Origin: Gammaproteobacteria bacterium
GTDB taxonomy: Bacteria > Pseudomonadota > Gammaproteobacteria > Chromatiales > Chromatiaceae
Length of the DNA: 64,000 nt
Assembly (NCBI GenBank): GCA_030148485.1
Contig: JASBTJ010000041.1
Location: forward strand, 1 to 64,000
Direction: 5' to 3'
The notes beneath the pieces are model-generated. The model did not search any database. It was not told where the DNA came from and saw nothing but the letters and a program-made list of their open reading frames with translations. The translations under genes and the position numbers were made by a program. Positions 1 through 64,000 of the stretch are shown piece by piece (position 1 is the first letter of the stretch; each line of letters begins with the position of its first letter).

Positions 1-63
1 GCCTCCGGTCAGCCGGCTTGGCCTTTCCGTGAACAACCTGGTGGGTTTACACAACTAGACCAC

Positions 64-209
64 CTCTGAATAATTCAGCGGTTCCGCGGCACAGGGAGGT
101 GCCGCCCAAATCGGTCACGGCAAGTGACCGATTTTGCAGCAAGCTGCAAACCGCGTTTGCCGCGCAGCGGACGCTGATCAGTCCAGGATGGGCTTGTTCA
201 GCACTTCCC
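64..209 (-). repeat. Dispersed structured repeat, copy 1
   Basis: Read on the minus strand, this stretch closely matches 40885-41036, and its first 35 bases match 4134-4168. It begins with a GGGAAG-type end, contains the palindromic core AAAATCGGTCAC...GTGACCGATTT, and ends in a degenerate form of the GGAACCGCTGAA hairpin that is perfect in copy 3. I found no coding potential. It lies upstream of the slyD-like gene. The element could be a REP/MITE-like repeat or a small structured RNA; its mobility is unknown. Confidence 0.75.
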
Positions 210-240
210 TAGCCGGATCGGCAGTCCCCGCTGTGCCTTT

Positions 241-275
241 GCCGGCCGCCCTCGGGCGGCCGGCTGCCGTATAAT
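241..275 (+). promoter_or_regulatory. GC hairpin followed by a TATAAT -10 box
   Basis: A 10-bp perfect inverted repeat (241-250 with 255-264, loop CTCG) is followed at 270-275 by a perfect TATAAT. It sits 30 bases before the slyD-like start. No good -35 box lies at the normal distance, because that position falls inside the hairpin. The hairpin may instead end transcription from upstream, with the -10 belonging to slyD. Confidence 0.35.
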
Positions 276-304
276 CGTCAGCCCACGCTGGCCAGGCCGA
301 CGGC

Positions 305-853
305 ATGAACGACAAGTCCGATAGCGAAACCCAGGGGCAGGTACATACCCTGCATTTCAACAAGAAGCGCAATTACCAGTCGGTACGCCCGGACAAGGTG
401 GTGTCGCTCAAGTGTCTGGTGACCGATCCCGACAGTGGCGACACCCTGAGTTACCGGGACGACATGGTCTATCTGCACGGCGGCTATGGCAGCGCCTTTC
501 CCAAGGTGGAATCCGCTTTGGCCGGGCTGGAAGTGGACATGCACGCGGAAGCGACCCTGGAGCCCGACGACGCCTACGGCCAGCCGGACGGCGATCTGCT
601 GATCAAGGTCCCGACAGAAGCCATCCCCGAGGGCGCCCGGAAAGTCGGCATGGAGATCGAGGGCGAAGCCGAAGACGGCAGCAGCCGCACCTTCCGGGTG
701 ATCGCCATCGACGCCGAGGGCATCACGGTGGACGGCAACCACCCACTCGCCGGTCGGCGGCTGCATTTCAAGATGGAGGTCACCGACATCCGGGATGCCA
801 GCGCCGAGGAAATCGCCGCCGGTTACGGCTTTCGGGAGCTACCCACGCAATGA
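305..853 (+). CDS. slyD: SlyD-family FKBP-type peptidyl-prolyl isomerase
   Basis: Predicted cytoplasmic peptidyl-prolyl cis-trans isomerase and chaperone of 182 residues. The FKBP half-domain has a YLHGGYGSAFPKVE segment, then the flap (insert-in-flap) region with AYGQPDGDLL, and a conserved VDGNHPLAGRRLHF motif typical of SlyD, followed by the usual EVTDIRDASAEEIAAGYG end. The His/Cys-rich metal-binding tail of E. coli SlyD is absent. The N-terminus is about 25 residues longer than usual, so translation could start later, but the next in-frame ATG lies inside the domain. The stop overlaps the next gene's ATG (ATGA at 850-853), so the two are probably translationally coupled. Confidence 0.88.
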   Translation: MNDKSDSETQGQVHTLHFNKKRNYQSVRPDKVVSLKCLVTDPDSGDTLSYRDDMVYLHGGYGSAFPKVESALAGLEVDMHAEATLEPDDAYGQPDGDLLIKVPTEAIPEGARKVGMEIEGEAEDGSSRTFRVIAIDAEGITVDGNHPLAGRRLHFKMEVTDIRDASAEEIAAGYGFRELPTQ

Positions 854-2127
854 TGCGACGCAATCGGACATGCGCTTGGCTGGGCGGTGCGCTCCTGCTG
901 CTGCTCGGTACCGTGGCCGGCGCCGGCAGCTTGCTGGTGTCGCAGGGGGACGGTCAGCCGGAAATCAGTGTCGAAACCTATCCGGCGGACGGTGACCGTC
1001 TGGTGCTGTGGCTGCCCGGGGAGTGGGGGATCTCGCCCCGCCAGCAACCGACCGCCCAGGCGCTGGCGGACACCGGCATCGAGGTCTGGCTGCCGGACCT
1101 GCACGGCAGCTATTTCATCCCGCCTGGTCGATACAGCTTGAATGAGGTCGCCCCGGCGACCGTGGTCCGGCTGATGGACGCCGCCCTGCGCACCGGCAAA
1201 CGGGTATACGTCATGGCCGCCGGACGCGTCGCCGGGCTGACCCTGAACGCCATCCGGCTATGGCAAGACGAACACGCGCGCTCCGCACCGCTGATGGGCG
1301 CTGTGCTGATCTCGCCGAATCTCTATCGGCGGACACCGCAAGGCGGGGAGGACGCCGAGTTGCTGCCGGTGGTCAAAGCCAGCAACACCCCCATCTATCT
1401 AATGCAGCCGGAGAATGCCGCCGGCTACTGGCGGGTGGGGCGGATCCGTGATGCGCTGGCATCTGGCGGTTCCCCGGTGATCGTGCATCGCCTGTCCGGG
1501 GTGAGCGACGGATTCAACACCCGCCCGGAAACCCGCGACGGCGAAGAGGCCATGACCGCGCGGTTGCCGCAGATGCTCGCCGATGCGCTGCGCTTGCTCG
1601 ATCACTACGGGCCCGTGCCGGAACGGCCCGCCGCCCTAACCGGCGAGGCCAGCGGCGCGCAGCAGGCATCCCGCGAGGAATTGCTGCGTCCGGTAACCAG
1701 TCGGCCTCCCGCACCGCCGCTGTCGCTGCAGACCCTTGACGGCAAGACGATGTCTCTGGAGCAACTCAAGGGCAAGGCGGTGCTGGTCAACTTCTGGGCG
1801 ACCTGGTGCCCGCCCTGTGTGGAAGAGATCCCGTCTTTGGACCGGCTCTATCGCGAACTGCGCAGCCAGGGTTTCGAGATCCTGGCCGTCAACGTCGGCG
1901 AATCCCCGCGGCAGGTCCGCAACTTTCTGGCGGACAAACCGGTGACCTTCCCGGTGCTGCTGGACCCGGAGGGCGATACCTTCCGCGCTTGGCAGGCCTA
2001 CGCCTTCCCCACCAGCCTGGTGCTGGATCGGCAGCACCGCATCCGCTTCGCGGTGTTCGGCGCCTTCGACTGGGCCAGCGGGGATGTCATCCGTCAATTG
2101 CAGCCGCTGTTGGATACCCACCCCTGA
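850..2127 (+). CDS. Exported hydrolase-like domain fused to a TlpA thioredoxin
   Basis: A 425-residue protein with an N-terminal signal sequence (hydrophobic residues about 8-27). Residues about 40-260 resemble an alpha/beta hydrolase of the DUF3530 kind, with VLWLPGEWG early on. The expected G-x-S-x-G nucleophile elbow appears as AAGRVAG, with no serine, so this half is probably not catalytic. Residues about 285-425 form a TlpA/ResA-like thioredoxin domain with WCPPC at 319-323 and the cis-Pro loop FPTS. The likely role is periplasmic disulfide reduction or cytochrome c maturation-type chemistry. The start ATG overlaps the slyD stop; a second ATG follows directly. The 3' end overlaps the convergent gene by 34 bases. 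Confidence 0.85.
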   Translation: MMRRNRTCAWLGGALLLLLGTVAGAGSLLVSQGDGQPEISVETYPADGDRLVLWLPGEWGISPRQQPTAQALADTGIEVWLPDLHGSYFIPPGRYSLNEVAPATVVRLMDAALRTGKRVYVMAAGRVAGLTLNAIRLWQDEHARSAPLMGAVLISPNLYRRTPQGGEDAELLPVVKASNTPIYLMQPENAAGYWRVGRIRDALASGGSPVIVHRLSGVSDGFNTRPETRDGEEAMTARLPQMLADALRLLDHYGPVPERPAALTGEASGAQQASREELLRPVTSRPPAPPLSLQTLDGKTMSLEQLKGKAVLVNFWATWCPPCVEEIPSLDRLYRELRSQGFEILAVNVGESPRQVRNFLADKPVTFPVLLDPEGDTFRAWQAYAFPTSLVLDRQHRIRFAVFGAFDWASGDVIRQLQPLLDTHP

Positions 2128-2597
2128 TCGCCATAGCGATGCGCGGGCGGGGCGATGGCACAACGTTCCGCCAAGCGGTCCAGCTCCCGACGCATGATGG
2201 CGGGCAGCGACCCGCCGCCGTCCAGCAGATCGCCGATCAACGGCCCTGGGGCAAGCGCGACAGGGTCGGCACCACCCCAGACCCCACCGGCGGAGTCGAT
2301 AGGTAACCCCGACACCTGCCGCTCACTTGTTCGGGCATGTTCCGCCAACAGGTGGGGCTCGCCGCCCAGGTCGGCCCGAGTCACCAGCCAATAACCGTCG
2401 GCCCGATCCCGACGCAACAGATAACGACCCAGCACGGCGAAGCGCTCTCGATCGGTGGTGGTGGACAAGCCGGCGGCAATCGCCAGCAGCGGCGTGGCAC
2501 CATGCCACGCCACCAGCAGCGTCTTGCCCAAGGCGCCTTCCCGGTAACGCGCCAGGCCATAGGCCAAGGCCGGGACCAGTACCAGGGGCCGCGTCAT
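2094..2597 (-). CDS. Hypothetical protein, second gene of a lipoprotein pair
   Basis: A 167-residue protein I do not recognise. I chose the ATG at 2597 because it overlaps the stop of the upstream lipoprotein gene as ATGA; an in-frame upstream start at 2654 would lie inside that gene. The N-terminus (MTRPLVLVPALAYGLARYRE) is mildly hydrophobic but is not a convincing signal peptide. The C-terminal part has an Arg/Glu-rich helix (RRELDRLAERC). The last 34 bases overlap the end of the convergent TlpA fusion gene, so the C-terminus is unusual. Function unknown; the coupling suggests it works with the lipoprotein. Confidence 0.6.
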   Translation of the reverse strand: MTRPLVLVPALAYGLARYREGALGKTLLVAWHGATPLLAIAAGLSTTTDRERFAVLGRYLLRRDRADGYWLVTRADLGGEPHLLAEHARTSERQVSGLPIDSAGGVWGGADPVALAPGPLIGDLLDGGGSLPAIMRRELDRLAERCAIAPPAHRYGDQGWVSNSGCN

Positions 2598-2983
2598 TGC
2601 AGGGTCGGAATGGGATTGGCGCGCAACCATTCGCCGTCGGCATTGCGTTGCCACAGTTGATTGTCCACCAGCCGGTGCACCGCCTGGCGATCCACCAGCA
2701 CGTACTCGATCAGGGCGCTCTGTGCCACCTTGCCGTCGGCGATTTCACGTGGCGCCGAGGTGATCTCGTAGCCGGTCACCCGTACATTCTGCAAGCCGCC
2801 CGGCAAACTCTGGGGACGGAGCTCCGGCTCCAGGAAGGCGTACAACGCTTCCAGCGATTGCCAGCGCACGGCCATCCCGTAACTGGACAACGCCAGTTCC
2901 AGGCGCCGCTCGTCGCTGCGGGTTTCGAGGCCTTGGCAGGCACTCAGGGTGAGCAGCAACCCCAGGAGGAATATGTATCGCAT
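2594..2983 (-). CDS. Small lipoprotein of unknown function
   Basis: A 129-residue protein with a clear lipoprotein signal: MRYIFLLGLLLTLSAC, with a lipobox ending at Cys16. The mature part contains a motif-free alpha/beta region (SYGMAVRWQSLEALYAF, later ALIEYVLVDRQAVHRLVDNQ and LWQRNADGEWL) resembling small NTF2-like or DUF-type periplasmic domains. That resemblance is an impression, not an identification. It is divergent from the secreted protein at 3208 across a 224-base gap, and it is translationally coupled to the downstream gene. Confidence 0.7.
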   Translation of the reverse strand: MRYIFLLGLLLTLSACQGLETRSDERRLELALSSYGMAVRWQSLEALYAFLEPELRPQSLPGGLQNVRVTGYEITSAPREIADGKVAQSALIEYVLVDRQAVHRLVDNQLWQRNADGEWLRANPIPTLQ

Positions 2984-3207
2984 GGGAATATGGTAAGCGC
3001 AGACCCACCATCGATGCGAGCGTCCAAGCCCAGTGAGAACCGTATCTCAGCTCGACCGTGTAACGGCCCCAGATGCCGCCCAAACCCGCGTTTAGAGGCG
3101 TTAAACGACTATAAAAAGTGGTTTCCTTGCCGAAATGAGGACTATAGTCGGGCCACGGGTGTTCGAAACCGTACCCTGAGACCGCTGATGCCTTAGAGGA
3201 AAAAAAC

Positions 3208-3555
3208 ATGAATACCAGACATCTATTCTCAGCCGCATTGTTCGCGTTGAGTATCGCGCCGGCCGCCAGCATGGCCGGAAAAACCACCATCTGCCACATT
3301 CCGCCCGGCAATCCGGCCAATGCCCACGCCATCACCGTGAGCGACTCGGCCGTCGCCGCGCACCAGGCCCAGCATGGCGACACCATCCTGCCGGCCGGCG
3401 GCACCTGCGGCACCGCCACGCCCGTGGTTCCGGCCAACAAGATCTCCGCCGCTGTGGAGATCTGTGGCGCCGGCAGCAGCCGTGACGGCCGCCGGATCGA
3501 CGTTGCCGGGGTGGGCGGCGTGCTGACCAAGACGGTTGCCTGCGGCGGCAGTTGA
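3208..3555 (+). CDS. Secreted cysteine-containing protein with an ICHIPPGNP motif
   Basis: A 115-residue exported protein with a signal peptide (cleavage probably after ASMA, residue 23). The mature protein opens with KTTICHIPPGNPANAH and continues ITVSDSAVAAHQAQHGD. This compact motif is known from many extracellular bacterial proteins, but its function is undefined. Four cysteines (about 29, 67, 86, 111) could form two disulfides. A strong ribosome site (GAGGA, 7 bases before ATG) supports the start. It lies directly before a pseudopilin gene, from which it is separated by a terminator-like hairpin. A structural or adhesive surface role is possible but not shown. Confidence 0.75.
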   Translation: MNTRHLFSAALFALSIAPAASMAGKTTICHIPPGNPANAHAITVSDSAVAAHQAQHGDTILPAGGTCGTATPVVPANKISAAVEICGAGSSRDGRRIDVAGVGGVLTKTVACGGS

Positions 3556-3595
3556 AACCGCTCCCTCGGGATCGGCATGATAGTCAGTGGACCCC

Positions 3596-3623
3596 AGGCC
3601 GCCGGGCGCTTGTCCGGCGGCCT
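3596..3623 (+). terminator. Terminator-like hairpin after the secreted protein gene
   Basis: Perfect 10-bp GC-rich stem (3596-3605 with 3614-3623) followed by GTACCGTTTT. The T tract is short and displaced, so termination may be weak. It lies between the secreted protein gene and the pseudopilin gene. Confidence 0.5.
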
Positions 3624-3646
3624 GTACCGTTTTGAAGAGCATACCA

Positions 3647-4066
3647 ATGAAGCCACTCCAACAGCGGCCGCAGGGCCTGACATTGGTCGAGCTGATCGTC
3701 ACCTTGGCGGTAGCGATCATCCTGACCCTGATCGCGGCGCCCATGTTCAACGCCCTGATGTCCGGCAACGAAGTCAGCTCATCGAGCAATCTGCTGACCA
3801 CGCACATGAACCTCGCCCGGAGTGAAGCGGTCAAGCGGGGCGTGCCGGTCACCATTTGTCCTTCGGGAGACGGCAAGATCTGCGCCGGCACCACCCAGTG
3901 GGCCATCGGCTGGCTGGTCTTTCAAGACGATGGCGCGACGGTCGGCGATGTCGATCCCGGCGAAGAGTTCATCGCCATCTCGCCCAGCCTGGACACCGAC
4001 GTGACCATCGGCAGCAGCCACACCTACATCCGTTATCTGGCCGACGGGACCGTCGATCTCCCCTGA
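3647..4066 (+). CDS. GspH/FimT-type pseudopilin
   Basis: A 139-residue type IV pilin-like protein. It has a short basic leader, a prepilin peptidase site G|LTLVEL and a hydrophobic helix (LIVTLAVAIILTLIAAPMF). A GspH-like segment follows: NLLTTHMNLARSEAVKRGVPVTICPS, with two cysteines. The ATG at 3647 starts directly before the basic leader; a longer in-frame reading would place the leader internally. At 139 residues it is shorter than most FimT/GspH proteins (about 160-180), and the C-terminus ends at YLADGTVDLP. It may be a minor pilin. No other pilus genes lie in the window. Confidence 0.8.
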   Translation: MKPLQQRPQGLTLVELIVTLAVAIILTLIAAPMFNALMSGNEVSSSSNLLTTHMNLARSEAVKRGVPVTICPSGDGKICAGTTQWAIGWLVFQDDGATVGDVDPGEEFIAISPSLDTDVTIGSSHTYIRYLADGTVDLP

Positions 4067-4090
4067 CAGGGTCGAACGACGTCGTCAAAC

Positions 4091-4122
4091 ACAAAGCCGG
4101 GTACAAGACCCGGCTTTGTTTT
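4091..4122 (+). terminator. Strong Rho-independent terminator after the pseudopilin gene
   Basis: Perfect 12-bp stem (4091-4102 with 4108-4119, loop ACAAG) followed by T residues. It is oriented to end the pseudopilin transcript and may also serve the convergent RND operon, since the complementary strand also has T residues after the stem. Confidence 0.8.
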
Positions 4123-4133
4123 GCGCCAACCTC

Positions 4134-4168
4134 GGGAAGCGCTGAACAAGTCCATCCTGGACTTCTCG
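4134..4168 (+). repeat. Dispersed structured repeat, partial copy 2
   Basis: Thirty-five bases match the GGGAAG end of the repeat seen at 64-209 (minus strand) and 40885-41036. It is closest to copy 1, sharing CTGAACAAG and CATCCTGGACT. The hairpin parts of the element are missing. It lies between a terminator and the stop codon of the RND pump gene. Confidence 0.65.
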
Positions 4169-4176
4169 GCGGTGGC

Positions 4177-7100
4177 CTAGCGCTGCCGCAAGCGATCCAC
4201 CCGTTTGTACATCAGCCCGTAGTACACCACCGGAATGACAATCAACGTCAGTACGGTGGAGACCAACAAGCCGAAGATCAGCGACACCGCCAGTCCCGAG
4301 AAGATCGGATCGTCTAGAATGAAGAACGCCCCCGCCATGGCGGCCAATCCGGTCAGCACGATGGGCTGGGCCCGGACTGCGGCCGAGCGCACCACCGCCT
4401 CGGCAAAATCGCGGCCCTCCCGCAGCTCCTGATTGATGAAATCGACCAGCAGGATGGAGTTACGCACGATGATGCCCGCCAGCGCGATCATGCCGATCAT
4501 GGAGGTGGCGGTGAACTGCGCCCCCAGGATGGCATGCCCGGGCATGATGCCGATGATGGTCAGTGGGATCGGCGCCATGATGATCAAAGGGACCTTGTAG
4601 GAACCGAACTGGGCCACCACCAACAGGTAGATCAGGATCAGGCCGACGCCATAGGCGATACCCATGTCGCGGAAGGTCTAGTAGGTGACCTGCCACTCGC
4701 CGTCCCACTTGAGACTGTACTCATACGGGTTTTCCGGCTGGGAGAAATACCACTGCTCCGGGCCTTTACCTGCATCGTCCAGTGCCCCGGCCATCTCGAA
4801 CAGACCATACAAGGGGCTGTCCAGATGCCCCGCCATATCGGCGGTGACATACACCACGGGCAACAGGTCCTTGTGGTGGATGCTGTGCTCACGGCTCGCT
4901 TCGCGCACCTGGACCAACTCGGTCATCGGCACCATGGCGCCACTTGCGGAGCGGACCTTCAATGCCAGCACCTGATCCAGATTGGCGCGGTCCGCCTCGG
5001 ACAAACGCAGCCGGATCGGCACCGCGTACTTCATGTTCTCGCCATGCAGATAGCTGATGTCCTCGCCATTCACCAGGGTGGCGAGCGCCTGCACGATGCT
5101 CGACTGAGCGACCCCCAATCGGGCCGCCTTGGCGCGATCGACCACCAGGATGCGTTTCTCCGACGGGTATTCCACCGAGTCGTCGATGTCGACGATGTCC
5201 GGGGTCCGGGCGAACAATTCCCGCAGCGCCTTGGCCTGCGCGATCTGTCCGGTGTACTTGATGCCGTAGACCTCCGCCACCAGGGGTGACAACACCGGCG
5301 GGCCGGGCGGAACCTCCACCACCTTGGCATTGCCGCCGTACTTCAAGGCGATCTCCTGGATCGGCCCGCGCACCGACAGGGCGACCGCGTGGCTCTGGCG
5401 GTCCCGCTCATGCTTGTCCACCAGGTTGACCTGCACGTCCCCCACATTGGCCCCTTGGCGCAGATAGTACTGGCGCACCAGACCATTGAAGTTGATGGGC
5501 GCGGCCGTGCCCGCATAGACCTGGTAGTCGGTTACTTCCGGCACCGTGTCCAGGTACGCGCCGATCTCGCCCAACACCTGGGCGGTGTCCTCCAGGCTCA
5601 CCCCTTCGGGCATGTCCAGCACCACCTGGAATTCGGACTTGTTGTCGAAGGGCAACATCTTGAGCACCACCAGTTGGAAGTACGCCAACGAGATGGAGCC
5701 GGCTATCAGTAACATGATGCCCGCCAACAACAGCCAGCGGTTACGCCAGCCCCGCCGCCCCACAAGAAACGGCGCCATGACCTGGTTGAAAAAGCCATAC
5801 AGGCGTCCCGGCTGCTGCTCGCCCTGCGGGGCGTGCTCATGGGCGACGTTCGCCAACAGCCGGTTGGTCAGCCACGGCGTGAACATGAACGCCACCGCCA
5901 GCGAGATCAGCATGCCCATCGAGGCGTTGATGGGGATCGGGCTCATGTAAGGTCCCATCAGGCCGGAGACGAAGGCCATGGGCAGCAACGCCGCGATCAC
6001 TGTGAAGGTCGCCAGGATGGTCGGGCCACCGACCTCGTCGACGGCCTTGGGAATGGCTTCCAACAGATTCTTCGCCCCCATCGCCAGGTGACGATGGATG
6101 TTCTCCACCACCACGATGGCATCGTCCACCAGGATGCCGATGGAGAAGATCAAGGCAAACAGCGACACCCGGTTGATGGTGAAACCCCAGGCCCAGGACG
6201 CGAATAGCGTGATGGCCAGGGTCACCACCACCGCGGCACCGACGATCAGGGATTCCCGCCAGCCCAGCGCAAGCCACACCAACACCACCACCGACAGCGT
6301 GGCGAACACCAGTTTCGAGATCAGCTTCTTGGCCTTGGCATCGGCGGTCGCGCCGTAGTTGCGTGTGACGGCGGCTTGCACGTCGTCGGGGATGAAGGTC
6401 CCGCGTAGCGCGTCGAGGCGGTTGATCACCGCATCGGCGATCTCCACCGCGTTCTCACCGGGCTTCTTGGCAATGGCAATGGTGACCGCCGGGGCGACGC
6501 CGTCCGGGGCATGGGTCGCCCCCGGACCGGCACCGGTCCAGACGTAGGACGTGGGCACGTCGGGGCCTTCCTCTACCGTGGCAACGTCGCGCAGATAGAC
6601 CGGCTTGCCGCCGTGGCTGCCCACCACCAGATCCCGGACATCGGCGGCGCTGGACAGGAAGGTCCCGGCCTGCACCAGGATCTCGCGGTTGTCGCGGGTG
6701 ATGCTCATGCCGTCGAACACCGCATTGCCGGCCTGGAGCGCACGGCGCAGGTCGGCGATGTCGATCCCATAGCCCGCCAGGGCCTGCGGTTGCAACACCA
6801 CCCGCACGGCACGGGTCGGCGCACCGATGGTGTACACGTCCCGAGTGCCGGGCACCCGCTTGAGTTCGGCTTCGATGGCATGTGCCACCTGGCCCAGCTC
6901 GTAGGCGCCGGTACCGACGGATGCGTGCCACAACGTCAGCGACACGATGGGCACATCGTCGATGCCCTTGGTCTTGATCACCGGTTGGCCGACCCCAAGG
7001 CCCCGAGGCAGCCAGTCCTGATTCGAGTAGATCTTGTTGAACAACCGGACGATGGCATCCTCGCGGTTTTCACCCACCAGATACTGCACAGTGAGCACCG

Positions 7101-7386
7101 CCATGCCCGGACGGGACACCGAGTAGACATGCTCCAGCCCTTCGATCTCGGACAACACCTGCTCGGCTGGGGTGGCCACCAGGCTTTCCACCTCCGAGGC
7201 GCTGGCACCAGGGAACGGGATGAACACGTTGGCGAAGGTCACATTGATCTGCGGCTCTTCCTCGCGGGGCGTCACCAGCACGGCGAACACGCCCAGCAGC
7301 AGGCCCAACAGGGCGAGCAGCGGCGTGATTTGCGTAGCCTGGAACGCCTGCGCGACGCGGCCGGACAATCCGAGTTTGTCGCTCAC
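4177..7386 (-). pseudogene. RND efflux pump with an in-frame TAG at codon 903
   Basis: Inner-membrane AcrB-type RND transporter of the HAE family. It would be 1069 residues if the TAG at 4678-4680 were read, which is normal full length. Upstream of the TAG are the first membrane helix, the periplasmic porter domains (IPFPGASASEVE, SYVWTG), and the TM4 region with the proton-relay pair IGILVDDAIVVVENI. Downstream, in the same frame, come TFRDMGIAYGVGLILIYLL, the second half of the membrane domain (IALAGIIVRNSILLVDFIN) and a normal C-terminus. The reading frame is unbroken apart from the stop, and protein features are conserved on both sides. The start is a GTG with a GGGGG ribosome site. The cause may be a recent nonsense mutation, a sequence error or suppression. 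Confidence 0.85.
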
Positions 7387-7389
7387 CTA

Positions 7390-8442
7390 TCAGCCCCCAC
7401 GCTGCTGCTTGAGGGCAACCCCGGCCTCGACCGGGTCCAACGCCACCTGCTCACCGGCGCGCAAGCCCGCCAGCACCACCACCTTGTCGCCTTTGAACTC
7501 ACCGAGCCGAATGTGGCGTAGCGACCAGCGTCCCTCGGCGCCGAGCACATAAACGCCGGTGACCTCGGAGCGATGCACAACCGCCTGCCGCGGCACCATC
7601 AGGTGTCGCTGGCTACCGGTATCGAACGCGACCTTGACCAGCATCCCCGGGAAGACGTCCTTGGTCCCGACCGGCAGATCGGCCCGCACACGAAAGGTGC
7701 CGGACGCCGGATCCGCGTAGGGAAACACCGTGATACCGGCCGCCTGAACCCAGTCTCCCGAGGGCAGTTGCAGACGCGCCTTGGCGTGGCGACGGACCGC
7801 GGCCACCAGGCTCTGCGGGACGTCGACATTTACCCGCAAATGCTCCAACGACAGTCCGCTGACCAAGGGGCGACCCGGCTGTGCTGTCTCCCCGGCCTGA
7901 ATATGGCGTTCGGTGACAATACCGGTAAACGGCGCCGTCACCCGGGTATAGGCCAGTTGCTCCTCTGCCTGCTTGAGCGCCGCCTCGGCGGCCTTGTAGT
8001 CCGCCCGCGCCGTACCCAGGGCCGCCGTGGCCCTATCCATGGCGGACTTCGAGACCAGCTTGCGGGCGTACACGCCCTTGATGCGCTGATACTCCTGTTG
8101 CGCCTCGCTCAAGCGCGCGTTTGCCGACTGCAGGCTGGCCTTGGCCTGATTGACCCGGGCCAACTGCTCGGTATCCTTCAGCCGGATCACCACCGCGCCC
8201 TGTTCGACGAAATCGTCCACATCCACCAGGACTTCCTTGACCTGTCCGGCAGTCTGGGCCGACAGCGTGGATTGATTGACCGCTTCCACGGCGCCGTCCA
8301 ACCGATACTCCTGCACCACATCCATGGACTCGACAGCGGCGGTGGCCAGTTCGGCAGCATCCAGCGGGGCACCGGCCATCAGCAACCAACCCGCAAGCAA
8401 CCCGCCGGCGGTACGCGTCGTTGTGCTCGGGCACAGGATCAT
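7390..8442 (-). CDS. RND periplasmic adaptor (membrane fusion protein)
   Basis: A 350-residue HlyD/AcrA-type adaptor linking the RND pump to an outer-membrane channel. It has a signal peptide, a biotinyl-lipoyl-like segment (GQVKEVLVDVDDFVEQGAVVIRL), a long coiled coil (about 90-165, rich in Ala, Gln and Lys), the second lipoyl half (YTRVTAPFTGIVTERHIQAGE) and a beta-barrel region (ADPASGTFRVRADL, GMLVKVAF). It lies 3 bases before the pump's GTG start, so the two form one operon. No outer-membrane factor gene is adjacent. Upstream lies a palindrome that may bind an ArsR- or TetR-like repressor. Substrate unknown. Confidence 0.9.
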   Translation of the reverse strand: MILCPSTTTRTAGGLLAGWLLMAGAPLDAAELATAAVESMDVVQEYRLDGAVEAVNQSTLSAQTAGQVKEVLVDVDDFVEQGAVVIRLKDTEQLARVNQAKASLQSANARLSEAQQEYQRIKGVYARKLVSKSAMDRATAALGTARADYKAAEAALKQAEEQLAYTRVTAPFTGIVTERHIQAGETAQPGRPLVSGLSLEHLRVNVDVPQSLVAAVRRHAKARLQLPSGDWVQAAGITVFPYADPASGTFRVRADLPVGTKDVFPGMLVKVAFDTGSQRHLMVPRQAVVHRSEVTGVYVLGAEGRWSLRHIRLGEFKGDKVVVLAGLRAGEQVALDPVEAGVALKQQRGG

Positions 8443-8459
8443 ACGGTCGTCTCCGTCAA

Positions 8460-8479
8460 ATATTAGAAAATGCTAATAT
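8460..8479. promoter_or_regulatory. Palindromic operator candidate upstream of the RND operon
   Basis: Perfect 7-bp inverted repeat ATATTAG-N6-CTAATAT, AT-rich within GC-rich surroundings, 18 bases upstream of the adaptor's ATG on the minus strand. The form resembles operators of ArsR/SmtB-family repressors such as BigR-type sensors. No such regulator is encoded nearby. The rest of the 243-base divergent region up to truC shows nothing else I can support. Confidence 0.45.
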
Positions 8480-8685
8480 ACAGTCCAGTCATGACAATTC
8501 AAGGTCGCCTACCGCGCTTCGCCCGTCAATGCCGCCGATCACCCGGTTACATCGGGGCACTCACATGCGGGCCGCCTCGGGCATTCCACTACACGGATCG
8601 ACAAAGGCGCCTCGTCGATTAATCGGCGCGCCCGGCCGGCCGCTGTTTTATCCTGCGCGGCCAGCCTACCAAAAGTATTTCCGCG

Positions 8686-9405
8686 ATGTCCCTGCCGATT
8701 CTCTACCGCGACGCCCAGTACGTTGCCGTGCATAAACCGGCCAATGTGCTGGTGCACCGCACTTGGCTGGCGTCACGGGATGAACGTTTCGTACTGCAAC
8801 TGTTGCGCGATCAACTGGGACAGCGGGTTTACCCGGTCCATCGGCTGGACCGCGCCACGGACGGGGTGTTGCTGTTCGGTTTGCAGCCGCAGGCGGTCAG
8901 CGCCCTGGCAGAGGCGTTCGACGCCGGCGAGGTGGACAAGGGTTATTGGGCAATCGTGCGTGGCTGGGCGGCGGAACGCGGTTTCATCGACCACCCGGTG
9001 CGCGACAAGGACGAAGGGGGCGATGCGAAAACGGCGCAAACCGCCTTCCGCCGCCTGGCCCGAGTCGAGCTACCGGTCGCGGTGGACCGTTATCCCAGTA
9101 GCCGCTACAGCTGGGTTTCGGTGCAACCCCTCACCGGGCGCAGGCACCAGATCCGCCAGCATTTCAAACACATCGGTCACCCGCTGGTCGGCGACACCAG
9201 CTATGGCAAGGGCACGCACAATCGCTTCTTCCGCGACCGTTACGACATCACTCGCCTGCTGTTGATGTCCCGCCGGCTGGCCTTCACCCAGCCGTTCACC
9301 GGGGAGCGCGTCACCGTTGTCGCCGAACCGGCCGAGGACTGGCGACGGCTATGCGCCCAGTTCGGCTGGCCCATGACGCCGACGGACGACGACAACAGGG
9401 ATTGA
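8686..9405 (+). CDS. truC: tRNA pseudouridine(65) synthase TruC
   Basis: A 239-residue RluA/RsuA-superfamily pseudouridine synthase. The catalytic motif is HRLDRATDGVLLF, with the active-site Asp in RLDR. The later RRHQIRQHFKHIGHPLVGDTSYG motif is typical of TruC. TruC modifies U65 of tRNA-Ile and tRNA-Asp in E. coli. Length matches the family (about 240-260). The Bcp gene follows in the opposite direction. Confidence 0.88.
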   Translation: MSLPILYRDAQYVAVHKPANVLVHRTWLASRDERFVLQLLRDQLGQRVYPVHRLDRATDGVLLFGLQPQAVSALAEAFDAGEVDKGYWAIVRGWAAERGFIDHPVRDKDEGGDAKTAQTAFRRLARVELPVAVDRYPSSRYSWVSVQPLTGRRHQIRQHFKHIGHPLVGDTSYGKGTHNRFFRDRYDITRLLLMSRRLAFTQPFTGERVTVVAEPAEDWRRLCAQFGWPMTPTDDDNRD

Positions 9406-9428
9406 CCTTGCCGTGGCAAGCGCGGCCG

Positions 9429-9890
9429 CTACAACTGCCTGACCAGCTCCAGCACCTGGGTCGCATGCCCCTTGGGCTTGATGTCGTACAGCGCGTGGCG
9501 AACAACGCCTTCGCCATCGATCACGAAAGTCGAGCGCAGAATACCCATCCGCTTCACGCCGTCTTTTTCCTTTTCCCGCCAGACGTCATAGGCCTCGCAC
9601 AGTTGCCCGTCCATATCCGCAATCAATTGGACGCTGAGACCGAATTTGTCACGAAACGACGCATGACTGACGCAGCTGTCCTTGCTGACTCCCAGAATAG
9701 CGACGCCCAGGGCCTCGAACTCGTCCATCAGATCGGTGAACTCCAGCGCCTCGACAGTGCAGCCTGGGGTATCGTCCTTGGGGTAGAAATACAGCACATA
9801 GGGCTTCCCTTCGAGCGCTTGGGTCGACAGCGCATTCATATCCGCGTCGGGCAGATCGAACTCGGGGGCCTGGTCGCCGGCAGACAGCAT
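9429..9890 (-). CDS. bcp: Peroxiredoxin of the Bcp/PrxQ family
   Basis: A 153-residue thiol peroxidase that reduces peroxides. The peroxidatic Cys44 lies in the PKDDTPGCTVEA motif, and a conserved Arg is in GILRSTFVID. The usual PrxQ resolving cysteine five residues later is replaced (residue 49 is Leu). Other cysteines in KDSCVSHASF and GQLCEAYDVW might serve, otherwise it works as a 1-Cys enzyme. I chose the ATG at 9890 because AGGAG lies 7 bases upstream; an upstream in-frame start would add an unrelated Arg-rich tail. Stop codon is TAG. Confidence 0.9.
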   Translation of the reverse strand: MLSAGDQAPEFDLPDADMNALSTQALEGKPYVLYFYPKDDTPGCTVEALEFTDLMDEFEALGVAILGVSKDSCVSHASFRDKFGLSVQLIADMDGQLCEAYDVWREKEKDGVKRMGILRSTFVIDGEGVVRHALYDIKPKGHATQVLELVRQL

Positions 9891-10000
9891 GGCGGAACTC
9901 CTCAGGTAAATGGGCGGGCGCAAAGCGCGGAATGTAGAAAGGCGCCTGGCAGGCGTCAACCACGAAAATATGACGGCTGATCACGGCGCCGCCGGTGCCG

Positions 10001-10585
10001 CTATTTGATCAGCAGTACATGCAGGGCGCGCGGGCCATGGGCCCCGAGCTGAATGGTCTGTTCCACGTCCGCGGTACGGGATGGGCCTGTGATCAAATTC
10101 AGCGCACGGGGCAGGCTCGCATCCAACAACAGCAGGGCGTCTTCGAGATGACGCAGGATACTCGCCGTATGCACCACCACCAGGTGGTGGTCCGGCAGGA
10201 AATTGAGCCGCGTGGGTGTGTCGGGGCCTGACAGCATCACCAGGCTGCCGGTTTCGGCAACCCCGGCCTGCGCCAGGCTGACCCCCAGGTCGACGTTTTC
10301 GTCACAGCTTCCGATGGTCGGCCCCACCCCCGACCAGGCCAAGCCGGCCAGGGCGGGCGCCACCGCCACCGGGCCGCCCAGCTGATGGGCGCAGCGATAC
10401 GCCGACACGGCGTCCGGCACCTGACCCAGACGGGCCAGATGCTCGCAGCTGGCCGCCGCCGCCTGCAGTCGGCTGACGAACAGCCTGACCGGATCCCCAT
10501 GCACGGCGGGCCGCAACGGCGGATCGCGCCGTTTGACCGGGGGGCCGCCGTGCAACTTGGCAAGGATGCTGTCCCGTGCGCTCAT
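10001..10585 (-). CDS. lutC: Lactate utilization protein LutC (LldG)
   Basis: A 194-residue LUD-domain protein, third subunit of the LutABC L-lactate oxidase system. Motifs include SARDSILAKL at the N-terminus, DENVDLGVSLAQAGVAETGSL and the GPSRTADVEQTIQLGAHGPR signature near the C-terminus. The ATG at 10585 overlaps the lutB stop as ATGA. An in-frame upstream start would lie inside lutB and is unlikely. Stop codon is TAG. Confidence 0.9.
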   Translation of the reverse strand: MSARDSILAKLHGGPPVKRRDPPLRPAVHGDPVRLFVSRLQAAAASCEHLARLGQVPDAVSAYRCAHQLGGPVAVAPALAGLAWSGVGPTIGSCDENVDLGVSLAQAGVAETGSLVMLSGPDTPTRLNFLPDHHLVVVHTASILRHLEDALLLLDASLPRALNLITGPSRTADVEQTIQLGAHGPRALHVLLIK

Positions 10586-12024
10586 GATCGGTCGCCCGAC
10601 GACTTGCTCGGGGTGCGGTATTGCTGGAAGAACGTCTTGCCCGCCGGCGCCGGCATGTCGCGCCCACGCCCCCACCCGGGGATCGGCAATAATCGGGACA
10701 CCCGCCCACGGGCACCGGCCAGACGGCGCAGCAACCCGGCAACCTGGGCGGTGACGCGGCGATATCGGTCAGGCTGCAGCGCAAGTCGCACCCATCGACC
10801 GAGCAGCCATCGCTGCATCCGGCCTTCGACCTTGGCGTCGTGGATATCCTCACGCAATTGGCGCAGCAGCGCCGGCAGCGGGATATGCACCGGGCAGACA
10901 TCCGCGCAACGCCCGTTCAGCGTACAGGCGTTGGGCAGATCCCGCGATTCACGCAAACCCCATTGCAAGGGCGTCAACACGGCCCCCATCGGGCCCGGGT
11001 ACACAGCGCCGTAAGCGTGCCCACCCACTGCGGTGTATACCGGGCAGTGGTTCAGGCAGGCTCCGCAACGGATGCAACGCAACATGTCGCGGTAACGCCC
11101 TTGGCGGATGTCGGCGCGTCCGTTGTCCAGTAGCACCACGTGGAAATGTTTCGGTCCGTCCAGGTCCTCGGCACGCTTCGGGCCGCTGAAAAAGCTGGTG
11201 TAGGCGGTGATCGGCTGACCGGTGGCGCTGCGCGCCAATACCCGCAGCACGGTGGCCGCATCGGTGGCGTTCGCCACCACCTTGTCGATACCGGCGATCA
11301 CCACATGGGTATCCGGCAAGGTCGCACACAGGTCGCCGTTGCCTTCGTTGGTGACCAACACGCTGGTGCCGGTATCGGCGATCAACAGGTTGGCACCGGT
11401 TATCCCGACATCCGCCGACAGGAAGGCGCGCCGCAACACGCGCCGTGCCTCGTCGACCAGCTCAGGTATCCCGGACAAATCCCGGCGAGGACCTTCATGG
11501 CGCCGCGCAAACAGCGCCGCAACCTGCTCGCGGGTCTTGTGCACCGCGGGTGCGATGATGTGGCTGGGCCGTTCCTTGGCAAGCTGTACGATGTACTCGC
11601 CCAGGTCGGTTTCCACCACGGTCAGGCCGTCCGCCTCCAACGCCGGATTGAGCGCGATCTCTTCGCCGACCATGGATTTTCCCTTGGCCACGACCCGGGC
11701 CCCGGCATCGCTGCAGATGCCGCTGATGATCTGCCGAGCCTCGGCAGCCGTTGCCGCCCAGTGCACCTGCCCTCCGGCAGCCAATACCTCCTGCTCGAAA
11801 CGCACCAACAAGGTATCCAGGTGATCGATGCTGTGATCGCGTACCCGGGTGGCTGCGGCACAAAGCCGATCGAACTCCGGTAACTGCCGACGCGCCTGAG
11901 TGCGCTTTTCCACAAAACCGGAGCGCGCGCGACCGAGCGCGATACGCAATGCCGGATCCTTCAGCGCGACGCCGGCTTGACGCTTAAAATCCCGCGGCGA
12001 CCCCTTGCCCATCCCGGCACTCAA
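10582..12024 (-). CDS. lutB: Lactate utilization iron-sulfur protein LutB (LldF)
   Basis: A 480-residue iron-sulfur subunit of the LutABC L-lactate oxidase. It has an N-terminal LUD domain (with LIADTGTSVLVTNEGNGD) and a C-terminal pair of 4Fe-4S clusters: CIRCGACLNHCPVY and CTLNGRCADVCPVHIPL. Its start overlaps the lutA stop (ATGA), and its stop overlaps the lutC start, so all three are translationally coupled. Electrons probably pass to the quinone pool. No lactate permease or LutR regulator is adjacent. Confidence 0.93.
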   Translation of the reverse strand: MSAGMGKGSPRDFKRQAGVALKDPALRIALGRARSGFVEKRTQARRQLPEFDRLCAAATRVRDHSIDHLDTLLVRFEQEVLAAGGQVHWAATAAEARQIISGICSDAGARVVAKGKSMVGEEIALNPALEADGLTVVETDLGEYIVQLAKERPSHIIAPAVHKTREQVAALFARRHEGPRRDLSGIPELVDEARRVLRRAFLSADVGITGANLLIADTGTSVLVTNEGNGDLCATLPDTHVVIAGIDKVVANATDAATVLRVLARSATGQPITAYTSFFSGPKRAEDLDGPKHFHVVLLDNGRADIRQGRYRDMLRCIRCGACLNHCPVYTAVGGHAYGAVYPGPMGAVLTPLQWGLRESRDLPNACTLNGRCADVCPVHIPLPALLRQLREDIHDAKVEGRMQRWLLGRWVRLALQPDRYRRVTAQVAGLLRRLAGARGRVSRLLPIPGWGRGRDMPAPAGKTFFQQYRTPSKSSGDRS

Positions 12025-12779
12025 GCGCCTTCTCCGATACCCGGCTGATCCAATTGATCGGCCAATACCTCCGCCAGATGGAATACCCGTAGCGGATCAC
12101 CCCGGCGCGATGCACGGCCCGCCAGATGCAGCAGACACCCCAGGTCGCCGGCGACCAAGAGCTCGGCGCCGCTGGCCTTAACGTCGTCCAGCTTGTCGTC
12201 GGCCAAGCGGATGGCGATATCCGGATACTTGACGCTGAACACACCGCCGAAACCGCAACACGCCTCTCGGTCGACGGGCTCGGTCACCTCCAGCCCGCGC
12301 ACCTGGGCCAGCAGCTTGAGTGGCTGCCCCTGGACCTCCATCTCCCGCAGCACGGCACAGCTGTGGTGGAAACAGACCTTGCCCGGCCACGCCATATGCA
12401 GGTTTATGCCCGCCTGGACCAGGCACTCGGACAATTCCACCACCTTGGCCGCAAAGTCCCGGGCGCGGGCCGCCCAGGCCGGATCATGTGCCAGCAGTTC
12501 GGGATAGTGGCGGCGCATCATGCCGGCGCAAGATCCGGACGGCACCACCACCTGTGCATATTCGGCGAAGCTGGCGATGACCTGCTTGGCGATCGCCTGG
12601 GCACCGGCACGATCCCCGCCGTTGAACGCCGGTTGGCCGCAGCATGTCTGGGCCGGCGGCGCCTCGGCAGTCATGCCCGCCCGCTCGAGCAGCTGTAGGC
12701 TCGCAAATCCGACCTGGGGACGGTAGAGATCCACCAGACAGGTGACGAACAAGGCCGTATCGGGGTGACGGGCGGACAT
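12021..12779 (-). CDS. lutA: Lactate utilization protein LutA (LldE)
   Basis: A 252-residue protein with two CCG (cysteine-rich) domains of the heterodisulfide reductase/glycolate oxidase GlcF type. The first has TCCGQPAFNGG and PSGSCAGM; the second has HHSCAVLRE and EACCGFGGVFSVK. These cysteines bind the Fe-S centre of the LutABC lactate oxidase. First gene of lutABC, four bases downstream of the tmcA stop, so it may be co-transcribed with tmcA. Confidence 0.92.
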   Translation of the reverse strand: MSARHPDTALFVTCLVDLYRPQVGFASLQLLERAGMTAEAPPAQTCCGQPAFNGGDRAGAQAIAKQVIASFAEYAQVVVPSGSCAGMMRRHYPELLAHDPAWAARARDFAAKVVELSECLVQAGINLHMAWPGKVCFHHSCAVLREMEVQGQPLKLLAQVRGLEVTEPVDREACCGFGGVFSVKYPDIAIRLADDKLDDVKASGAELLVAGDLGCLLHLAGRASRRGDPLRVFHLAEVLADQLDQPGIGEGA

Positions 12780-12783
12780 GGCG

Positions 12784-14904
12784 TTATGCTACCGGCTCAG
12801 TCAGCAGTTCGGCCACGGCGGCGCGCAAACGCCGCTCCAAGGCCTTGGCCCCGGCCAGCTCCGCTTCGGCCACGACGTCGGCCATGGGCCACCGCTGCAG
12901 CAACCGGCGCAGCAGCAGTTCCTCGCCATCGGCGCGACGCCCGACACCGAACGCCCAAGTCACGGAACGCCACAGGCCCAGCTGACAAGTCGCCCAATCC
13001 CGTTGCCCGGCAGCATAGGCACGGGCCTCGCCGAGATCCTCGGCCGGCAACGGGGCGACCGGACTGGTGCGCCGCAGCAGGGCGATTGCCACCGCCGGAC
13101 ACATCAGGCGCCAGACGTCCCCCAGGCCGTGAGCAAAGCCATCCACGGCCCGCTCATGCAGCCTGGGCATCCGGCTGCTCGCCTCCGCGTCCAGGGGACG
13201 CATCCAGGTGGTTGAATGGCTGCCGCTGGCACCGTCGCGGGCGGCACCGATCCGTACCAGGGTGCAACCGGCCGCCTGCCAGAAGGCCAGGGTATCGGTG
13301 TCGGCGGCAAAGCTGGTACCCAGCCAATCGGCGCCGGCAGCCTCTGCCGCCGCCGCGATCCGTGCGATCAGGCGCACGCCCAGGCCCTGGCGCCGTCGTA
13401 GCGGATGCACGGCGATGCGCATTACCCGCACGGTGTGCTGGCTGGCAAACGACGGTTCTCCGGTGTGCAGCGCCAACGATTGTGCGATCAAGTGTCCGCG
13501 GGGGCGCCGCGCGCCTTGAGCGACCCGCGTCGCCATGGCGGCGTCCAAGCCGCCCTCGGCCACGGTCAGCGCCACCGCGACCACGGTCGCGCCGCTCATC
13601 GCCGCCCATACCGTGATGTCCGGCGCATCCAGCAAGCGGCGCAGGTCCGCCGGCCGGGTCTGATAGTGCGCCTGCACCAGCAAGCCGAATACCTGCGCCA
13701 GCAGCGCCTCATCCGCGGCCAGCATGTCCTGGCCGAGCACGGCGATGCGATCGCCGGTGGTGGCCGGCGGAGAAATCTGCGCGGCCGGTTCAGCCGCCAG
13801 CAGCAAGGCCGCGCTGACCCACTGCTCCAATGGGTCATGCAAGGGGAAACGGATGGGCGCGTGCAAGTCCATGCCGCGCCACTGTGGCGTACGGGCGTCC
13901 ATCACCGCACGAAAACGCAGCGCGAAACCACGCCCATTGCCTTCGTACCCATGTACCGTGGTGGCAAAGGCGATGCGCGCATAGCGCGCCAACAGCTGCG
14001 TTAGCAGCGGCACCGGCAGCGCCGCCGCCTCGTCCACCAGCAACAGGTCCACCGGCACCGGCTCCCGCAGCAATTGGTCCGGCGCCATGAACACCAGCTC
14101 ACCGGCCTGGGCTACCAACCGGTTGCCGTGTCGCTGACTATCCGCCAGCAGCCGCTCGGTGTGCGCGAACACCGCCCTGGCCGCTGCCGGCCGCGGCGCC
14201 GTGACGATGATCCGGGTGGCCCCGTCGGCGAGCAAGCGGGCCGCCGCGATGCCCAGTGCAGCGGACTTTCCCCGCCCGCGGTCCGCCGTCAGCACCAGCG
14301 GCCGACGGCGATGTCCGCGGGCGACCTTGATCAGTCCCGCCACCGCGCCCGCCTGGTCGCCGGTCAAGCAGGCGGCATCGGGCGACAGGATCCTGTCGCA
14401 GGATTCCGCCGCCACGGGCGGCACCGCGGCAAGTGCCTCGACCGCGGGGATCGGATCATGCTGGCTCACCCGGTATACACCGGGGGCCGACGCCAGGATC
14501 GCGAGCAACCGTCGTATGAAGCGTCCGCCCATGGCTTCGGGGCCGGCCGGGTAACTCACATGGCGAGCATTGTCGGGATCAACAAAGGACGGCCAGGCCG
14601 CCGCCGGGGGCGTCAGCAGGATCAGCAGTCCACCGCCGACCAACGCGCCGGTGGCCGCGCCCAGCGCGTCGGGGTCCAGGCCGGCGTAGGTGTCGACAAC
14701 GAGCAACGACAGATCCAGACCGAGCAGCTCCCGCGCCTTGGCGGCCGGCCACGCGGTGATGCCCGGCGGCGTTTCCTGCCCCAGCCAGATGCCGTCGGCT
14801 TGCCAATGGCGCGCTGCCATCTGTCGCGCCCAGGCCGCGTCACCGGCGAGCACCAAAGTGCTGCGGGGTCGGCCTGGAACAAGCTGGGCGGGGGGATCGG
14901 ACAT
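12784..14904 (-). CDS. tmcA: tRNA(Met) cytidine acetyltransferase TmcA
   Basis: A 706-residue enzyme that makes N4-acetylcytidine at the wobble base of elongator tRNA-Met, using acetyl-CoA and ATP. It has an N-terminal DUF1726-like domain, an RNA-helicase-type ATPase with Walker A TADRGRGKSA at 206-215 and Walker B-like LLLVDEAAALP, a GNAT domain with RIAVHPLRRRQGLGVRLI, and a C-terminal tRNA-binding region. Length is normal for the family. The stop is TAA. Directly upstream of lutABC on the same strand. Confidence 0.93.
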   Translation of the reverse strand: MSDPPAQLVPGRPRSTLVLAGDAAWARQMAARHWQADGIWLGQETPPGITAWPAAKARELLGLDLSLLVVDTYAGLDPDALGAATGALVGGGLLILLTPPAAAWPSFVDPDNARHVSYPAGPEAMGGRFIRRLLAILASAPGVYRVSQHDPIPAVEALAAVPPVAAESCDRILSPDAACLTGDQAGAVAGLIKVARGHRRRPLVLTADRGRGKSAALGIAAARLLADGATRIIVTAPRPAAARAVFAHTERLLADSQRHGNRLVAQAGELVFMAPDQLLREPVPVDLLLVDEAAALPVPLLTQLLARYARIAFATTVHGYEGNGRGFALRFRAVMDARTPQWRGMDLHAPIRFPLHDPLEQWVSAALLLAAEPAAQISPPATTGDRIAVLGQDMLAADEALLAQVFGLLVQAHYQTRPADLRRLLDAPDITVWAAMSGATVVAVALTVAEGGLDAAMATRVAQGARRPRGHLIAQSLALHTGEPSFASQHTVRVMRIAVHPLRRRQGLGVRLIARIAAAAEAAGADWLGTSFAADTDTLAFWQAAGCTLVRIGAARDGASGSHSTTWMRPLDAEASSRMPRLHERAVDGFAHGLGDVWRLMCPAVAIALLRRTSPVAPLPAEDLGEARAYAAGQRDWATCQLGLWRSVTWAFGVGRRADGEELLLRRLLQRWPMADVVAEAELAGAKALERRLRAAVAELLTEPVA

Positions 14905-14962
14905 GGGCGTTCAAGGTACGCCATGCGCCCGACGGCGGCCAGCAGTCCCGTCGACGATCTAG

Positions 14963-16063
14963 TCAGCAGACGCGTTTACGCCAGGCAAGTATACCGACGA
15001 CCATCAGTAAGCCGGCACCAGGAGTGGGCACAGTCCCCGACGCAAAGCTCCGATTGGCTGCCAGCCATTCCGTGACCGCGACTTCCAATGGGCGGGCGGG
15101 GTTGCCGACCATCGCGACATCCAATGCGAACGTATCGGTGGCGCTATCATAGGTGTAACCGTTACGAAGCTGATGGCAACGGTTTTCCGTGTACACATTT
15201 GACAGAGCCACCGCACCGTTACGTTTGAAATAGTACGGCTGGCCAGCAAAATCCGGACAAGCCAGCGACAATTGCGTGTAGTTCGCCAGCGTTCCAGCGT
15301 ATGCCGTCCGTCGAGCTGCAGCAGTAGTGGCGACAGCGCTGTCCCGGTTGCCGTAGATATCGAGCACCGGCACGGTCACCAGGGCAAGGTTGCCAAGGGT
15401 GTCGTACCCGTTGAGGTCCGTAATGGTTGTGGGCGCGGCAACAGTCGGCGCCGAACCCGCTAGGCTGCTTACCATGCCCGCGCCGATTAGCCCGACAACA
15501 TCGCGACTGTTGCCGAGCAAACCCAGCTGCGCCGCCGCGGTAGCCGCAGTGGCGTAGCGCGAACCCATGCTGAACCCCGCCAGTAGCACGCGTTTAACCG
15601 ACCGTGCCGCCAGCGCTTCGATAGCGACATTGATGCGGGAAAACACTTCCGCGGTCATGGTGTCTTCGTTGGCGGCATACTCGAAGAAATCCGCCCTACC
15701 ATTACCATTGCGGTCCGCCGCCGCAGGCAAACTGGGCGTTTCGATGGACAAGGTGCTATAGCCCAAGCCGGACAGCTGGGTGCGTAGCTGTTTCACGACC
15801 ACTGCGTTGGGATGGTGCACCATCGGTCGACCATCGAACGCCGTATTGCGTCCGTGCAGCAGGATCACCCCGACTTCAGAGCCTTGGTCGCGCAGTAGAC
15901 CATTGAAGCTACTGGCGGCCGTACTGAGCGAGACACAATTTGTATCGCCGTCGACACCCGCACCGTAGCTGAGCAAAGCGCAATCCGGATCGGCAGCGCT
16001 GGCAACATGGGAAACCAAAAAGCCGGCCAGCGTCAGCCCCAAACCCGTTCGGATAGCCATCAT
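14963..16063 (-). CDS. Secreted alpha/beta hydrolase-like protein with a C-terminal sorting-like tail
   Basis: A 366-residue exported protein with a signal peptide ending near SHVASA. The body looks like a DUF3530/alpha-beta hydrolase: VGVILLHGRN (oxyanion strand) and LLAGFSMGSRYA (GxSxG nucleophile elbow). An inserted DRNGNGRADFFEYAANED segment resembles a short calcium-binding loop. The C-terminus, TVPTPGAGLLMVVGILAWRKR, has the motif-hydrophobic-basic layout of PEP-CTERM-like sorting signals, though the motif is VPTPG and not VPEP. ATG 16063 has GGAGG 6 bases upstream and is preferred over the GTG at 16069. The substrate is unknown. A second DUF3530-like protein lies at 53651. Confidence 0.75.
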   Translation of the reverse strand: MMAIRTGLGLTLAGFLVSHVASAADPDCALLSYGAGVDGDTNCVSLSTAASSFNGLLRDQGSEVGVILLHGRNTAFDGRPMVHHPNAVVVKQLRTQLSGLGYSTLSIETPSLPAAADRNGNGRADFFEYAANEDTMTAEVFSRINVAIEALAARSVKRVLLAGFSMGSRYATAATAAAQLGLLGNSRDVVGLIGAGMVSSLAGSAPTVAAPTTITDLNGYDTLGNLALVTVPVLDIYGNRDSAVATTAAARRTAYAGTLANYTQLSLACPDFAGQPYYFKRNGAVALSNVYTENRCHQLRNGYTYDSATDTFALDVAMVGNPARPLEVAVTEWLAANRSFASGTVPTPGAGLLMVVGILAWRKRVC

Positions 16064-16179
16064 GAACACCCTCCGTGGCGTGGTAGTTGTATCGTATGCT
16101 TGCGTGCCGCTTCCTGCGCAGCAGGACGCTATTCTCGGCCCAAGCTTCTTTCACCACAAGGGGTAAGGTTTTACACCCA

Positions 16180-16383
16180 ATGAACGACGCCATCACCGAA
16201 TTGCAGATCCGGCTTACCCATCAGGATGCCGCCATCGACGAATTGACCCGCACGGTGCTACAGCAGCAACGCCTTATCGACGAGCTGACCCTGCGCCTGG
16301 AACGGCTGCAGATCCAGGTCCGCGAATTGACACCGTCACAACTGGGCAGTCCGGGCAGTGAACCGCCACCGCCCCATTACTGA
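16180..16383 (+). CDS. slyX: SlyX family protein
   Basis: A 67-residue coiled-coil protein matching SlyX: ELQIRLTHQDAAIDELTRTV, then a Gln/Leu heptad segment, ending in the family-typical proline-rich PPPPHY. Function is unknown in all species. The start at 16180 begins at the conserved MNDAITELQ; a longer in-frame reading would cover the divergent promoter region. Confidence 0.9.
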   Translation: MNDAITELQIRLTHQDAAIDELTRTVLQQQRLIDELTLRLERLQIQVRELTPSQLGSPGSEPPPPHY

Positions 16384-16494
16384 CATGTCGTGTGAAGCTG
16401 ATTCGGCATAAGCGCTCAACACCATTCGACGCAGGGGGACCACAGCGTCCTTTGCCTGTAGAATCGCCGCCTCAGCCCAGTCGAGACCATCGCC

Positions 16495-17052
16495 ATGAGC
16501 ACCGAACAACTCACCAAACACTACGCCGGCATCATCACCGATCTCGGTGAGGATTTGAGCCGCGACGGCCTGCTCAAGACGCCCGAGCGCGCCGCCAAGG
16601 CGATGGAATACCTGTGCCGCGGCTACGATCAGGATCTGGCCACCGTGGTGAACGGGGCCGTGTTCGAGACGGACAATGACGACATGGTCATCGTCAAGGA
16701 CATCGAACTGTATTCGCTGTGCGAGCACCACATGCTGCCCTTCATCGGCAAGGCCCACGTGGCCTATCTGCCCCAGGGCAAGGTGATCGGCTTATCCAAG
16801 ATCGCGCGCATCGTCGACATGTTCGCCCGCCGCCTGCAGATCCAGGAGCAGCTGACGGTGCAGATTGCCGACGCACTGGAAGAGGCCATTCATCCGGCCG
16901 GGGTGGCGGTCACCATCGAGGCCGAGCACCTGTGCATGAAAATGCGCGGCGTGGAAAAGCAGAATTCCACCATGAAGACCTCGGTGATGCTGGGCACCTT
17001 CCGCGAGTCCCAGGCGACACGCATGGAATACCTGCAACTGATCGCCGACTGA
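16495..17052 (+). CDS. folE: GTP cyclohydrolase I FolE
   Basis: A 185-residue type I GTP cyclohydrolase, the first step of folate (tetrahydrofolate) synthesis: GTP to 7,8-dihydroneopterin triphosphate. Zinc ligands are in [18 protein letters not shown] and EHLCMKMRG. The [19 protein letters not shown] and [13 protein letters not shown] motifs are also family signatures. Length is standard. The 111 bases between slyX and folE show nothing else. Confidence 0.96.
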
Positions 17053-17074
17053 GCGCCCGCCGCGGCCCCTGCCG

Positions 17075-17524
17075 TCACTGGCAGCCGTTGAAATCCCGCG
17101 CAATCATGGTCAGATCGTCACGCCAGCGCGCCATCAACCGGGCTACCACCGGCGGCGGGGACAGCCCCTGGCCCGCCGGCGGCATCACCGACAATCGCGT
17201 GGCACCGTTGTCGTCGGCCAGGGTCAGGTTCAGCGGCAAAAACGGCATCAACGGCGGATAGTCGGCCTGCACGCGCTTGAAATCATCTGCACGGCCGATG
17301 AACAGGACCTTGAAATCCTCGCCTCGGTAGCCCCTTGTCGCCAGGGCCTCGCCCACCGGCTGGATCTGCATGACTTGGTAATCGTGGTCCGCGACCACCT
17401 TCTGCAACCAGCTCATCGCCTCCGGCAGCGGTGCCGCGCAACGGGATTCGATCAGGCCCACCTGGGTGGCCGGCGCGCCCAAAGCCGACAGCAACAACCC
17501 GGCGGTCAGCATCATGCGCGTCAC
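17075..17524 (-). CDS. Exported DUF302-type protein (second of a pair)
   Basis: A 149-residue protein with a signal peptide (MTRMMLTAGLLLSALGAPA) and a DUF302-like domain: ESRCAAPLPEAMSWLQ, DHDYQVMQIQPVGEAL, and FKVLFIGRADDFKR. DUF302 proteins are small periplasmic or cytoplasmic proteins of unknown function often found near sulfur or heme genes. Its start overlaps the stop of the neighbouring DUF302 gene (ATGA), so they are coupled. The 22-base gap to folE is convergent. Confidence 0.7.
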   Translation of the reverse strand: MTRMMLTAGLLLSALGAPATQVGLIESRCAAPLPEAMSWLQKVVADHDYQVMQIQPVGEALATRGYRGEDFKVLFIGRADDFKRVQADYPPLMPFLPLNLTLADDNGATRLSVMPPAGQGLSPPPVVARLMARWRDDLTMIARDFNGCQ

Positions 17525-18009
17525 AGGGTCGCCTCGTCCATGAGGCGCAGATACATGTTCCGCGCCCGGTAACAGGCCGGCCCCAGCCGCGCATTGCCTA
17601 GCAGTTGACTGATGTACAGCGGATCCACCGCCTTGATGATCACCTTGCCGTGCCGTTCACTGACGGTCATCCTGCAGGGCAGGAACTGACTGAAGCGCCG
17701 ATCCACCGCAATGGCGTCGTTGACCATGGAAAAATTACAAAAATACAGCACCTTGGCACGCGTGCCGCGGCGATCGACCTGCATCAGTCCGCCGTGCCAC
17801 GGCAGTTCGCGCACCAGGCGGAAATTGGCCGCGTCGATGGCAAGGCGCAGATTGGCCACCGTCTGGTCCAGCGGGTAAGGGGATTCCACCGCCAGGACCG
17901 GGCGAACGGGCGGCCGGATACCGCCTACCGCCTGGACCGCGGCCGCCGGCCACATCAGACATAGCCAGATCGTGACCAGCCGCCAAGGTCTGACCTTGCT
18001 TGCTCCCAT
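17521..18009 (-). CDS. Exported DUF302-type protein (first of a pair)
   Basis: A 162-residue protein with a signal peptide (RLVTIWLCLMWPAAAVQA) and a DUF302-like domain: LDQTVANLRLAIDAANFRLV, YFCNFSMVNDAIAVDRRF, LPCRMTVSERHGKVIIKAVDP. Two cysteines lie in YFCNF and LPCRM. I chose the ATG at 18009; a longer in-frame start near 18177 lacks a signal peptide. A duplication with the next gene is likely. Function unknown. Confidence 0.7.
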   Translation of the reverse strand: MGASKVRPWRLVTIWLCLMWPAAAVQAVGGIRPPVRPVLAVESPYPLDQTVANLRLAIDAANFRLVRELPWHGGLMQVDRRGTRAKVLYFCNFSMVNDAIAVDRRFSQFLPCRMTVSERHGKVIIKAVDPLYISQLLGNARLGPACYRARNMYLRLMDEATL

Positions 18010-18210
18010 CGCATTGCCTCCTGCATCGCTGCGCCGGCGCTGTCTTGGCGCGGCGTTGTTAGCGGGGACCCTAAACGATGGGAATATAAGTCCGCTGTGA
18101 TTCACGTCGAATCTCAGGCGCGCCTGCATCCTGGAAACACGCCAATTGCGGGACGATAAGCAGGCCATCCGGCCCACGCGCCGCCGGACACCCCAGCCAA
18201 GCAGCGCCGC

Positions 18211-18241
18211 GCACCCTGAAAACCCTAAAGATTAAGGGTGC
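18211..18241. other. Inverted repeat upstream of the GGDEF-EAL gene
   Basis: A 7-bp perfect inverted repeat (GCACCCT at 18211-18217 with AGGGTGC at 18235-18241, loop 17 bases) 53 bases before the GGDEF-EAL start. It could be an operator or a leader hairpin. The rest of the 284-base divergent region 18010-18293 shows only a good ribosome site; I see no c-di-GMP riboswitch consensus. Confidence 0.35.
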
Positions 18242-18293
18242 AAGCGCCGCTACCCTTTATCAACACTCGCATCAGAACGAGGGGATGGGGTAA

Positions 18294-20327
18294 ATGCTCA
18301 AAAAGTACCGCAGCTTCAGGCTGACGCGGTATCTGTCGCTGGCGTCGCTGCTCGGCGTCGTGGCCGCCGCCGTGGTGCTGGGCCAGCTGTACCGGCATTT
18401 CGCCACCGACCAGCTCACCCAGAACGAACAACGCCACAACCTGGAACTGGCCAAATATTTCGCCACCGCCATCTGGCCGGAGTTCGGCCCGTTTTTGAGC
18501 CGGCTGCAGGGCAGCGACGGCGATGCCATTCGCCGCGATCCGCGCACCACCGCCCTGAACGCCCGAGTACGAGACCGATTGCAGGGTAGCCGCGTCCTCG
18601 AGGTCAGCCTGTTCGACCGCCAGGGACTGACCGTCTATTCAACCGATCCCGAACAGATCGGCATCGATCGGTCCGGCGTTGGCGGATTCGAGACCGCCAA
18701 GCAGGGGCGGCCGGTCAGCCTGACATCCGAGCGAGCGCGATTCCACAATGCCAGCGACGACACCACCCTGCGTGACCGCAACCTGCTGACCAGCTATGCG
18801 CCGATCCGCGATGACCAAGGCCAGGTGGTCGCCGTGGTCGAGATGTACAACGACATCACCCCCTTGATGAACGAAATCGCCCGCTCCCACGGCCAGCTGA
18901 TCGCAGCGACCATCCTGGTGATGCTGGCGTTGTACTCGACGCTGTTCTGTGTGATCAAACGCGCCGAGAGCATCATCCGGGACAAGGCCCGCGCACAGGC
19001 CCAACACCAAGCCAACATGCAACACCAGGCGAACCATGATGCGCTCACCGGGCTGCCCAATCGGCGTCACTTTCGGGAGCTGTTATCCGAGCGCATGGCC
19101 AACGCTGAATGCCACGAGTATCTGCTGGCGGTGCTGTTCATCGATCTGGACGGCTTCAAGCCGATCAACGACACCCTCGGCCATCAGGCGGGGGATACTT
19201 TGCTCCAGGAAATCACCGCGCGGCTCAAGGACAGTTGCCGCGACAGCGACGTGGTATCGCGCATCGGCGGTGACGAGTTCACGGTGATCCTGGATCGGCT
19301 GGAACACGTACGCAACATCGACAATGCAGCGACACGATTGCTGGACAGCATCAATCAGCCTATCCGCCTGGCCGGCAAGGAGTTGAGCGTCGGCGCCAGT
19401 ATCGGGGTGGCCATCTACCCGTTCGACGACGAAGACATTGATGCCCTCATCAAGCATGCGGACACGGCCATGTATGCGGCCAAGGACGCCGGACGCAATC
19501 GCTATCACTATTATGCCCAGCACATGAACGAGGCCCGCCTGCTGCGCCTGGAACTGGAGCGGGATCTACGCAACGCACTGCGGCTGGAACAGCTTGAAAT
19601 CCACTATCAACCGCGCCTGTCGCTGGTCTCGGGCGAGACCATCGCAGTGGAGGCGTTGTTGCGCTGGCATCATCCAGAGCATGGCCTGATACCACCGGAC
19701 ACCTTCATCCCCGCCGCCGAGGACACCGGGCTGATCCAGTCGATCGGCTGCTGGGTACTGCAGCAGGCATGTCGGCAGATCAGCGCCCTGCGTGTCGATC
19801 ATCCGCACCTGGGGCTATCCATCAACGTGTCCGCCCGTCAGCTGCAGGACCAGCACTTCCAGGGCGAGATCGAACGCACCCTGGCGGCGACCGGCATGCA
19901 AGCCGACAGCCTGGAGCTGGAACTGACCGAATCGACGCTGATGCGCAACTGCGAGGATGCCGTCGCCACCTTGCAAAGTATCAAGCACACCGGAGTGATG
20001 TTGGCCCTGGACGATTTCGGGACCGGCTATTCGTCTCTCAGCTATCTGAGACGCCTGCCGCTGGATACTGTCAAAATCGACCGCTCGTTCATCAACGGGG
20101 TCACCGAGAACCCCCGCGACGCCGCCCTGGCCAACAGCATCGTCGACATCGGTCGACGCCTGGGTCTGCGGGTGGTCGCGGAAGGGGTGGAGACCGAGGC
20201 ACAACTGGCCTTCGTGCGTGACTGCCACTGCCACGAAGCCCAGGGGTACCTGATCGCCAAGCCGATGCCGCTGAGCGCACTGCGCGACTTTCTCGGCGAG
20301 CGCACCCAGGGAAGAGCGGCTGGATAG
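18294..20327 (+). CDS. Membrane c-di-GMP enzyme with GGDEF and EAL domains
   Basis: A 677-residue protein with TM helix 1 (about 12-30), a periplasmic sensor of about 170 residues (dCache/CHASE-like, unassigned), TM helix 2 (about 200-220), a short coiled linker, a GGDEF domain (intact RIGGDEF, 325-329; no clear RxxD I-site) and an EAL domain (intact EALLRW at 453-458, DDFGTGYSSLSYL, and VVAEGVET). Both catalytic motifs are present, so it may both make and degrade c-di-GMP. The sensor ligand is unknown. Stop is TAG. Confidence 0.92.
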   Translation: MLKKYRSFRLTRYLSLASLLGVVAAAVVLGQLYRHFATDQLTQNEQRHNLELAKYFATAIWPEFGPFLSRLQGSDGDAIRRDPRTTALNARVRDRLQGSRVLEVSLFDRQGLTVYSTDPEQIGIDRSGVGGFETAKQGRPVSLTSERARFHNASDDTTLRDRNLLTSYAPIRDDQGQVVAVVEMYNDITPLMNEIARSHGQLIAATILVMLALYSTLFCVIKRAESIIRDKARAQAQHQANMQHQANHDALTGLPNRRHFRELLSERMANAECHEYLLAVLFIDLDGFKPINDTLGHQAGDTLLQEITARLKDSCRDSDVVSRIGGDEFTVILDRLEHVRNIDNAATRLLDSINQPIRLAGKELSVGASIGVAIYPFDDEDIDALIKHADTAMYAAKDAGRNRYHYYAQHMNEARLLRLELERDLRNALRLEQLEIHYQPRLSLVSGETIAVEALLRWHHPEHGLIPPDTFIPAAEDTGLIQSIGCWVLQQACRQISALRVDHPHLGLSINVSARQLQDQHFQGEIERTLAATGMQADSLELELTESTLMRNCEDAVATLQSIKHTGVMLALDDFGTGYSSLSYLRRLPLDTVKIDRSFINGVTENPRDAALANSIVDIGRRLGLRVVAEGVETEAQLAFVRDCHCHEAQGYLIAKPMPLSALRDFLGERTQGRAAG

Positions 20328-20350
20328 CCACCAGCCACGGGGCCGGCACG

Positions 20351-24064
<3,714 letters not shown>

Positions 24065-24237
24065 GACGTTCAGAGACGGGGCCGCGGCGAAGCCGCCCAT
24101 TGTACCGGAAGCGGCCGGTCGACGGCGCACGCCGCGCTGTCGCTTTCCAACGGACACTCAACGCGTATCGATTACAGCCACATGCCGGACCGCCAACACC
24201 GGACCGAATGGTCAGGCAAACCCGCCCTCGCACACAC

Positions 24238-24858
24238 TCACCGCCGCCCACCGGCATCGATCCAGGGATTGCGCCGGCCCTGCAGGCGCTCGATGCGGTC
24301 GTTGCGGGTACGCTCGGCGGCATCCGGCGGATCGTCGCGATGCCAGCGCAGCAACATCGCCCGTTGGCGCTTGAATATACGCAGCCCGTAGCGGCCTTCC
24401 ATATACAGCATGGCCCGGGCGATATCGCCCCGCACCGCCGTCCGGGGCTCCACCCGACGCTGCCGTCGGTCGATCTCCAGATCGCAGCCGGCGAAGGTCC
24501 AACGTTCGCCGGGAATCTCGTCGAACTTCATCGCGCCGCGCGCCTTGTTGACCTCGCGCAGCGCCGGATAGAGGTTGTGGAAGTCGGATTCGATCCGATT
24601 GAACATGGCGCTGCGACGCCGGCACCGCTTGCGCGTGCCGCACCCGAGTGAGCGGACGACCCAACCCATGGGATACACATGCTCGATGTTCACCTGCCTG
24701 TCGCCGCGCTTGAACGGCCGACCGCAGTACAGGCTCCGCCCGCCGTCCGGGTAGAGCTCCGCCCAGAACACCGGGATCGCGGCAAGATAGGCCGGGGGTT
24801 CGGCCGCCCAGGCCGGCAGCACCGACCAGGCAAGTAATCCCAGTATCAACCAACGCAT
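24238..24858 (-). CDS. endA: Secreted endonuclease I
   Basis: A 206-residue periplasmic or secreted nuclease of the EndA/Dns family, with signal peptide MRWLILGLLAWSVLPAWAAE. The beta-beta-alpha-metal region has VNIEHVYPMGW with its His, followed by FNRIESDFHNLYPALREVN and GDIARAMLYMEGRYG, all characteristic of endonuclease I. Cysteines in SLYCGRP, LGCGTRKRC and AGCDLE may form disulfides. The chosen ATG has a GGAGGGACCGAG-type ribosome site. It is divergent from the Sel1 operon. Confidence 0.9.
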   Translation of the reverse strand: MRWLILGLLAWSVLPAWAAEPPAYLAAIPVFWAELYPDGGRSLYCGRPFKRGDRQVNIEHVYPMGWVVRSLGCGTRKRCRRRSAMFNRIESDFHNLYPALREVNKARGAMKFDEIPGERWTFAGCDLEIDRRQRRVEPRTAVRGDIARAMLYMEGRYGLRIFKRQRAMLLRWHRDDPPDAAERTRNDRIERLQGRRNPWIDAGGRR

Positions 24859-25007
24859 CTCGGTCCCTCCATGGTCCTGGCGCACCTGCGTCCAGCGACT
24901 CAAACAGGCCGCAGGGCTTTCGTGCCAGGCCCGGGTCCGCAATAATGCCAGGATTCCAACCCGATCCCCGATTCCACCCGGCAACCCGCCCCAAGCGAAC
25001 CCCTATC

Positions 25008-25580
25008 GTGGCCGACATCGACACCCGCCCCCAAAGACGCAAGCCCTGGCGCGCCATCCTGCTGGTGGTGGCCGTCACCGCCTTGGCCATCTGGCTGGTC
25101 CCCAACGACTCGCCGCAGGTGGTGGATCTGCCGCCAGCGAGCACACCCGGATCCGGCGAGCCCGCGGCGCAAGCCGACAACCGCACAGGCACCGCAACGT
25201 CCGGCCAGAGCGCACGGCAACTGATCGCCGCACAGCGCGACGCCGGCAAGCCGGACCCCCAGGCCGCCTATGCCCGTGCCCGTCAGCTGGCGCAGACCGG
25301 CAAGGCCGACGATGCCTATCTGTTGGATTTCTACGCGGCGCGCCTTGGGCACCCCCAGGCCGCCTTCGCCCTGGCCGAACGTGCCGATCCGGCGCATTGG
25401 CGCGCCGGAAACGCGCTGAAATCCCCAGCGCCCGCCCAGGCGCTCAAGTGGTACCGTGCGGCCGCCGAGGCGGGCCATCCCGACGCCCGGGCACGGGTCC
25501 AAGCGCTGCGCCAATGGGCGACCACCGCCGCCGCGCAGGGTGACGTCGAGGCGCAACGTTTGATGCTGGCATGGCAATGA
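25008..25580 (+). CDS. Membrane-anchored Sel1-like repeat protein
   Basis: A protein of about 190 residues with a basic N-terminus, one membrane helix (AILLVVAVTALAIWLV), a Pro/Ala-rich linker and a short TPR/Sel1-like array (LDFYAARLGHPQAAFALAERA; ALKWYRAAAEAGHPDARARVQAL). I prefer the GTG at 25008 because codons before it are less GC-rich at the third position, but an ATG at 24945 is possible. Its stop overlaps the vWA gene by 10 bases. It may be a scaffold for the vWA-ABC module. Confidence 0.7.
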   Translation: MADIDTRPQRRKPWRAILLVVAVTALAIWLVPNDSPQVVDLPPASTPGSGEPAAQADNRTGTATSGQSARQLIAAQRDAGKPDPQAAYARARQLAQTGKADDAYLLDFYAARLGHPQAAFALAERADPAHWRAGNALKSPAPAQALKWYRAAAEAGHPDARARVQALRQWATTAAAQGDVEAQRLMLAWQ

Positions 25581-27535
25581 TATTTCACTTGATACGCACC
25601 CTGATCCTCTCGCTGGCCCTGCTGCCGGCGCTGTACACCGTCACCCACGCGGAAACCAACGCCCGTCCCTTGCTGATGGAAGGCAAGCAGAGCCTCTATC
25701 AACGGGTGCTTGCCATCCCTGGGGCACGACTGTCCCGCAATGCCGGCTGGCGCAGCGAACAGGATGTCACCCCGTTCACTGCCTACTATGTCTACGGTCG
25801 CCAGCAGGTCGCCGGACGCGACTGGCTGCAAGTGGGCACCGACCGCTTCGGTGGTATCGATGGCTGGTTGGCCGCCGAGCAGACCATCACCTGGAACCAG
25901 GGGCTGACGGTGGCCTTCCGCGATCCCATCGATCGTGACCGTGCGCTGCTGTTCCGCGACGCCAAGAGCCTGGAATCCCTCGCCACCAGCGGCGACAGGG
26001 TCGCCTACAAGAAGCTCTACGAACAGGCCCTGGCAGGTACCCTGCCCAAGGATTCACCGGTGATCGCCATCCAACCGGCGGCCCATATCGATATCCAGAA
26101 GGACTTCTATCTGGTGCCGATCCGCGAACACCGTGAAGCCTATGTCGGCAGCGAGAAGGCCCGTCTGCTGCGGGTCTCCAGCGTACCGCTGCAACTGGCC
26201 ACCAAGGAGACCGCCAGCGAGAAGAAGGACCGCTACAGTGCCGGACTGGCGTTCGTCATCGACGCCACCCAGTCCATGGGCCCCTACATAGAACGCACCA
26301 GCGAAGCGGTCGGCAAGGTCTACGACGCGCTGCGCGAGGCGGATCTGCTCGGCCATGTGAACTTCGGGCTGGTGGGCTATCGTGACGATCCCACCGACAC
26401 TCCGGGGCTCGACTACCGAGCCAAGACCTTCGTCACCCTGCAGCAGGGCCGCAACCCGCAGACCTTCATGGACAAGGTGAACGCCCTGACCCCGGCCACC
26501 GTGTCCAGCCGGGACTTCCAGGAGGACGCCTACGCCGGCGTGCATCGCGCCATCACCGAACTGGACTGGTCCGGCCACCATGCCCGCTACCTGGTGTTGA
26601 TCACCGACGCCGGGGCCCGCGGCGGCGACGATCCGCTGTCAGGAACCGGCATGAGCGCCGAAGGCCTGCGCCAGATCGCTCTGGACAAGGGTATCGCCAT
26701 CTTCGTCCTGCATCTGAAAACGCCCCGCGGGGCGGACAACCACGCCGCGGCCGAAGCACAATACAAGACGCTGTCCCATTTTCCCGGCCTCGGCAGCCTC
26801 TATTACGGCGTACCCACCGGGGATGTGAAGGCCTTTGGCAAGGTGCTGGACACCCTGGCAGGACAGATCACCATGCAGGTGCGCGTCGCGGCCGCGGGCC
26901 AGCCGCCGGCGCCCGCGCCGGTGGCACCTACCGCCCAGGACGACGCGCAACTGGCGGCGCTGCAGGAAAAGGTCGCCAAGCTCGGTTATGCCTTGCGTCT
27001 GCGCTACCTCAAACAGGGTCAGGCGGTGCCCAAGGTATTCGACGCCTGGGTCATGGACCGCGACTTCATCGACCCCGAGCGCGCCACCCTGGACGTGCGG
27101 GTGCTGCTGACCCGGGATCAACTGTCCGATCTGCACGACGTGCTGCGCCGGGTGCTGCAAACCGCCGAAGAGGGTCTGCTGTCGCCGCAGAACTTCCTCA
27201 ACGAACTCAAGTCGCTGGCCGCCTCCGTGGCCAGGGACCCCGAGCGCATCGCCGCCGCCACGACCACCGGCGGTGGCGGCCAGAGTCTGGCGGACCTAGG
27301 CTTCATGCGCGAATACATCGAGGACCTACCCTACCGCGGCGAGGTGATGAAGCTGTCGCTCGAGGACTGGGAGACCTGGCCGGCCGCCGACCAGATCGAC
27401 TTCCTGGCACGCCTGGAAGAGAAGATCGCCTATTACCGCAACCTGCATGACCACACCGACCTGTGGGTTTCGTTGGACGGCGGTCCCATCGACGGCGATT
27501 CGGTGTTCCCCATCCCGCTGGAATTCTTGCCGTGA
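25571..27535 (+). CDS. Secreted SH3-like/vWA-domain protein (PpkA C-terminus-like)
   Basis: A 654-residue exported protein (signal peptide MAMIFHLIRTLILSLALLPALYTVTHA). Residues 45-110 look like a bacterial SH3-like domain (QQVAGRDWLQVGTDRF, GWLAAE). Residues 224-400 are a von Willebrand factor A domain with a MIDAS-like DATQS (231-235) and a later VLITDAGARGG (346). The C-terminal 200 residues are helical. My recall is that this layout matches the periplasmic half of the T6SS kinase PpkA, but no kinase domain is present. It overlaps the Sel1 gene and the following ABC ATPase gene (GTGA). Likely a periplasmic partner of the ABC transporter. Confidence 0.75.
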   Translation: MAMIFHLIRTLILSLALLPALYTVTHAETNARPLLMEGKQSLYQRVLAIPGARLSRNAGWRSEQDVTPFTAYYVYGRQQVAGRDWLQVGTDRFGGIDGWLAAEQTITWNQGLTVAFRDPIDRDRALLFRDAKSLESLATSGDRVAYKKLYEQALAGTLPKDSPVIAIQPAAHIDIQKDFYLVPIREHREAYVGSEKARLLRVSSVPLQLATKETASEKKDRYSAGLAFVIDATQSMGPYIERTSEAVGKVYDALREADLLGHVNFGLVGYRDDPTDTPGLDYRAKTFVTLQQGRNPQTFMDKVNALTPATVSSRDFQEDAYAGVHRAITELDWSGHHARYLVLITDAGARGGDDPLSGTGMSAEGLRQIALDKGIAIFVLHLKTPRGADNHAAAEAQYKTLSHFPGLGSLYYGVPTGDVKAFGKVLDTLAGQITMQVRVAAAGQPPAPAPVAPTAQDDAQLAALQEKVAKLGYALRLRYLKQGQAVPKVFDAWVMDRDFIDPERATLDVRVLLTRDQLSDLHDVLRRVLQTAEEGLLSPQNFLNELKSLAASVARDPERIAAATTTGGGGQSLADLGFMREYIEDLPYRGEVMKLSLEDWETWPAADQIDFLARLEEKIAYYRNLHDHTDLWVSLDGGPIDGDSVFPIPLEFLP

Positions 27536-28296
27536 GCGAGCTCCAGGTCGCGGCGCCCCGTCACGACGGGGCGCCGATCTATCAATTGCGCGACGTCATA
27601 AAGACCCGGCAGTCCGACGGCATTGGTTTTCAATTGCGGGTGCCGCAGCTGCAAATCGGGCTGGGCGAGAAGATCGCTCTGATCGGTGAGTCCGGCTGCG
27701 GCAAATCGACCCTGCTGGACATGCTGGCGTTCATTCTGGAGCCTAGCCAGGCGGCACGCTTCCAGTTCCACCCCGGCGGCGGCCGGGAAGGGCTGAACAT
27801 CGCCGATCACTGGCGCCATGCGCGCCGCAACCGGTTGGGCGATCTGCGTAGTCAGCACATCGGCTACGTGATGCAGACCGGCGGCCTGCTGCCCTATCTG
27901 AGCGTGCGTCAGAACATGAATCTGTCGCGCTTCGTGCAGGGGCTTCCGGACGACGACACCGTGACCGATCTCGCCAAGGAACTGGGGCTGTCCCGCCATC
28001 TGGATCTGAAACCCGCCGCACTGTCCACCGGTGAACGCCAGCGGGTGGCCATCGGCCGGGCGCTGGCGCATAAGCCGTCCATCGTGATCGCCGACGAGCC
28101 CACCGCGTCCCTCGACCCCTTCGCCGCGGAAAAGATCATGTCGCTGTTCATCGGCCTGGTGGAAGAGCTGAACATTACTGTGATCGTCGCCAGCCATGCC
28201 TGGCGGCACATCAAACGGTTGGGTCTGCGCCGACTGGCCCACCAGACCCGCCGCACCAGTGATGGCAAGCTCACCGAGACCGTGGTAACCGGCTGA
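27532..28296 (+). CDS. ABC transporter ATPase, TagT/LolD-like
   Basis: A 254-residue ABC ATPase. Walker A GESGCGKST at about 52-60, the Q-loop in MQTGGLLPYLSV, signature LSTGERQRVAIGRAL, Walker B SIVIADEPTASLDP and a switch His in VIVASHAW. It starts at a GTG overlapping the vWA stop (GTGA at 27532-27535). The long insertion after Walker A (PGGGREGLNIADHWRHARR) and QTGGLLPYLSV are features I associate with TagT-type ATPases of T6SS accessory modules. It pairs with the FtsX-like permease downstream, with which it shares one base. Confidence 0.88.
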   Translation: MSELQVAAPRHDGAPIYQLRDVIKTRQSDGIGFQLRVPQLQIGLGEKIALIGESGCGKSTLLDMLAFILEPSQAARFQFHPGGGREGLNIADHWRHARRNRLGDLRSQHIGYVMQTGGLLPYLSVRQNMNLSRFVQGLPDDDTVTDLAKELGLSRHLDLKPAALSTGERQRVAIGRALAHKPSIVIADEPTASLDPFAAEKIMSLFIGLVEELNITVIVASHAWRHIKRLGLRRLAHQTRRTSDGKLTETVVTG

Positions 28297-29498
28297 TGCG
28301 GCTGTTCAAGGTGATTCGCCTGGCCACGCGGGACTACCGCCATGAAGGCCAGATGTCCGGCTTTTACATCCTGGCGTTGGCGGCGGTGCTCGGGCCCATG
28401 ATGGTGTTGTTCGGGCTCAAGTTCGGCATCGTCGGCGCCATGGTCGATTCGCTGGTTGAAGACCCGCGCAACCGCGAGATCCGCCCCGTTGGCAGCGGTC
28501 GCTACGACGCCGCCTGGGTCGAGGCGGTACGCGCGCGCCCCGAGGTCGGTTTTCTGGTCCCCCGCACCCGCTCCATCGCCGCCAGTATGGACCTGAATGA
28601 CAGTAGCGTCGGCCGTATCCTGCGGGTCGAACTGGTGCCCTCGGCCAAGGGCGACCCACTGTTGCCGGCACGGCTGCCCACGCCCGCCGGCTATCAGCGG
28701 ATCGTGCTGTCGGCGTCGGCGGCCAAGCGCCTTGGCGTGCAGGCTGGTGACACGGTGGATGGCAGCGTCGCGCGGCGTTTTCGCGGCGAGCGCGAGCGGG
28801 TTCACCTGCCGCTGACCATTGCCGCCGTCGCGCCCGCCGCTGCCTTTGGCCGCGAGGGTGCCTTCGTGGCGGTGCCCCTGCTGGAAGCGCTGGAAGATTA
28901 CCGTGACGGTCGCGCCGTACCCGAGCTGGGGTGGGACGGCAGCGCCGGCGAGCCGCGGACCTACCCGTCGTTCCGCCTTTATGCACGGTCCATCCACGAC
29001 GTCGCGGGACTGAAACTGGGCTTCGAGAAACAAGGGATCGAGGTGCGCACCCAGGCCGCCGATATCGAACTGGTGCAACGCATGGACCGCAACCTGAGCA
29101 GCATCTACTGGGCCATCGCCGTGATCGGCCTGGTGGGGTTTGCGCTATCGCTGTCCGCCAGCCTGTGGGCCAACGTGGACCGCAAACGCAAGGAGCTGTC
29201 GGTGCTCCGCCTGGTGGGCTTTCGTACCGGTGACATCATGTGGTTCCCGATGGTTCAGGCGCTCTACACCGGCGTACTCGGCTGGGGCCTGGCCAGCACC
29301 ATCTATCTGGGTGCGGCCGAAGCCATCAACCAACTGATGGCGACACAGCTTGCCGCCGGCCAGACGGTGGCCCGTCTGCTTCCCGAACACTATGCCGTCG
29401 CCCTGGGCCTGACCCTGGTTTCGGCGCTGGCGGCTGCTGGCCTGGCCGGCTGGCGGGCGGCGCGCATCGCACCGTCGGACGGACTACGCGAGCTGTAG
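28296..29498 (+). CDS. FtsX/MacB-type ABC permease, TagS-like
   Basis: A 400-residue permease with one N-terminal TM helix (FYILALAAVLGPMMVLFGL), a large periplasmic domain and three C-terminal helices with an FtsX-like core (SLWANVDRKRKELSVLRLVGFRTGDI; final WRAARIAPSDGLREL). Such permeases drive mechanical work in the periplasm and do not transport solutes. The ATG overlaps the ATPase stop by one base. Stop is TAG. The four-gene operon 25008-29498 probably makes one complex. Confidence 0.85.
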   Translation: MRLFKVIRLATRDYRHEGQMSGFYILALAAVLGPMMVLFGLKFGIVGAMVDSLVEDPRNREIRPVGSGRYDAAWVEAVRARPEVGFLVPRTRSIAASMDLNDSSVGRILRVELVPSAKGDPLLPARLPTPAGYQRIVLSASAAKRLGVQAGDTVDGSVARRFRGERERVHLPLTIAAVAPAAAFGREGAFVAVPLLEALEDYRDGRAVPELGWDGSAGEPRTYPSFRLYARSIHDVAGLKLGFEKQGIEVRTQAADIELVQRMDRNLSSIYWAIAVIGLVGFALSLSASLWANVDRKRKELSVLRLVGFRTGDIMWFPMVQALYTGVLGWGLASTIYLGAAEAINQLMATQLAAGQTVARLLPEHYAVALGLTLVSALAAAGLAGWRAARIAPSDGLREL

Positions 29499-29518
29499 GG
29501 CAGACGACCGGCCACGCT

Positions 29519-30139
29519 TCAGCCGGCGTTGCGATAGATGAAGATGTCCATGAAGTCGCCCTGCACGCGCACCTCGTCAACGGCGAGCGGCTTCATATAC
29601 ACGGCAGGGTCCGCCGCCAGCGGATGGGTCGGGTCGTCGACCCAGATCTTTTCCAGCATCGCCGGTGTCGGCTCGAAGAACACCACTGCGCCGCCGGGCT
29701 TGACCACCCGCAGGGCTTCGCGGCATACCGCGGCACGCTTGGCCTCGTCAATATGGTGCAGCACGCCGAAGAAGCACACCGCATCAAACGCCGCCTCGGC
29801 AAAGGACATATCGCTGGCATCGAAGGCCTGGAAGCGGATGCGCTCCCGGACGCCGGCGAGCCGGGCATTGTGTTCCCAGTCCTTACCGGCATAGGTCGAG
29901 GTGTCGGTGCTCGGCTCGCCGGTCAACACCTCGAAGCCCTGACTGGCCAGATAGATGGCGAAGTTGCCGTTGCCGGTTCCCACGTCCAGTACCTTGGCGG
30001 ACGCATCCAGACCGAGCACGTCCAGTGCGCGCCCGCCCTCGCTTGCGCAGATGCCGAACATGGGGCCGATGGCCCGACCGATTTCTTCGATGTTCATGCC
30101 AGCTTGTCCCGGCTGCTTGAAAGATGACTGGGTGGGCAT
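29519..30139 (-). CDS. SAM-dependent methyltransferase
   Basis: A class I methyltransferase of up to 206 residues. SAM-binding motif I is KVLDVGTGNGNFAIYLA; motif II/III regions include RFQAFDASDMSFAEAAFDAV and VLHHIDEAKRA; EALRVVKPGGAVVFFEP is also typical. The first ATG is at 30139. An ATG at 30097 (MNIEEIGRAIGPMFG) begins the family-like part, and neither has a strong ribosome site. The substrate is unknown. It faces the ABC module convergently and is followed by the TAXI operon on the same strand. Confidence 0.8.
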   Translation of the reverse strand: MPTQSSFKQPGQAGMNIEEIGRAIGPMFGICASEGGRALDVLGLDASAKVLDVGTGNGNFAIYLASQGFEVLTGEPSTDTSTYAGKDWEHNARLAGVRERIRFQAFDASDMSFAEAAFDAVCFFGVLHHIDEAKRAAVCREALRVVKPGGAVVFFEPTPAMLEKIWVDDPTHPLAADPAVYMKPLAVDEVRVQGDFMDIFIYRNAG

Positions 30140-30191
30140 TGATCCTGGTCGCCGCCTGACGATCTGTCAAACCGGACGCCGGGGCGGCCCA

Positions 30192-31469
30192 TCAGCTGCC
30201 GCCCAGGCGCCCGCGGACCAGATCGATATGCTGGCGCAGATGATAAAGCTGATTGGCGAAGGACAACGGTACTTCCACCTGCACCACCTCCTGTTCCAAG
30301 GCGTCCAGATCGTCGCCCAGGGCCGCCCGGTCATGGCCGTCATACAACGCCAGGTCGATGCGTTCCAATTCCCGGTACCAACGGAAGATGCGCGAGCGCA
30401 TGCGCCAGCTGTAGATCGGCGGCATGATCTTGATCAGCGGCAGCAGCAGCACGATCAACGGCAGCAACATCACCTTCAAGCGATCCACCAGGGACGCCAG
30501 CCAGAACGGCAGATAACGCTGCAGCAACGGCGGGCCGAACTGGTAGTACCGCTCCGCCTCCTTGCTGAGCGGTAGTTCGGTATAGGCGGGTGAGGGAAAG
30601 GCGTCGACCGCCTCGAAGGTACCCCCCGGCCCATGGATGCGGGTCGCCGCGACCAGCAGCAGATCGGCAATGGCCGGATGCAATGCCGGCCCGGCCACCA
30701 GGGCGGCGGTGGGCGCCACCAGTTTCAGGTCCGATGGCGGCAGATTGGCGGCCAGGTCCAGGCTCCCTTCGGGCAGGCTCAGCTCGCTGAGAAAGCGGAA
30801 CCGCCGCGCATAGGCGGCGGCACGATCCAATCCGGCCAAGCGCACCCCCGGGGTGTTCACCAGCGCCTGGACCGCCGGAGCGGTGACGCCGCTCACCAAC
30901 AACACGGCGTCCACCTCGCCCGCGCGCAGCGCCGCGGCGGCGGCCTGCCCGCCCAGCGGCTGCAAGCTGATGTCCGACGTGCTGATGCCATTTGCCCCGA
31001 GTAACTGGGCGGCCAGCTGACGGGTGCCGGAACCCTGGGCACCGACGGCGACACGCAGTCCGCGCAGGTCGCCCAGGCGGCGTACCTCGCGCTCGGCGCG
31101 GTAAAACAGCCACAACGGTTCGAAGTACAGGCTGCCAAGCGCGTGCAAGCCCCCGACCTCGCCCGGCTTGACACTGCCGCCCTGCACGAACGCCACGTCG
31201 GCCTCGCCGGATCGCAACAGTGATAGATTCTCGGCAGACCCGGCGCTGGGGCGCAGTACCAGCTCGATACCCTGTTCCGCCAGGATCGACTGATAGCGTT
31301 TGCCGAAGGCGTGATAGGCCCCCTGCTCGCCCCCGGTCGCCAGCACCACCCGGTCCGGCGGCGCCGGCTTGATGAATTGGAAGGCGACGATGAATGCGAC
31401 CAACACCAGCACCAACACCGGGCCGTACACCCGGATGATCTCACGGCGTTCTCTGGGGTCTGAAGTCAT
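30192..31469 (-). CDS. Membrane-anchored TAXI-family solute-binding protein
   Basis: A 425-residue protein. TM helix at the N-terminus (YGPVLVLVLVAFIVAFQFI), then a TRAP-type TAXI solute-binding domain (LATGGEQGAYHAFGKRYQ, GSAENLSLLRSGEADVAFVQGG, VAVGAQGSGTRQLA), then a C-terminal TM helix (LKVMLLPLIVLLLPLIKI) and a cytosolic helical tail. No TRAP permease is adjacent. Three bases after the HAD gene, so the order is nucleotidyltransferase-HAD-TAXI in one operon. The ligand is unknown. Confidence 0.82.
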   Translation of the reverse strand: MTSDPRERREIIRVYGPVLVLVLVAFIVAFQFIKPAPPDRVVLATGGEQGAYHAFGKRYQSILAEQGIELVLRPSAGSAENLSLLRSGEADVAFVQGGSVKPGEVGGLHALGSLYFEPLWLFYRAEREVRRLGDLRGLRVAVGAQGSGTRQLAAQLLGANGISTSDISLQPLGGQAAAAALRAGEVDAVLLVSGVTAPAVQALVNTPGVRLAGLDRAAAYARRFRFLSELSLPEGSLDLAANLPPSDLKLVAPTAALVAGPALHPAIADLLLVAATRIHGPGGTFEAVDAFPSPAYTELPLSKEAERYYQFGPPLLQRYLPFWLASLVDRLKVMLLPLIVLLLPLIKIMPPIYSWRMRSRIFRWYRELERIDLALYDGHDRAALGDDLDALEQEVVQVEVPLSFANQLYHLRQHIDLVRGRLGGS

Positions 31470-31472
31470 GGC

Positions 31473-32174
31473 TCAAGCTTCCTTGTCGGGAGTCAACAGA
31501 TGATCAGCCAACACGGTCAAGGTGCGGCACGTCAGATCGGGCGGCGGCAGGTCGGACGGCCAGTCGCGCTGCCCTCGGTCGATCCAAGCGGTGTGCATGC
31601 CCACAGCCCGTGCCGCGGCGACGTCGCGCACCGGGTCGTCGCCAACGTGCAGGGTTTGCCCGGTGGGTACATCGGCCCAGGCGCAGGCCGCCAGGAACAA
31701 CTCGGGGTCGGGCTTGGCGGCGCCCACCTCACCGGCATTGAAACTGTGATCGAAACACCCGGCCAAGGGCGTGTGTTCCAGCTGCGCATTGCCGTTGGTC
31801 AACGACACCAGCCGATAGTGCCGGCGTAGCCGCGCCAGCGCAGCAGCCACATCGGGATAAGGCGTCACCCGGTTGCGCGCGGTGCGAAAGCACGCCGCGG
31901 CCTGATCCGCCAGTGCCGGCGGATGATCATGCTCGCGCATCAGTTGCCGAAGCTGCGCCAGGCGCAAGCGGGTGACGTCGTGCGCCAACGCCGGTTGTCG
32001 CTCGGCCAGCGCCAATCGATGGGCCCGCAGACTGTCGATATCGTGGCGTGCGGTGATCGCCGGCGCATGCTCGTCCAGCCAGTCGTACAGCGACTGCTCG
32101 GCGGCGCGGATCACCGGCATGCAGGGCCATAGGGTATCGTCCAGATCCAGGGTGATCAGCGCGATGCGCATCAT
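31473..32174 (-). CDS. HAD-superfamily hydrolase, YigB-like
   Basis: A 233-residue HAD phosphatase with all four motifs: LDLDDTLWP (I), SLTNGNAQ (II), GAAKPDPELF (III) and VGDDPVRDVAAAR (IV). It resembles FMN/5-nucleotidase-type YigB proteins. The substrate cannot be read from sequence. Its ATG overlaps the stop of the nucleotidyltransferase gene (ATGA at 32171-32174), so it is coupled to that enzyme and may process its product. Confidence 0.85.
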   Translation of the reverse strand: MMRIALITLDLDDTLWPCMPVIRAAEQSLYDWLDEHAPAITARHDIDSLRAHRLALAERQPALAHDVTRLRLAQLRQLMREHDHPPALADQAAACFRTARNRVTPYPDVAAALARLRRHYRLVSLTNGNAQLEHTPLAGCFDHSFNAGEVGAAKPDPELFLAACAWADVPTGQTLHVGDDPVRDVAAARAVGMHTAWIDRGQRDWPSDLPPPDLTCRTLTVLADHLLTPDKEA

Positions 32175-33274
32175 CGGGCCCAGCGCGCCGCGGCCTCCTT
32201 GGTCTTGAAGCCGCCACGGCGCCTCACCTGGGTCAACAGGTGGCGAACCAACATGCCGGGCGGCATGCGCAACCAGTGCGCCCGCAGGAACAGCAGTTGC
32301 ACCACCAGACTGCGGGTAACGCTCGGCCGCGCGGCTTGTTCCGGCAGCAAGGCGCTGCGCATCAGTGCCAGCATCAGGCGGCGCGCCGGCTCAGGCGGCG
32401 CGGCCTGGCGTACGACGGCCCAGAACGCGGCGGGGAGCGGGGTGTCGAGTATCCGACGGCAGTTGGCAATGCCGTAGTACAGGGGGCGCTCGACACCCAA
32501 CAGCCGCGCCCGTGCCAGCAACCGATCCCAGAATCCGACGGCGGAGGCAAACGCGCGCAACATGCCATCCAGGTCCAGCAGTTCCCGCAAGCCGTTGTCC
32601 AGCTCACCGTCATGAAACAGGTGCACGCACAGATGCAGCACCATGTCCGGGTCGCTCAGACGACGGTAGCCGGGCGGGCCGGCCAGCGGCTGAGCGTCCG
32701 CGAGCAACAGCGCCGCGTCGATCCTGACGCGGGAAACCGGGGGCGCAATGTTATGGTGCAGGTCCACCACCGTGCCACGTGCCGGGTGGATCAACGGCGG
32801 GACCTCGTGCATCCACTGCCGATAATAGCTCTCTTCATACGCATCCTGACTCAGGGACTGATACCCGGCTGCACGCATGGCCGCCTCCACCCGCGCCAAG
32901 TCCCGTTCCGCTACCAGCAGGTCCAGGTCCGACACCATGCGTCCCTGGGCGGTGGCCAAACCCGAGCACAGGTACGCGCCGCCCTTCAATACCACGATCG
33001 GCACATTCAGCCCGGCTACCACCGGCGCCAGCTGTGCCAACTCCCAACGCAGCTTGCGCGCGTGTTCCGCCGCGACGATGGTGGCACCTTCCAGGCGGTC
33101 ACGCAGGTCGCTTGGCAGCGGCTCGTCGGGCAGCCGGGCCGCGACAGCGGCCAACAGATTGGCGCGCTCGGCAAAGCGCACCACCCCTTCACGCTGCAAG
33201 GGGGTATAACGGAGAAACTGCGTGGGCTCGGCCAAGGCCCTGAGGAGCAGATCAGCCGACAAGCGCGGTGACAT
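32171..33274 (-). CDS. Nucleotidyltransferase-fold protein of the HprK-related/PqqD locus
   Basis: A 367-residue protein resembling the uncharacterised nucleotidyltransferase family NTP_transf_5. It has VLKGGAYL at about 95-102 and the metal-binding GRMVSDLDLLVAE (Asp116 and Asp118). The C-terminal half is helical and rich in Leu/Arg. Known members often sit beside HprK-like kinases and PqqD-like proteins, as here: the divergent operon 33514-35189 encodes those two plus a Tat-type substrate candidate. It may transfer a nucleotide or a sugar-phosphate to a protein; no enzyme of this family has a firmly assigned substrate to my knowledge. It is coupled to the HAD and TAXI genes. Confidence 0.72.
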   Translation of the reverse strand: MSPRLSADLLLRALAEPTQFLRYTPLQREGVVRFAERANLLAAVAARLPDEPLPSDLRDRLEGATIVAAEHARKLRWELAQLAPVVAGLNVPIVVLKGGAYLCSGLATAQGRMVSDLDLLVAERDLARVEAAMRAAGYQSLSQDAYEESYYRQWMHEVPPLIHPARGTVVDLHHNIAPPVSRVRIDAALLLADAQPLAGPPGYRRLSDPDMVLHLCVHLFHDGELDNGLRELLDLDGMLRAFASAVGFWDRLLARARLLGVERPLYYGIANCRRILDTPLPAAFWAVVRQAAPPEPARRLMLALMRSALLPEQAARPSVTRSLVVQLLFLRAHWLRMPPGMLVRHLLTQVRRRGGFKTKEAAARWAR

Positions 33275-33513
33275 AAGCCATCATTGTGCTTGCCCGGTCG
33301 GCGAGTTGGAAGTGCAACCGGTGTAACACAGACAGTGCCGGATTCTTTTACAGTGGGGTTCGACGCGGGCCACGGCGCGCCGCCACCGGCCTTCACTAAC
33401 AAGGGCTTGGCATCGGTGGAATGCTTTTTGCGTAATGGTTGCGCTACTGTCCATCGCCACCCCAACTCTGCGATACTCGAACGGAACGATCGGCTACCAA
33501 TGGAACGTACAGC

Positions 33514-33942
33514 ATGAAGAAGGGAAACAGCTCACCTGCCAATCGGGCACCGTCCGATATCGACGCCGCCGCGCGCCGACGCATTCTGAAGGGGCTGGCC
33601 AGCGTCCCCGCGATCGCCACCCTGGCCAGCGGCAGCGCCCGCGCCGCAACCAGCAATCTGCAATGCATTGGCGCCACGACCCCCACGGTCAACCCGAACA
33701 CTCCGAACGGATCGCCCACGTTCGACTGCAAGGATCCGAGCCAAACGCAGGAATACTTGAGTTCCGGCGTGTTCTACGATCCCAGCGAAGCGCTTCCGGC
33801 GGCACGCAAAACCAAGCCCAGCGGCCCCGGCAACGGCCAGGACTGCGTGATCTTCGTCGATGCCAACGGACAGAACGAAACCTTCGATGCCACGGTAGGC
33901 CAGACCGCCGTCACACCGTCCTGCTACACCTCATTCGTCTGA
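33514..33942 (+). CDS. Exported small protein, candidate substrate of the kinase locus
   Basis: A 142-residue protein with a Tat-like signal: ARRRILKGLASVPAIATLASGSARA (R21-R22-R23-I-L-K, cleavage near residue 44). The mature protein is about 98 residues with four cysteines (51, 72, 111, 137), polar and proline-rich, with no recognised domain. The six-base gap to the PqqD gene suggests co-expression with the PqqD-like chaperone and the HprK-related kinase. It may be the modified product of the system. The 239-base divergent region 33275-33513 precedes it and shows no convincing promoter match. Confidence 0.65.
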   Translation: MKKGNSSPANRAPSDIDAAARRRILKGLASVPAIATLASGSARAATSNLQCIGATTPTVNPNTPNGSPTFDCKDPSQTQEYLSSGVFYDPSEALPAARKTKPSGPGNGQDCVIFVDANGQNETFDATVGQTAVTPSCYTSFV

Positions 33943-33948
33943 CCCGGC

Positions 33949-34236
33949 ATGTATCCAGCCGCCCGCTGGAAGGCCAGCAACTATGGCGAACTGCTGATCG
34001 AGCAGTGGGACGAGGAAGTATTTCTGTTCAACCCGGCATCCGGGCACACCCACGTGCTCAACCCGGCGGCAGCGGCTTTGTTGGCGGAAATCGCCGAGCA
34101 CCCGACCGACGTCGGCACCTTGTGCCGCCGTTTTCAGGCCGATGACCCCGCACCCGATCCGGACGCCTTTGCCGACAGCATGGTGCACCATATCCAACAA
34201 CTGGCGTTGATCGGGCTGATCGAAGTCGCCGCATGA
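33949..34236 (+). CDS. PqqD-like protein of the HPr-rel-A system
   Basis: A 95-residue PqqD-like winged-helix protein: GELLIEQWDEEVFLFNPASGHTHVLNPAAAALLAEIAE, followed by a helical C-terminus (MVHHIQQLALIGLIEVA). PqqD-type domains bind precursor peptides. It fits the PqqD family protein, HPr-rel-A system type that occurs beside HprK-related kinase A, as here. Its stop overlaps the kinase ATG (ATGA), and it follows the exported protein by six bases. Confidence 0.78.
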   Translation: MYPAARWKASNYGELLIEQWDEEVFLFNPASGHTHVLNPAAAALLAEIAEHPTDVGTLCRRFQADDPAPDPDAFADSMVHHIQQLALIGLIEVAA

Positions 34237-35189
34237 CCACCCTGCAGGCGCTACCAGCGACGGAGCGATCGCGGCGTTTGAACACCGAAGGGCTGCGCCT
34301 TCGTACCGGGCCCTTCGTGCTGCGCCTGCATAGCGACCACGGCGCCATCGGCGATCAACTGGCAATGCTCTACGCGCTGGCGCCTGTGGTCGAAGCGGAT
34401 GCAGCGGACCTGACCACCTTCACCATCCATCTGCACCGGCCCCGGGGATTGCGCCGCTGGTGGCGACCACAGGTACGACTGCGCACCGATGCCGCCACAC
34501 CCTTTTCGCCTTTCCCCCTGGATCACGCCTTGCCTTTACTGGAATGGGGGTACAACTGGTGCATCTCCACCCAGGCGCACCACTTTCTGATGTTGCACGC
34601 GGCGGTAGTGGAAAAGGATGGGTGCGCGCTGATCATGCCGGCCCTGCCCGGTTCGGGGAAAAGCACCCTCTGCGCCGCGTTGATGCTACGCGGCTGGCGC
34701 CTGCTGACCGACGAATTCGGCTTGATCAGACCGAACGACCCGCAGCTCAGACTGTGGCCGCTGCCCCGACCGGTGGCACTCAAGAACGAGTCGATAAAGG
34801 TGATCCGGGATTTCAGCGCCGACGCGGTGCTCGGCCCGACCTTCCCCAAGACCCGCAAAGGCGATGTCGCGCACCTGATGCCCAGTACGCCCAGCCAGCG
34901 GGCCTGGGCCCAACCCGCCCCGGCACGCTGGGTATTGTTCCCGCGCTTTCGGGCCGGCAGCGACACCCGGCTGGAGCCGCTGGGGCGCGGCTGGGCCTTT
35001 CTGAAGCTGTCCGGCAACAGCTTCAACTACAAACTGCAGGGTGCCCGCGGCTTCCGCACCGTAGCGGAGCTGGTGAAACGCTGCCCCGCATATGCGCTCG
35101 ACTACAGCGACCTGGACCAGGCCATCGCCGCGATCGACGCCGTGCATGCTCAGCTGTCGGACGCCTGCCCCGGCAGCGATTTTGCCTAG
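34233..35189 (+). CDS. HprK-related kinase A
   Basis: A 318-residue kinase-like protein with the HprK serine kinase core: LHAAVVEKDGCALIMPALPGSGKSTLCAAL, where the Walker A is G140-T145, and LLTDEFGLI (D160, E161). It lacks the lactobacillus HprK two-domain layout and its PTS partner HPr is not nearby. It matches the HprK-related kinase A type (from memory; not verified). Likely phosphorylates or otherwise activates the candidate substrate at 33514 together with the PqqD-like protein. Stop is TAG. Confidence 0.8.
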   Translation: MTTLQALPATERSRRLNTEGLRLRTGPFVLRLHSDHGAIGDQLAMLYALAPVVEADAADLTTFTIHLHRPRGLRRWWRPQVRLRTDAATPFSPFPLDHALPLLEWGYNWCISTQAHHFLMLHAAVVEKDGCALIMPALPGSGKSTLCAALMLRGWRLLTDEFGLIRPNDPQLRLWPLPRPVALKNESIKVIRDFSADAVLGPTFPKTRKGDVAHLMPSTPSQRAWAQPAPARWVLFPRFRAGSDTRLEPLGRGWAFLKLSGNSFNYKLQGARGFRTVAELVKRCPAYALDYSDLDQAIAAIDAVHAQLSDACPGSDFA

Positions 35190-35247
35190 GGCGCAGCAGC
35201 GCCAGGCAGGCTACGCCAGCCCGTGCAAGCCATGGTGGTGACCGTCC

Positions 35248-36234
35248 CTACAGGGCCGGCAGCACGCGCCGGTCGATCAACGTGGCCAGATCGACCATCT
35301 CCGGATAGCGATCCGCCAATGCGACGATGTACCCCAGGGTGCGGGGAATATCCTTCAGATAGCTGGGCTTACCGTCCCGATGATTGAGACGGGCGAATAT
35401 CCCGGCGGCCTTCAGGTGGCGTTGCGCGCCCATCAAGTCGAACCAGCGCAAAAACCGGTCTTCATGCTCGTTGCGCAAGATCCCCGATGCCACCGCCGAC
35501 CGGAAATAGTCCATCGCCCAGGCATCCACCCGGGCCTGCGGCCAGGCGATGTAGCAATCCTTGAGCAGCGACACCAGGTCATAGGTGACCGGTCCGATCA
35601 CCGCATCCTGAAAGTCGATCACCCCGGGGGAACGCCCGTCGGGCGGCAACAACAGATTACGGGAATGATAATCGCGGTGCACCGGTACCTGCGGTTGCGC
35701 CAGGCCGTTGTCCCGCAGCCGGGCGAAGGTTGTCGCCAAGGCCGCTGCCTCGGCGTCGCTCAAGGTCAACGCCAGGTGGGCGCCCAACAGCCAGTCGCCG
35801 AACAGCGCCATCTCGCGCTCCAGCAATGTCGCGCCATAGCCCGGCAGCCCGGTCTGCGGACCACACGCCTGCAGCGATGCCAAGGCCGCCATGGCGTCGC
35901 CGTAAAGCCGGTCTGCGCTGGCCTCGTCCAGCACATCGAGATAATGGGTACCGCCCAGATCCTCCAGCAACAGAAAACCCCGGGGCAGGTCCTGGGCCAG
36001 TATGGCCGGCACGTGCAATCCGGCCTTCGCGAATTGCGCGGCGATCGATACGAAGGGGACGCAGTTCTCCTTGTCCGGCGGCGCGTCCATGGCGATGCGG
36101 GTCTGCCCGTCCGACGTCCGTACGCGAAAATAGCGCCGGAAGCTGGCATCGCCGGACGCCGGCGTGACGGTGAAGTCGGTTAGTCGACAGGCGTCACTGA
36201 GCCACTGCTCCAGGGCGGCACGGCGGTGCGGCAT
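35248..36234 (-). CDS. amgK: Cell-wall amino-sugar kinase AmgK
   Basis: A 328-residue APH-fold kinase. It has VPVHRDYHSRNLLL (Brenner motif), GVIDFQDAVIGPVTYDLVSLLKD and GFLLLEDLGG, which match AmgK, the N-acetylmuramate/N-acetylglucosamine kinase of the peptidoglycan recycling pathway. It is divergent from lptD, an arrangement common in gammaproteobacteria and pseudomonads. The usual partner murU (nucleotidyltransferase) does not follow; instead a convergent gene does. The start ATG at 36234 begins the conserved N-terminus; a longer in-frame reading would be out of character. Confidence 0.85.
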   Translation of the reverse strand: MPHRRAALEQWLSDACRLTDFTVTPASGDASFRRYFRVRTSDGQTRIAMDAPPDKENCVPFVSIAAQFAKAGLHVPAILAQDLPRGFLLLEDLGGTHYLDVLDEASADRLYGDAMAALASLQACGPQTGLPGYGATLLEREMALFGDWLLGAHLALTLSDAEAAALATTFARLRDNGLAQPQVPVHRDYHSRNLLLPPDGRSPGVIDFQDAVIGPVTYDLVSLLKDCYIAWPQARVDAWAMDYFRSAVASGILRNEHEDRFLRWFDLMGAQRHLKAAGIFARLNHRDGKPSYLKDIPRTLGYIVALADRYPEMVDLATLIDRRVLPAL

Positions 36235-36347
36235 GGGGATCTCCGAAAACAGGCGCGATTTGAGCCCAGTATAAGGCCGTTCAGCGCGCATCGCGCGTTG
36301 AAGCGGCCGCGTTTCTGTGCGATTTTTACCCACCTTATAAGAAAGCC

Positions 36348-38594
36348 ATGCCGCGCCGCCCGCGCGTCGGCGCGGAGGATCACTTGCCCACCAGCCTGCC
36401 CAGCCGGACTTCGGCCACCCTCGCCAGCGCGATTGCCCTGTGGCTGTGGGGTTCCAGCGCCGTCGCCGATACCGCGTGCCGCATCCCCGCACCGGATCTG
36501 CCCGGTTTGCCTGCGGGCGCCCCGGTACAGGTGGAAGCCGACGCAGCCACCTACCAGCCGGCCAGTGGCCGTACCGAATTCGAGGGCAATGCCGAGTTGA
36601 CCGAACCGGGCCGTCGCCTGAGCGCCGCGCGCATGACCTACCAGCGCGATGCGGATCAGTTGGACGCCGAAGGACACGTGGAATTGGCCCAGCCGGACCT
36701 GATCCTGCAAGGCGATACCGCGAGCTACCGGCCGACCGCGCGCACCGGCCAGGTGAGCAACGCCCGTTATGCCATGCCCGCCACCGGCGCCAACGGCGAA
36801 GCCAAGCGGGTGGAGCTGCTACCGGACGGCACGCTGCACCTGACCGATCCCGTCTATACCCTCTGCCCACCCGGCCAGCGCGCCTGGGCCATCGAGGCGG
36901 AGCGGATGATGCTGGACCGCGAAACGGGACGCGGCACCGCCACCGGAGCGCACCTGGAACTGGGTGGCGTGAGCCTGCCGGGACTGCCGACCCTGAGCTT
37001 CCCCATCGGTGAACGGCGCCATTCGGGCCTGCTGGTGCCGAGCATCGGCTATGGCAGCGCCAACGGCGCCGATGTCACCATCCCGTATTACTTCAACCTG
37101 GCGCCCAACTACGACCTAACCGTGGCGCCCCGGCTGATGAGCCGCCGCGGTATCCTGCTGGGCGGCGAATTGCGTTACCTGCAGCCGGACTTCAACGGCC
37201 AACTGAGGCTCGAGTACCTGCCCGACGACCGCATTCACAGTGGCAACAGCCAGCGCGGCGGCATCACCTGGCGGCACGACGGTCGTCCCTTCGGTGGCTG
37301 GCGTAGCTACGTCAATGCCAGTCATGTGTCCGATGTCGACTACCTCGCCGATCTGGACAACACCCTGTCTGCATCAGCCACCCGCAACCTGGAGCGGATC
37401 GCCCAGCTGAGCCGCCGCACCCGCAACAGCACCGTTATCCTGCGGGCGCAGGATTTCCAGAATCTCGACCCCGCCCTGCCCGCGGACCAGCGCAGCTACG
37501 GCCGCCTACCACAGCTGCTGGCGAGCCTGGATCAGCCCTTCGGTGACCACACCAGGTTGTTGCTGGACACGGAGTTCGTCTCCTTCGACCGCAGCACCGG
37601 GGTGACCGGTCAACGGGTCGACCTGTCACCCACCCTGGCGGCGCGCTGGGAGCAGCCGTGGGGCTATGTAGAGCCCCGTGCCGGCGTGCGCTACACCGGC
37701 TACCGTCTCAGCGGCAACGGCGCCGGGGGGGATTCGCCGGATCGCTTCACCCAGCAGTACAGCCTGGACGGCGGGCTGTTCTTTGATCGCCCGGTCGACA
37801 TCGCCGGGCGCGCCATGACCCAGACCATCGAGCCGCGCCTGTACTACCTGTACGTCCCGTACAGTGATCAGTCGAACCTGCCGGTGTTCGACACCGCCGA
37901 ATATGACTTCCGCTTCGACAGCCTGTTTCAGAACGACCGTTTCAGCGGCCCGGATCGGGTCGGCGACAGCCAACGACTGAGCGTCGCGCTGACCAGCCGT
38001 CTGATCGATGATCGTACCGGCATGGAACGGGTGCGGGTCGGAATCGGTCAGATCTTCTACTTTGACGACCGCCGGGTCACGCTCCCCAACCAGCCCGCAC
38101 CGGATACCAGCCAGTCCGCCATGGTGGTTGGCATCGGGCTACGCCTGGATCCGCGCTGGCGTCTTGATGGCAGTGCCCAATGGGACCCGGAATACGGTCA
38201 GGACGGTGCCGTCACCCGGGGTTTTGCCCGGATTGGCTGGGACAAGGGGGACGGATCCCGCTTCTCCGCCGGCTACCGGCTACGCCGCGGCGAGACCGAG
38301 CAACTGGATCTGGCCGGTGGCTGGCGCGTGAACGCCCGCACCCGCCTGGTTGGTCGCTGGCGCTACTCGCTGCGGCGCAACCAGAACCTGGAGGCCCTGG
38401 CCGGTATCGAGTACGGCGGCAGTTGCTGCTGGAAGGTGCGTACCCTGCTGCAACGCCACCTGGACACGGTGTCCGACAAATCGAATCTGGCCGTGCTGCT
38501 GCAATTGGAGCTGACCGGCCTGGGCAACCTGGGCAAGAACATCGACGATCTGATGAGCGGCGGCCTGGCCGGCTATCGCGCCACCCCGCCGTAA
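36348..38594 (+). CDS. lptD: LPS assembly protein LptD
   Basis: A 748-residue outer-membrane beta-barrel that inserts lipopolysaccharide with LptE. It has a signal peptide, an LptA-like jellyroll domain (VQVEADAATYQPASGRTEF; AEGHVELAQPDL) and a 26-strand barrel (ERRHSGLLVPSIGYGSANGADVTIPYYFN; EPRLYYLYVPYSDQSNLPVFDTAEYDF), with the paired-cysteine end AGIEYGGSCCWKV. A TTG at 36384 with GGAGGA just upstream is a plausible alternative start; it would remove only 12 residues and leave a better signal peptide. First gene of lptD-surA-pdxA. Confidence 0.94.
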   Translation: MPRRPRVGAEDHLPTSLPSRTSATLASAIALWLWGSSAVADTACRIPAPDLPGLPAGAPVQVEADAATYQPASGRTEFEGNAELTEPGRRLSAARMTYQRDADQLDAEGHVELAQPDLILQGDTASYRPTARTGQVSNARYAMPATGANGEAKRVELLPDGTLHLTDPVYTLCPPGQRAWAIEAERMMLDRETGRGTATGAHLELGGVSLPGLPTLSFPIGERRHSGLLVPSIGYGSANGADVTIPYYFNLAPNYDLTVAPRLMSRRGILLGGELRYLQPDFNGQLRLEYLPDDRIHSGNSQRGGITWRHDGRPFGGWRSYVNASHVSDVDYLADLDNTLSASATRNLERIAQLSRRTRNSTVILRAQDFQNLDPALPADQRSYGRLPQLLASLDQPFGDHTRLLLDTEFVSFDRSTGVTGQRVDLSPTLAARWEQPWGYVEPRAGVRYTGYRLSGNGAGGDSPDRFTQQYSLDGGLFFDRPVDIAGRAMTQTIEPRLYYLYVPYSDQSNLPVFDTAEYDFRFDSLFQNDRFSGPDRVGDSQRLSVALTSRLIDDRTGMERVRVGIGQIFYFDDRRVTLPNQPAPDTSQSAMVVGIGLRLDPRWRLDGSAQWDPEYGQDGAVTRGFARIGWDKGDGSRFSAGYRLRRGETEQLDLAGGWRVNARTRLVGRWRYSLRRNQNLEALAGIEYGGSCCWKVRTLLQRHLDTVSDKSNLAVLLQLELTGLGNLGKNIDDLMSGGLAGYRATPP

Positions 38595-38603
38595 GAGGAA
38601 CCT

Positions 38604-39908
38604 ATGCGTAAACTGACTTCCATCCTGCTGCTCTCCGGCGGCCTGCTGCTTGGCCTTGCCCGAACGGTCTACGCCGAGCCGCAACCCCTTGACGCCATTG
38701 TCGCCGTCGTCGACGACGACGTCGTGCTCGCCTCCGAACTGCACCGCGAAATGGCCAACATCGCCGAGCAGGCCCGTCGTGCCGGACAGGCGCTACCGCC
38801 CCAAGAACAGTTCCAGCGCCAAGTGCTCGAACGGCTGATCATGACCAAGCTGCAACTGGCCGCCGCCGAGCAGGCGGGCATCCGGGTGGAACCGGAGACC
38901 GTGCAACAGGCCATCGCCAGTATCGCGGCGCGCAACAACATCACCGTCGAACAATTGCGCCAGGCCCTGGCCACCGACGGGATCCCGTTCGAGGTCTACC
39001 GCGAGCAGCTACGGCGCGACATCCTGCTCTCCCGATTGCGCAACCGCGAGATCCTCAGCCGCATCCAGACCAGCGATGCCGAGATCGACACCTATCTGGT
39101 CAATGAAGGCAGCAGCACCAGCGCCAGCCGCGAGGCCGTGCAGCTACGCCATATCTTGGTGGGCGTGCCGGAAGGCGCAAGTGCCGAACAGCGCGCCGCC
39201 GCCGAGGCCAAGGCCCGGGAGCTGATGGACCGTATTAAGCAGGGCGAAGACTTCGCCAGCGTCGCCCAGGACAGCTCGGACGGTCGCCGTGCCGACAACG
39301 GTGGCGATCTGGGATGGATCCCCATCGATCAGGTACCCAGCCTGTTCGCCCAGGCCGTGCAGACCCTCAAGCGGGGTGAGTTGGCCGGGCCGCTGCAGAG
39401 CGGCAGTGGCTTCCACATCGTGCAACTGGCCGACTACAAAGGCGGCGATCACAACGTGGTGGCACAGACCCACGCCCGCCACATCCTGATCACCCCGAAC
39501 GAATTGGTCTCGGATGCGGAGGCCCGCACCCGCCTGGAGCAGCTGCGCCAGCGCATCCAGGACGGCGACGATTTCGCCGCCTTGGCGCGTTCCCACTCCG
39601 ATGACAAAGGGTCCGCGATCCAGGGCGGCGATCTCGGCTGGGTCAACCCCGGCGACCTGGTACCGCGCTTCGAGGAGGCCATGAACGACCTCGGCAAGGG
39701 GCAGCTGAGCGCGCCCGTGCGCACCCGTTTCGGCTGGCACCTGATTCAGGTCCTCGACCGCCGTCAGCATGACGCCACCGACGACGTACGCCGTGCCCAG
39801 GCGCGCGAGGTCCTGCGCGATCGCAAGGCCGCCGAGGCCAGCAGCCATTATCTGCAACGGTTGCGCAACGAGGCCTATGTGGAAACCCGCCTCGGCGAAC
39901 TCGACTGA
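38604..39908 (+). CDS. surA: Periplasmic chaperone/isomerase SurA
   Basis: A 434-residue chaperone for outer-membrane proteins. Signal peptide ([11 protein letters not shown]), an N-terminal SurA domain with [12 protein letters not shown], and two parvulin domains: [11 protein letters not shown]...NGGDLGWIP and [10 protein letters not shown]...[15 protein letters not shown] strong ribosome site (AAGAGGA, five bases before ATG) supports the start. It is co-transcribed with lptD (9-base gap) and pdxA (5-base gap). Confidence 0.95.
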
Positions 39909-39913
39909 CCACC

Positions 39914-40885
39914 ATGCCACTGCCCCTGGCACTGACCCCGGGCGAGCCAGCCGGCATCGGGCCAGACCTGACCGTGATGCTTGCCCAGCAGGCGCACGCC
40001 CGGCCGCTGGTGGCCTTTGCCGATCCCGACCTGTTGGCGGCTCGCGCGGCCGAATTGGGCCTGCCGCTGCGTATCCGCGATACCGGTGGCGATCTGCCCC
40101 ACACCCCGGCTCAGGACGGCGAACTGTACGTCAGCCCTGTCGGCCTGCGCGCCCCGGTCACGGCCGGCGTGCTCGACCCGGCCAACGCCGCCTATGTGCT
40201 GGAAACACTGGAGGCGGCCACCCGCGCCTGCCAGAGCGGGCGTTGTGGCGCCTTGGTGACGGCACCGGTGCACAAGGGCGTCATCAATGACGCCGGCATC
40301 GCCTTCACCGGCCATACCGAGTACCTGGCCGGGCTCACCCGGGGCGAGCCGGTGATGATGTTGGCCTGCCCGGGTCTGCGGGTCGCCCTGGCGACCACCC
40401 ATCTGCCGCTGCGGGCCGTGGCGAACGCCATCACCCGCCCGTTACTGGAAAAGGTGCTGCGCATCCTGCATCAGGACCTGGTGGCACGCTTCGACATCGC
40501 CGCCCCGCGGATCCTGGTGTGTGGCTTGAACCCGCATGCCGGCGAGGGCGGGCATCTCGGCCGCGAGGAGATGGACGTCATCACCCCGGTGCTCGACGCC
40601 TTGCGTGGGCAGGGCATGAACCTGCGCGGACCACTGCCCGCCGACACCCTGTTCACCCCGCGCCATCTGGCCGAGGCGGACGCCGTGCTGGCCATGTATC
40701 ACGATCAAGGGCTGCCGGTACTCAAGCACGCCGGTTTTGGCGAGGCCGTCAACATCACCCTGGGCCTGCCCATCGTACGCACCTCGGTCGATCACGGCAC
40801 CGCTCTGGAACTGGCCGGCACCGGGCTGGCCGAATCGGGCAGCCTGCAGGCCGCCATCGCCCTCGCGGCACATCTGTCCCGTTAG
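39914..40885 (+). CDS. pdxA: 4-hydroxythreonine-4-phosphate dehydrogenase PdxA
   Basis: A 323-residue NAD-dependent dehydrogenase of pyridoxal phosphate synthesis. Family motifs: [46 protein letters not shown] and [30 protein letters not shown]. Zinc ligands and the active site are intact. The stop is TAG and overlaps the start of a dispersed repeat. In many gammaproteobacteria pdxA is followed by rsmA, apaG and apaH; here rsmA is missing and apaGH come 2.6 kb later. Confidence 0.95.
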
Positions 40886-41036
40886 GGAAGCTCTGAATTA
40901 AGTGCTTCCTAGACTTCTCAGCACACGCTGCGCTGCAAACGCGGTTCGCTGCTTGCTTCAAAATCAGTCACTTGCAGTGACCGATTTTGGCGGCACCTCC
41001 CTGTGCCGCGGAACCGCTGAATTCTTCAGCGGTTCC
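40885..41036 (+). repeat. Dispersed structured repeat, copy 3 with two hairpins
   Basis: The most complete copy. It opens with GGGAAG immediately after the pdxA TAG. The first hairpin is at 40960-40972/40976-40988 (12 of 13 pairs). The second is a perfect 12-bp hairpin, 41010-41021/41025-41036, loop TTC. The first hairpin's one mismatch here is paired in copy 1. The remaining bases 41037-41231 before the DUF2934 gene hold no gene or motif I can support. Confidence 0.75.
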
Positions 41037-41231
41037 ATAGCGAATTTGCACCATTCCGTCGCAACCCCTGCGGTGCGCGCTCGTTCGCCGTGCACGGTGC
41101 GCGGGGCCAGCTAAGCTGATACGGCAACCGGGCCCAAGGATCGGCGCCTTCGCCGGATTGGTTCGAACCTTGCGGTACGGTTTTCGGTCCAGGAAGTGAC
41201 GGAAGGCGCTACAGCCCCTGCGAGGTATCCC

Positions 41232-41579
41232 ATGGCCAAGAGCAGCACGACATCCAGCAAGAAAACCACCGCCAAGAAGAAGGCGGCGCCGAAGAAAAAC
41301 CCGGCCGACGACACGGCCAAGCGGAAAATGGCCACGAAAAAGGCTGCGGTCAAAAAGAAGAAGGCGGTCAAGCAAGCAAGCGACAAGCCGGGCAAACCGG
41401 CCGCCGGCAAGAAAACCCGCCACGTCACGCCAGCCGAACGGCGCCAGTTGATCGCCGAGGCCGCCTATCTGCGCGGCGAGTCCCAAGGCTTCCTCAGTGA
41501 CGAGCGTGACGACTGGCTACAGGCCGAGTCGGAAGTGGACGCCCTGTTGGCCAAGGCCAAGGTGAAGATACGCGACTGA
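41232..41579 (+). CDS. DUF2934 protein with a Lys/Ala-rich N-terminus
   Basis: A 115-residue protein whose first 60 residues are lysine- and alanine-rich (histone H1-like, such as KKTTAKKKAAPKKNPADD), followed by a small C-terminal domain with ERRQLIAEAAYLRGESQGF and DDWLQAESEVDALLAKAK, the DUF2934 motif. DUF2934 function is unknown; the tail suggests nucleic-acid binding. Start ATG at 41232 follows a GCGAGGT ribosome site. It sits next to the repeat, between pdxA and apaG. Confidence 0.72.
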   Translation: MAKSSTTSSKKTTAKKKAAPKKNPADDTAKRKMATKKAAVKKKKAVKQASDKPGKPAAGKKTRHVTPAERRQLIAEAAYLRGESQGFLSDERDDWLQAESEVDALLAKAKVKIRD

Positions 41580-41607
41580 TCCGCCGGCGCGCGGCGGATC
41601 AGGACGA

Positions 41608-42555
41608 TCAATCGGCCATCGAGGCCTCGATCTTCTCCCTCACCGCAATGGCCACTTCCAGCGCCTCCTGCCCGACCTGCCCGCCCACCAGGGGCGCGCG
41701 GCCGGTCTGTACGCACTTGATGAAGGCGTCTATCTCGGCGTCCAGGGGCTTGACCGGCTCGATATCCAGGCGCTCCTGCACGATCTCCGGCCAGTCCTGA
41801 CCCTCGTGTGCTTCCGGGTAGACCTCGTCCAGGGTCTGGTCGTTGAAATCTAACGCCTGGTACCGCTGGTGCTCGAAGATGCGGATGCGGCGCATTTTCT
41901 CGCGGGACACGCGACTGGCGATCACGTTGGCAACCGCCCCATTGGCGAATTCCAACCGCGCGTTGGCGATATCAATATGGTCGGTGAGCACCGAGCTGCC
42001 CACCGCGGAGATGTGCGTGATATCCGCGTTCACCAACGACAGGATGATATCGATATCGTGGATCATCAGGTCGGACACCACGTCCACGTCGGTGGCGCGG
42101 GCGACGAACGGGCTCATGCGATGGGCCTCGATGAACTTGGGCTTACGAATGCGTTCGGCCAACGCCATGACCCCGGCGTTGAAGCGCTCCAGGTGGCCGA
42201 TCTGGAGTATCGCGCCATTGGCCTGTGCCAACCGTACAATCTCCCGGCCGTCCTCGACCGTGTGGGCGATGGGCTTTTCCAGCAGCATGTGGATGCCGCG
42301 TTCGAGAAAGGGGCGGGCGACCTCGAGATGCAGCGAGGTCGGCACCACGATGCTAACCGCGTCCACCTGGTCCAGCAGCTCCTCTGGCCGCTCGAACACC
42401 CGACAGCCGGCTTCACCGGCGACCTTGGCGGCCTGTTCGGGATTGCTGTCGACGACCCCGACCAGATTGACGTCGGGGTGGCGTGAATGAATCAGCGCGT
42501 GAAAGCGCCCAAGATAACCGACGCCCACGACGCCGACGTTGATTCGGTCAGACAC
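41608..42555 (-). CDS. Gfo/Idh/MocA family oxidoreductase (possible GnnA-type)
   Basis: A 315-residue NAD(P)-dependent sugar oxidoreductase. Rossmann GVVGVGYLGRFHA, then EKPIAHTV (the Lys motif) and a Gfo/Idh C-terminal domain (IQIGHLERFNAGV; DLMIHDIDIILSL). It resembles UDP-GlcNAc 3-dehydrogenases (GnnA) of lipid A modification, but a firm assignment needs comparison and there is no gnnB nearby. The GTG at 42555 precedes the conserved SDRINVGVVG; a longer in-frame reading looks non-native. Confidence 0.75.
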   Translation of the reverse strand: MSDRINVGVVGVGYLGRFHALIHSRHPDVNLVGVVDSNPEQAAKVAGEAGCRVFERPEELLDQVDAVSIVVPTSLHLEVARPFLERGIHMLLEKPIAHTVEDGREIVRLAQANGAILQIGHLERFNAGVMALAERIRKPKFIEAHRMSPFVARATDVDVVSDLMIHDIDIILSLVNADITHISAVGSSVLTDHIDIANARLEFANGAVANVIASRVSREKMRRIRIFEHQRYQALDFNDQTLDEVYPEAHEGQDWPEIVQERLDIEPVKPLDAEIDAFIKCVQTGRAPLVGGQVGQEALEVAIAVREKIEASMAD

Positions 42556-42758
42556 CTTGCGGCCCCCGTGTTCAACAAAGGACCGGAATCTACCACAGCG
42601 GCATGGCGTTGCGCATCGACAACGCCCGGGCACCTCGGCTCATCGGCCGCCTGCGCCTGGATGGCCACCGTCAACAACAGCGACACACCGGCGGCCACAA
42701 TCAGGAAACCCAGAAAATCGATACGCCGATGTGCGACAGCAGAATGCTGAAACATCAT
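42492..42758 (-). CDS. Possible small membrane protein
   Basis: An 88-residue reading frame with a good ribosome site (GGAGA, 5 bases before ATGATG) and one hydrophobic stretch (FLGFLIVAAGVSLLLTVAIQAQA). The C-terminal 20 residues overlap the start of the oxidoreductase gene in another frame, and the mature part looks non-native. It may be a pseudogene remnant or noise. The rest of the 343-base gap to the ankyrin gene holds only an inverted repeat (see 42817). Confidence 0.3.
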   Translation of the reverse strand: MMFQHSAVAHRRIDFLGFLIVAAGVSLLLTVAIQAQAADEPRCPGVVDAQRHAAVVDSGPLLNTGAARCLTESTSASWASVILGAFTR

Positions 42759-42816
42759 GTCTCTCCAACCGTCTTGGCCAAGCCCGCGGCTCAGCATGCT
42801 GTTAACGACGGCCGCT

Positions 42817-42887
42817 GGCGTTGAATCTGATCACAGGCGTGGGGGAAATCACCCCCTGGACACCGGAAATATGGATCAGATCACGCC
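42817..42887. other. Nested inverted repeat downstream of the ankyrin gene
   Basis: An 8-bp perfect pair (ATCTGATC at 42825-42832 with GATCAGAT at 42874-42881), flanked outside by GGCGT and ACGCC and enclosing GGGGG (42841-42845) and CCCCC (42852-42856). It is not followed by T residues, so it is probably not a terminator. It could form a structured RNA or a protein-binding site. Confidence 0.4.
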
Positions 42888-42898
42888 AAACATGCGTG

Positions 42899-43381
42899 TT
42901 ACTTGGCTTTTTCCTTGGCTTCGTCCGCCGTAGCCCCGGCAGCGGTCAAGGTGTCCGCCACCGCCTGGTGCCCCGCCAGGGTCGCCCGGCTCAGGGCGCT
43001 CTTGCCGGCGCTGTTCTTGAGATTCACGTCTGCCCCCGCGGCAATCAACAGCGCCACCAGACGCCCATGACCAAAGGCCGCCGCGACCATCAGCGCCGTA
43101 TCGCCCTGCCCATCCGCCGCATCGACCGTGGCCCCGGCGGTCAACAGCGCCCGCACGCTGCGCAGATTGCCCCGGTAAGCGGCCAGCACGATGGCCGGCC
43201 GGCCGGCGCCGTTGGTGGCATTGGCATCGGCACCCGCGGCCAGCAGGTCCTCGACGGCCTGCACCCGCCCCGCCGCTGCCGCCGTCAACAATGCCCGAGC
43301 CGGATCGTCGACCACGGCATGCGCAGCCCCGGCCAACAGCACGAACACGGTCAACAAAAGGCTCGACAGCAGGCGCTTCAT
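42899..43381 (-). CDS. Exported ankyrin-repeat protein
   Basis: A 160-residue protein with a signal peptide (MKRLLSSLLLTVFVLLAGAAHA) and four ankyrin-type repeats (such as ALLTAAAAGRVQAVEDLLAAGADANATN and GDTALMVAAAFGHGRLVALLIAAGADVN). It ends in a charged tail (ADEAKEKAK). Periplasmic ankyrin proteins mediate protein-protein binding; partners unknown. Stop is TAA. It is divergent from apaG. Confidence 0.85.
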   Translation of the reverse strand: MKRLLSSLLLTVFVLLAGAAHAVVDDPARALLTAAAAGRVQAVEDLLAAGADANATNGAGRPAIVLAAYRGNLRSVRALLTAGATVDAADGQGDTALMVAAAFGHGRLVALLIAAGADVNLKNSAGKSALSRATLAGHQAVADTLTAAGATADEAKEKAK

Positions 43382-43509
43382 GATTTCCTCTAAGGTTGCG
43401 GGTGGATGGTCCTTATGGCGGCAGGTTTCCCCCAGCTTGTAGCCTTCTTGCTTTTAGGCCGCACCGGCCTTAGCTTGTCGCCATCGTTGTACCGATCCGA
43501 GCATGCCCC

Positions 43510-43893
43510 ATGACCCAAGACCCACACAGTATCCAAGTCGGCGTGGAAACCGCCTACATCAGCGAACAATCCGACCCGGCGCAGGAACGCTTCGTGTTCG
43601 CCTACACCATCACCATCAGCAACCAGGGCGACGCCCCCGCCAAGTTGCTCAACCGCCACTGGGTGATCACCGATGCCAATGGCAAGGTGCAGGAGGTGCG
43701 TGGTCCCGGCGTGGTCGGTGAACAGCCCTATCTGAAACCGGGTGAGCGCTTCCAGTACACCAGTGGGACGGTATTGGAGACCCCGGTGGGCAGCATGGAA
43801 GGCGAATACGAGATGGTGGATGACCGCGGCGCCCATTTCCTCGCGCCCATCGCACCCTTTTCGCTGGCTGGCCCCCAGGCCACCCTGCACTGA
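43510..43893 (+). CDS. apaG: ApaG family protein
   Basis: A 127-residue beta-sandwich protein: VFAYTITISNQGDAPAKLLNRHWVITDANGKVQEVRGPGVVGEQP and YTSGTVLETPVGSMEGEYEMV are the family signature. ApaG forms the gene pair with apaH in E. coli; its own role is unclear. It starts 25 bases before apaH's upstream boundary and both read in the same direction. Confidence 0.95.
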   Translation: MTQDPHSIQVGVETAYISEQSDPAQERFVFAYTITISNQGDAPAKLLNRHWVITDANGKVQEVRGPGVVGEQPYLKPGERFQYTSGTVLETPVGSMEGEYEMVDDRGAHFLAPIAPFSLAGPQATLH

Positions 43894-43917
43894 TCACGCG
43901 GCCTTCACGCGCGCGAC

Positions 43918-44757
43918 ATGTCGGTCTACGCCATCGGCGACATCCAAGGCTGTTTCGACGAGCTAAAGGCATTGCTGGAGCTGCTACGGTTCGATCCGAG
44001 CGAAGACCGGCTGTGGTTCGTCGGCGACCTGGTCAACCGCGGCCCCAAATCACTGGACGTGCTGCGTTTCGTGCATGGCTTGGGCGACGCGGCCGTGACG
44101 GTGCTGGGCAACCACGACCTGCACCTGTTGGCCGTGGCGGCGGGCAACGGCAAATACCGGGACGAAGCGAGCCTGACCCCGGTGTTGGCCGCCCCGGATC
44201 GCGACCAGCTGCTGTCGTGGCTGCGCCATCGGCCGCTGCTGCATCACGACCCCGCGCTGGACTTCACCATGCTGCACGCCGGGCTGCCGCCCCAGTGGGA
44301 CCTGGACACCGCGACCCGCTGCGCGCGGGAACTGGAGCAGGCGCTGCGGGGCGACGACCACTTGGCATATTTTCTGGACATGTACGGCAACCTGCCCGAC
44401 CGCTGGGACCCGGCGCTTACCGGCCAGGACCGGCTACGCTTCATTACCAACTGCTTTACCCGGCTACGCTATGTGGAACCGGACGGCCGTCTGGCGCTGA
44501 ATGAGAAAGGGCCGCCGGGAAGCCAGCATCCCGGTCGCCTGGCCTGGTTCGACCACCCGGACCGCGCCAGCCGGCAGACCCGCTTGCTGTTTGGTCACTG
44601 GTCGGCGCTGGGCTATGTCAGCCGAAACAACGTCTGGGGCCTGGATACCGGCTGCCTGTGGGGGGGGGCGCTGACGGCGTTGCGCATCGATGTCCCGGAA
44701 CCGCGTGCCATCCACCTTCCCTGCGACGGGCAGGCGGATCACCGTGCCTACCAATAG
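43918..44757 (+). CDS. apaH: Diadenosine tetraphosphatase ApaH
   Basis: A 279-residue metallophosphatase that splits Ap4A into two ADP. Motifs: YAIGDIQGCFDEL, VGDLVNRGPKSLDV, VTVLGNHDLHLL and the C-terminal LFGHWSALGY. Length fits the family. Stop is TAG. Convergent with speD. Confidence 0.95.
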   Translation: MSVYAIGDIQGCFDELKALLELLRFDPSEDRLWFVGDLVNRGPKSLDVLRFVHGLGDAAVTVLGNHDLHLLAVAAGNGKYRDEASLTPVLAAPDRDQLLSWLRHRPLLHHDPALDFTMLHAGLPPQWDLDTATRCARELEQALRGDDHLAYFLDMYGNLPDRWDPALTGQDRLRFITNCFTRLRYVEPDGRLALNEKGPPGSQHPGRLAWFDHPDRASRQTRLLFGHWSALGYVSRNNVWGLDTGCLWGGALTALRIDVPEPRAIHLPCDGQADHRAYQ

Positions 44758-44776
44758 TCGGACCGGATCCGCCGGG

Positions 44777-45589
44777 TCAGACTAGCTTCATGCCCCGAGT
44801 GATGTTGCGGCCGTAGAAGATCTCCAGCATTTCCCGGCGGATCTTCTCGGTGATGGTGCGCTGCTCCTTGGGCGGCACGTCGTCCACATCGACACCGAAC
44901 AAGTAGCTGTCCAGATCGAAGTTCTTGAGCATCATCTTGGTGTGGAAGATGTTTTCCTGATACACGTTGACGTCGATCATCTCGTAGCGCTCCTTCGAAT
45001 CGCGCGCCAGATAGTTCTGGATGGAGTTGATCTTATGATCGATGTAATGCTTCTTGCCCTGCACGTCGCGGGTGAATCCGCGCACCCGGTAATCCATGGT
45101 GACGATGTCGGACTCGAAGGAGTGGATCAGGTAGTTCAAGGCCTTCAGCGGTGAAATCCGGCCACAGGTCGATACGTCGATATCAGCCCGGAAGGTGGAA
45201 ATCCCGCTGTCCGGATGGCTTTCCGGGTAGGTGTGCACCGTGATATGGCTCTTGTCGAGGTGCCCCACCACCGTCTCGGGCAGCGGACCCGGCGATTCCG
45301 TGTTGGACAGCTGTTCCGCCATCACCGGCTCTTCCGAGATCAGGATGGTGACACTCGCGCCGTGCGGGTCATAGTCCTGGCGGGCGATATTGAGCACATT
45401 GGCGCCGATGATCTCGGTGACGTCCTCCAGTATCTGGGTCAGACGCTCTGCGTTGTAGGCCTCGTCGATATAGCGGATGTAGGCCTGTTCCTGGGCCGGG
45501 GTGGCGGCGTAGCAGATGTCGTAGATGTTGAAACTGAGGGTCTTGGTCAGGTTGTTGAACCCGTGCAGTTTCAATTTGCGTAGCGCCAT
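44777..45589 (-). CDS. speD: S-adenosylmethionine decarboxylase proenzyme SpeD
   Basis: A 270-residue pyruvoyl enzyme of spermidine synthesis, of the longer (E. coli) type. The self-cleavage site is [12 protein letters not shown] with Ser114, which becomes the pyruvoyl group. Conserved parts include [38 protein letters not shown] and a C-terminus ([18 protein letters not shown]). The ATG at 45589 begins the canonical [13 protein letters not shown]. An in-frame start further upstream is not conserved. Near crp and OsmC, as in pseudomonads. Confidence 0.94.
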
Positions 45590-45682
45590 GTGACAGCCCA
45601 GCCAAGAACAGTGGAAAAAAGGGGCGCCAAAACTACTGCAAGCGCCGCCGCCAGACAAGTGGATCCGCCGTCCGCGCAGCGG

Positions 45683-46114
45683 TTACCCGGTGGTCCCGGC
45701 GCCCTGTTCCCAGGCGCAAACCGGCGGATGATGGATGATCTGCACCACAGTGCCGTCCGGGTCGTAGCAATAGAAGCTGCGTGCACCGTCGCGATGGGTG
45801 CGCGGCTCGCTGCGCATCCGCACCCCCTGCGCCGACAGGAACCCGAACCAGGCATCCACGGCGTCGGCGTCTCGCATGAAAAATCCAATATGATCAAGAC
45901 GTTGTGACATTTCGTCTCGATCCTGCCGCGGATCGGCCTGGTGCAGCGCCAAATTGTCGCTGCCGGAACTGAGGTAGACGTTCTGCGGATCCGGGCGCCA
46001 TTCGACGTGCATGCCCAGCAATGCCACGTAGAATCGCTCGCTGGCGGCCAGATCCTTTACGAACAAGGCCACGTGGCGCATGCCGAAGCCGATGTCCGGG
46101 CGCGTCCCGCTCAC
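45683..46114 (-). CDS. VOC-superfamily (glyoxalase-like) protein
   Basis: A 143-residue protein with a VOC fold: MRHVALFVKDLAASERFYVALLGM, LDHIGFFMRDADAVDAWF, RSFYCYDPDGTVVQIIH. Metal ligand positions (His in RHVALF and LDHIGF, Glu late) are partly present. Reaction unknown; may be a glyoxalase or a dioxygenase. Its GTG start overlaps the OsmC stop (GTGA), so it is translationally coupled to the OsmC gene. Stop is TAA. Confidence 0.8.
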   Translation of the reverse strand: MSGTRPDIGFGMRHVALFVKDLAASERFYVALLGMHVEWRPDPQNVYLSSGSDNLALHQADPRQDRDEMSQRLDHIGFFMRDADAVDAWFGFLSAQGVRMRSEPRTHRDGARSFYCYDPDGTVVQIIHHPPVCAWEQGAGTTG

Positions 46115-46527
46115 AGCTCCACCCGCTCAAAGTCATGGCTGATCTCGGCCATGGCGCCGAGCATGATGGACGCGGAACAGAACTTCTCCGCCGACAGCTT
46201 GACCGCACGCTCCACCGCCTTGTCGGTCAGCCCGGCACCCCCCACCTTGAAATGCGCATGGATCCTGGTGAACACCTTGGGTTCGGTTTCGGCGCGTTCC
46301 GCGGTCAACTCGACCTCACAGAAACGGACGTCGTGGCGCCCTTTTTTCAGGATGTGCACCACATCGAACTCGCTGCAGCCGCCCATGCCGAGCAGCAGCA
46401 TCTCCATTGGCCGGACGCCGAGATTTCGCCCGCCGTGTTCCGGCGGCCCGTCCATCACCACGGCGTGCCCGCTGGCCGACTCCCCGACCATCAGGGCCCC
46501 TTCTACCCACTTCACCCTGGCCTTCAT
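46111..46527 (-). CDS. OsmC-family peroxide-detoxifying protein
   Basis: A 138-residue OsmC/YhfA-like protein with two active-site cysteines in MGGCSEFDV and EKFCSASIML, and VKWVEGALMVGESASGHAVVMD at the N-terminus. It likely reduces organic hydroperoxides or acts on thiols. The ATG at 46527 begins the conserved MKARVKWVEG. It is upstream of the VOC gene and divergent from crp. Confidence 0.86.
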   Translation of the reverse strand: MKARVKWVEGALMVGESASGHAVVMDGPPEHGGRNLGVRPMEMLLLGMGGCSEFDVVHILKKGRHDVRFCEVELTAERAETEPKVFTRIHAHFKVGGAGLTDKAVERAVKLSAEKFCSASIMLGAMAEISHDFERVEL

Positions 46528-46627
46528 TGCTAGTCCCACGTCACAAAACCACAAACCGCGAGGCTAGCACACATCGACAATTGCCAGCAGCCTGCCTATT
46601 ATTAAATGAATAACGGGTAAAAAAACT

Positions 46628-47302
46628 ATGGCAAACGAAGCCTCTATGAGCAGCAGCATCACGCCGCCGCAACCGGAACCGAGTTGGCTCAAGCCTTTCC
46701 TGGCCCACTGTCACCGGCGCCGCTTCCCGGCAAAAGCGGAATTCATCCATCCGGGCGACGCCGCGGATTCGATCTTCTATATCGTCGAGGGACAGGTCAC
46801 TGTCCTGATCGAGGACGAAGAAGGCCGCGAGATCATCCTGACCTATCTCAACAAAGGCGAATTCGTCGGCGAGATGGGGCTGTTCATGCCCGCGCCCAAG
46901 CGCTCGGTCATGGTCCGCACCCGCGCCGCCTGCGAACTGGCCGAGGTCTCCTACGCCAAGCTGGAACAACTGTTCAGCAGCGACCTGCGGGACCATGCCA
47001 AGGACATCCTCTACGCCATCGGGCGCCAACTGACCGAGCGCCTGAATGCCACCAGCCAGAAGGTCGGGCATCTGGCATTTCTGGATGTCACCGGCCGCAT
47101 CGCCGGTACGCTCCTGGAATTGTGCAAACAGCCAGATGCCATGACCCACCAGGACGGCATGCAGATCCGCATCACCCGCCAGGAAATCGGCCGTATCGTC
47201 GGTTGCTCCCGGGAAATGGCCGGCCGGGTGCTCAAGGACCTGGAAGAGCGCGGCCTGATCCACGTGAAGGGCAAGACCATCGTGGTGTTCGGTACCCGCT
47301 AG
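46628..47302 (+). CDS. crp: cAMP receptor protein Crp/Vfr
   Basis: A 224-residue CRP/FNR-family transcription activator. It has a cyclic-nucleotide domain with [33 protein letters not shown] (phosphate-binding cassette), a dimerisation helix, and a helix-turn-helix [30 protein letters not shown]. It has an extra N-terminal tail of about 20 residues. Neighbours speD/OsmC and the trp genes match the vfr region of pseudomonads. Stop is TAG. Confidence 0.93.
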
Positions 47303-47338
47303 TCGGTAGCCCGCCAGCCCAACCCACGGACAGCATAG

Positions 47339-47364
47339 GGCGCAATAAGCGCAGCGATTGCGCC
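47339..47364. repeat. REP-like hairpin downstream of crp
   Basis: An 8-bp perfect stem (GGCGCAAT at 47339-47346 with ATTGCGCC at 47357-47364, loop 10 bases) within the short convergent gap between crp and the DUF3012 gene. The motif resembles REP-type palindromes found in several gammaproteobacteria. It may act as a bidirectional terminator, though there is no T tract. Confidence 0.45.
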
Positions 47365-47404
47365 GAATCCAATCCGCCCATAGGTCGCTGCCGTCGCAGC
47401 GCGC

Positions 47405-47569
47405 TCAACGCAGGATGCAATGCCTGGCGTAATCGCCCGCCTCGTTGGCCGTCCAATCACCCTTGGGCTTGGCCTCCATGTGTTCACACCAGGCCTTGCT
47501 ACCGACTTCCGGCGTGCACGCCATCAGGCCGAGGCTGGACGCCAACAACAACACGGTCAGTTTTTTCAT
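47405..47569 (-). CDS. Small DUF3012-type lipoprotein
   Basis: A 54-residue lipoprotein. It has a lipoprotein signal ([18 protein letters not shown], lipobox Cys18), then [20 protein letters not shown] and [16 protein letters not shown]. This is the DUF3012 motif as I recall it from marine gammaproteobacteria. Two cysteines in the mature part may pair. Its ATG overlaps the trpC stop (ATGA), so it is translated with trpC. Function unknown. Confidence 0.75.
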
Positions 47570-48384
47570 TGTGCAGTACTCGATGGGGCGAACAGTTGTG
47601 CCAGCCGCGCCCCAGGGTCCTCGGCGCGCATGAACGCCTCACCTACCAGGAAGGCATGGACACCATGTTCGCGCATCAAGGCCACGTCTGCCGGGGCATG
47701 GATCCCGCTTTCGGTCACCACGCGGCGTTCGGCCGGGATGCGCGACAGCAGCTCCAGGGTGGTGTTCAGGCTGACATCGAAGGTGCGCAGATTGCGGTTG
47801 TTGATGCCGATCAAGCGATTGTCCAGCTGCAGCGCCCGGTCCAGCTCGGCGCCGTCGTGGACTTCCACCAGCACATCCATGTCCAGCTGGTGGGCCAGAT
47901 CGTTCAGTTCGCGCAGCCGCTCGTCTTCCAGGCAGGACACGATCAGCAGGATGCAATCGGCCCCGATGGCGCGGGCCTCGACCACCTGATAGGGATCGAC
48001 GATGAAGTCCTTGCGGATCACCGGCAAGGCGCACGCGGCGCGGGCCTGCTTCAGGTAGTCGTCGCCACCCTGAAAGAAATCCACATCGGTGAGTACCGAC
48101 AGGCAGGCCGCGCCATTGGCAGCATAGCTGGCGGCGATCTCGGCCGGGCGGAAGTCTTCGCGCAACACCCCCTTGGACGGCGAGGCCTTCTTGATCTCGG
48201 CGATCACGCCGGCATCACCGGCCGCGATCCTGGCATCGATGGCAGCGGCAAAGCCCCGTGGCGCGTCCGCATCGGGGAGGCGTTCGCGCAAGGCACCGAT
48301 GGAGACCTTGCCCGAGCGTTCCGCGATCTCTTCCCACTTGCGGGCAATGATCTTCTTGAGGATGTCTGGGGTATTGGTGGTCAT
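47566..48384 (-). CDS. trpC: Indole-3-glycerol phosphate synthase TrpC
   Basis: A 272-residue TIM-barrel enzyme of tryptophan synthesis, monofunctional. Signatures: [17 protein letters not shown] (catalytic Lys), [41 protein letters not shown]. The ATG at 48384 begins [12 protein letters not shown]. Upstream 185 bases to trpD hold no gene I can support; a few AT-rich bases only. Its stop overlaps the DUF3012 start. Confidence 0.96.
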
Positions 48385-48569
48385 TTCAAATAGCCAATGG
48401 CGCAACGTGGGAATCGCAGAGTATACGTGCAGGGCGCGCGGAATTAGGTTTCACCGGCGCATCACCCGTTGAATAGGCGACCGTCCAAAGAAGACCGTAC
48501 GGGCCATGGGATTCCGTAACGCTGTGCCCGCCGCCGGACGCCGTGCGCCTCACGTGCTGCCGCCCCCGG

Positions 48570-49589
48570 TCACTCGAAACTCTGGGTCAGGACCACCAGA
48601 TCGTCCAGGCGGTTGCGCGCCTCGCCACTGCTGATCGCCTCGTCGGCCTTGGCCACACCGGCCTTGAGACTGTCCGCCAGACCCGCGGCATAAATGGCGG
48701 CACCGGCATTGAGCATGACGATGTCCCGCGCGGGCCCGGCGTGGTCCTCGAGCACCGAGCGGATGATCCTAAGCGACGCCGCGGCACTGTCGGCGGTGAT
48801 CTTGCTGATCGGCGTGCGCGTGACGCCGAAGTCCTCCGGCTGGATGCTGAAGCGACGCACCTGCCCGCCCTTGAGCTCAGCCACCTCGGTCTTGTCGCCG
48901 CAACTGATCTCGTCCAGGCCATCGCGGGCATGAACCACCAGCACATGGCGCGAACCCAGTTTCTGCAACACCTCGGCCAGCGGCTCCAGCAACTCGTCAC
49001 TGAACACGCCCAGCACCTGGTTGGGTGCACCCGCGGGGTTGGTGAGCGGCCCCAGCACGTTGAAGATGGTGCGCACGCCCATTTCCCGCCGCGGCCCGAT
49101 GGCGTGCTTCATGGCACCGTGATGCGCAGGCGCGAACATGAACCCGACGCCCACCTGGTCGACACATTGCGCAACCTGCTCGGGCGTCAGATCCAGTCGC
49201 ACCCCGGCCGCTTCCAGCACATCGGCCGACCCGGATTTGGACGAAATCGAGCGATTGCCGTGCTTGGCCACCCGTCCGCCAGCCGCCGCGACGACAAAGG
49301 CCGACGCGGTGGAGATATTGAAGGTACCCGACGCATCGCCGCCAGTGCCGCAGGTGTCGACCACGTGGTCGCCGGACACCTTCACGCCACTGGCCAATTC
49401 CCGCATCACCGCCGCCGCTGCGGCTATTTCCGTCACCGTTTCACCCTTCATGCGCAGGCCGACCAGAAACCCGCCGATCTGCGCGGCTGTTGCGCCGCCA
49501 GTCATGACGGTGCGCACGACCTCGGTCATCTGTTCGGCGGTCAGGTCGTGCCGACCGATGACCTGGTTGATGGCTTGTTTCATTTCCAT
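48570..49589 (-). CDS. trpD: Anthranilate phosphoribosyltransferase TrpD
   Basis: A 339-residue enzyme transferring phosphoribosyl to anthranilate. Motifs: [23 protein letters not shown] (PRPP loop), [37 protein letters not shown] chose the ATG at 49589 ([11 protein letters not shown]); a second ATG is two codons later, and a longer in-frame reading lies in the trpG-trpD gap region with no family match. It is 106 bases downstream of trpG. Confidence 0.95.
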
Positions 49590-49695
49590 AGCGGTTCCGT
49601 GTCGGGAATCCATGGCCCCGGCAAAGGCACCAGGACCCAAAGCATCTGTTTTCACCTTTCCGCGCCGCGTCCCTTGCGCGGGCTTGGTTGGCCCC

Positions 49696-50274
49696 TTACC
49701 GGCCATCGAGAAAGTTCTTCAGCAGGCGGTGTCCGTGATCGGTGAGTATGGACTCGGGATGGAACTGCACGCCTTGGATCGGCAGGGTCTTGTGCCGCAC
49801 GCCCATGATCTCGTCCATTTCCCCATCCTGCTCCGTCCACGCGGTGACCTCCAGGCAATCGGGCAAGGACGCCTTGTCGATCACCAGGGAATGGTAACGG
49901 GTGGCGTAGAAGGGGTTCGGCAGATCACTGAACACCCCAGCGTCGGCGTGATACATGGGCGACGTTTTGCCATGCATGACCTGGCGGGCGTGGACGATGC
50001 GGCCGCCAAAGGCCTGTCCGATGGACTGATGCCCGAGACAAACACCCAGGATCGGCAGCTTGCCAGCGAAATGCCTGATCGCCGCCACCGACACGCCGGC
50101 CTCGTTCGGCATGCAGGGCCCGGGTGAGATCACCAGCTGGTCCGGCGCCAGGGCTTCGATATCCGCGATAGTGATCTCGTCGTTGCGATGCACCTGCACG
50201 TCGGCGCCCAACTCGCCGAAGTACTGCACCAGATTGAAGGTGAAGGAATCGTAATTGTCGATCATCAGCAACAT
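49696..50274 (-). CDS. trpG: Anthranilate synthase amidotransferase TrpG/PabA
   Basis: A 192-residue class I glutamine amidotransferase. Motifs: [25 protein letters not shown] and [15 protein letters not shown] with the catalytic Cys, and [10 protein letters not shown] with the catalytic His. It gives ammonia to TrpE and possibly to PabB. Three bases separate it from trpE. Stop is TAA. Confidence 0.94.
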
Positions 50275-50277
50275 GGC

Positions 50278-51771
50278 TCAGTCCTCCACCCGTGCATGAC
50301 GGTCGAGACCCATCTCGGCCAGCGCCACCGCGCGGAACACCGCGCGCCCCTTGTTCATGGTCTCCTTCCATTCCAGCTCGGGCACCGAATCGGCCACCAC
50401 CCCGGCGCCCGCCTGGATGTGCAGATGCTGGTCCTTGATCACGGCCGTGCGGATCGCAATGGCGGTGTCCATGTTGCCGTTCCAGGACAGGTAACCGACA
50501 GCGCCGGAATACACGCCACGCTTGACCGGCTCCAATTCGTCGATGATTTCCATGGCGCGGATCTTGGGCGCACCGGACACGGTGCCGGCCGGGAAGGTGG
50601 CGCGCAGCACGTCCATCGCGCTCATGCCGGTCTTCAACTTGCCGGTGACGTTGGAGACGATATGCATGACGTGGGAGTAGCGCTCCACGATCATCTTGTC
50701 GGTGAGCTTGACGCTGCCGATCTCCGCCACCCGCCCGGCGTCGTTGCGGCCCAGGTCGATGAGCATCAGGTGTTCGGCCAGTTCCTTCGGGTCGGCCAGC
50801 AGCTCGGCCTCCAGCGCCTGGTCCTCATCTTCGCTGTAACCGCGACGGCGGGTACCGGCGATGGGACGCACGGTGACCTCGCCATCCTCCAGCCGCACCA
50901 GGATCTCCGGCGACGAACCGACGATGTGGAAGTCGTCCAGGTCCATGAAATACATGTACGGCGACGGATTCAGTCCGCGCAAGGCACGATACAGATCGAG
51001 CGGCCGCGCCTCGAAGGGGATCGACAGCCGCTGCGAGATCACCACCTGCATGCAGTCGCCGTCCAGGATGTACTGCTTGATCCGCGCCACGGCGGCCTTG
51101 AAATCCGTTTCGCTGAAGCCGGACACGAAGTCCGCCTCGTCCACCCGGCGGGCGACGGGCGGCTTATGCCTCGGGGCACCGGTTTGCATGCGCGCCACCA
51201 GTTCATCGATGCGGGCGTTGGTGCTTTCCAGGGTCTCGCCGGCGTTCGGGTCGGCATGGACGATGATGTACATGCGGCAGGACAGGTTGTCGAACACCAC
51301 CACCTAGTCGGACACCATCAGCAGGATGTCCGGCGTTTCCAGCGGGTCGGGCTTGCCGTCGTTGGCCAACCGCGGCTCGATGTACTTGACCGTGTCGTAA
51401 CCGAAATATCCCACCAGACCACCCGTGAAACGCGGTAACCCAGGCAGTTCAGGCACCCGGTACTGCGCCTGATAGGCCTCGATGGCCTCGAGCGGGTCGC
51501 TCACCTCGGTGGTGGAGGTCTCGATATTGTTTTTGATTTGCGTGACGGTGTGACCACGCACCACCAGGCGGCAGCGGCTGGGCAGACCGATGATCGAGTA
51601 GCGACCCCATTTCTCACCGCCCTGGACCGACTCGAACAGGTACGAGTACGGGCCGGCGGCCAGCTTCAGGTAGACGCTAAGCGGGGTATCCAGATCGGCA
51701 AGGACTTCGCGCACCACCGGGATGCGGTTGTAGCCCTCAGCGGCAAGGGCGGCGAATTGTTCGGGGCTCAT
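50278..51771 (-). pseudogene. trpE: Anthranilate synthase component I TrpE with an in-frame TAG at codon 156
   Basis: The open frame is 498 codons, the normal TrpE length, broken only by TAG at 51304-51306. Before the stop: [22 protein letters not shown] and [22 protein letters not shown]; after it: [16 protein letters not shown], the catalytic domain with [44 protein letters not shown] and [19 protein letters not shown]. The frame never shifts. In related TrpE proteins the codon here usually encodes Glu. The ATG at 51771 has GGAG 6 bases upstream and is preferred to the GTG at 51783. Without readthrough, the cell would be unable to make tryptophan from this gene. Confidence 0.88.
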
Positions 51772-51818
51772 GGGCGGCTCCACACACAGACATAGGGGGA
51801 CTTACGAACGGTCGCTGA

Positions 51819-51875
51819 TCAGCGCCACCATCGCGTGCCCGTCTTGAGCGTCTTGTTGTGTGCGAGTAGGAACAT
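51819..51875 (-). CDS. trpL: TrpL leader peptide with tandem Trp codons
   Basis: An 18-residue leader: MFLLAHNKTLKTGTRWWR followed by TGA. Two adjacent Trp codons near the end are the hallmark of trp attenuation leader peptides, and AGGAA lies upstream of the ATG. It lies 48 bases before trpE on the same strand. I could not find a terminator with a T tract after the leader, so the exact attenuation mechanism is uncertain. Confidence 0.72.
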   Translation of the reverse strand: MFLLAHNKTLKTGTRWWR

Positions 51876-51901
51876 CGCCAATTCCTGGAACAAGTGGGGC
51901 A

Positions 51902-51930
51902 AACATACCTGCTCGGCGGCGGCAAGCCAA
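51902..51930 (-). promoter_or_regulatory. Possible trp promoter
   Basis: On the minus strand TTGGCT (51925-51930) and TATGTT (51902-51907) are separated by 17 bases. They lie 27 bases before the trpL ATG and just after a GGGCTT...AAGCCC hairpin (51931-51951) that follows gph. Each box matches 4 of 6 consensus positions. Confidence 0.4.
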
Positions 51931-51986
51931 GGGCTTCGGGGCCGCAAGCCCGACACGTTACCTGTTTCGACGCGCTGACGCCCCGA

Positions 51987-52664
51987 TCACTCCGCCGCTT
52001 CCAACAACCCCTTCAGCTCGACCATGGAGTCGATAACCGCGTCCGGATGGTAATCGCGGATGTCCTCGCCGTGGTTGTAACCGTAGCTCATGCAGACGAT
52101 CTGGAAGCCGGCGGCGCGGGCGGCCTTCACGTCGCTCATGGAATCGCCCAGCATCAGCGACTGCCGCGGTGTCACACCCAGGTGTTCGGCAGCATGCAGC
52201 AGGGGCAAGGGGTGGGGCTTCTTTTCCGCCAGGGTATCGCCGCAGACGATGATCTCGAACACGTCGTGGATGCCCAGATCCTTCAACAACGGCAAGGTGA
52301 ACTGCGCGGCCTTGTTGGTCACACAGCCGAGCTTGTAGTCGGCGGCCTGCAGATAGTCGAGTCCCTCGCGTACACCGGGATACAGTGCCGAGCGCTTGGC
52401 GGTGTTCTCGGCATACAGGTCGAGAAAGATCGGATAGGCCTTGTCGAAGTCGGCGTCGGACGGTTCGCCGTCCAACTGGCCGATCAGCGCCCGGCGACAT
52501 AACCGCTCGACGCCATTACCCACCCAGTTGCGGACCTTGGCTTCGCCATGGGGCGGACGACCCAGCGCCTTCATCATCTGGTCGACGCAATAGGCCAGAT
52601 CGGGGACGGAATCCACCAGGGTCCCGTCCACGTCAATGAGGATCATTTGTGGTTTCTTGAGCAT
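51987..52664 (-). CDS. gph: Phosphoglycolate phosphatase Gph
   Basis: A 225-residue HAD phosphatase that removes 2-phosphoglycolate. Motifs: LIDVDGTLVDSVPDLAYC, GCVTNKAAQ, AEKKPHPLPLL, LGDSMSDVKAARAAGF. Gene order rpe-gph-trpE matches the E. coli/pseudomonad arrangement. The 157 bases up to rpe show nothing else. Confidence 0.93.
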   Translation of the reverse strand: MLKKPQMILIDVDGTLVDSVPDLAYCVDQMMKALGRPPHGEAKVRNWVGNGVERLCRRALIGQLDGEPSDADFDKAYPIFLDLYAENTAKRSALYPGVREGLDYLQAADYKLGCVTNKAAQFTLPLLKDLGIHDVFEIIVCGDTLAEKKPHPLPLLHAAEHLGVTPRQSLMLGDSMSDVKAARAAGFQIVCMSYGYNHGEDIRDYHPDAVIDSMVELKGLLEAAE

Positions 52665-52821
52665 GATTCAGGATCCCGGACAGCGGGACGCAAGACGATT
52701 CCAGGCCGGCGGACACGCGCCCGGGACCGGGTTGGAGAGGCGAGGCATTGAACTGGAACCGCGCGGTCGGCGACGGCGCGCCCCGCCGGGGAAAGCGCCG
52801 TCGCCCGCGGTACAGTCGGGT

Positions 52822-53511
52822 TCAGCCCACTTTGGCCAGTTCGTCACGCATCTGTTTGAGGATGGTGTCGTACTTGTTGGGGTCGCTGCCGTTTTTCTTG
52901 CCGAAGATGCCGGAACCGGACACGAAGGTGTCGGCGCCCGCCGCGGCGATCTCGGCGATATTGTCGGCCTTCACGCCGCCGTCGATCTCCAGGCGGATGT
53001 CACGTCCGGAGGCATCGATGATGGCGCGCGCTTCCTTGAGCTTGCCCAGGGTCGCCGGGATGAAGCTCTGTCCACCGAAACCGGGGTTGACGGACATCAG
53101 CAGCACCATGTCGACCTTGTCGATGACGTACTTGAGGGCGTCGAGGGAGGTGGCCGGGTTGAACACCAGGCCGGCCTTGCAGCCTTCGTTCTTGATCAGC
53201 TGCAGCGTGCGGTCGATGTGCTCGGACGCTTCCGGGTGGAAGGTGATGTAGCTGGCGCCTGCCGCGGCGAAATCGGGGATGATGCGATCCACCGGCTTGA
53301 CCATCAGGTGCACATCGATCTCGGCGGTGACACCGTGCTTGCGCAGGGCCTCACAGACCAGCGGGCCGATGGTCAGGTTGGGGACATAGTGGTTGTCCAT
53401 GACGTCGAAGTGCACGATGTCGGCACCGGATGCCAGCACGTTATCGACTTCCTCACCGAGCTTGGCGAAGTCGGCGGACAGGATGGACGGCGCAATCGCA
53501 TAATCTGCCAT
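52822..53511 (-). CDS. rpe: Ribulose-phosphate 3-epimerase Rpe
   Basis: A 229-residue TIM-barrel metalloenzyme of the pentose phosphate pathway. Motifs: [81 protein letters not shown]. The ATG at 53511 begins [11 protein letters not shown]. Confidence 0.95.
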
Positions 53512-53650
53512 GAAAGGCTCCCCGGCCGATGGAACGGCCCGATACAAGGTTTGTGAACTGCCCGGCAAAGCGGGCCACGCAAAAGTCAGAACGCCGCACT
53601 GTACAAGATGCGGCTTGAATTTTCAGCCCGCCCCGACGATAGGTTGATCC

Positions 53651-54457
53651 ATGGAAAAAGCGCTGAATATCCTACTCCTGCTCATGGGCCTGACCACCCT
53701 GCTGGCGACCTGGCCCGCCGCAGCCGCGGACCTGGCCCGCGAGGCCCGCATCGCGGGCCAGATCAGCGACGCGATCCTGGACGGGGAGCCCCTGTGGCTG
53801 AGCGCAGACGGGAACCGCTTTCTGGCGATATACACCACCGCCGACCCCGGCCTGTCGCGCGGCGGCGTGATCCTGCTGCACGGACGCGACGCCCATCCCG
53901 ACTGGCCGGAGGTGATCTACCCCTTGCGCACCGCCCTGCCGGGCCTTGGCTGGGCCACCTTGTCCATCCAACTGCCGGTCAATGCCCCGGCCGCACCGGC
54001 CGGTGCCTGGCGCGCCGACATCCCGCTGGCGCTCTCCCGGATCCGCGCGGCGGTCACCTGGCTGACCGGGCGCGGCGTGGACGCGCCGATCCTGATCAGT
54101 CATAGCCTGGGGGCGCGCATCGGCGCCGAGTACCTGGGCGGCCTGCATGGCGCGCCGGCCCCGAGCCGGGGCTTGGTCGCCATCGGCCTCACCGCCAATC
54201 CGGCCGACACCGACCGTGGCACCCTGAAAGCCCTGCGGCAACTACAGGTACCGATGCTCGACCTGTTCGGCACCGAGGATTTTGGCGGCGTCATCCACAG
54301 TGCCGATGCCCGCCGGCGCGCGGCGCGAGATACCCCGTATACTCAGCTTCAGGTCGCAGGTGCCGATCACTTCTTCAGCGGCCAGGACGAACAGTTGATC
54401 GCCACTGTCGGCGCTTGGCTGGCGACGGTAGGCGCGCCGGGCACGCCCTCCGACTGA
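53651..54457 (+). CDS. Exported DUF3530 alpha/beta-hydrolase-like protein
   Basis: A 268-residue exported protein with signal peptide (LLLMGLTTLLATWPAAAA) and a DUF3530-like body: GGVILLHGRDAHPDWPEVIYPLR, LGWATLSIQLP, ILISHSLGARIGAEY (SHSLG nucleophile elbow) and ADHFFSG. The substrate is unknown. It is related in layout to the protein at 14963 and the N-terminal half of the TlpA fusion at 850. It is followed after 16 bases by the NlpC/P60 gene. Confidence 0.8.
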   Translation: MEKALNILLLLMGLTTLLATWPAAAADLAREARIAGQISDAILDGEPLWLSADGNRFLAIYTTADPGLSRGGVILLHGRDAHPDWPEVIYPLRTALPGLGWATLSIQLPVNAPAAPAGAWRADIPLALSRIRAAVTWLTGRGVDAPILISHSLGARIGAEYLGGLHGAPAPSRGLVAIGLTANPADTDRGTLKALRQLQVPMLDLFGTEDFGGVIHSADARRRAARDTPYTQLQVAGADHFFSGQDEQLIATVGAWLATVGAPGTPSD

Positions 54458-54473
54458 TTCAAGGGAGAATATT

Positions 54474-55004
54474 GTGCGGAAAATCATCGCAGCGCATCCG
54501 ACACGAGGCACCGTGGTCCTGCTCACCCTCGCAGCCTTGGCGCTGGCCGGCTGCGCCGGCAACACGCCTCGCCAGGCCGTAGTGATCGACCCGGGCAACG
54601 CCGATCAAGCACGCCATAGCCCGATCAATCCACGCCGCGGCGACGTGGTCTCCCGCGCCGAGGAACTACTCGGCACCCCTTACCGTTACGGCGGCAGCAA
54701 CCCCGGCGGATTCGATTGCAGCGGACTGGTCCAGTACACCCACGCGCAAGCCGGCGTGCGGGTGCCGCGGGTGGCCCGAGCGCAGCGACGCTACGCACGG
54801 CAGGTACCGGTCTCCCGCCTCAAGCCCGGCGACCTGGTGTTTTTCCGCCTGGAGGGCAAGACAGACCACGTAGGGATCTACGTGGGTGACGGGGAGTTCA
54901 TCCACGCCCCGTCCAGTGGCAAGCGGGTGTCCCGCGCCAGGCTCGATTCGGTGTACTGGCGGCCTCGCCTGATCGGCGCGGGCAGTTACCTGACCGTTCA
55001 GTAA
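54474..55004 (+). CDS. NlpC/P60 peptidoglycan endopeptidase lipoprotein
   Basis: A 176-residue outer-membrane lipoprotein (lipobox LALAGC, Cys27). The catalytic triad of NlpC/P60 gamma-D-glutamyl-diaminopimelate endopeptidases is present: Cys82 in FDCSGLV, His132 in DHVGIY and His144 in FIHAPSSG. Starts at GTG with GGGAGA upstream. It may hydrolyse murein crosslinks like Spr/MepS. The stop overlaps the end of the convergent gene by 7 bases. Confidence 0.88.
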   Translation: MRKIIAAHPTRGTVVLLTLAALALAGCAGNTPRQAVVIDPGNADQARHSPINPRRGDVVSRAEELLGTPYRYGGSNPGGFDCSGLVQYTHAQAGVRVPRVARAQRRYARQVPVSRLKPGDLVFFRLEGKTDHVGIYVGDGEFIHAPSSGKRVSRARLDSVYWRPRLIGAGSYLTVQ

Positions 55005-55390
55005 CCGCCAAAAGCCGACAGGGTATAGCCGCTCGAATCGTCGAAGAACAACGACACCAGGCGGGCCATCACCTGAGGGGCTAGCACGGTATGGCGATTG
55101 CCGGAAGCCGCCAGGGCCTGACGCAGGCTGGCGCGCTGCGTCTCGTCATCGGTCAGATCGAAGATCACGTCGACCGCGTCGCCCAGCGCCACCACTTCCA
55201 AGGGGTCGCCGAATACCGGGACCTTGCTGTGGGCAAAGCCCAGTGCCACCGGCGACGCCGTGTCCGGATCCGACACCGCCACGATTTCCACCGGGCGGTG
55301 CCGCTCCTGGATGATCTCCAGAAAATGCTCCGCGAATGCCTCCCCCTTTTCGCTCAAGCCGATGAGCGCGACCTTGATGTTTTGTCCCAT
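54998..55390 (-). CDS. Rossmann-fold protein of unknown function
   Basis: A 130-residue protein with a dinucleotide-binding pattern: IKVALIGLSEKGEAFAEHF, VEIVAVSDPD and VIFDLTDDETQRASLRQAL. It resembles the N-terminal nucleotide-binding domain of Gfo/Idh or homoserine dehydrogenases but has no catalytic domain. Start chosen at MGQNIKVAL. The 219-base gap to the SPOR gene (55391-55609) shows nothing I can support. Confidence 0.6.
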   Translation of the reverse strand: MGQNIKVALIGLSEKGEAFAEHFLEIIQERHRPVEIVAVSDPDTASPVALGFAHSKVPVFGDPLEVVALGDAVDVIFDLTDDETQRASLRQALAASGNRHTVLAPQVMARLVSLFFDDSSGYTLSAFGGY

Positions 55391-55609
55391 GGTTTTATTT
55401 ATCCGTATTGCTGGTAACCTAGCGGCCGCTGGATACGACCCTTTAACCCTGACCTGCGCCGGCACCACAGACGCTACGGCTCGGCGGCGGCGCACCCGGA
55501 GACGCGTCGAAACGGCCTGGGCCGTGGCAGGCGCTAATCGCGCTCCACGGCTGTTCCGGCTTCTCGGTGGAAGGTGGCGGCTACCGTACCCGAGGCCGTT
55601 GCAGTGGCT

Positions 55610-56176
55610 TCAACCGCCGGCGGCGCGGATCACGATGCTTTTGAAGCCGTTCTCGGCCAGCCGCTTGCGGGCCGATTCCAAAGCCGACCTGTTGCTGAAC
55701 GGCCCCACCCGGACCCGATGCCAGGTATCGCCGTCATCGATCCTGACCCGACTGACCCGTACGTCCATGCCCAGCAATACCAGCTGCGCCTTGACGCGAT
55801 CGGCATCGGCGGCATTCTTGAACGAGGCCACCTGAATCAACAGCGGCTTGCTCATGGCCGGTGCGGGCTGACTGGTCGCGCCGGCCGGCGCGGGCGGCGG
55901 CAGCGCCTCCTCGGGAACCACCACCTCCATTTCCGGCAGCCGGTCGTAGAAGTCAAAGCGTGGCGGCGGCGCTGCCGGGCGGCGTGACTCGGGCTTGGCG
56001 GTATCCGGCTTGGCGCTGATCCATCCGCTGTCGCCGCCGGGCCCACCCCCGAATTTCAGCCACCCCAGCCCCACCACGCCGGCGCCCACCACCAACCCGG
56101 CAACAAAGCCCAGCCACGGGCTGGCCGGGTTTTTTTTCGGCTTGGACTGGGTACGGTATTTGTAATCGCGGGCCAT
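55610..56176 (-). CDS. SPOR-domain membrane protein
   Basis: A 188-residue protein. It has one TM helix (LGFVAGLVVGAGVVGLGWL), a proline-rich linker, and a C-terminal SPOR domain (LLIQVASFKNAADADRVKAQLVLLG; WHRVRVGPFSNRSALESARKRLA) that binds denuded septal peptidoglycan. It looks FtsN-like, and argS next door matches the typical argS-ftsN neighbourhood. Role in cell division is inferred. Confidence 0.85.
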   Translation of the reverse strand: MARDYKYRTQSKPKKNPASPWLGFVAGLVVGAGVVGLGWLKFGGGPGGDSGWISAKPDTAKPESRRPAAPPPRFDFYDRLPEMEVVVPEEALPPPAPAGATSQPAPAMSKPLLIQVASFKNAADADRVKAQLVLLGMDVRVSRVRIDDGDTWHRVRVGPFSNRSALESARKRLAENGFKSIVIRAAGG

Positions 56177-56235
56177 GATGCCTCGGGCCTGGAGTTGCGG
56201 GATGCGGCGGCCTGCGCGGCCGCCGCGGGGTCATC

Positions 56236-57993
56236 TTACATGGCCTCGGGGGCCGACACGCCGATCAGCGCCAAGCCATTGGCCAGCACCTGTCGGGTCG
56301 CCAGGATCAGTTTCAACCGAGCGTCGCGCAGGGCGTCGTCCGCGACCAGGAACTGGTGCGCGTTGTAATAGGTGTGCAGATCGTTAGCCAGCTCGCGCAG
56401 ATAATGGGTGAGCTGGTGGGGCTCTTCATTCAGCGCTGCGCTCTGCACCACCTCGGGATACTTGGCCAAGGCGGTCAGCAAAGCCTTTTCATGATCCTCG
56501 GCCAGATGTTCCAGGTTGGTGGTACCGTCGCTGATCTCGGTACTGAAACCCTTTTCCTGGGCCTGACGCAACACGGAACACACCCGGGCGTGGGCGTACT
56601 GCACGTAGTACACCGGGTTGTCACTGGACTGGGACTTGGCCAGGTCCAGGTCGAAATCCAGGTGCTGCTCGCACTTGCGCATCACGTAGAAAAAACGCGC
56701 CGCGTCCTTGCCCACTTCCTTGCGCAATTCACGCAGGGTGACGAACTCCCCCGAGCGGGTGGACATCTGGGCCTTTTCGCCGCCACGGTAAAGGATGGCG
56801 AACTGCACCAGCAGGACATCCAACTTGGCGTGGTCGCCGCCCATCGCCTGCAGCGCGGCCTTGACCCGTGGCACATAGCCATGGTGATCAGCGCCCCAGA
56901 CATCGATCACGCGATCGAAGCCACGCTCCAGTTTTTCCATGTGGTAGGCGATATCCGACGCAAAGTAGGTGGTCTGGCCGTTGTCCCTGACCACCACGCG
57001 GTCCTTCTCGTCGCCGAAGTCCGTGGACTTGAACCAGAGCGCACCCTGCTTCTCGTAGATATGACCGGACGCCTTCAGCTTGTCGATGGCCCGTTGCACG
57101 GCACCCGACTCGGTCAACGACCGCTCCGAATACCATTCCTGGTAATCGACGCCGAACAGCGACAGGTCGTCACGGATATCGTCCAAGATGGTGTCCAAGC
57201 CCAGGTCGAACACCGTGCGATAACGCTCGGCGCCCAGCAACTGCTTGGCGCGCTCGATCAAGGCGTCGATGTGCTCTTCCTTGTCACCGCCCGCTGGTGC
57301 GTCGGCAGGCACGCCGGCGTACACCTCGGCGGCCGGGTAGCGGAACGCGTCACCATTGTGCCGATGCAGGGTGGCGGCGATGTCCCACACGTAGTCGCCC
57401 TTGTAGCCGTTCGACGGGAAAACCAGTTCCTCACCCGCCAGCTCCAGGTAACGTAGCCATACCGAGGTCCCCAGGATGTCCATCTGCCGACCGGCGTCGT
57501 TCACGTAGTACTCGCGGTGCACATCAAACCCTACTGCCGCCAACAGATCGGCCACCACGGCGCCATAGGCGGCACCGCGGCCATGGCCGACGTGCAGCGG
57601 ACCGGTGGGATTGGCGGACACGAATTCCACCTGCACCCGTTTGCCGGCACCCAGATCGGAACGCCCGAACCCCTCGCCGGCGGCGAGGATCCGGGGGATC
57701 AGGGCGTGGCTGGCACCGGCGGCAAGCCGGAAGTTGATGAAACCCGGCCCGGCGATTTCCACTCCGGCAACGGCCTCGGACGTCGGCAATGCCAACACCA
57801 GCTTGTCGGCCAGCTCGCGCGGCTTCATTCCGGCCGCCTTGCTGTTCACCAAGGCCGCGTTGGTCGCGAAATCGCCGTGGTCGGGGTCTCGGGTGCGCTC
57901 GATCACCGGCTCGGCAGCGACGGCGTCGAGCACGCCGTCGGCCACCAGTTGGGCGAGGGCCTGGGAAACAAGGTCTTGAATGAGGGCTTTCAT
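56236..57993 (-). CDS. argS: Arginyl-tRNA synthetase ArgS
   Basis: A 585-residue class I synthetase. It has an Add1 N-terminal domain, HIGH-like [13 protein letters not shown], the SANPTGP motif, and a DALR-type C-terminus ([20 protein letters not shown]). KMSKS is replaced by the ArgS type [15 protein letters not shown] at 57993 (MKALIQDLV) chosen; a longer in-frame reading would start with a poor TTG. Followed by the SPOR gene. Confidence 0.95.
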
Positions 57994-58176
57994 GGCAAGG
58001 GCCGCGCTGATCGGAAACAAATGCGAGCGCGCAAGCTTATCAGGAATAGGCGGATACCACAGTCACGGGCACGGCCCGAGAGCAGGGAGGCGAGGGACTG
58101 AAAAGCCGTGAACCGGCACGGCCATCCACGCTGGGACGCCCAGTGTTCAAGCCGACCTCACGCGCCCCGTCGCGAC

Positions 58177-58200
58177 AAAAAAACCGGCCTGTCGGCCGGT
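58177..58200 (-). terminator. Rho-independent terminator of the Fur-box gene
   Basis: On the minus strand, a 7-bp stem (58194-58200 with 58183-58189, loop GACA) is followed by a run of seven T residues. It lies 58 bases after the small gene at 58259 and would end its transcript. The region 57994-58258 otherwise holds only the argS upstream region. Confidence 0.8.
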
Positions 58201-58258
58201 GCACCCGCACGGGGTCAAGGGAGGACACTCGTCCCCGGAGTCAGCCGGAGTAATGGAT

Positions 58259-58543
58259 TCAGCTCGGCGCCACCGACGGGCCGAAGGCCCCCAGGCGACG
58301 GGCAATGGTCTGCCAAGTGGGCATCAGTTGATCGTAGGTGCGGCGGCGTCGATGGCTCAAACGGGGCGAGGCCGGATAGCGGAGCAACTGATCCAGGTGG
58401 GAGACCACCGCATCCGCCAGCCAGGCCGACGGCGTGGCGGCGAAACGACTCATCAGGCAATGCAGGGTGTCCTCGAGTTCGGCAACACGGGCGTCGTCGG
58501 CTGACGACCGGGTAGCGTGGCGGGCGCGGGCTTGCAGTGACAT
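58259..58543 (-). CDS. Small hypothetical protein with an upstream Fur box
   Basis: A 94-residue protein I do not recognise. Its sequence is arginine- and leucine-rich: LEDTLHCLMSRFAATPSAWLADAVVSHLDQLLRYP and YDQLMPTWQTIARRLGAF. It starts at an ATG with GAGGAA upstream. A Fur-box-like element lies 38 bases before its start, so it is probably expressed in iron limitation. It ends in its own terminator. It may be an iron-responsive adaptor; no function is known. Confidence 0.7.
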   Translation of the reverse strand: MSLQARARHATRSSADDARVAELEDTLHCLMSRFAATPSAWLADAVVSHLDQLLRYPASPRLSHRRRRTYDQLMPTWQTIARRLGAFGPSVAPS

Positions 58544-58580
58544 GGCATGGTTCCTCATCGGTGGCCGGCAGTGATGCAAA

Positions 58581-58595
58581 TAATAATCGTTATCA
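58581..58595. promoter_or_regulatory. Fur-box-like sequence
   Basis: TAATAATCGTTATCA matches the 7-1-7 Fur consensus at 12 of 14 positions, in an AT-rich patch within GC-rich sequence. It lies upstream of the small gene at 58259 (minus strand) and about 45 bases downstream of the TauE gene end. It would act on the small gene. Confidence 0.65.
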
Positions 58596-58637
58596 TTCGC
58601 ATGTCAACAGGTGGCGCCGACCGCCGTGCGCCACGCC

Positions 58638-59429
58638 TCACAAGTCGAGCAGCAACTTCACACCTAGAACACCCAGAAACACTGCAAACACCCGCTTGAG
58701 GATCGTCGGCGGGATGGTGTGGGCAATGCGCGCCCCCAACGGGGCAAACGCCGTACTGGCCCCGACGATCCCAAGAAAGGCCGGCAGGTTCACGAAACCG
58801 ACGCTGTAAGGCGGACGTGCCGGCACCCCCCAGCCGTTGATCAGGTAGCCCAGCACCCCGCCCACGGCAATGGGCAGGCCGATGGCAGCCGAGGTCGCCA
58901 CCGCCCGTCGTACCGCCATGTTGCACCAGGTCAGGAAGGGCACACTCATCGACCCCCCACCCACCCCCATCAGGCTGGAGACAGTGCCGATGATCCCGCC
59001 CGCCACCAGCATGCCGCCCCGCCCCGGCAGCTGGCGGTGCGGTTTGGCGACATTACCGCGAGCCATCTGGCTCGCCACCAACAGCATGAAGACGGCGAAG
59101 ATCAATTGAAGAGAATGGCCGGACAGCATATCCGCGATCGCCGCACCGGCCAGGGCGCCAACCAAGATGCCCGGCGTGATAAAACGAAAAACAGCCCAGT
59201 CGATCGCGCCTCGCTTCTGGTGGGCGCGGATGGACGACAGGGACGTGACCACGATGGTCGCCAACGAGGTCCCGATGGCGACATGCATCAACACCGCCAT
59301 GTCCACACCCTGGCCCTGAAAGACCAAGGCCAGCACCGGCACGATGATGATGCCGCCGCCGATACCCAGCAGACCGGCCATCAGTCCGGCGACCGCCCCC
59401 ATGCCGAGCAGCAACAGCAGCTCCGACAA
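58638..59429 (-). CDS. TauE/SafE-family anion transporter
   Basis: A 263-residue membrane protein with about eight TM segments. The two conserved repeats are GLLGIGGGIIIVPVLALV and SSLMGVGGGSMSVPFLTWCN. TauE/SafE transporters export sulfite, sulfoacetate or related organic anions. It is 3 bases downstream of the malonyl-CoA decarboxylase gene and ends the TRAP operon, so it could export a product or import a substrate. Substrate unknown. Confidence 0.85.
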   Translation of the reverse strand: MSELLLLLGMGAVAGLMAGLLGIGGGIIIVPVLALVFQGQGVDMAVLMHVAIGTSLATIVVTSLSSIRAHQKRGAIDWAVFRFITPGILVGALAGAAIADMLSGHSLQLIFAVFMLLVASQMARGNVAKPHRQLPGRGGMLVAGGIIGTVSSLMGVGGGSMSVPFLTWCNMAVRRAVATSAAIGLPIAVGGVLGYLINGWGVPARPPYSVGFVNLPAFLGIVGASTAFAPLGARIAHTIPPTILKRVFAVFLGVLGVKLLLDL

Positions 59430-59432
59430 GGC

Positions 59433-60815
59433 TCAGGCCTCCGCCGTGCCGGACGCTTGGCGTTGCAGGCGCGCCAACGGCTTGGACAACGCCACCCGTC
59501 CGGACGCGACGAAGGCCTCATGATTGGCCTCCACCTCGTCCGGGTCGTACAGATAGTTCACCATGCACCCGAAGGAGGCATGCTGGCGTTCAGCCGACGG
59601 GTCGGCGAAGGCATTGATCCGTTCCAGTCGCGCGCCGTTGGCCAGATGGAATCCCGCCACCGGGTCCAGCATATGACCGCGCTCATCACGTAGCTGCAGG
59701 TAGGCCAGAGCTATACTCCCCAAGGGTGCGCGCAGCACCTCGCCAGCACCACCCCGCGCGGCAAGCGGCCGCAGCAATCCGGCCACCGGGTCGTCCTCCC
59801 CGGACGCCGCCCGCAAGGCGTCGCCGTGGTCTTCGATCAGCCCGGCCAGCTGCGCTCGCGACAGATCCTGAAGTTGGCCGGCCGCTGCGGCCCGGACGCT
59901 TTCGGCAAATCGTGGCATCGGCGACAGGGTGACGAAGGTCGCGAGCTCGGGCAGCTCGGCGCGCAACTCGGTGAGCACCTGTTTGATCAGAAAATTACCG
60001 AACGAGATCCCCCGTAACCCCAGCTGGGTATTGTTGATGGAGTAGAACACCGCGGTATCGGCGCGCGCCGCGTCCAGCACCGGGCTGTCCGGGTCGAGCA
60101 GTTCGCCGACACTGTCGCTGACCCCTTGCACCAACGCCACTTCGACGAAGATCAGCGGCTCGCCCGGCATCGCCGGGTGGGTGAAGGCGAAGCAGCGCCG
60201 ATCCGGCATCAAGCGGCGCCGCAGGTCGTCCCAGCCGTGAATGGCATGCACGGATTCATAGTTGATGAGTTTTTCCAGCGTCTGTGCGGGGCTGTTCCAG
60301 TCGATGCGTTGCAGACGCAGGAAGCCGCGATTGAACCAGGAGGACAACAGGTGCCGCAGATCCACATCCACGGCCTTAAGTTCGGGCTCGGCCTTCAGCT
60401 GCCTGAGCAGCTCGCCACGCAATGCCACCAACGCCACGGTACCACACGGTGCCATGTTCAAGCGCCGGAACAACTCCTGTCGCGGTGGCTCCACCGCTAC
60501 CGCCAAGCGCGCCAGATCGGCTGCCGCCTCGGTTTTCGCATAACGCGCCATCGCCGTTTGCATGGTGGCCAGGTCGGGGCCGAAATCCCGGGCCAGCAAA
60601 CGAAAGAACTCAAGCCGCTGATCGGCGTCCATCGCCTGGAAGCGACTAAGGATTTCCCTCGCCAGAGCAATACCGGACGCCTCGCCCTGTCCCTTCAGCA
60701 AGGTACGACACAGCTGTGCGGTACTCGTCTGGGCGCCGGCGTCGCCACGTCGGCCGAGCAGTTCCCGACCCCGGTCGGCGATCACCTCGACCATCTGTTC
60801 GAGCCAACCGGTCAC
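59433..60815 (-). CDS. Malonyl-CoA decarboxylase
   Basis: A 460-residue enzyme of the MCD family that turns malonyl-CoA into acetyl-CoA. It has an N-terminal helical domain (FRLLARDFGPDLATM) and the C-terminal GNAT-like catalytic domain, where FYSINNTQLGLRGISFGNFLIKQV, TLSPMPRF and SFGCMVNYLYDPDEVEANHEAF are conserved; the catalytic Ser and His lie in the first and last of these. Starts at GTG 60815 overlapping the dctM stop (GTGA); a longer in-frame reading would run through dctM. With the TRAP genes it suggests malonate use. No malonyl-CoA synthetase gene is in the window. Confidence 0.9.
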   Translation of the reverse strand: MTGWLEQMVEVIADRGRELLGRRGDAGAQTSTAQLCRTLLKGQGEASGIALAREILSRFQAMDADQRLEFFRLLARDFGPDLATMQTAMARYAKTEAAADLARLAVAVEPPRQELFRRLNMAPCGTVALVALRGELLRQLKAEPELKAVDVDLRHLLSSWFNRGFLRLQRIDWNSPAQTLEKLINYESVHAIHGWDDLRRRLMPDRRCFAFTHPAMPGEPLIFVEVALVQGVSDSVGELLDPDSPVLDAARADTAVFYSINNTQLGLRGISFGNFLIKQVLTELRAELPELATFVTLSPMPRFAESVRAAAAGQLQDLSRAQLAGLIEDHGDALRAASGEDDPVAGLLRPLAARGGAGEVLRAPLGSIALAYLQLRDERGHMLDPVAGFHLANGARLERINAFADPSAERQHASFGCMVNYLYDPDEVEANHEAFVASGRVALSKPLARLQRQASGTAEA

Positions 60816-62128
60816 TGTTGCGCTCCCATCAGATGGTCCGGCAACCAGGTGGCGATGCCGGGAAACACCGCCAGCAACACGATGCCCAGCACCATGGCGA
60901 GCATGAACGGCAAGGCGCCCCAGAGAATGGTCGGCAGCTTGATATCCGGTGAGATGCCGTTGATCACATACAGGTTGAGACCCACCGGCGGCGTGATCAG
61001 GCCGATTTCCATATTGATGGTCAGCAGCACCCCGAACCAGATCGGATCGAAGCCTGCCTGAGTGATAATGGGCACCAGGGTCGGGGCGGCCATCAGGATC
61101 ACCGCCACCGGCGGCAGGAACAACCCGGCCACCAGCAGGAAGATGTTCACATAGAACAGCAGCAGCCACTTGTTCACATCCAGGCCGGCGATCCACTCGG
61201 CCAGCGACTGGGTGATATGCAGGCTGGACATCATGTAACTGAACAGCGCCGCCGTGGCGATGATCAGCATGATCATCACCGACTCGCGGGTCGCACTGCG
61301 CAGGATCTCCCACAGCCTGACCGGCTGCCATACCCGGTAGATGAACACCACCAACAGGATGCACACCAGGGCACCGACGCCGGCGGCCTCGGACGGCGTG
61401 GCCACACCACCGTACAACGACCACAACACCAGCGCGATTACCACCAGAAACGGCAGGATCTTCGGCAGTATCACGAACTTTTCCCGCCAGCTGTAGCCCC
61501 GGTCGCCGATCTTGAAGCGATAACCGTTGCGGTAGGCGTAGAACAACGACCACGCCATGAACAACAGGGTGAGCATCAAGCCCGGCAACAAGCCGGCCAG
61601 GAACAGCCGGCCGATGGAGGTCTCGGTGGCGATGCCGTAGACGATCATGGTGATGCTGGGCGGGATCAGAATCCCCAAGGTCCCGCCGGCGGCGATGGAG
61701 CCGGTAGCCAGGCTGGCCGGATAACCGCGTTTACGCATCTCCGGGATGCCCATCTTGCCAATCGCCGCGCAGGTCGCCGGGGACGATCCGGACAGGGCGG
61801 CAAACACGGAGCAGGCCCCCAGGTTGGAGATCAACAGCCCGCCGGGCACGCGGTACAGCCAGCGCTCCAACGCCTCGTACAAATCGCTGCCCGCGCGGGA
61901 CGACGCGATTGCCGCGCCCATCAGAATGAACATCGGGATGGACAACAGCGCGAACTCGTTCAATCCGCCGAACAAGGTATCGGCCAGCACGCCGATGCTG
62001 CCGGGCCCGTCGAATATCAGCAGGAACACCACCGCCACCGCCCCCAGCGCGAAGGCCACCGGAGTGCCGAGCAGCAACAACACGATCAATGTTGCCGCGA
62101 CCACCAGACCAAGTGCCAGTGTGGTCAT
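60812..62128 (-). CDS. dctM: TRAP transporter large permease DctM
   Basis: A 438-residue membrane protein with about 12 TM helices. Family motifs: LLLGTPVAFALGA, LNEFALLSIPMFILMG, ALSGSSPATCAAIGKMGIPEM, GGTLGILIPPSITMIVYG, and ITPPVGLNLYVINGI. It carries the substrate across the membrane using the Na+ or H+ gradient. Its ATG overlaps the dctQ stop (ATGA), and its stop overlaps the decarboxylase start. Confidence 0.94.
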   Translation of the reverse strand: MTTLALGLVVAATLIVLLLLGTPVAFALGAVAVVFLLIFDGPGSIGVLADTLFGGLNEFALLSIPMFILMGAAIASSRAGSDLYEALERWLYRVPGGLLISNLGACSVFAALSGSSPATCAAIGKMGIPEMRKRGYPASLATGSIAAGGTLGILIPPSITMIVYGIATETSIGRLFLAGLLPGLMLTLLFMAWSLFYAYRNGYRFKIGDRGYSWREKFVILPKILPFLVVIALVLWSLYGGVATPSEAAGVGALVCILLVVFIYRVWQPVRLWEILRSATRESVMIMLIIATAALFSYMMSSLHITQSLAEWIAGLDVNKWLLLFYVNIFLLVAGLFLPPVAVILMAAPTLVPIITQAGFDPIWFGVLLTINMEIGLITPPVGLNLYVINGISPDIKLPTILWGALPFMLAMVLGIVLLAVFPGIATWLPDHLMGAQQ

Positions 62129-62643
62129 TCGACCGCCCCCGGCTGTAACCCGAAGGGCATGTCCCGACCGGTCGCCAGGCTGATCACGTCGGCAATGTAC
62201 TGCAAGGAAAGGATCCCGAAGCCGATGGGAAAGGCCGCATAAGGTATCCACAACCGCACCGCCCATACGGTGTCCGACAACCAGTCCGCTTCCCAGGCCT
62301 CGTACCAGAACTGCCAACTGGACCAGGTCATCACCAGGCAAAACGCCAGCGACACCAGCGCCGCCACGAAGGCCAGCAACAGGCGCCCGCGGTGACCGAG
62401 GTAGATGGGCAACAAGTCCACGTTCACATGGCCACGCGTCAACAGCACATAGGGACTACCCACCAGGGTGGCCGCCAGCAGCAGGTAGGTAACGAACTCG
62501 GTCTGCCAGATCGAGGATTCCGCCAACACATAGCGGACGAACACCATCTGGCACACCACCAACACAGACACCAGCACCATCAGTGCGGCGGCTATGCCGC
62601 ACAGGCCCGACAAGCGGGCAACGAAGCGAACATAGGTTTGCAC
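62125..62643 (-). CDS. dctQ: TRAP transporter small permease DctQ
   Basis: A 172-residue protein with four TM helices (such as LSGLCGIAAALMVLVSVLVVCQMVFVRYVL). Motifs: WQTEFVTYLLLAATLVGSPYVLLTRGHVNVDLLP and WIPYAAFPIGFGILSLQYI. I chose the GTG at 62643 with GAGGA upstream. It couples dctP to dctM. Confidence 0.88.
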   Translation of the reverse strand: MQTYVRFVARLSGLCGIAAALMVLVSVLVVCQMVFVRYVLAESSIWQTEFVTYLLLAATLVGSPYVLLTRGHVNVDLLPIYLGHRGRLLLAFVAALVSLAFCLVMTWSSWQFWYEAWEADWLSDTVWAVRLWIPYAAFPIGFGILSLQYIADVISLATGRDMPFGLQPGAVE

Positions 62644-62695
62644 GGGTAACGTCCTCAACGGTCGAGCCGGCGGTCCAGCGCCGGCCCGACGACGC

Positions 62696-63701
62696 TCATT
62701 CGACCGACAGGGCCATGTCCAGCAGCTCACGGCCACCCTTCACCTGATCGGCAAAGGTCTTGTACGAGGTCTTGTCAGCGATGGCACGCCACATGGCGGC
62801 CTGCTCGGCGGTCATGGTGACCACTTTCACACCGGCGTCCTCGTAGGCCTTGACCAGCTTTTCATCGGCCACCTTGGCTTGTTCGTAGGCATACTGCTCG
62901 GCCTGCTTGCCGGCGGCGATCAGCACGTCCTGCTGAGCCTTGTTGAGCTTGTTGAAGCTCTTTTTCGACATCAGGATCGGCTCGTACATCACCCACAGGG
63001 CGTTGTCGCCCGGCGCGGTCAGACACTTCACCTGCTCGTAGATGCGATAGGACACCAGGCTCGCGGAACTGGTATTGGCACCATCGAGCACGCCGGTCTG
63101 CAGGCCGGAGTAGATCTCCGAGCTCGGCATGGAGGCGATGGAGGCACCGGCACCGGCCAGCATCTGGTTGAAGGCCTTGCCCGCGGCGCGGAACTGCTGG
63201 CCCTTCACATCATCCGGCATCCAGGATGCACTGCTTGTTGGATACGAAACCACCGGCCAGCCAAGTGTCGGCCAGCACGATGACCCCGGCGTCATCCATG
63301 ATCTGCTTGATGCGGCCCATGAACGGCGACTTGTTCAGCCGCCGGGCATGTTCGTGGTTTTTCACCAGCCCCGGCATCAGGGTGAGGTTGAATTCCGGGT
63401 GACGGCCGGCGGCGTAGGCCAGCGGGAAGGCGGTGATATCCAGCTGACCTTTGACGATGGCACCCCACTGTTCCTTGGGCTTGTACAACGACTTGCCGGG
63501 ATAGACCTTGATGTTCAGATCCACATTGGCCGCGGCTGCGTCCTTGGCGATCATCTGCACCATCTCGTCGCGCAGATCGCCCTTGCCACCCGGCCACTGG
63601 TGCGAGGCCTTCAGGTTCACCGCATGCGCGGCGGCAGCCAATCCCAGGGTGGCGGTCGCCACCAGGGCGGTGGACATCAGCTTGCGAATCGTGTGTTTCA
63701 T
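62696..63701 (-). pseudogene. dctP: TRAP solute-binding protein DctP with a one-base frameshift
   Basis: The coding span is 1006 bases, one more than a multiple of three. The first half (63210-63701) has a signal peptide (AAAAHA), NLKASHQWPGGKGDLRDEM and VYPGKSLYKPKEQWGAIVKGQLD. The second half, in the next frame, has PDDVKGQQFRAAGKAFNQM and EIYSGLQTGVLDGANTS and the DctP C-terminus. Removing one C near 63218 would join the halves smoothly as CILDPDDVKGQQFR, giving a 334-residue protein of normal length. It could be a sequence error or a recent mutation. The ligand is likely malonate or a related dicarboxylate. Confidence 0.85.
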
Positions 63702-64000
63702 AGTTCCCCTCCATTAGGGTCAACGCTGTCGTTGTCGTCTGTGGGCAGTTCGCCGGCGGGGGCGTCCGCCAAGGCCTGCCACTGCTTGTTCAGGTGGTCC
63801 TGCATGCAGGCGTCCAACGCGCTGACATCATGTTGGCGAAACGCCGCCATGATGCGTCGATGCTCTTCCAGCGAATGCCGCAGGCGGCCCGGCAGGGTGA
63901 GCTGGGTATGCCGCGCCAGGCGCATGATCTTGCGCAGGTCGCTGACCGAGCGCTGCAACCAACGGTTGCCGGAAAGGTCGGCCACCGCCTGGTGAAAGCG
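63698..64000 (-). CDS. GntR-family regulator, C-terminal part (runs off the window)
   Basis: At least 100 residues of a GntR/FadR-type regulator: RFHQAVADLSGNRWLQRSV (FCD-domain motif with a metal-binding His) and LEEHRRIMAAFRQHDVSALDACMQDHLN. The N-terminal DNA-binding domain lies beyond the window end. Its stop overlaps the dctP start (ATGA at 63698-63701), so it is the first gene of the operon and probably senses the transported acid. Confidence 0.88.
   Translation of the reverse strand, partial: RFHQAVADLSGNRWLQRSVSDLRKIMRLARHTQLTLPGRLRHSLEEHRRIMAAFRQHDVSALDACMQDHLNKQWQALADAPAGELPTDDNDSVDPNGGEL

Follow-up and report, generated by a model that had tools for sequence, protein, structure and literature searches.

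Lasso peptide tailoring is the closest described chemistry: the kinases PadeK and ThcoK phosphorylate a C-terminal serine, and PsmN adds a hexose to the phosphoserine (PMC9266682; PMC8498205). Reviews left undecided if PsmN acts as a true nucleotidyltransferase or as a glycosyltransferase (PMC9266682). In NCBIfam, an HprK-related kinase and a PqqD-like protein are named together as the HPr-rel-A system (TIGR04352 and TIGR04353), and these names give no substrate; a candidate substrate family, its two classes and their motifs are described here. In the literature collection that we searched, no paper named HPr-rel-A, HprK-related kinases or the two model accessions, and the words kinase, HPr, nucleotidyltransferase and Tat were absent from two RRE surveys.

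The window, the whole analysed stretch of 64,000 nucleotides from a gammaproteobacterium of the Chromatiaceae, contains a member of the HPr-rel-A system. The kinase and the PqqD-like protein both scored above the curated cut-offs, and their genes are adjacent with a 4-base overlap (Table 1). The recurrent partner of the system, an NTP_transf_5 protein (NTP), is also present. The spacing between the genes for the small exported protein (EXP) and the PqqD-like protein is 6 bases, and the NTP and HAD genes overlap by 4 bases. All six genes proved to be open over the listed positions, so that the two divergent operons, the gap between them and the gene set described in the initial annotation were borne out. 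No sigma-70-like promoter was found in positions 33200 to 35400, although the sigma-70 pattern says little for this organism.

Table 1. Features of the cassette region in the window.
Feature	Positions	Strand	Description
EXP	33514..33942	+	142 aa; class B Tat-signal protein, candidate substrate
PqqD-like HPr-rel-A peptide chaperone (RRE-like)	33949..34236	+	95 aa; TIGR04353, 54.8 bits (cut-off 35)
HprK-related kinase A	34233..35189	+	318 aa; TIGR04352, 376 bits (cut-off 200)
NTP_transf_5 nucleotidyltransferase-fold protein (NTP)	32171..33274	-	367 aa; PF14907, 182.9 bits
HAD	31473..32174	-	PF00702, 77 bits
TAXI	30192..31469	-	TIGR02122, 106.8 bits (cut-off 84.35)
Divergent intergenic region, NTP/EXP	33275..33513		239 bases

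We compared 134 loci collected with the kinase as bait, in which open reading frames with homology support were retained. The PqqD gene was found in 129 and NTP in 131 of these kinase-baited loci, and EXP in at least 124 (116 on the kinase strand in a scan, plus 8 clear cases beyond the scan, several of them on the opposite strand). The NTP gene diverges from EXP in the window; most loci have it downstream of the kinase instead. A model of the EXP signal family gave 126 matches of at least 15 bits within 3 kb of a kinase and none elsewhere in 0.81 Mb, and no second EXP copy was found in the window's own genome. A 75-residue twin-arginine protein in the kinase-free genome G772 was considered as an orphan substrate and rejected, as the motif was absent. 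Since the set of EXP, PqqD, kinase and NTP was seen in more than 100 loci, distributed across proteobacteria, its arrangement in the window is beyond chance. The initial annotation had proposed looking for co-occurrence of the genes in other genomes, and such co-occurrence was found for these four, which are members of one four-gene cassette.

The kinase carries the intact Walker A motif (PGSGKST) that had been annotated, and its residues H122, K143 (in Walker A), D160 and E161 showed complete or near-complete conservation among the members examined. The family profile aligned with HPr kinase/phosphorylase (HprK, PDB 1jb1; E 0.0044) over the core HAAV...PGSGKST...LLTDE. The window kinase itself matched no Pfam family and, as a single sequence, no solved structure. 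In NTP, G98, D116, D118 and D171 were similarly constant across all, or almost all, of the members examined, and neither the single sequence nor the profile matched a solved structure. The PqqD-like protein scored just under the cut-off of the Pfam PqqD family (22.6 versus 23.4). The solved structures nearest to its family profile were the lasso leader-binding proteins TbiB1 (1.6e-4) and TfuB1 (8.5e-4).

EXP had no match in Pfam, and none above the cut-off in NCBIfam. Its sequence comprises an n-region, RRR at positions 21 to 23, a hydrophobic stretch and a cleavage-like site of the AxA type (SARA|ATS), with S47 and C51 shortly after it. The four cysteines of the initial annotation were located at positions 51, 72, 111 and 137, and the C-terminal motif VTPSCYTSFV contains S140. 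TatC is encoded in the genome, and EXP has the features of a Tat substrate, for which export is predicted. The AF2 model of EXP was mostly of low confidence (pLDDT 56.5) and was not interpreted; it thus gives no structural backing for binding.

EXP-type proteins split into two classes, A and B, in both of which the twin arginine is nearly invariant. The window EXP belongs to class B, whose C-terminal motif is [ILV]T-x-[ST]-C-[LWYM]-x-S-[FILV], with a serine three residues after the cysteine in all 39 true C-anchored motifs. The nearly invariant residues of class B are R21, R22, P32, T36, L37, S47, C51, C137 and S140 in the window numbering, and its minimal members (loci L038 and L072) consist of the signal and only about 12 to 20 residues bearing the motif. 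Class A proteins are without this C-terminal motif and have the sequence CTxSGxxSGNxS after the signal. Their invariant residues are R29 and S61, the single invariant serine, which lies near the mature N-terminus; a serine site common to both classes is thus unsupported by the motifs. In held-out loci the motifs were obeyed by 19 proteins of class B, Sphingomonas included, and by 2 of class A, out of 25.

Substrate class was co-inherited with the kinase and NTP lineages. Class changes numbered 2 on the kinase tree, versus 40.8 expected when shuffled, and 1 on the NTP tree, with the caveat that the kinase was the bait and that transfer of the cassette as a unit would likewise yield matching trees. 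A divergent NTP gene was found in 9 class B loci and in no class A locus. The initial annotation had taken EXP as the substrate, and the tracking of the kinase tree by substrate class supports this idea together with the serine motifs.

Considering that EXP is a cassette member with an invariant serine, it is very probably modified by the cassette enzymes. We propose, with a probability of roughly 0.6, that the HPr-rel-A cassette is a protein-modifying system with EXP as its dedicated substrate, operating in four steps. The PqqD-like protein would bind the precursor through its N-terminal leader or signal region; the profile similarity to TbiB1 and TfuB1 makes it a likely presenter, as initially annotated. 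The kinase would then phosphorylate a conserved serine, with S140 in TxSCxxSF as the likeliest residue and S47 as the second candidate. Serine phosphorylation is the probable modification, and S140 itself has slightly less than an even chance of being the site. NTP would transfer a nucleotidyl or sugar group, which by analogy with PsmN of pseudomycoidin we place tentatively on the phosphate. That the kinase and NTP modify the substrate had also been annotated, and comparison of the loci and the predicted intact active sites of both enzymes argue for it. Finally, the modified protein would be exported by Tat and its signal removed, and the conserved cysteines may form disulfides outside the cytoplasm. 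The widespread kinase/PqqD pair, so far a database name only, would thereby acquire a defined family of substrates, a serine predicted as the target and a reaction open to direct testing. A fuller version is doubtful: guided by the RRE, the enzymes would add a serine phosphodiester (phospho-sugar or nucleotide) in the cytoplasm before Tat export, as lasso-type chemistry on whole secreted proteins of two unrelated classes with a cell-surface role, often with exopolysaccharide (XrtA) loci.

The modified residue could instead be the serine after the cleavage site (S47, or the CTxSGxxSGNxS cluster in class A), with the C-terminal motif as a docking or disulfide element. In 66 of 68 class B proteins, the 7 residues that precede the first mature cysteine include a serine, and S61 of class A occupies the equivalent region, so such a site could serve both classes. 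However, the C-terminal serine of class B persists where the neighbouring cysteine is replaced, and the C-terminus is where the HprK-like peptide kinases characterised so far act (PMC9266682), which makes a post-cleavage site somewhat unlikely. We also consider it unlikely that NTP acts directly on the protein (for example by AMPylation) or on a small-molecule donor, with the kinase making or regulating the donor and the nucleotide or sugar on EXP not phosphate-linked. The complete catalytic set of NTP and the undecided activity of PsmN (PMC9266682) would suit such a reaction, but the PsmK/PsmN precedent requires the phosphate first (PMC9266682; PMC8498205), and the kinase and NTP nearly always co-occur.

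EXP might also be unmodified and travel with the cassette as a chaperone client or as a secreted protein under shared regulation, while the kinase, PqqD and NTP make another product. The C-terminal part of the class A domain had a confidently predicted fold (pLDDT 78) with no match in the PDB, and the domain was also found without a Tat signal in large open reading frames of other genomes, so a function of its own is possible. However, the neighbourhood comparison of the loci revealed no other conserved small open reading frame adjoining the cassette, and EXP does not occur anywhere else in these genomes. Furthermore, the shared parts of class B (a leader, one serine/cysteine pair and the C-terminal motif) form the pattern of a substrate. 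An unmodified EXP is therefore improbable.

The initial annotation had also included HAD and TAXI, and these claims were not upheld. Both lie beside the cassette in only 5 to 6 of the 134 loci, confined to the window and a single related genus, and relatives, some of which lack the cassette, have homologues of both at unlinked positions; we ruled HAD and TAXI out as members on these grounds. A wider system, with HAD as a phosphatase that undoes or trims the modification and TAXI as a sensor or importer of a ligand, is most improbable despite the NTP/HAD overlap and the NTP-HAD-TAXI order in L198 to L201, given this rarity, the resemblance of HAD to YigB (the nearest NCBIfam model, 118 bits versus a cut-off of 225) and the dissimilarity of the HAD adjoining a Sphingomonas cassette (E 0.74). 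The methyltransferase at 29519 to 30139, AmgK and LptD were rejected as members, showing at most local synteny within the order.

Several known systems share parts with the cassette. SynChlorMet likewise has an HprK-related and PqqD-related pair (ScmC kinase and ScmD), but the window proteins scored far under the cut-offs for these models (29.3 and 18.5 bits versus 125 and 100), and nothing similar to the SynChlorMet partner genes was seen at the window cassette. The P-loop core of HprK is homologous to that of the kinase, but no ptsH-like (HPr) gene was recognised beside the cassette.

Lasso tailoring (paeninodin PadeK, ThcoK and pseudomycoidin PsmK/PsmN) shares the HprK-like kinase, the nucleotidyltransferase-fold protein and the B1-like RRE, as well as one genetically linked precursor with a serine near the C-terminus. 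However, lasso clusters have a B2 protease and a C cyclase. No Asn-synthase-like macrolactam cyclase (C protein) was found in the surroundings of the window cassette, no B2 leader protease lay beside it, and no recurrent neighbour was recognised as B2; the initial remark that both are lacking is right for the window and for most of the loci. Near 16 other loci there is an Asn-synthase-like protein, which, judged by a representative, is the XrtA amidotransferase TIGR03108. A separate lasso-like cluster, with a kinase related to the window kinase, occurs in the same genome. The lasso kinase motif is His-Lys-Asp-Asp, as opposed to H-K-D-E in the window kinase family, and lasso kinases modify a terminal serine, whereas S140 is followed by Phe-Val. 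Lasso products are threaded peptides exported by ABC transporters, whereas the candidate substrate of the cassette carries a Tat signal and has a mature part of up to about 200 residues. If the proposed reading is true, the cassette would parallel the phosphoglycosylated lasso peptides at the scale of whole proteins and in conjunction with Tat export, and RRE-guided modification would extend beyond small natural products.

The six genes that the initial annotation had placed at this locus are real and lie where it put them. The gene for the small Tat-signal protein beside the kinase (EXP) is followed on the plus strand by the PqqD-like gene after 6 bases, and the kinase gene overlaps pqqD by 4 bases. 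The window EXP belongs to no Pfam family, nor to any NCBIfam family above its cut-off. Within the same order, the cassette is flanked by an AmgK-like kinase gene at 20 loci and by an LptD gene at 14; these flanks are a conserved chromosomal site where the cassette inserted.

Genes of the cassette and its surroundings in the window
Feature	Position	Strand	Description
EXP	33514-33942	+	142 aa; long n-region, RRR at 21-23, hydrophobic stretch, SARA|ATS cleavage-like site
PqqD-like protein	33949-34236	+	TIGR04353, 54.8 bits (cut-off 35)
HprK-related kinase A	34233-35189	+	TIGR04352, 376 bits (cut-off 200)
NTP_transf_5 protein (NTP)		-	PF14907, 182.9 bits; across 239 bases from EXP
YigB-like HAD protein		-	same side as NTP
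TAXI-type binding protein		-	same side as NTP and HAD
AmgK-like kinase	35248-36234
LptD	36348-38594

The kinase served as bait in 274 genomes from the same class, 398 from the same phylum and 210 from the same order, and in a species-level genome collection. The 134 loci read closely represent about 130 distinct ones, a few genomes having entered twice (L160 is the same contig as L033). PqqD was present in 129/134 and NTP_transf_5 in 131/134 loci, and a small Tat-signal protein was encoded on the kinase strand in 116/134, nearly always immediately 5' of pqqD. The kinase-strand scan overlooked 8 further EXP genes, several through their opposite-strand position. A model of the EXP signal region (at least 15 bits) gave 126 matches within 3 kb of the kinase and none in the other 0.81 Mb. 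The commonest order was EXP-PqqD-kinase-NTP (98 loci, and 4 more with two EXP genes), and the divergent NTP of the window was a minority layout, observed in 9 loci with class B EXP and none with class A. No second EXP was found in the window's own genome. Kinase residues H122, K143, D160 and E161 and NTP residues G98, D116, D118 and D171 were conserved in all aligned members. The proposal that the small exported protein is the substrate of the cassette is well supported by genomics. A related but distinct cassette, ordered NTP-PqqD-kinase, occurred in L082, L083 and L084; its kinases score under the HprK_rel_A cut-off, and in L083 the opposite strand carries a possible RR-signal ORF.

A wider system that includes the HAD and TAXI proteins, which had also been proposed as members, is not supported. 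Among the 134 loci, both lay beside the cassette only in the window and one related genus (L197-L201; L169 has a HAD fragment). In relatives they were unlinked: they are on two contigs in genome G686, and the TAXI gene of G743 is about 2 Mb away from the cassette. In some genomes with unlinked HAD/TAXI, the kinase search gave no match. The HAD beside a Sphingomonas cassette showed no similarity to the window HAD. HAD and TAXI are best read as local neighbours.

EXP proteins fell into two classes with nothing but the signal in common. The window EXP is one of about 68 class B proteins, which have conserved ends and a hypervariable middle; R21, R22, P32, T36, L37, S47, C51, C137 and S140 (window numbering) were at least 90% conserved. 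The class B tail follows the pattern [ILV]-T-x-[ST]-C-[LWYM]-x-S-[FILV]. With the motif anchored on Cys alone, Ser not being required, Ser occupied Cys+3 in 39/39 true tail motifs, the 4 exceptions being anchored on a different Cys. One subgroup replaces the tail Cys with Ala or Ser and keeps the final Ser, and the smallest members (L038, L072) are made up of the signal and about 12-20 further residues, in which the motif persists. The AlphaFold2 model of the window EXP was mostly of low confidence (pLDDT 56.5). In L033 (140-674), a class B tail (ELAGTCLCSISPN) continues in frame into pqqD, possibly a substrate-PqqD fusion or a frameshift at the contig end.

Class A, of which about 50 proteins were read full-length, carries C[TS]xSGxxSGNxS directly behind the signal, followed by GxSPGYWK and HxVAALLNA motifs; R29 and S61 (L046 numbering) are its invariant columns. 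The C-terminal part was predicted confidently by AlphaFold2 (mean pLDDT 78; class A proteins including L046 7025-7681), and this domain (GxSPGYWK ... HxVAALLNA) matched neither a PDB fold nor a Pfam model. When the class A model was searched across the order, signal-bearing matches came from kinase-bearing genomes, the single exception being a 75-aa motif-less protein, and 3 more kinase-free genomes matched through the domain alone. Kinase-free genomes also encode the domain in large ORFs that lack a Tat signal.

Among 25 held-out loci outside motif derivation, of which L229 and L110 proved repeats of L222 and L038, 19 had the class B tail with Ser (YTCFLSV in Sphingomonas parapaucimobilis) and 2 the class A motif (SCMSGNAS in Vibrio alfacsensis); the others were contig ends or loci where EXP was not found. 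Both publicly annotated held-out records, those of S. parapaucimobilis and V. alfacsensis, call the EXP gene a 'hypothetical protein'. On the kinase tree (123 rows), EXP class required 2 changes, against a mean of 40.8 after shuffling, and 0/500 shuffles gave so few; the NTP tree required 1. The window's taxonomic family contains both classes, and kinases cluster by class, not taxonomy. This agreement fits enzyme-substrate pairing, although the same pattern would arise if the cassette travelled as a single unit.

XrtA/PEP-CTERM exopolysaccharide genes were close to 51/134 cassettes (class A, 16/52 loci; class B, 31/64), pointing to a possible function at the surface or in the matrix of many hosts; none were beside the window cassette. 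Such neighbours (e.g., in L041, L165, L193, L204 and L209) include PrsK, PrsR, PrsT, TIGR03087 and TIGR03013 glycosyltransferases and a TIGR03108 amidotransferase. In 17 loci (e.g., L046 5989-6768) the cassette adjoins a gene for a trypsin-like serine protease of about 259 aa. No description of the HPr-rel-A cassette system was found in the literature searched.

The closest worked-out chemistry is lasso peptide phosphorylation and phosphoglycosylation. HprK-like kinases of the PadeK/ThcoK type place a phosphate on the C-terminal Ser of the linear lasso precursor. For pseudomycoidin, a nucleotidyltransferase, PsmN, acts after the kinase PsmK and adds one or two hexoses to the phosphate; PsmN may be a true nucleotidyltransferase or may instead be a glycosyltransferase (PMC9266682; PMC8498205). 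The window's own genome has a separate lasso-like RiPP cluster on contig 17 (L241 2184-8615), comprising an ABC transporter, an Asn-synthase-like protein, a precursor-like ORF of 51 aa (5813-5968), a secreted 189-aa protein, a lasso-type PqqD-like protein and an HprK-like kinase that hhalign relates to the HPr-rel-A family (E 1.9e-6). Among solved structures, the cassette PqqD is closest to TbiB1 and TfuB1, both lasso proteins. Because the cassette holds three lasso-type kinds of protein, we infer a chemistry, step order and modified site in which the kinase, guided by the RRE, would phosphorylate a conserved Ser of EXP, a nucleotidyl or glycosyl group would be transferred onto the phosphate, and EXP would be exported by Tat. 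The cassette resembles lasso systems in its RRE-like PqqD, HprK-like kinase and nucleotidyltransferase-fold protein, but differs from them in having neither a cyclase nor a leader protease.
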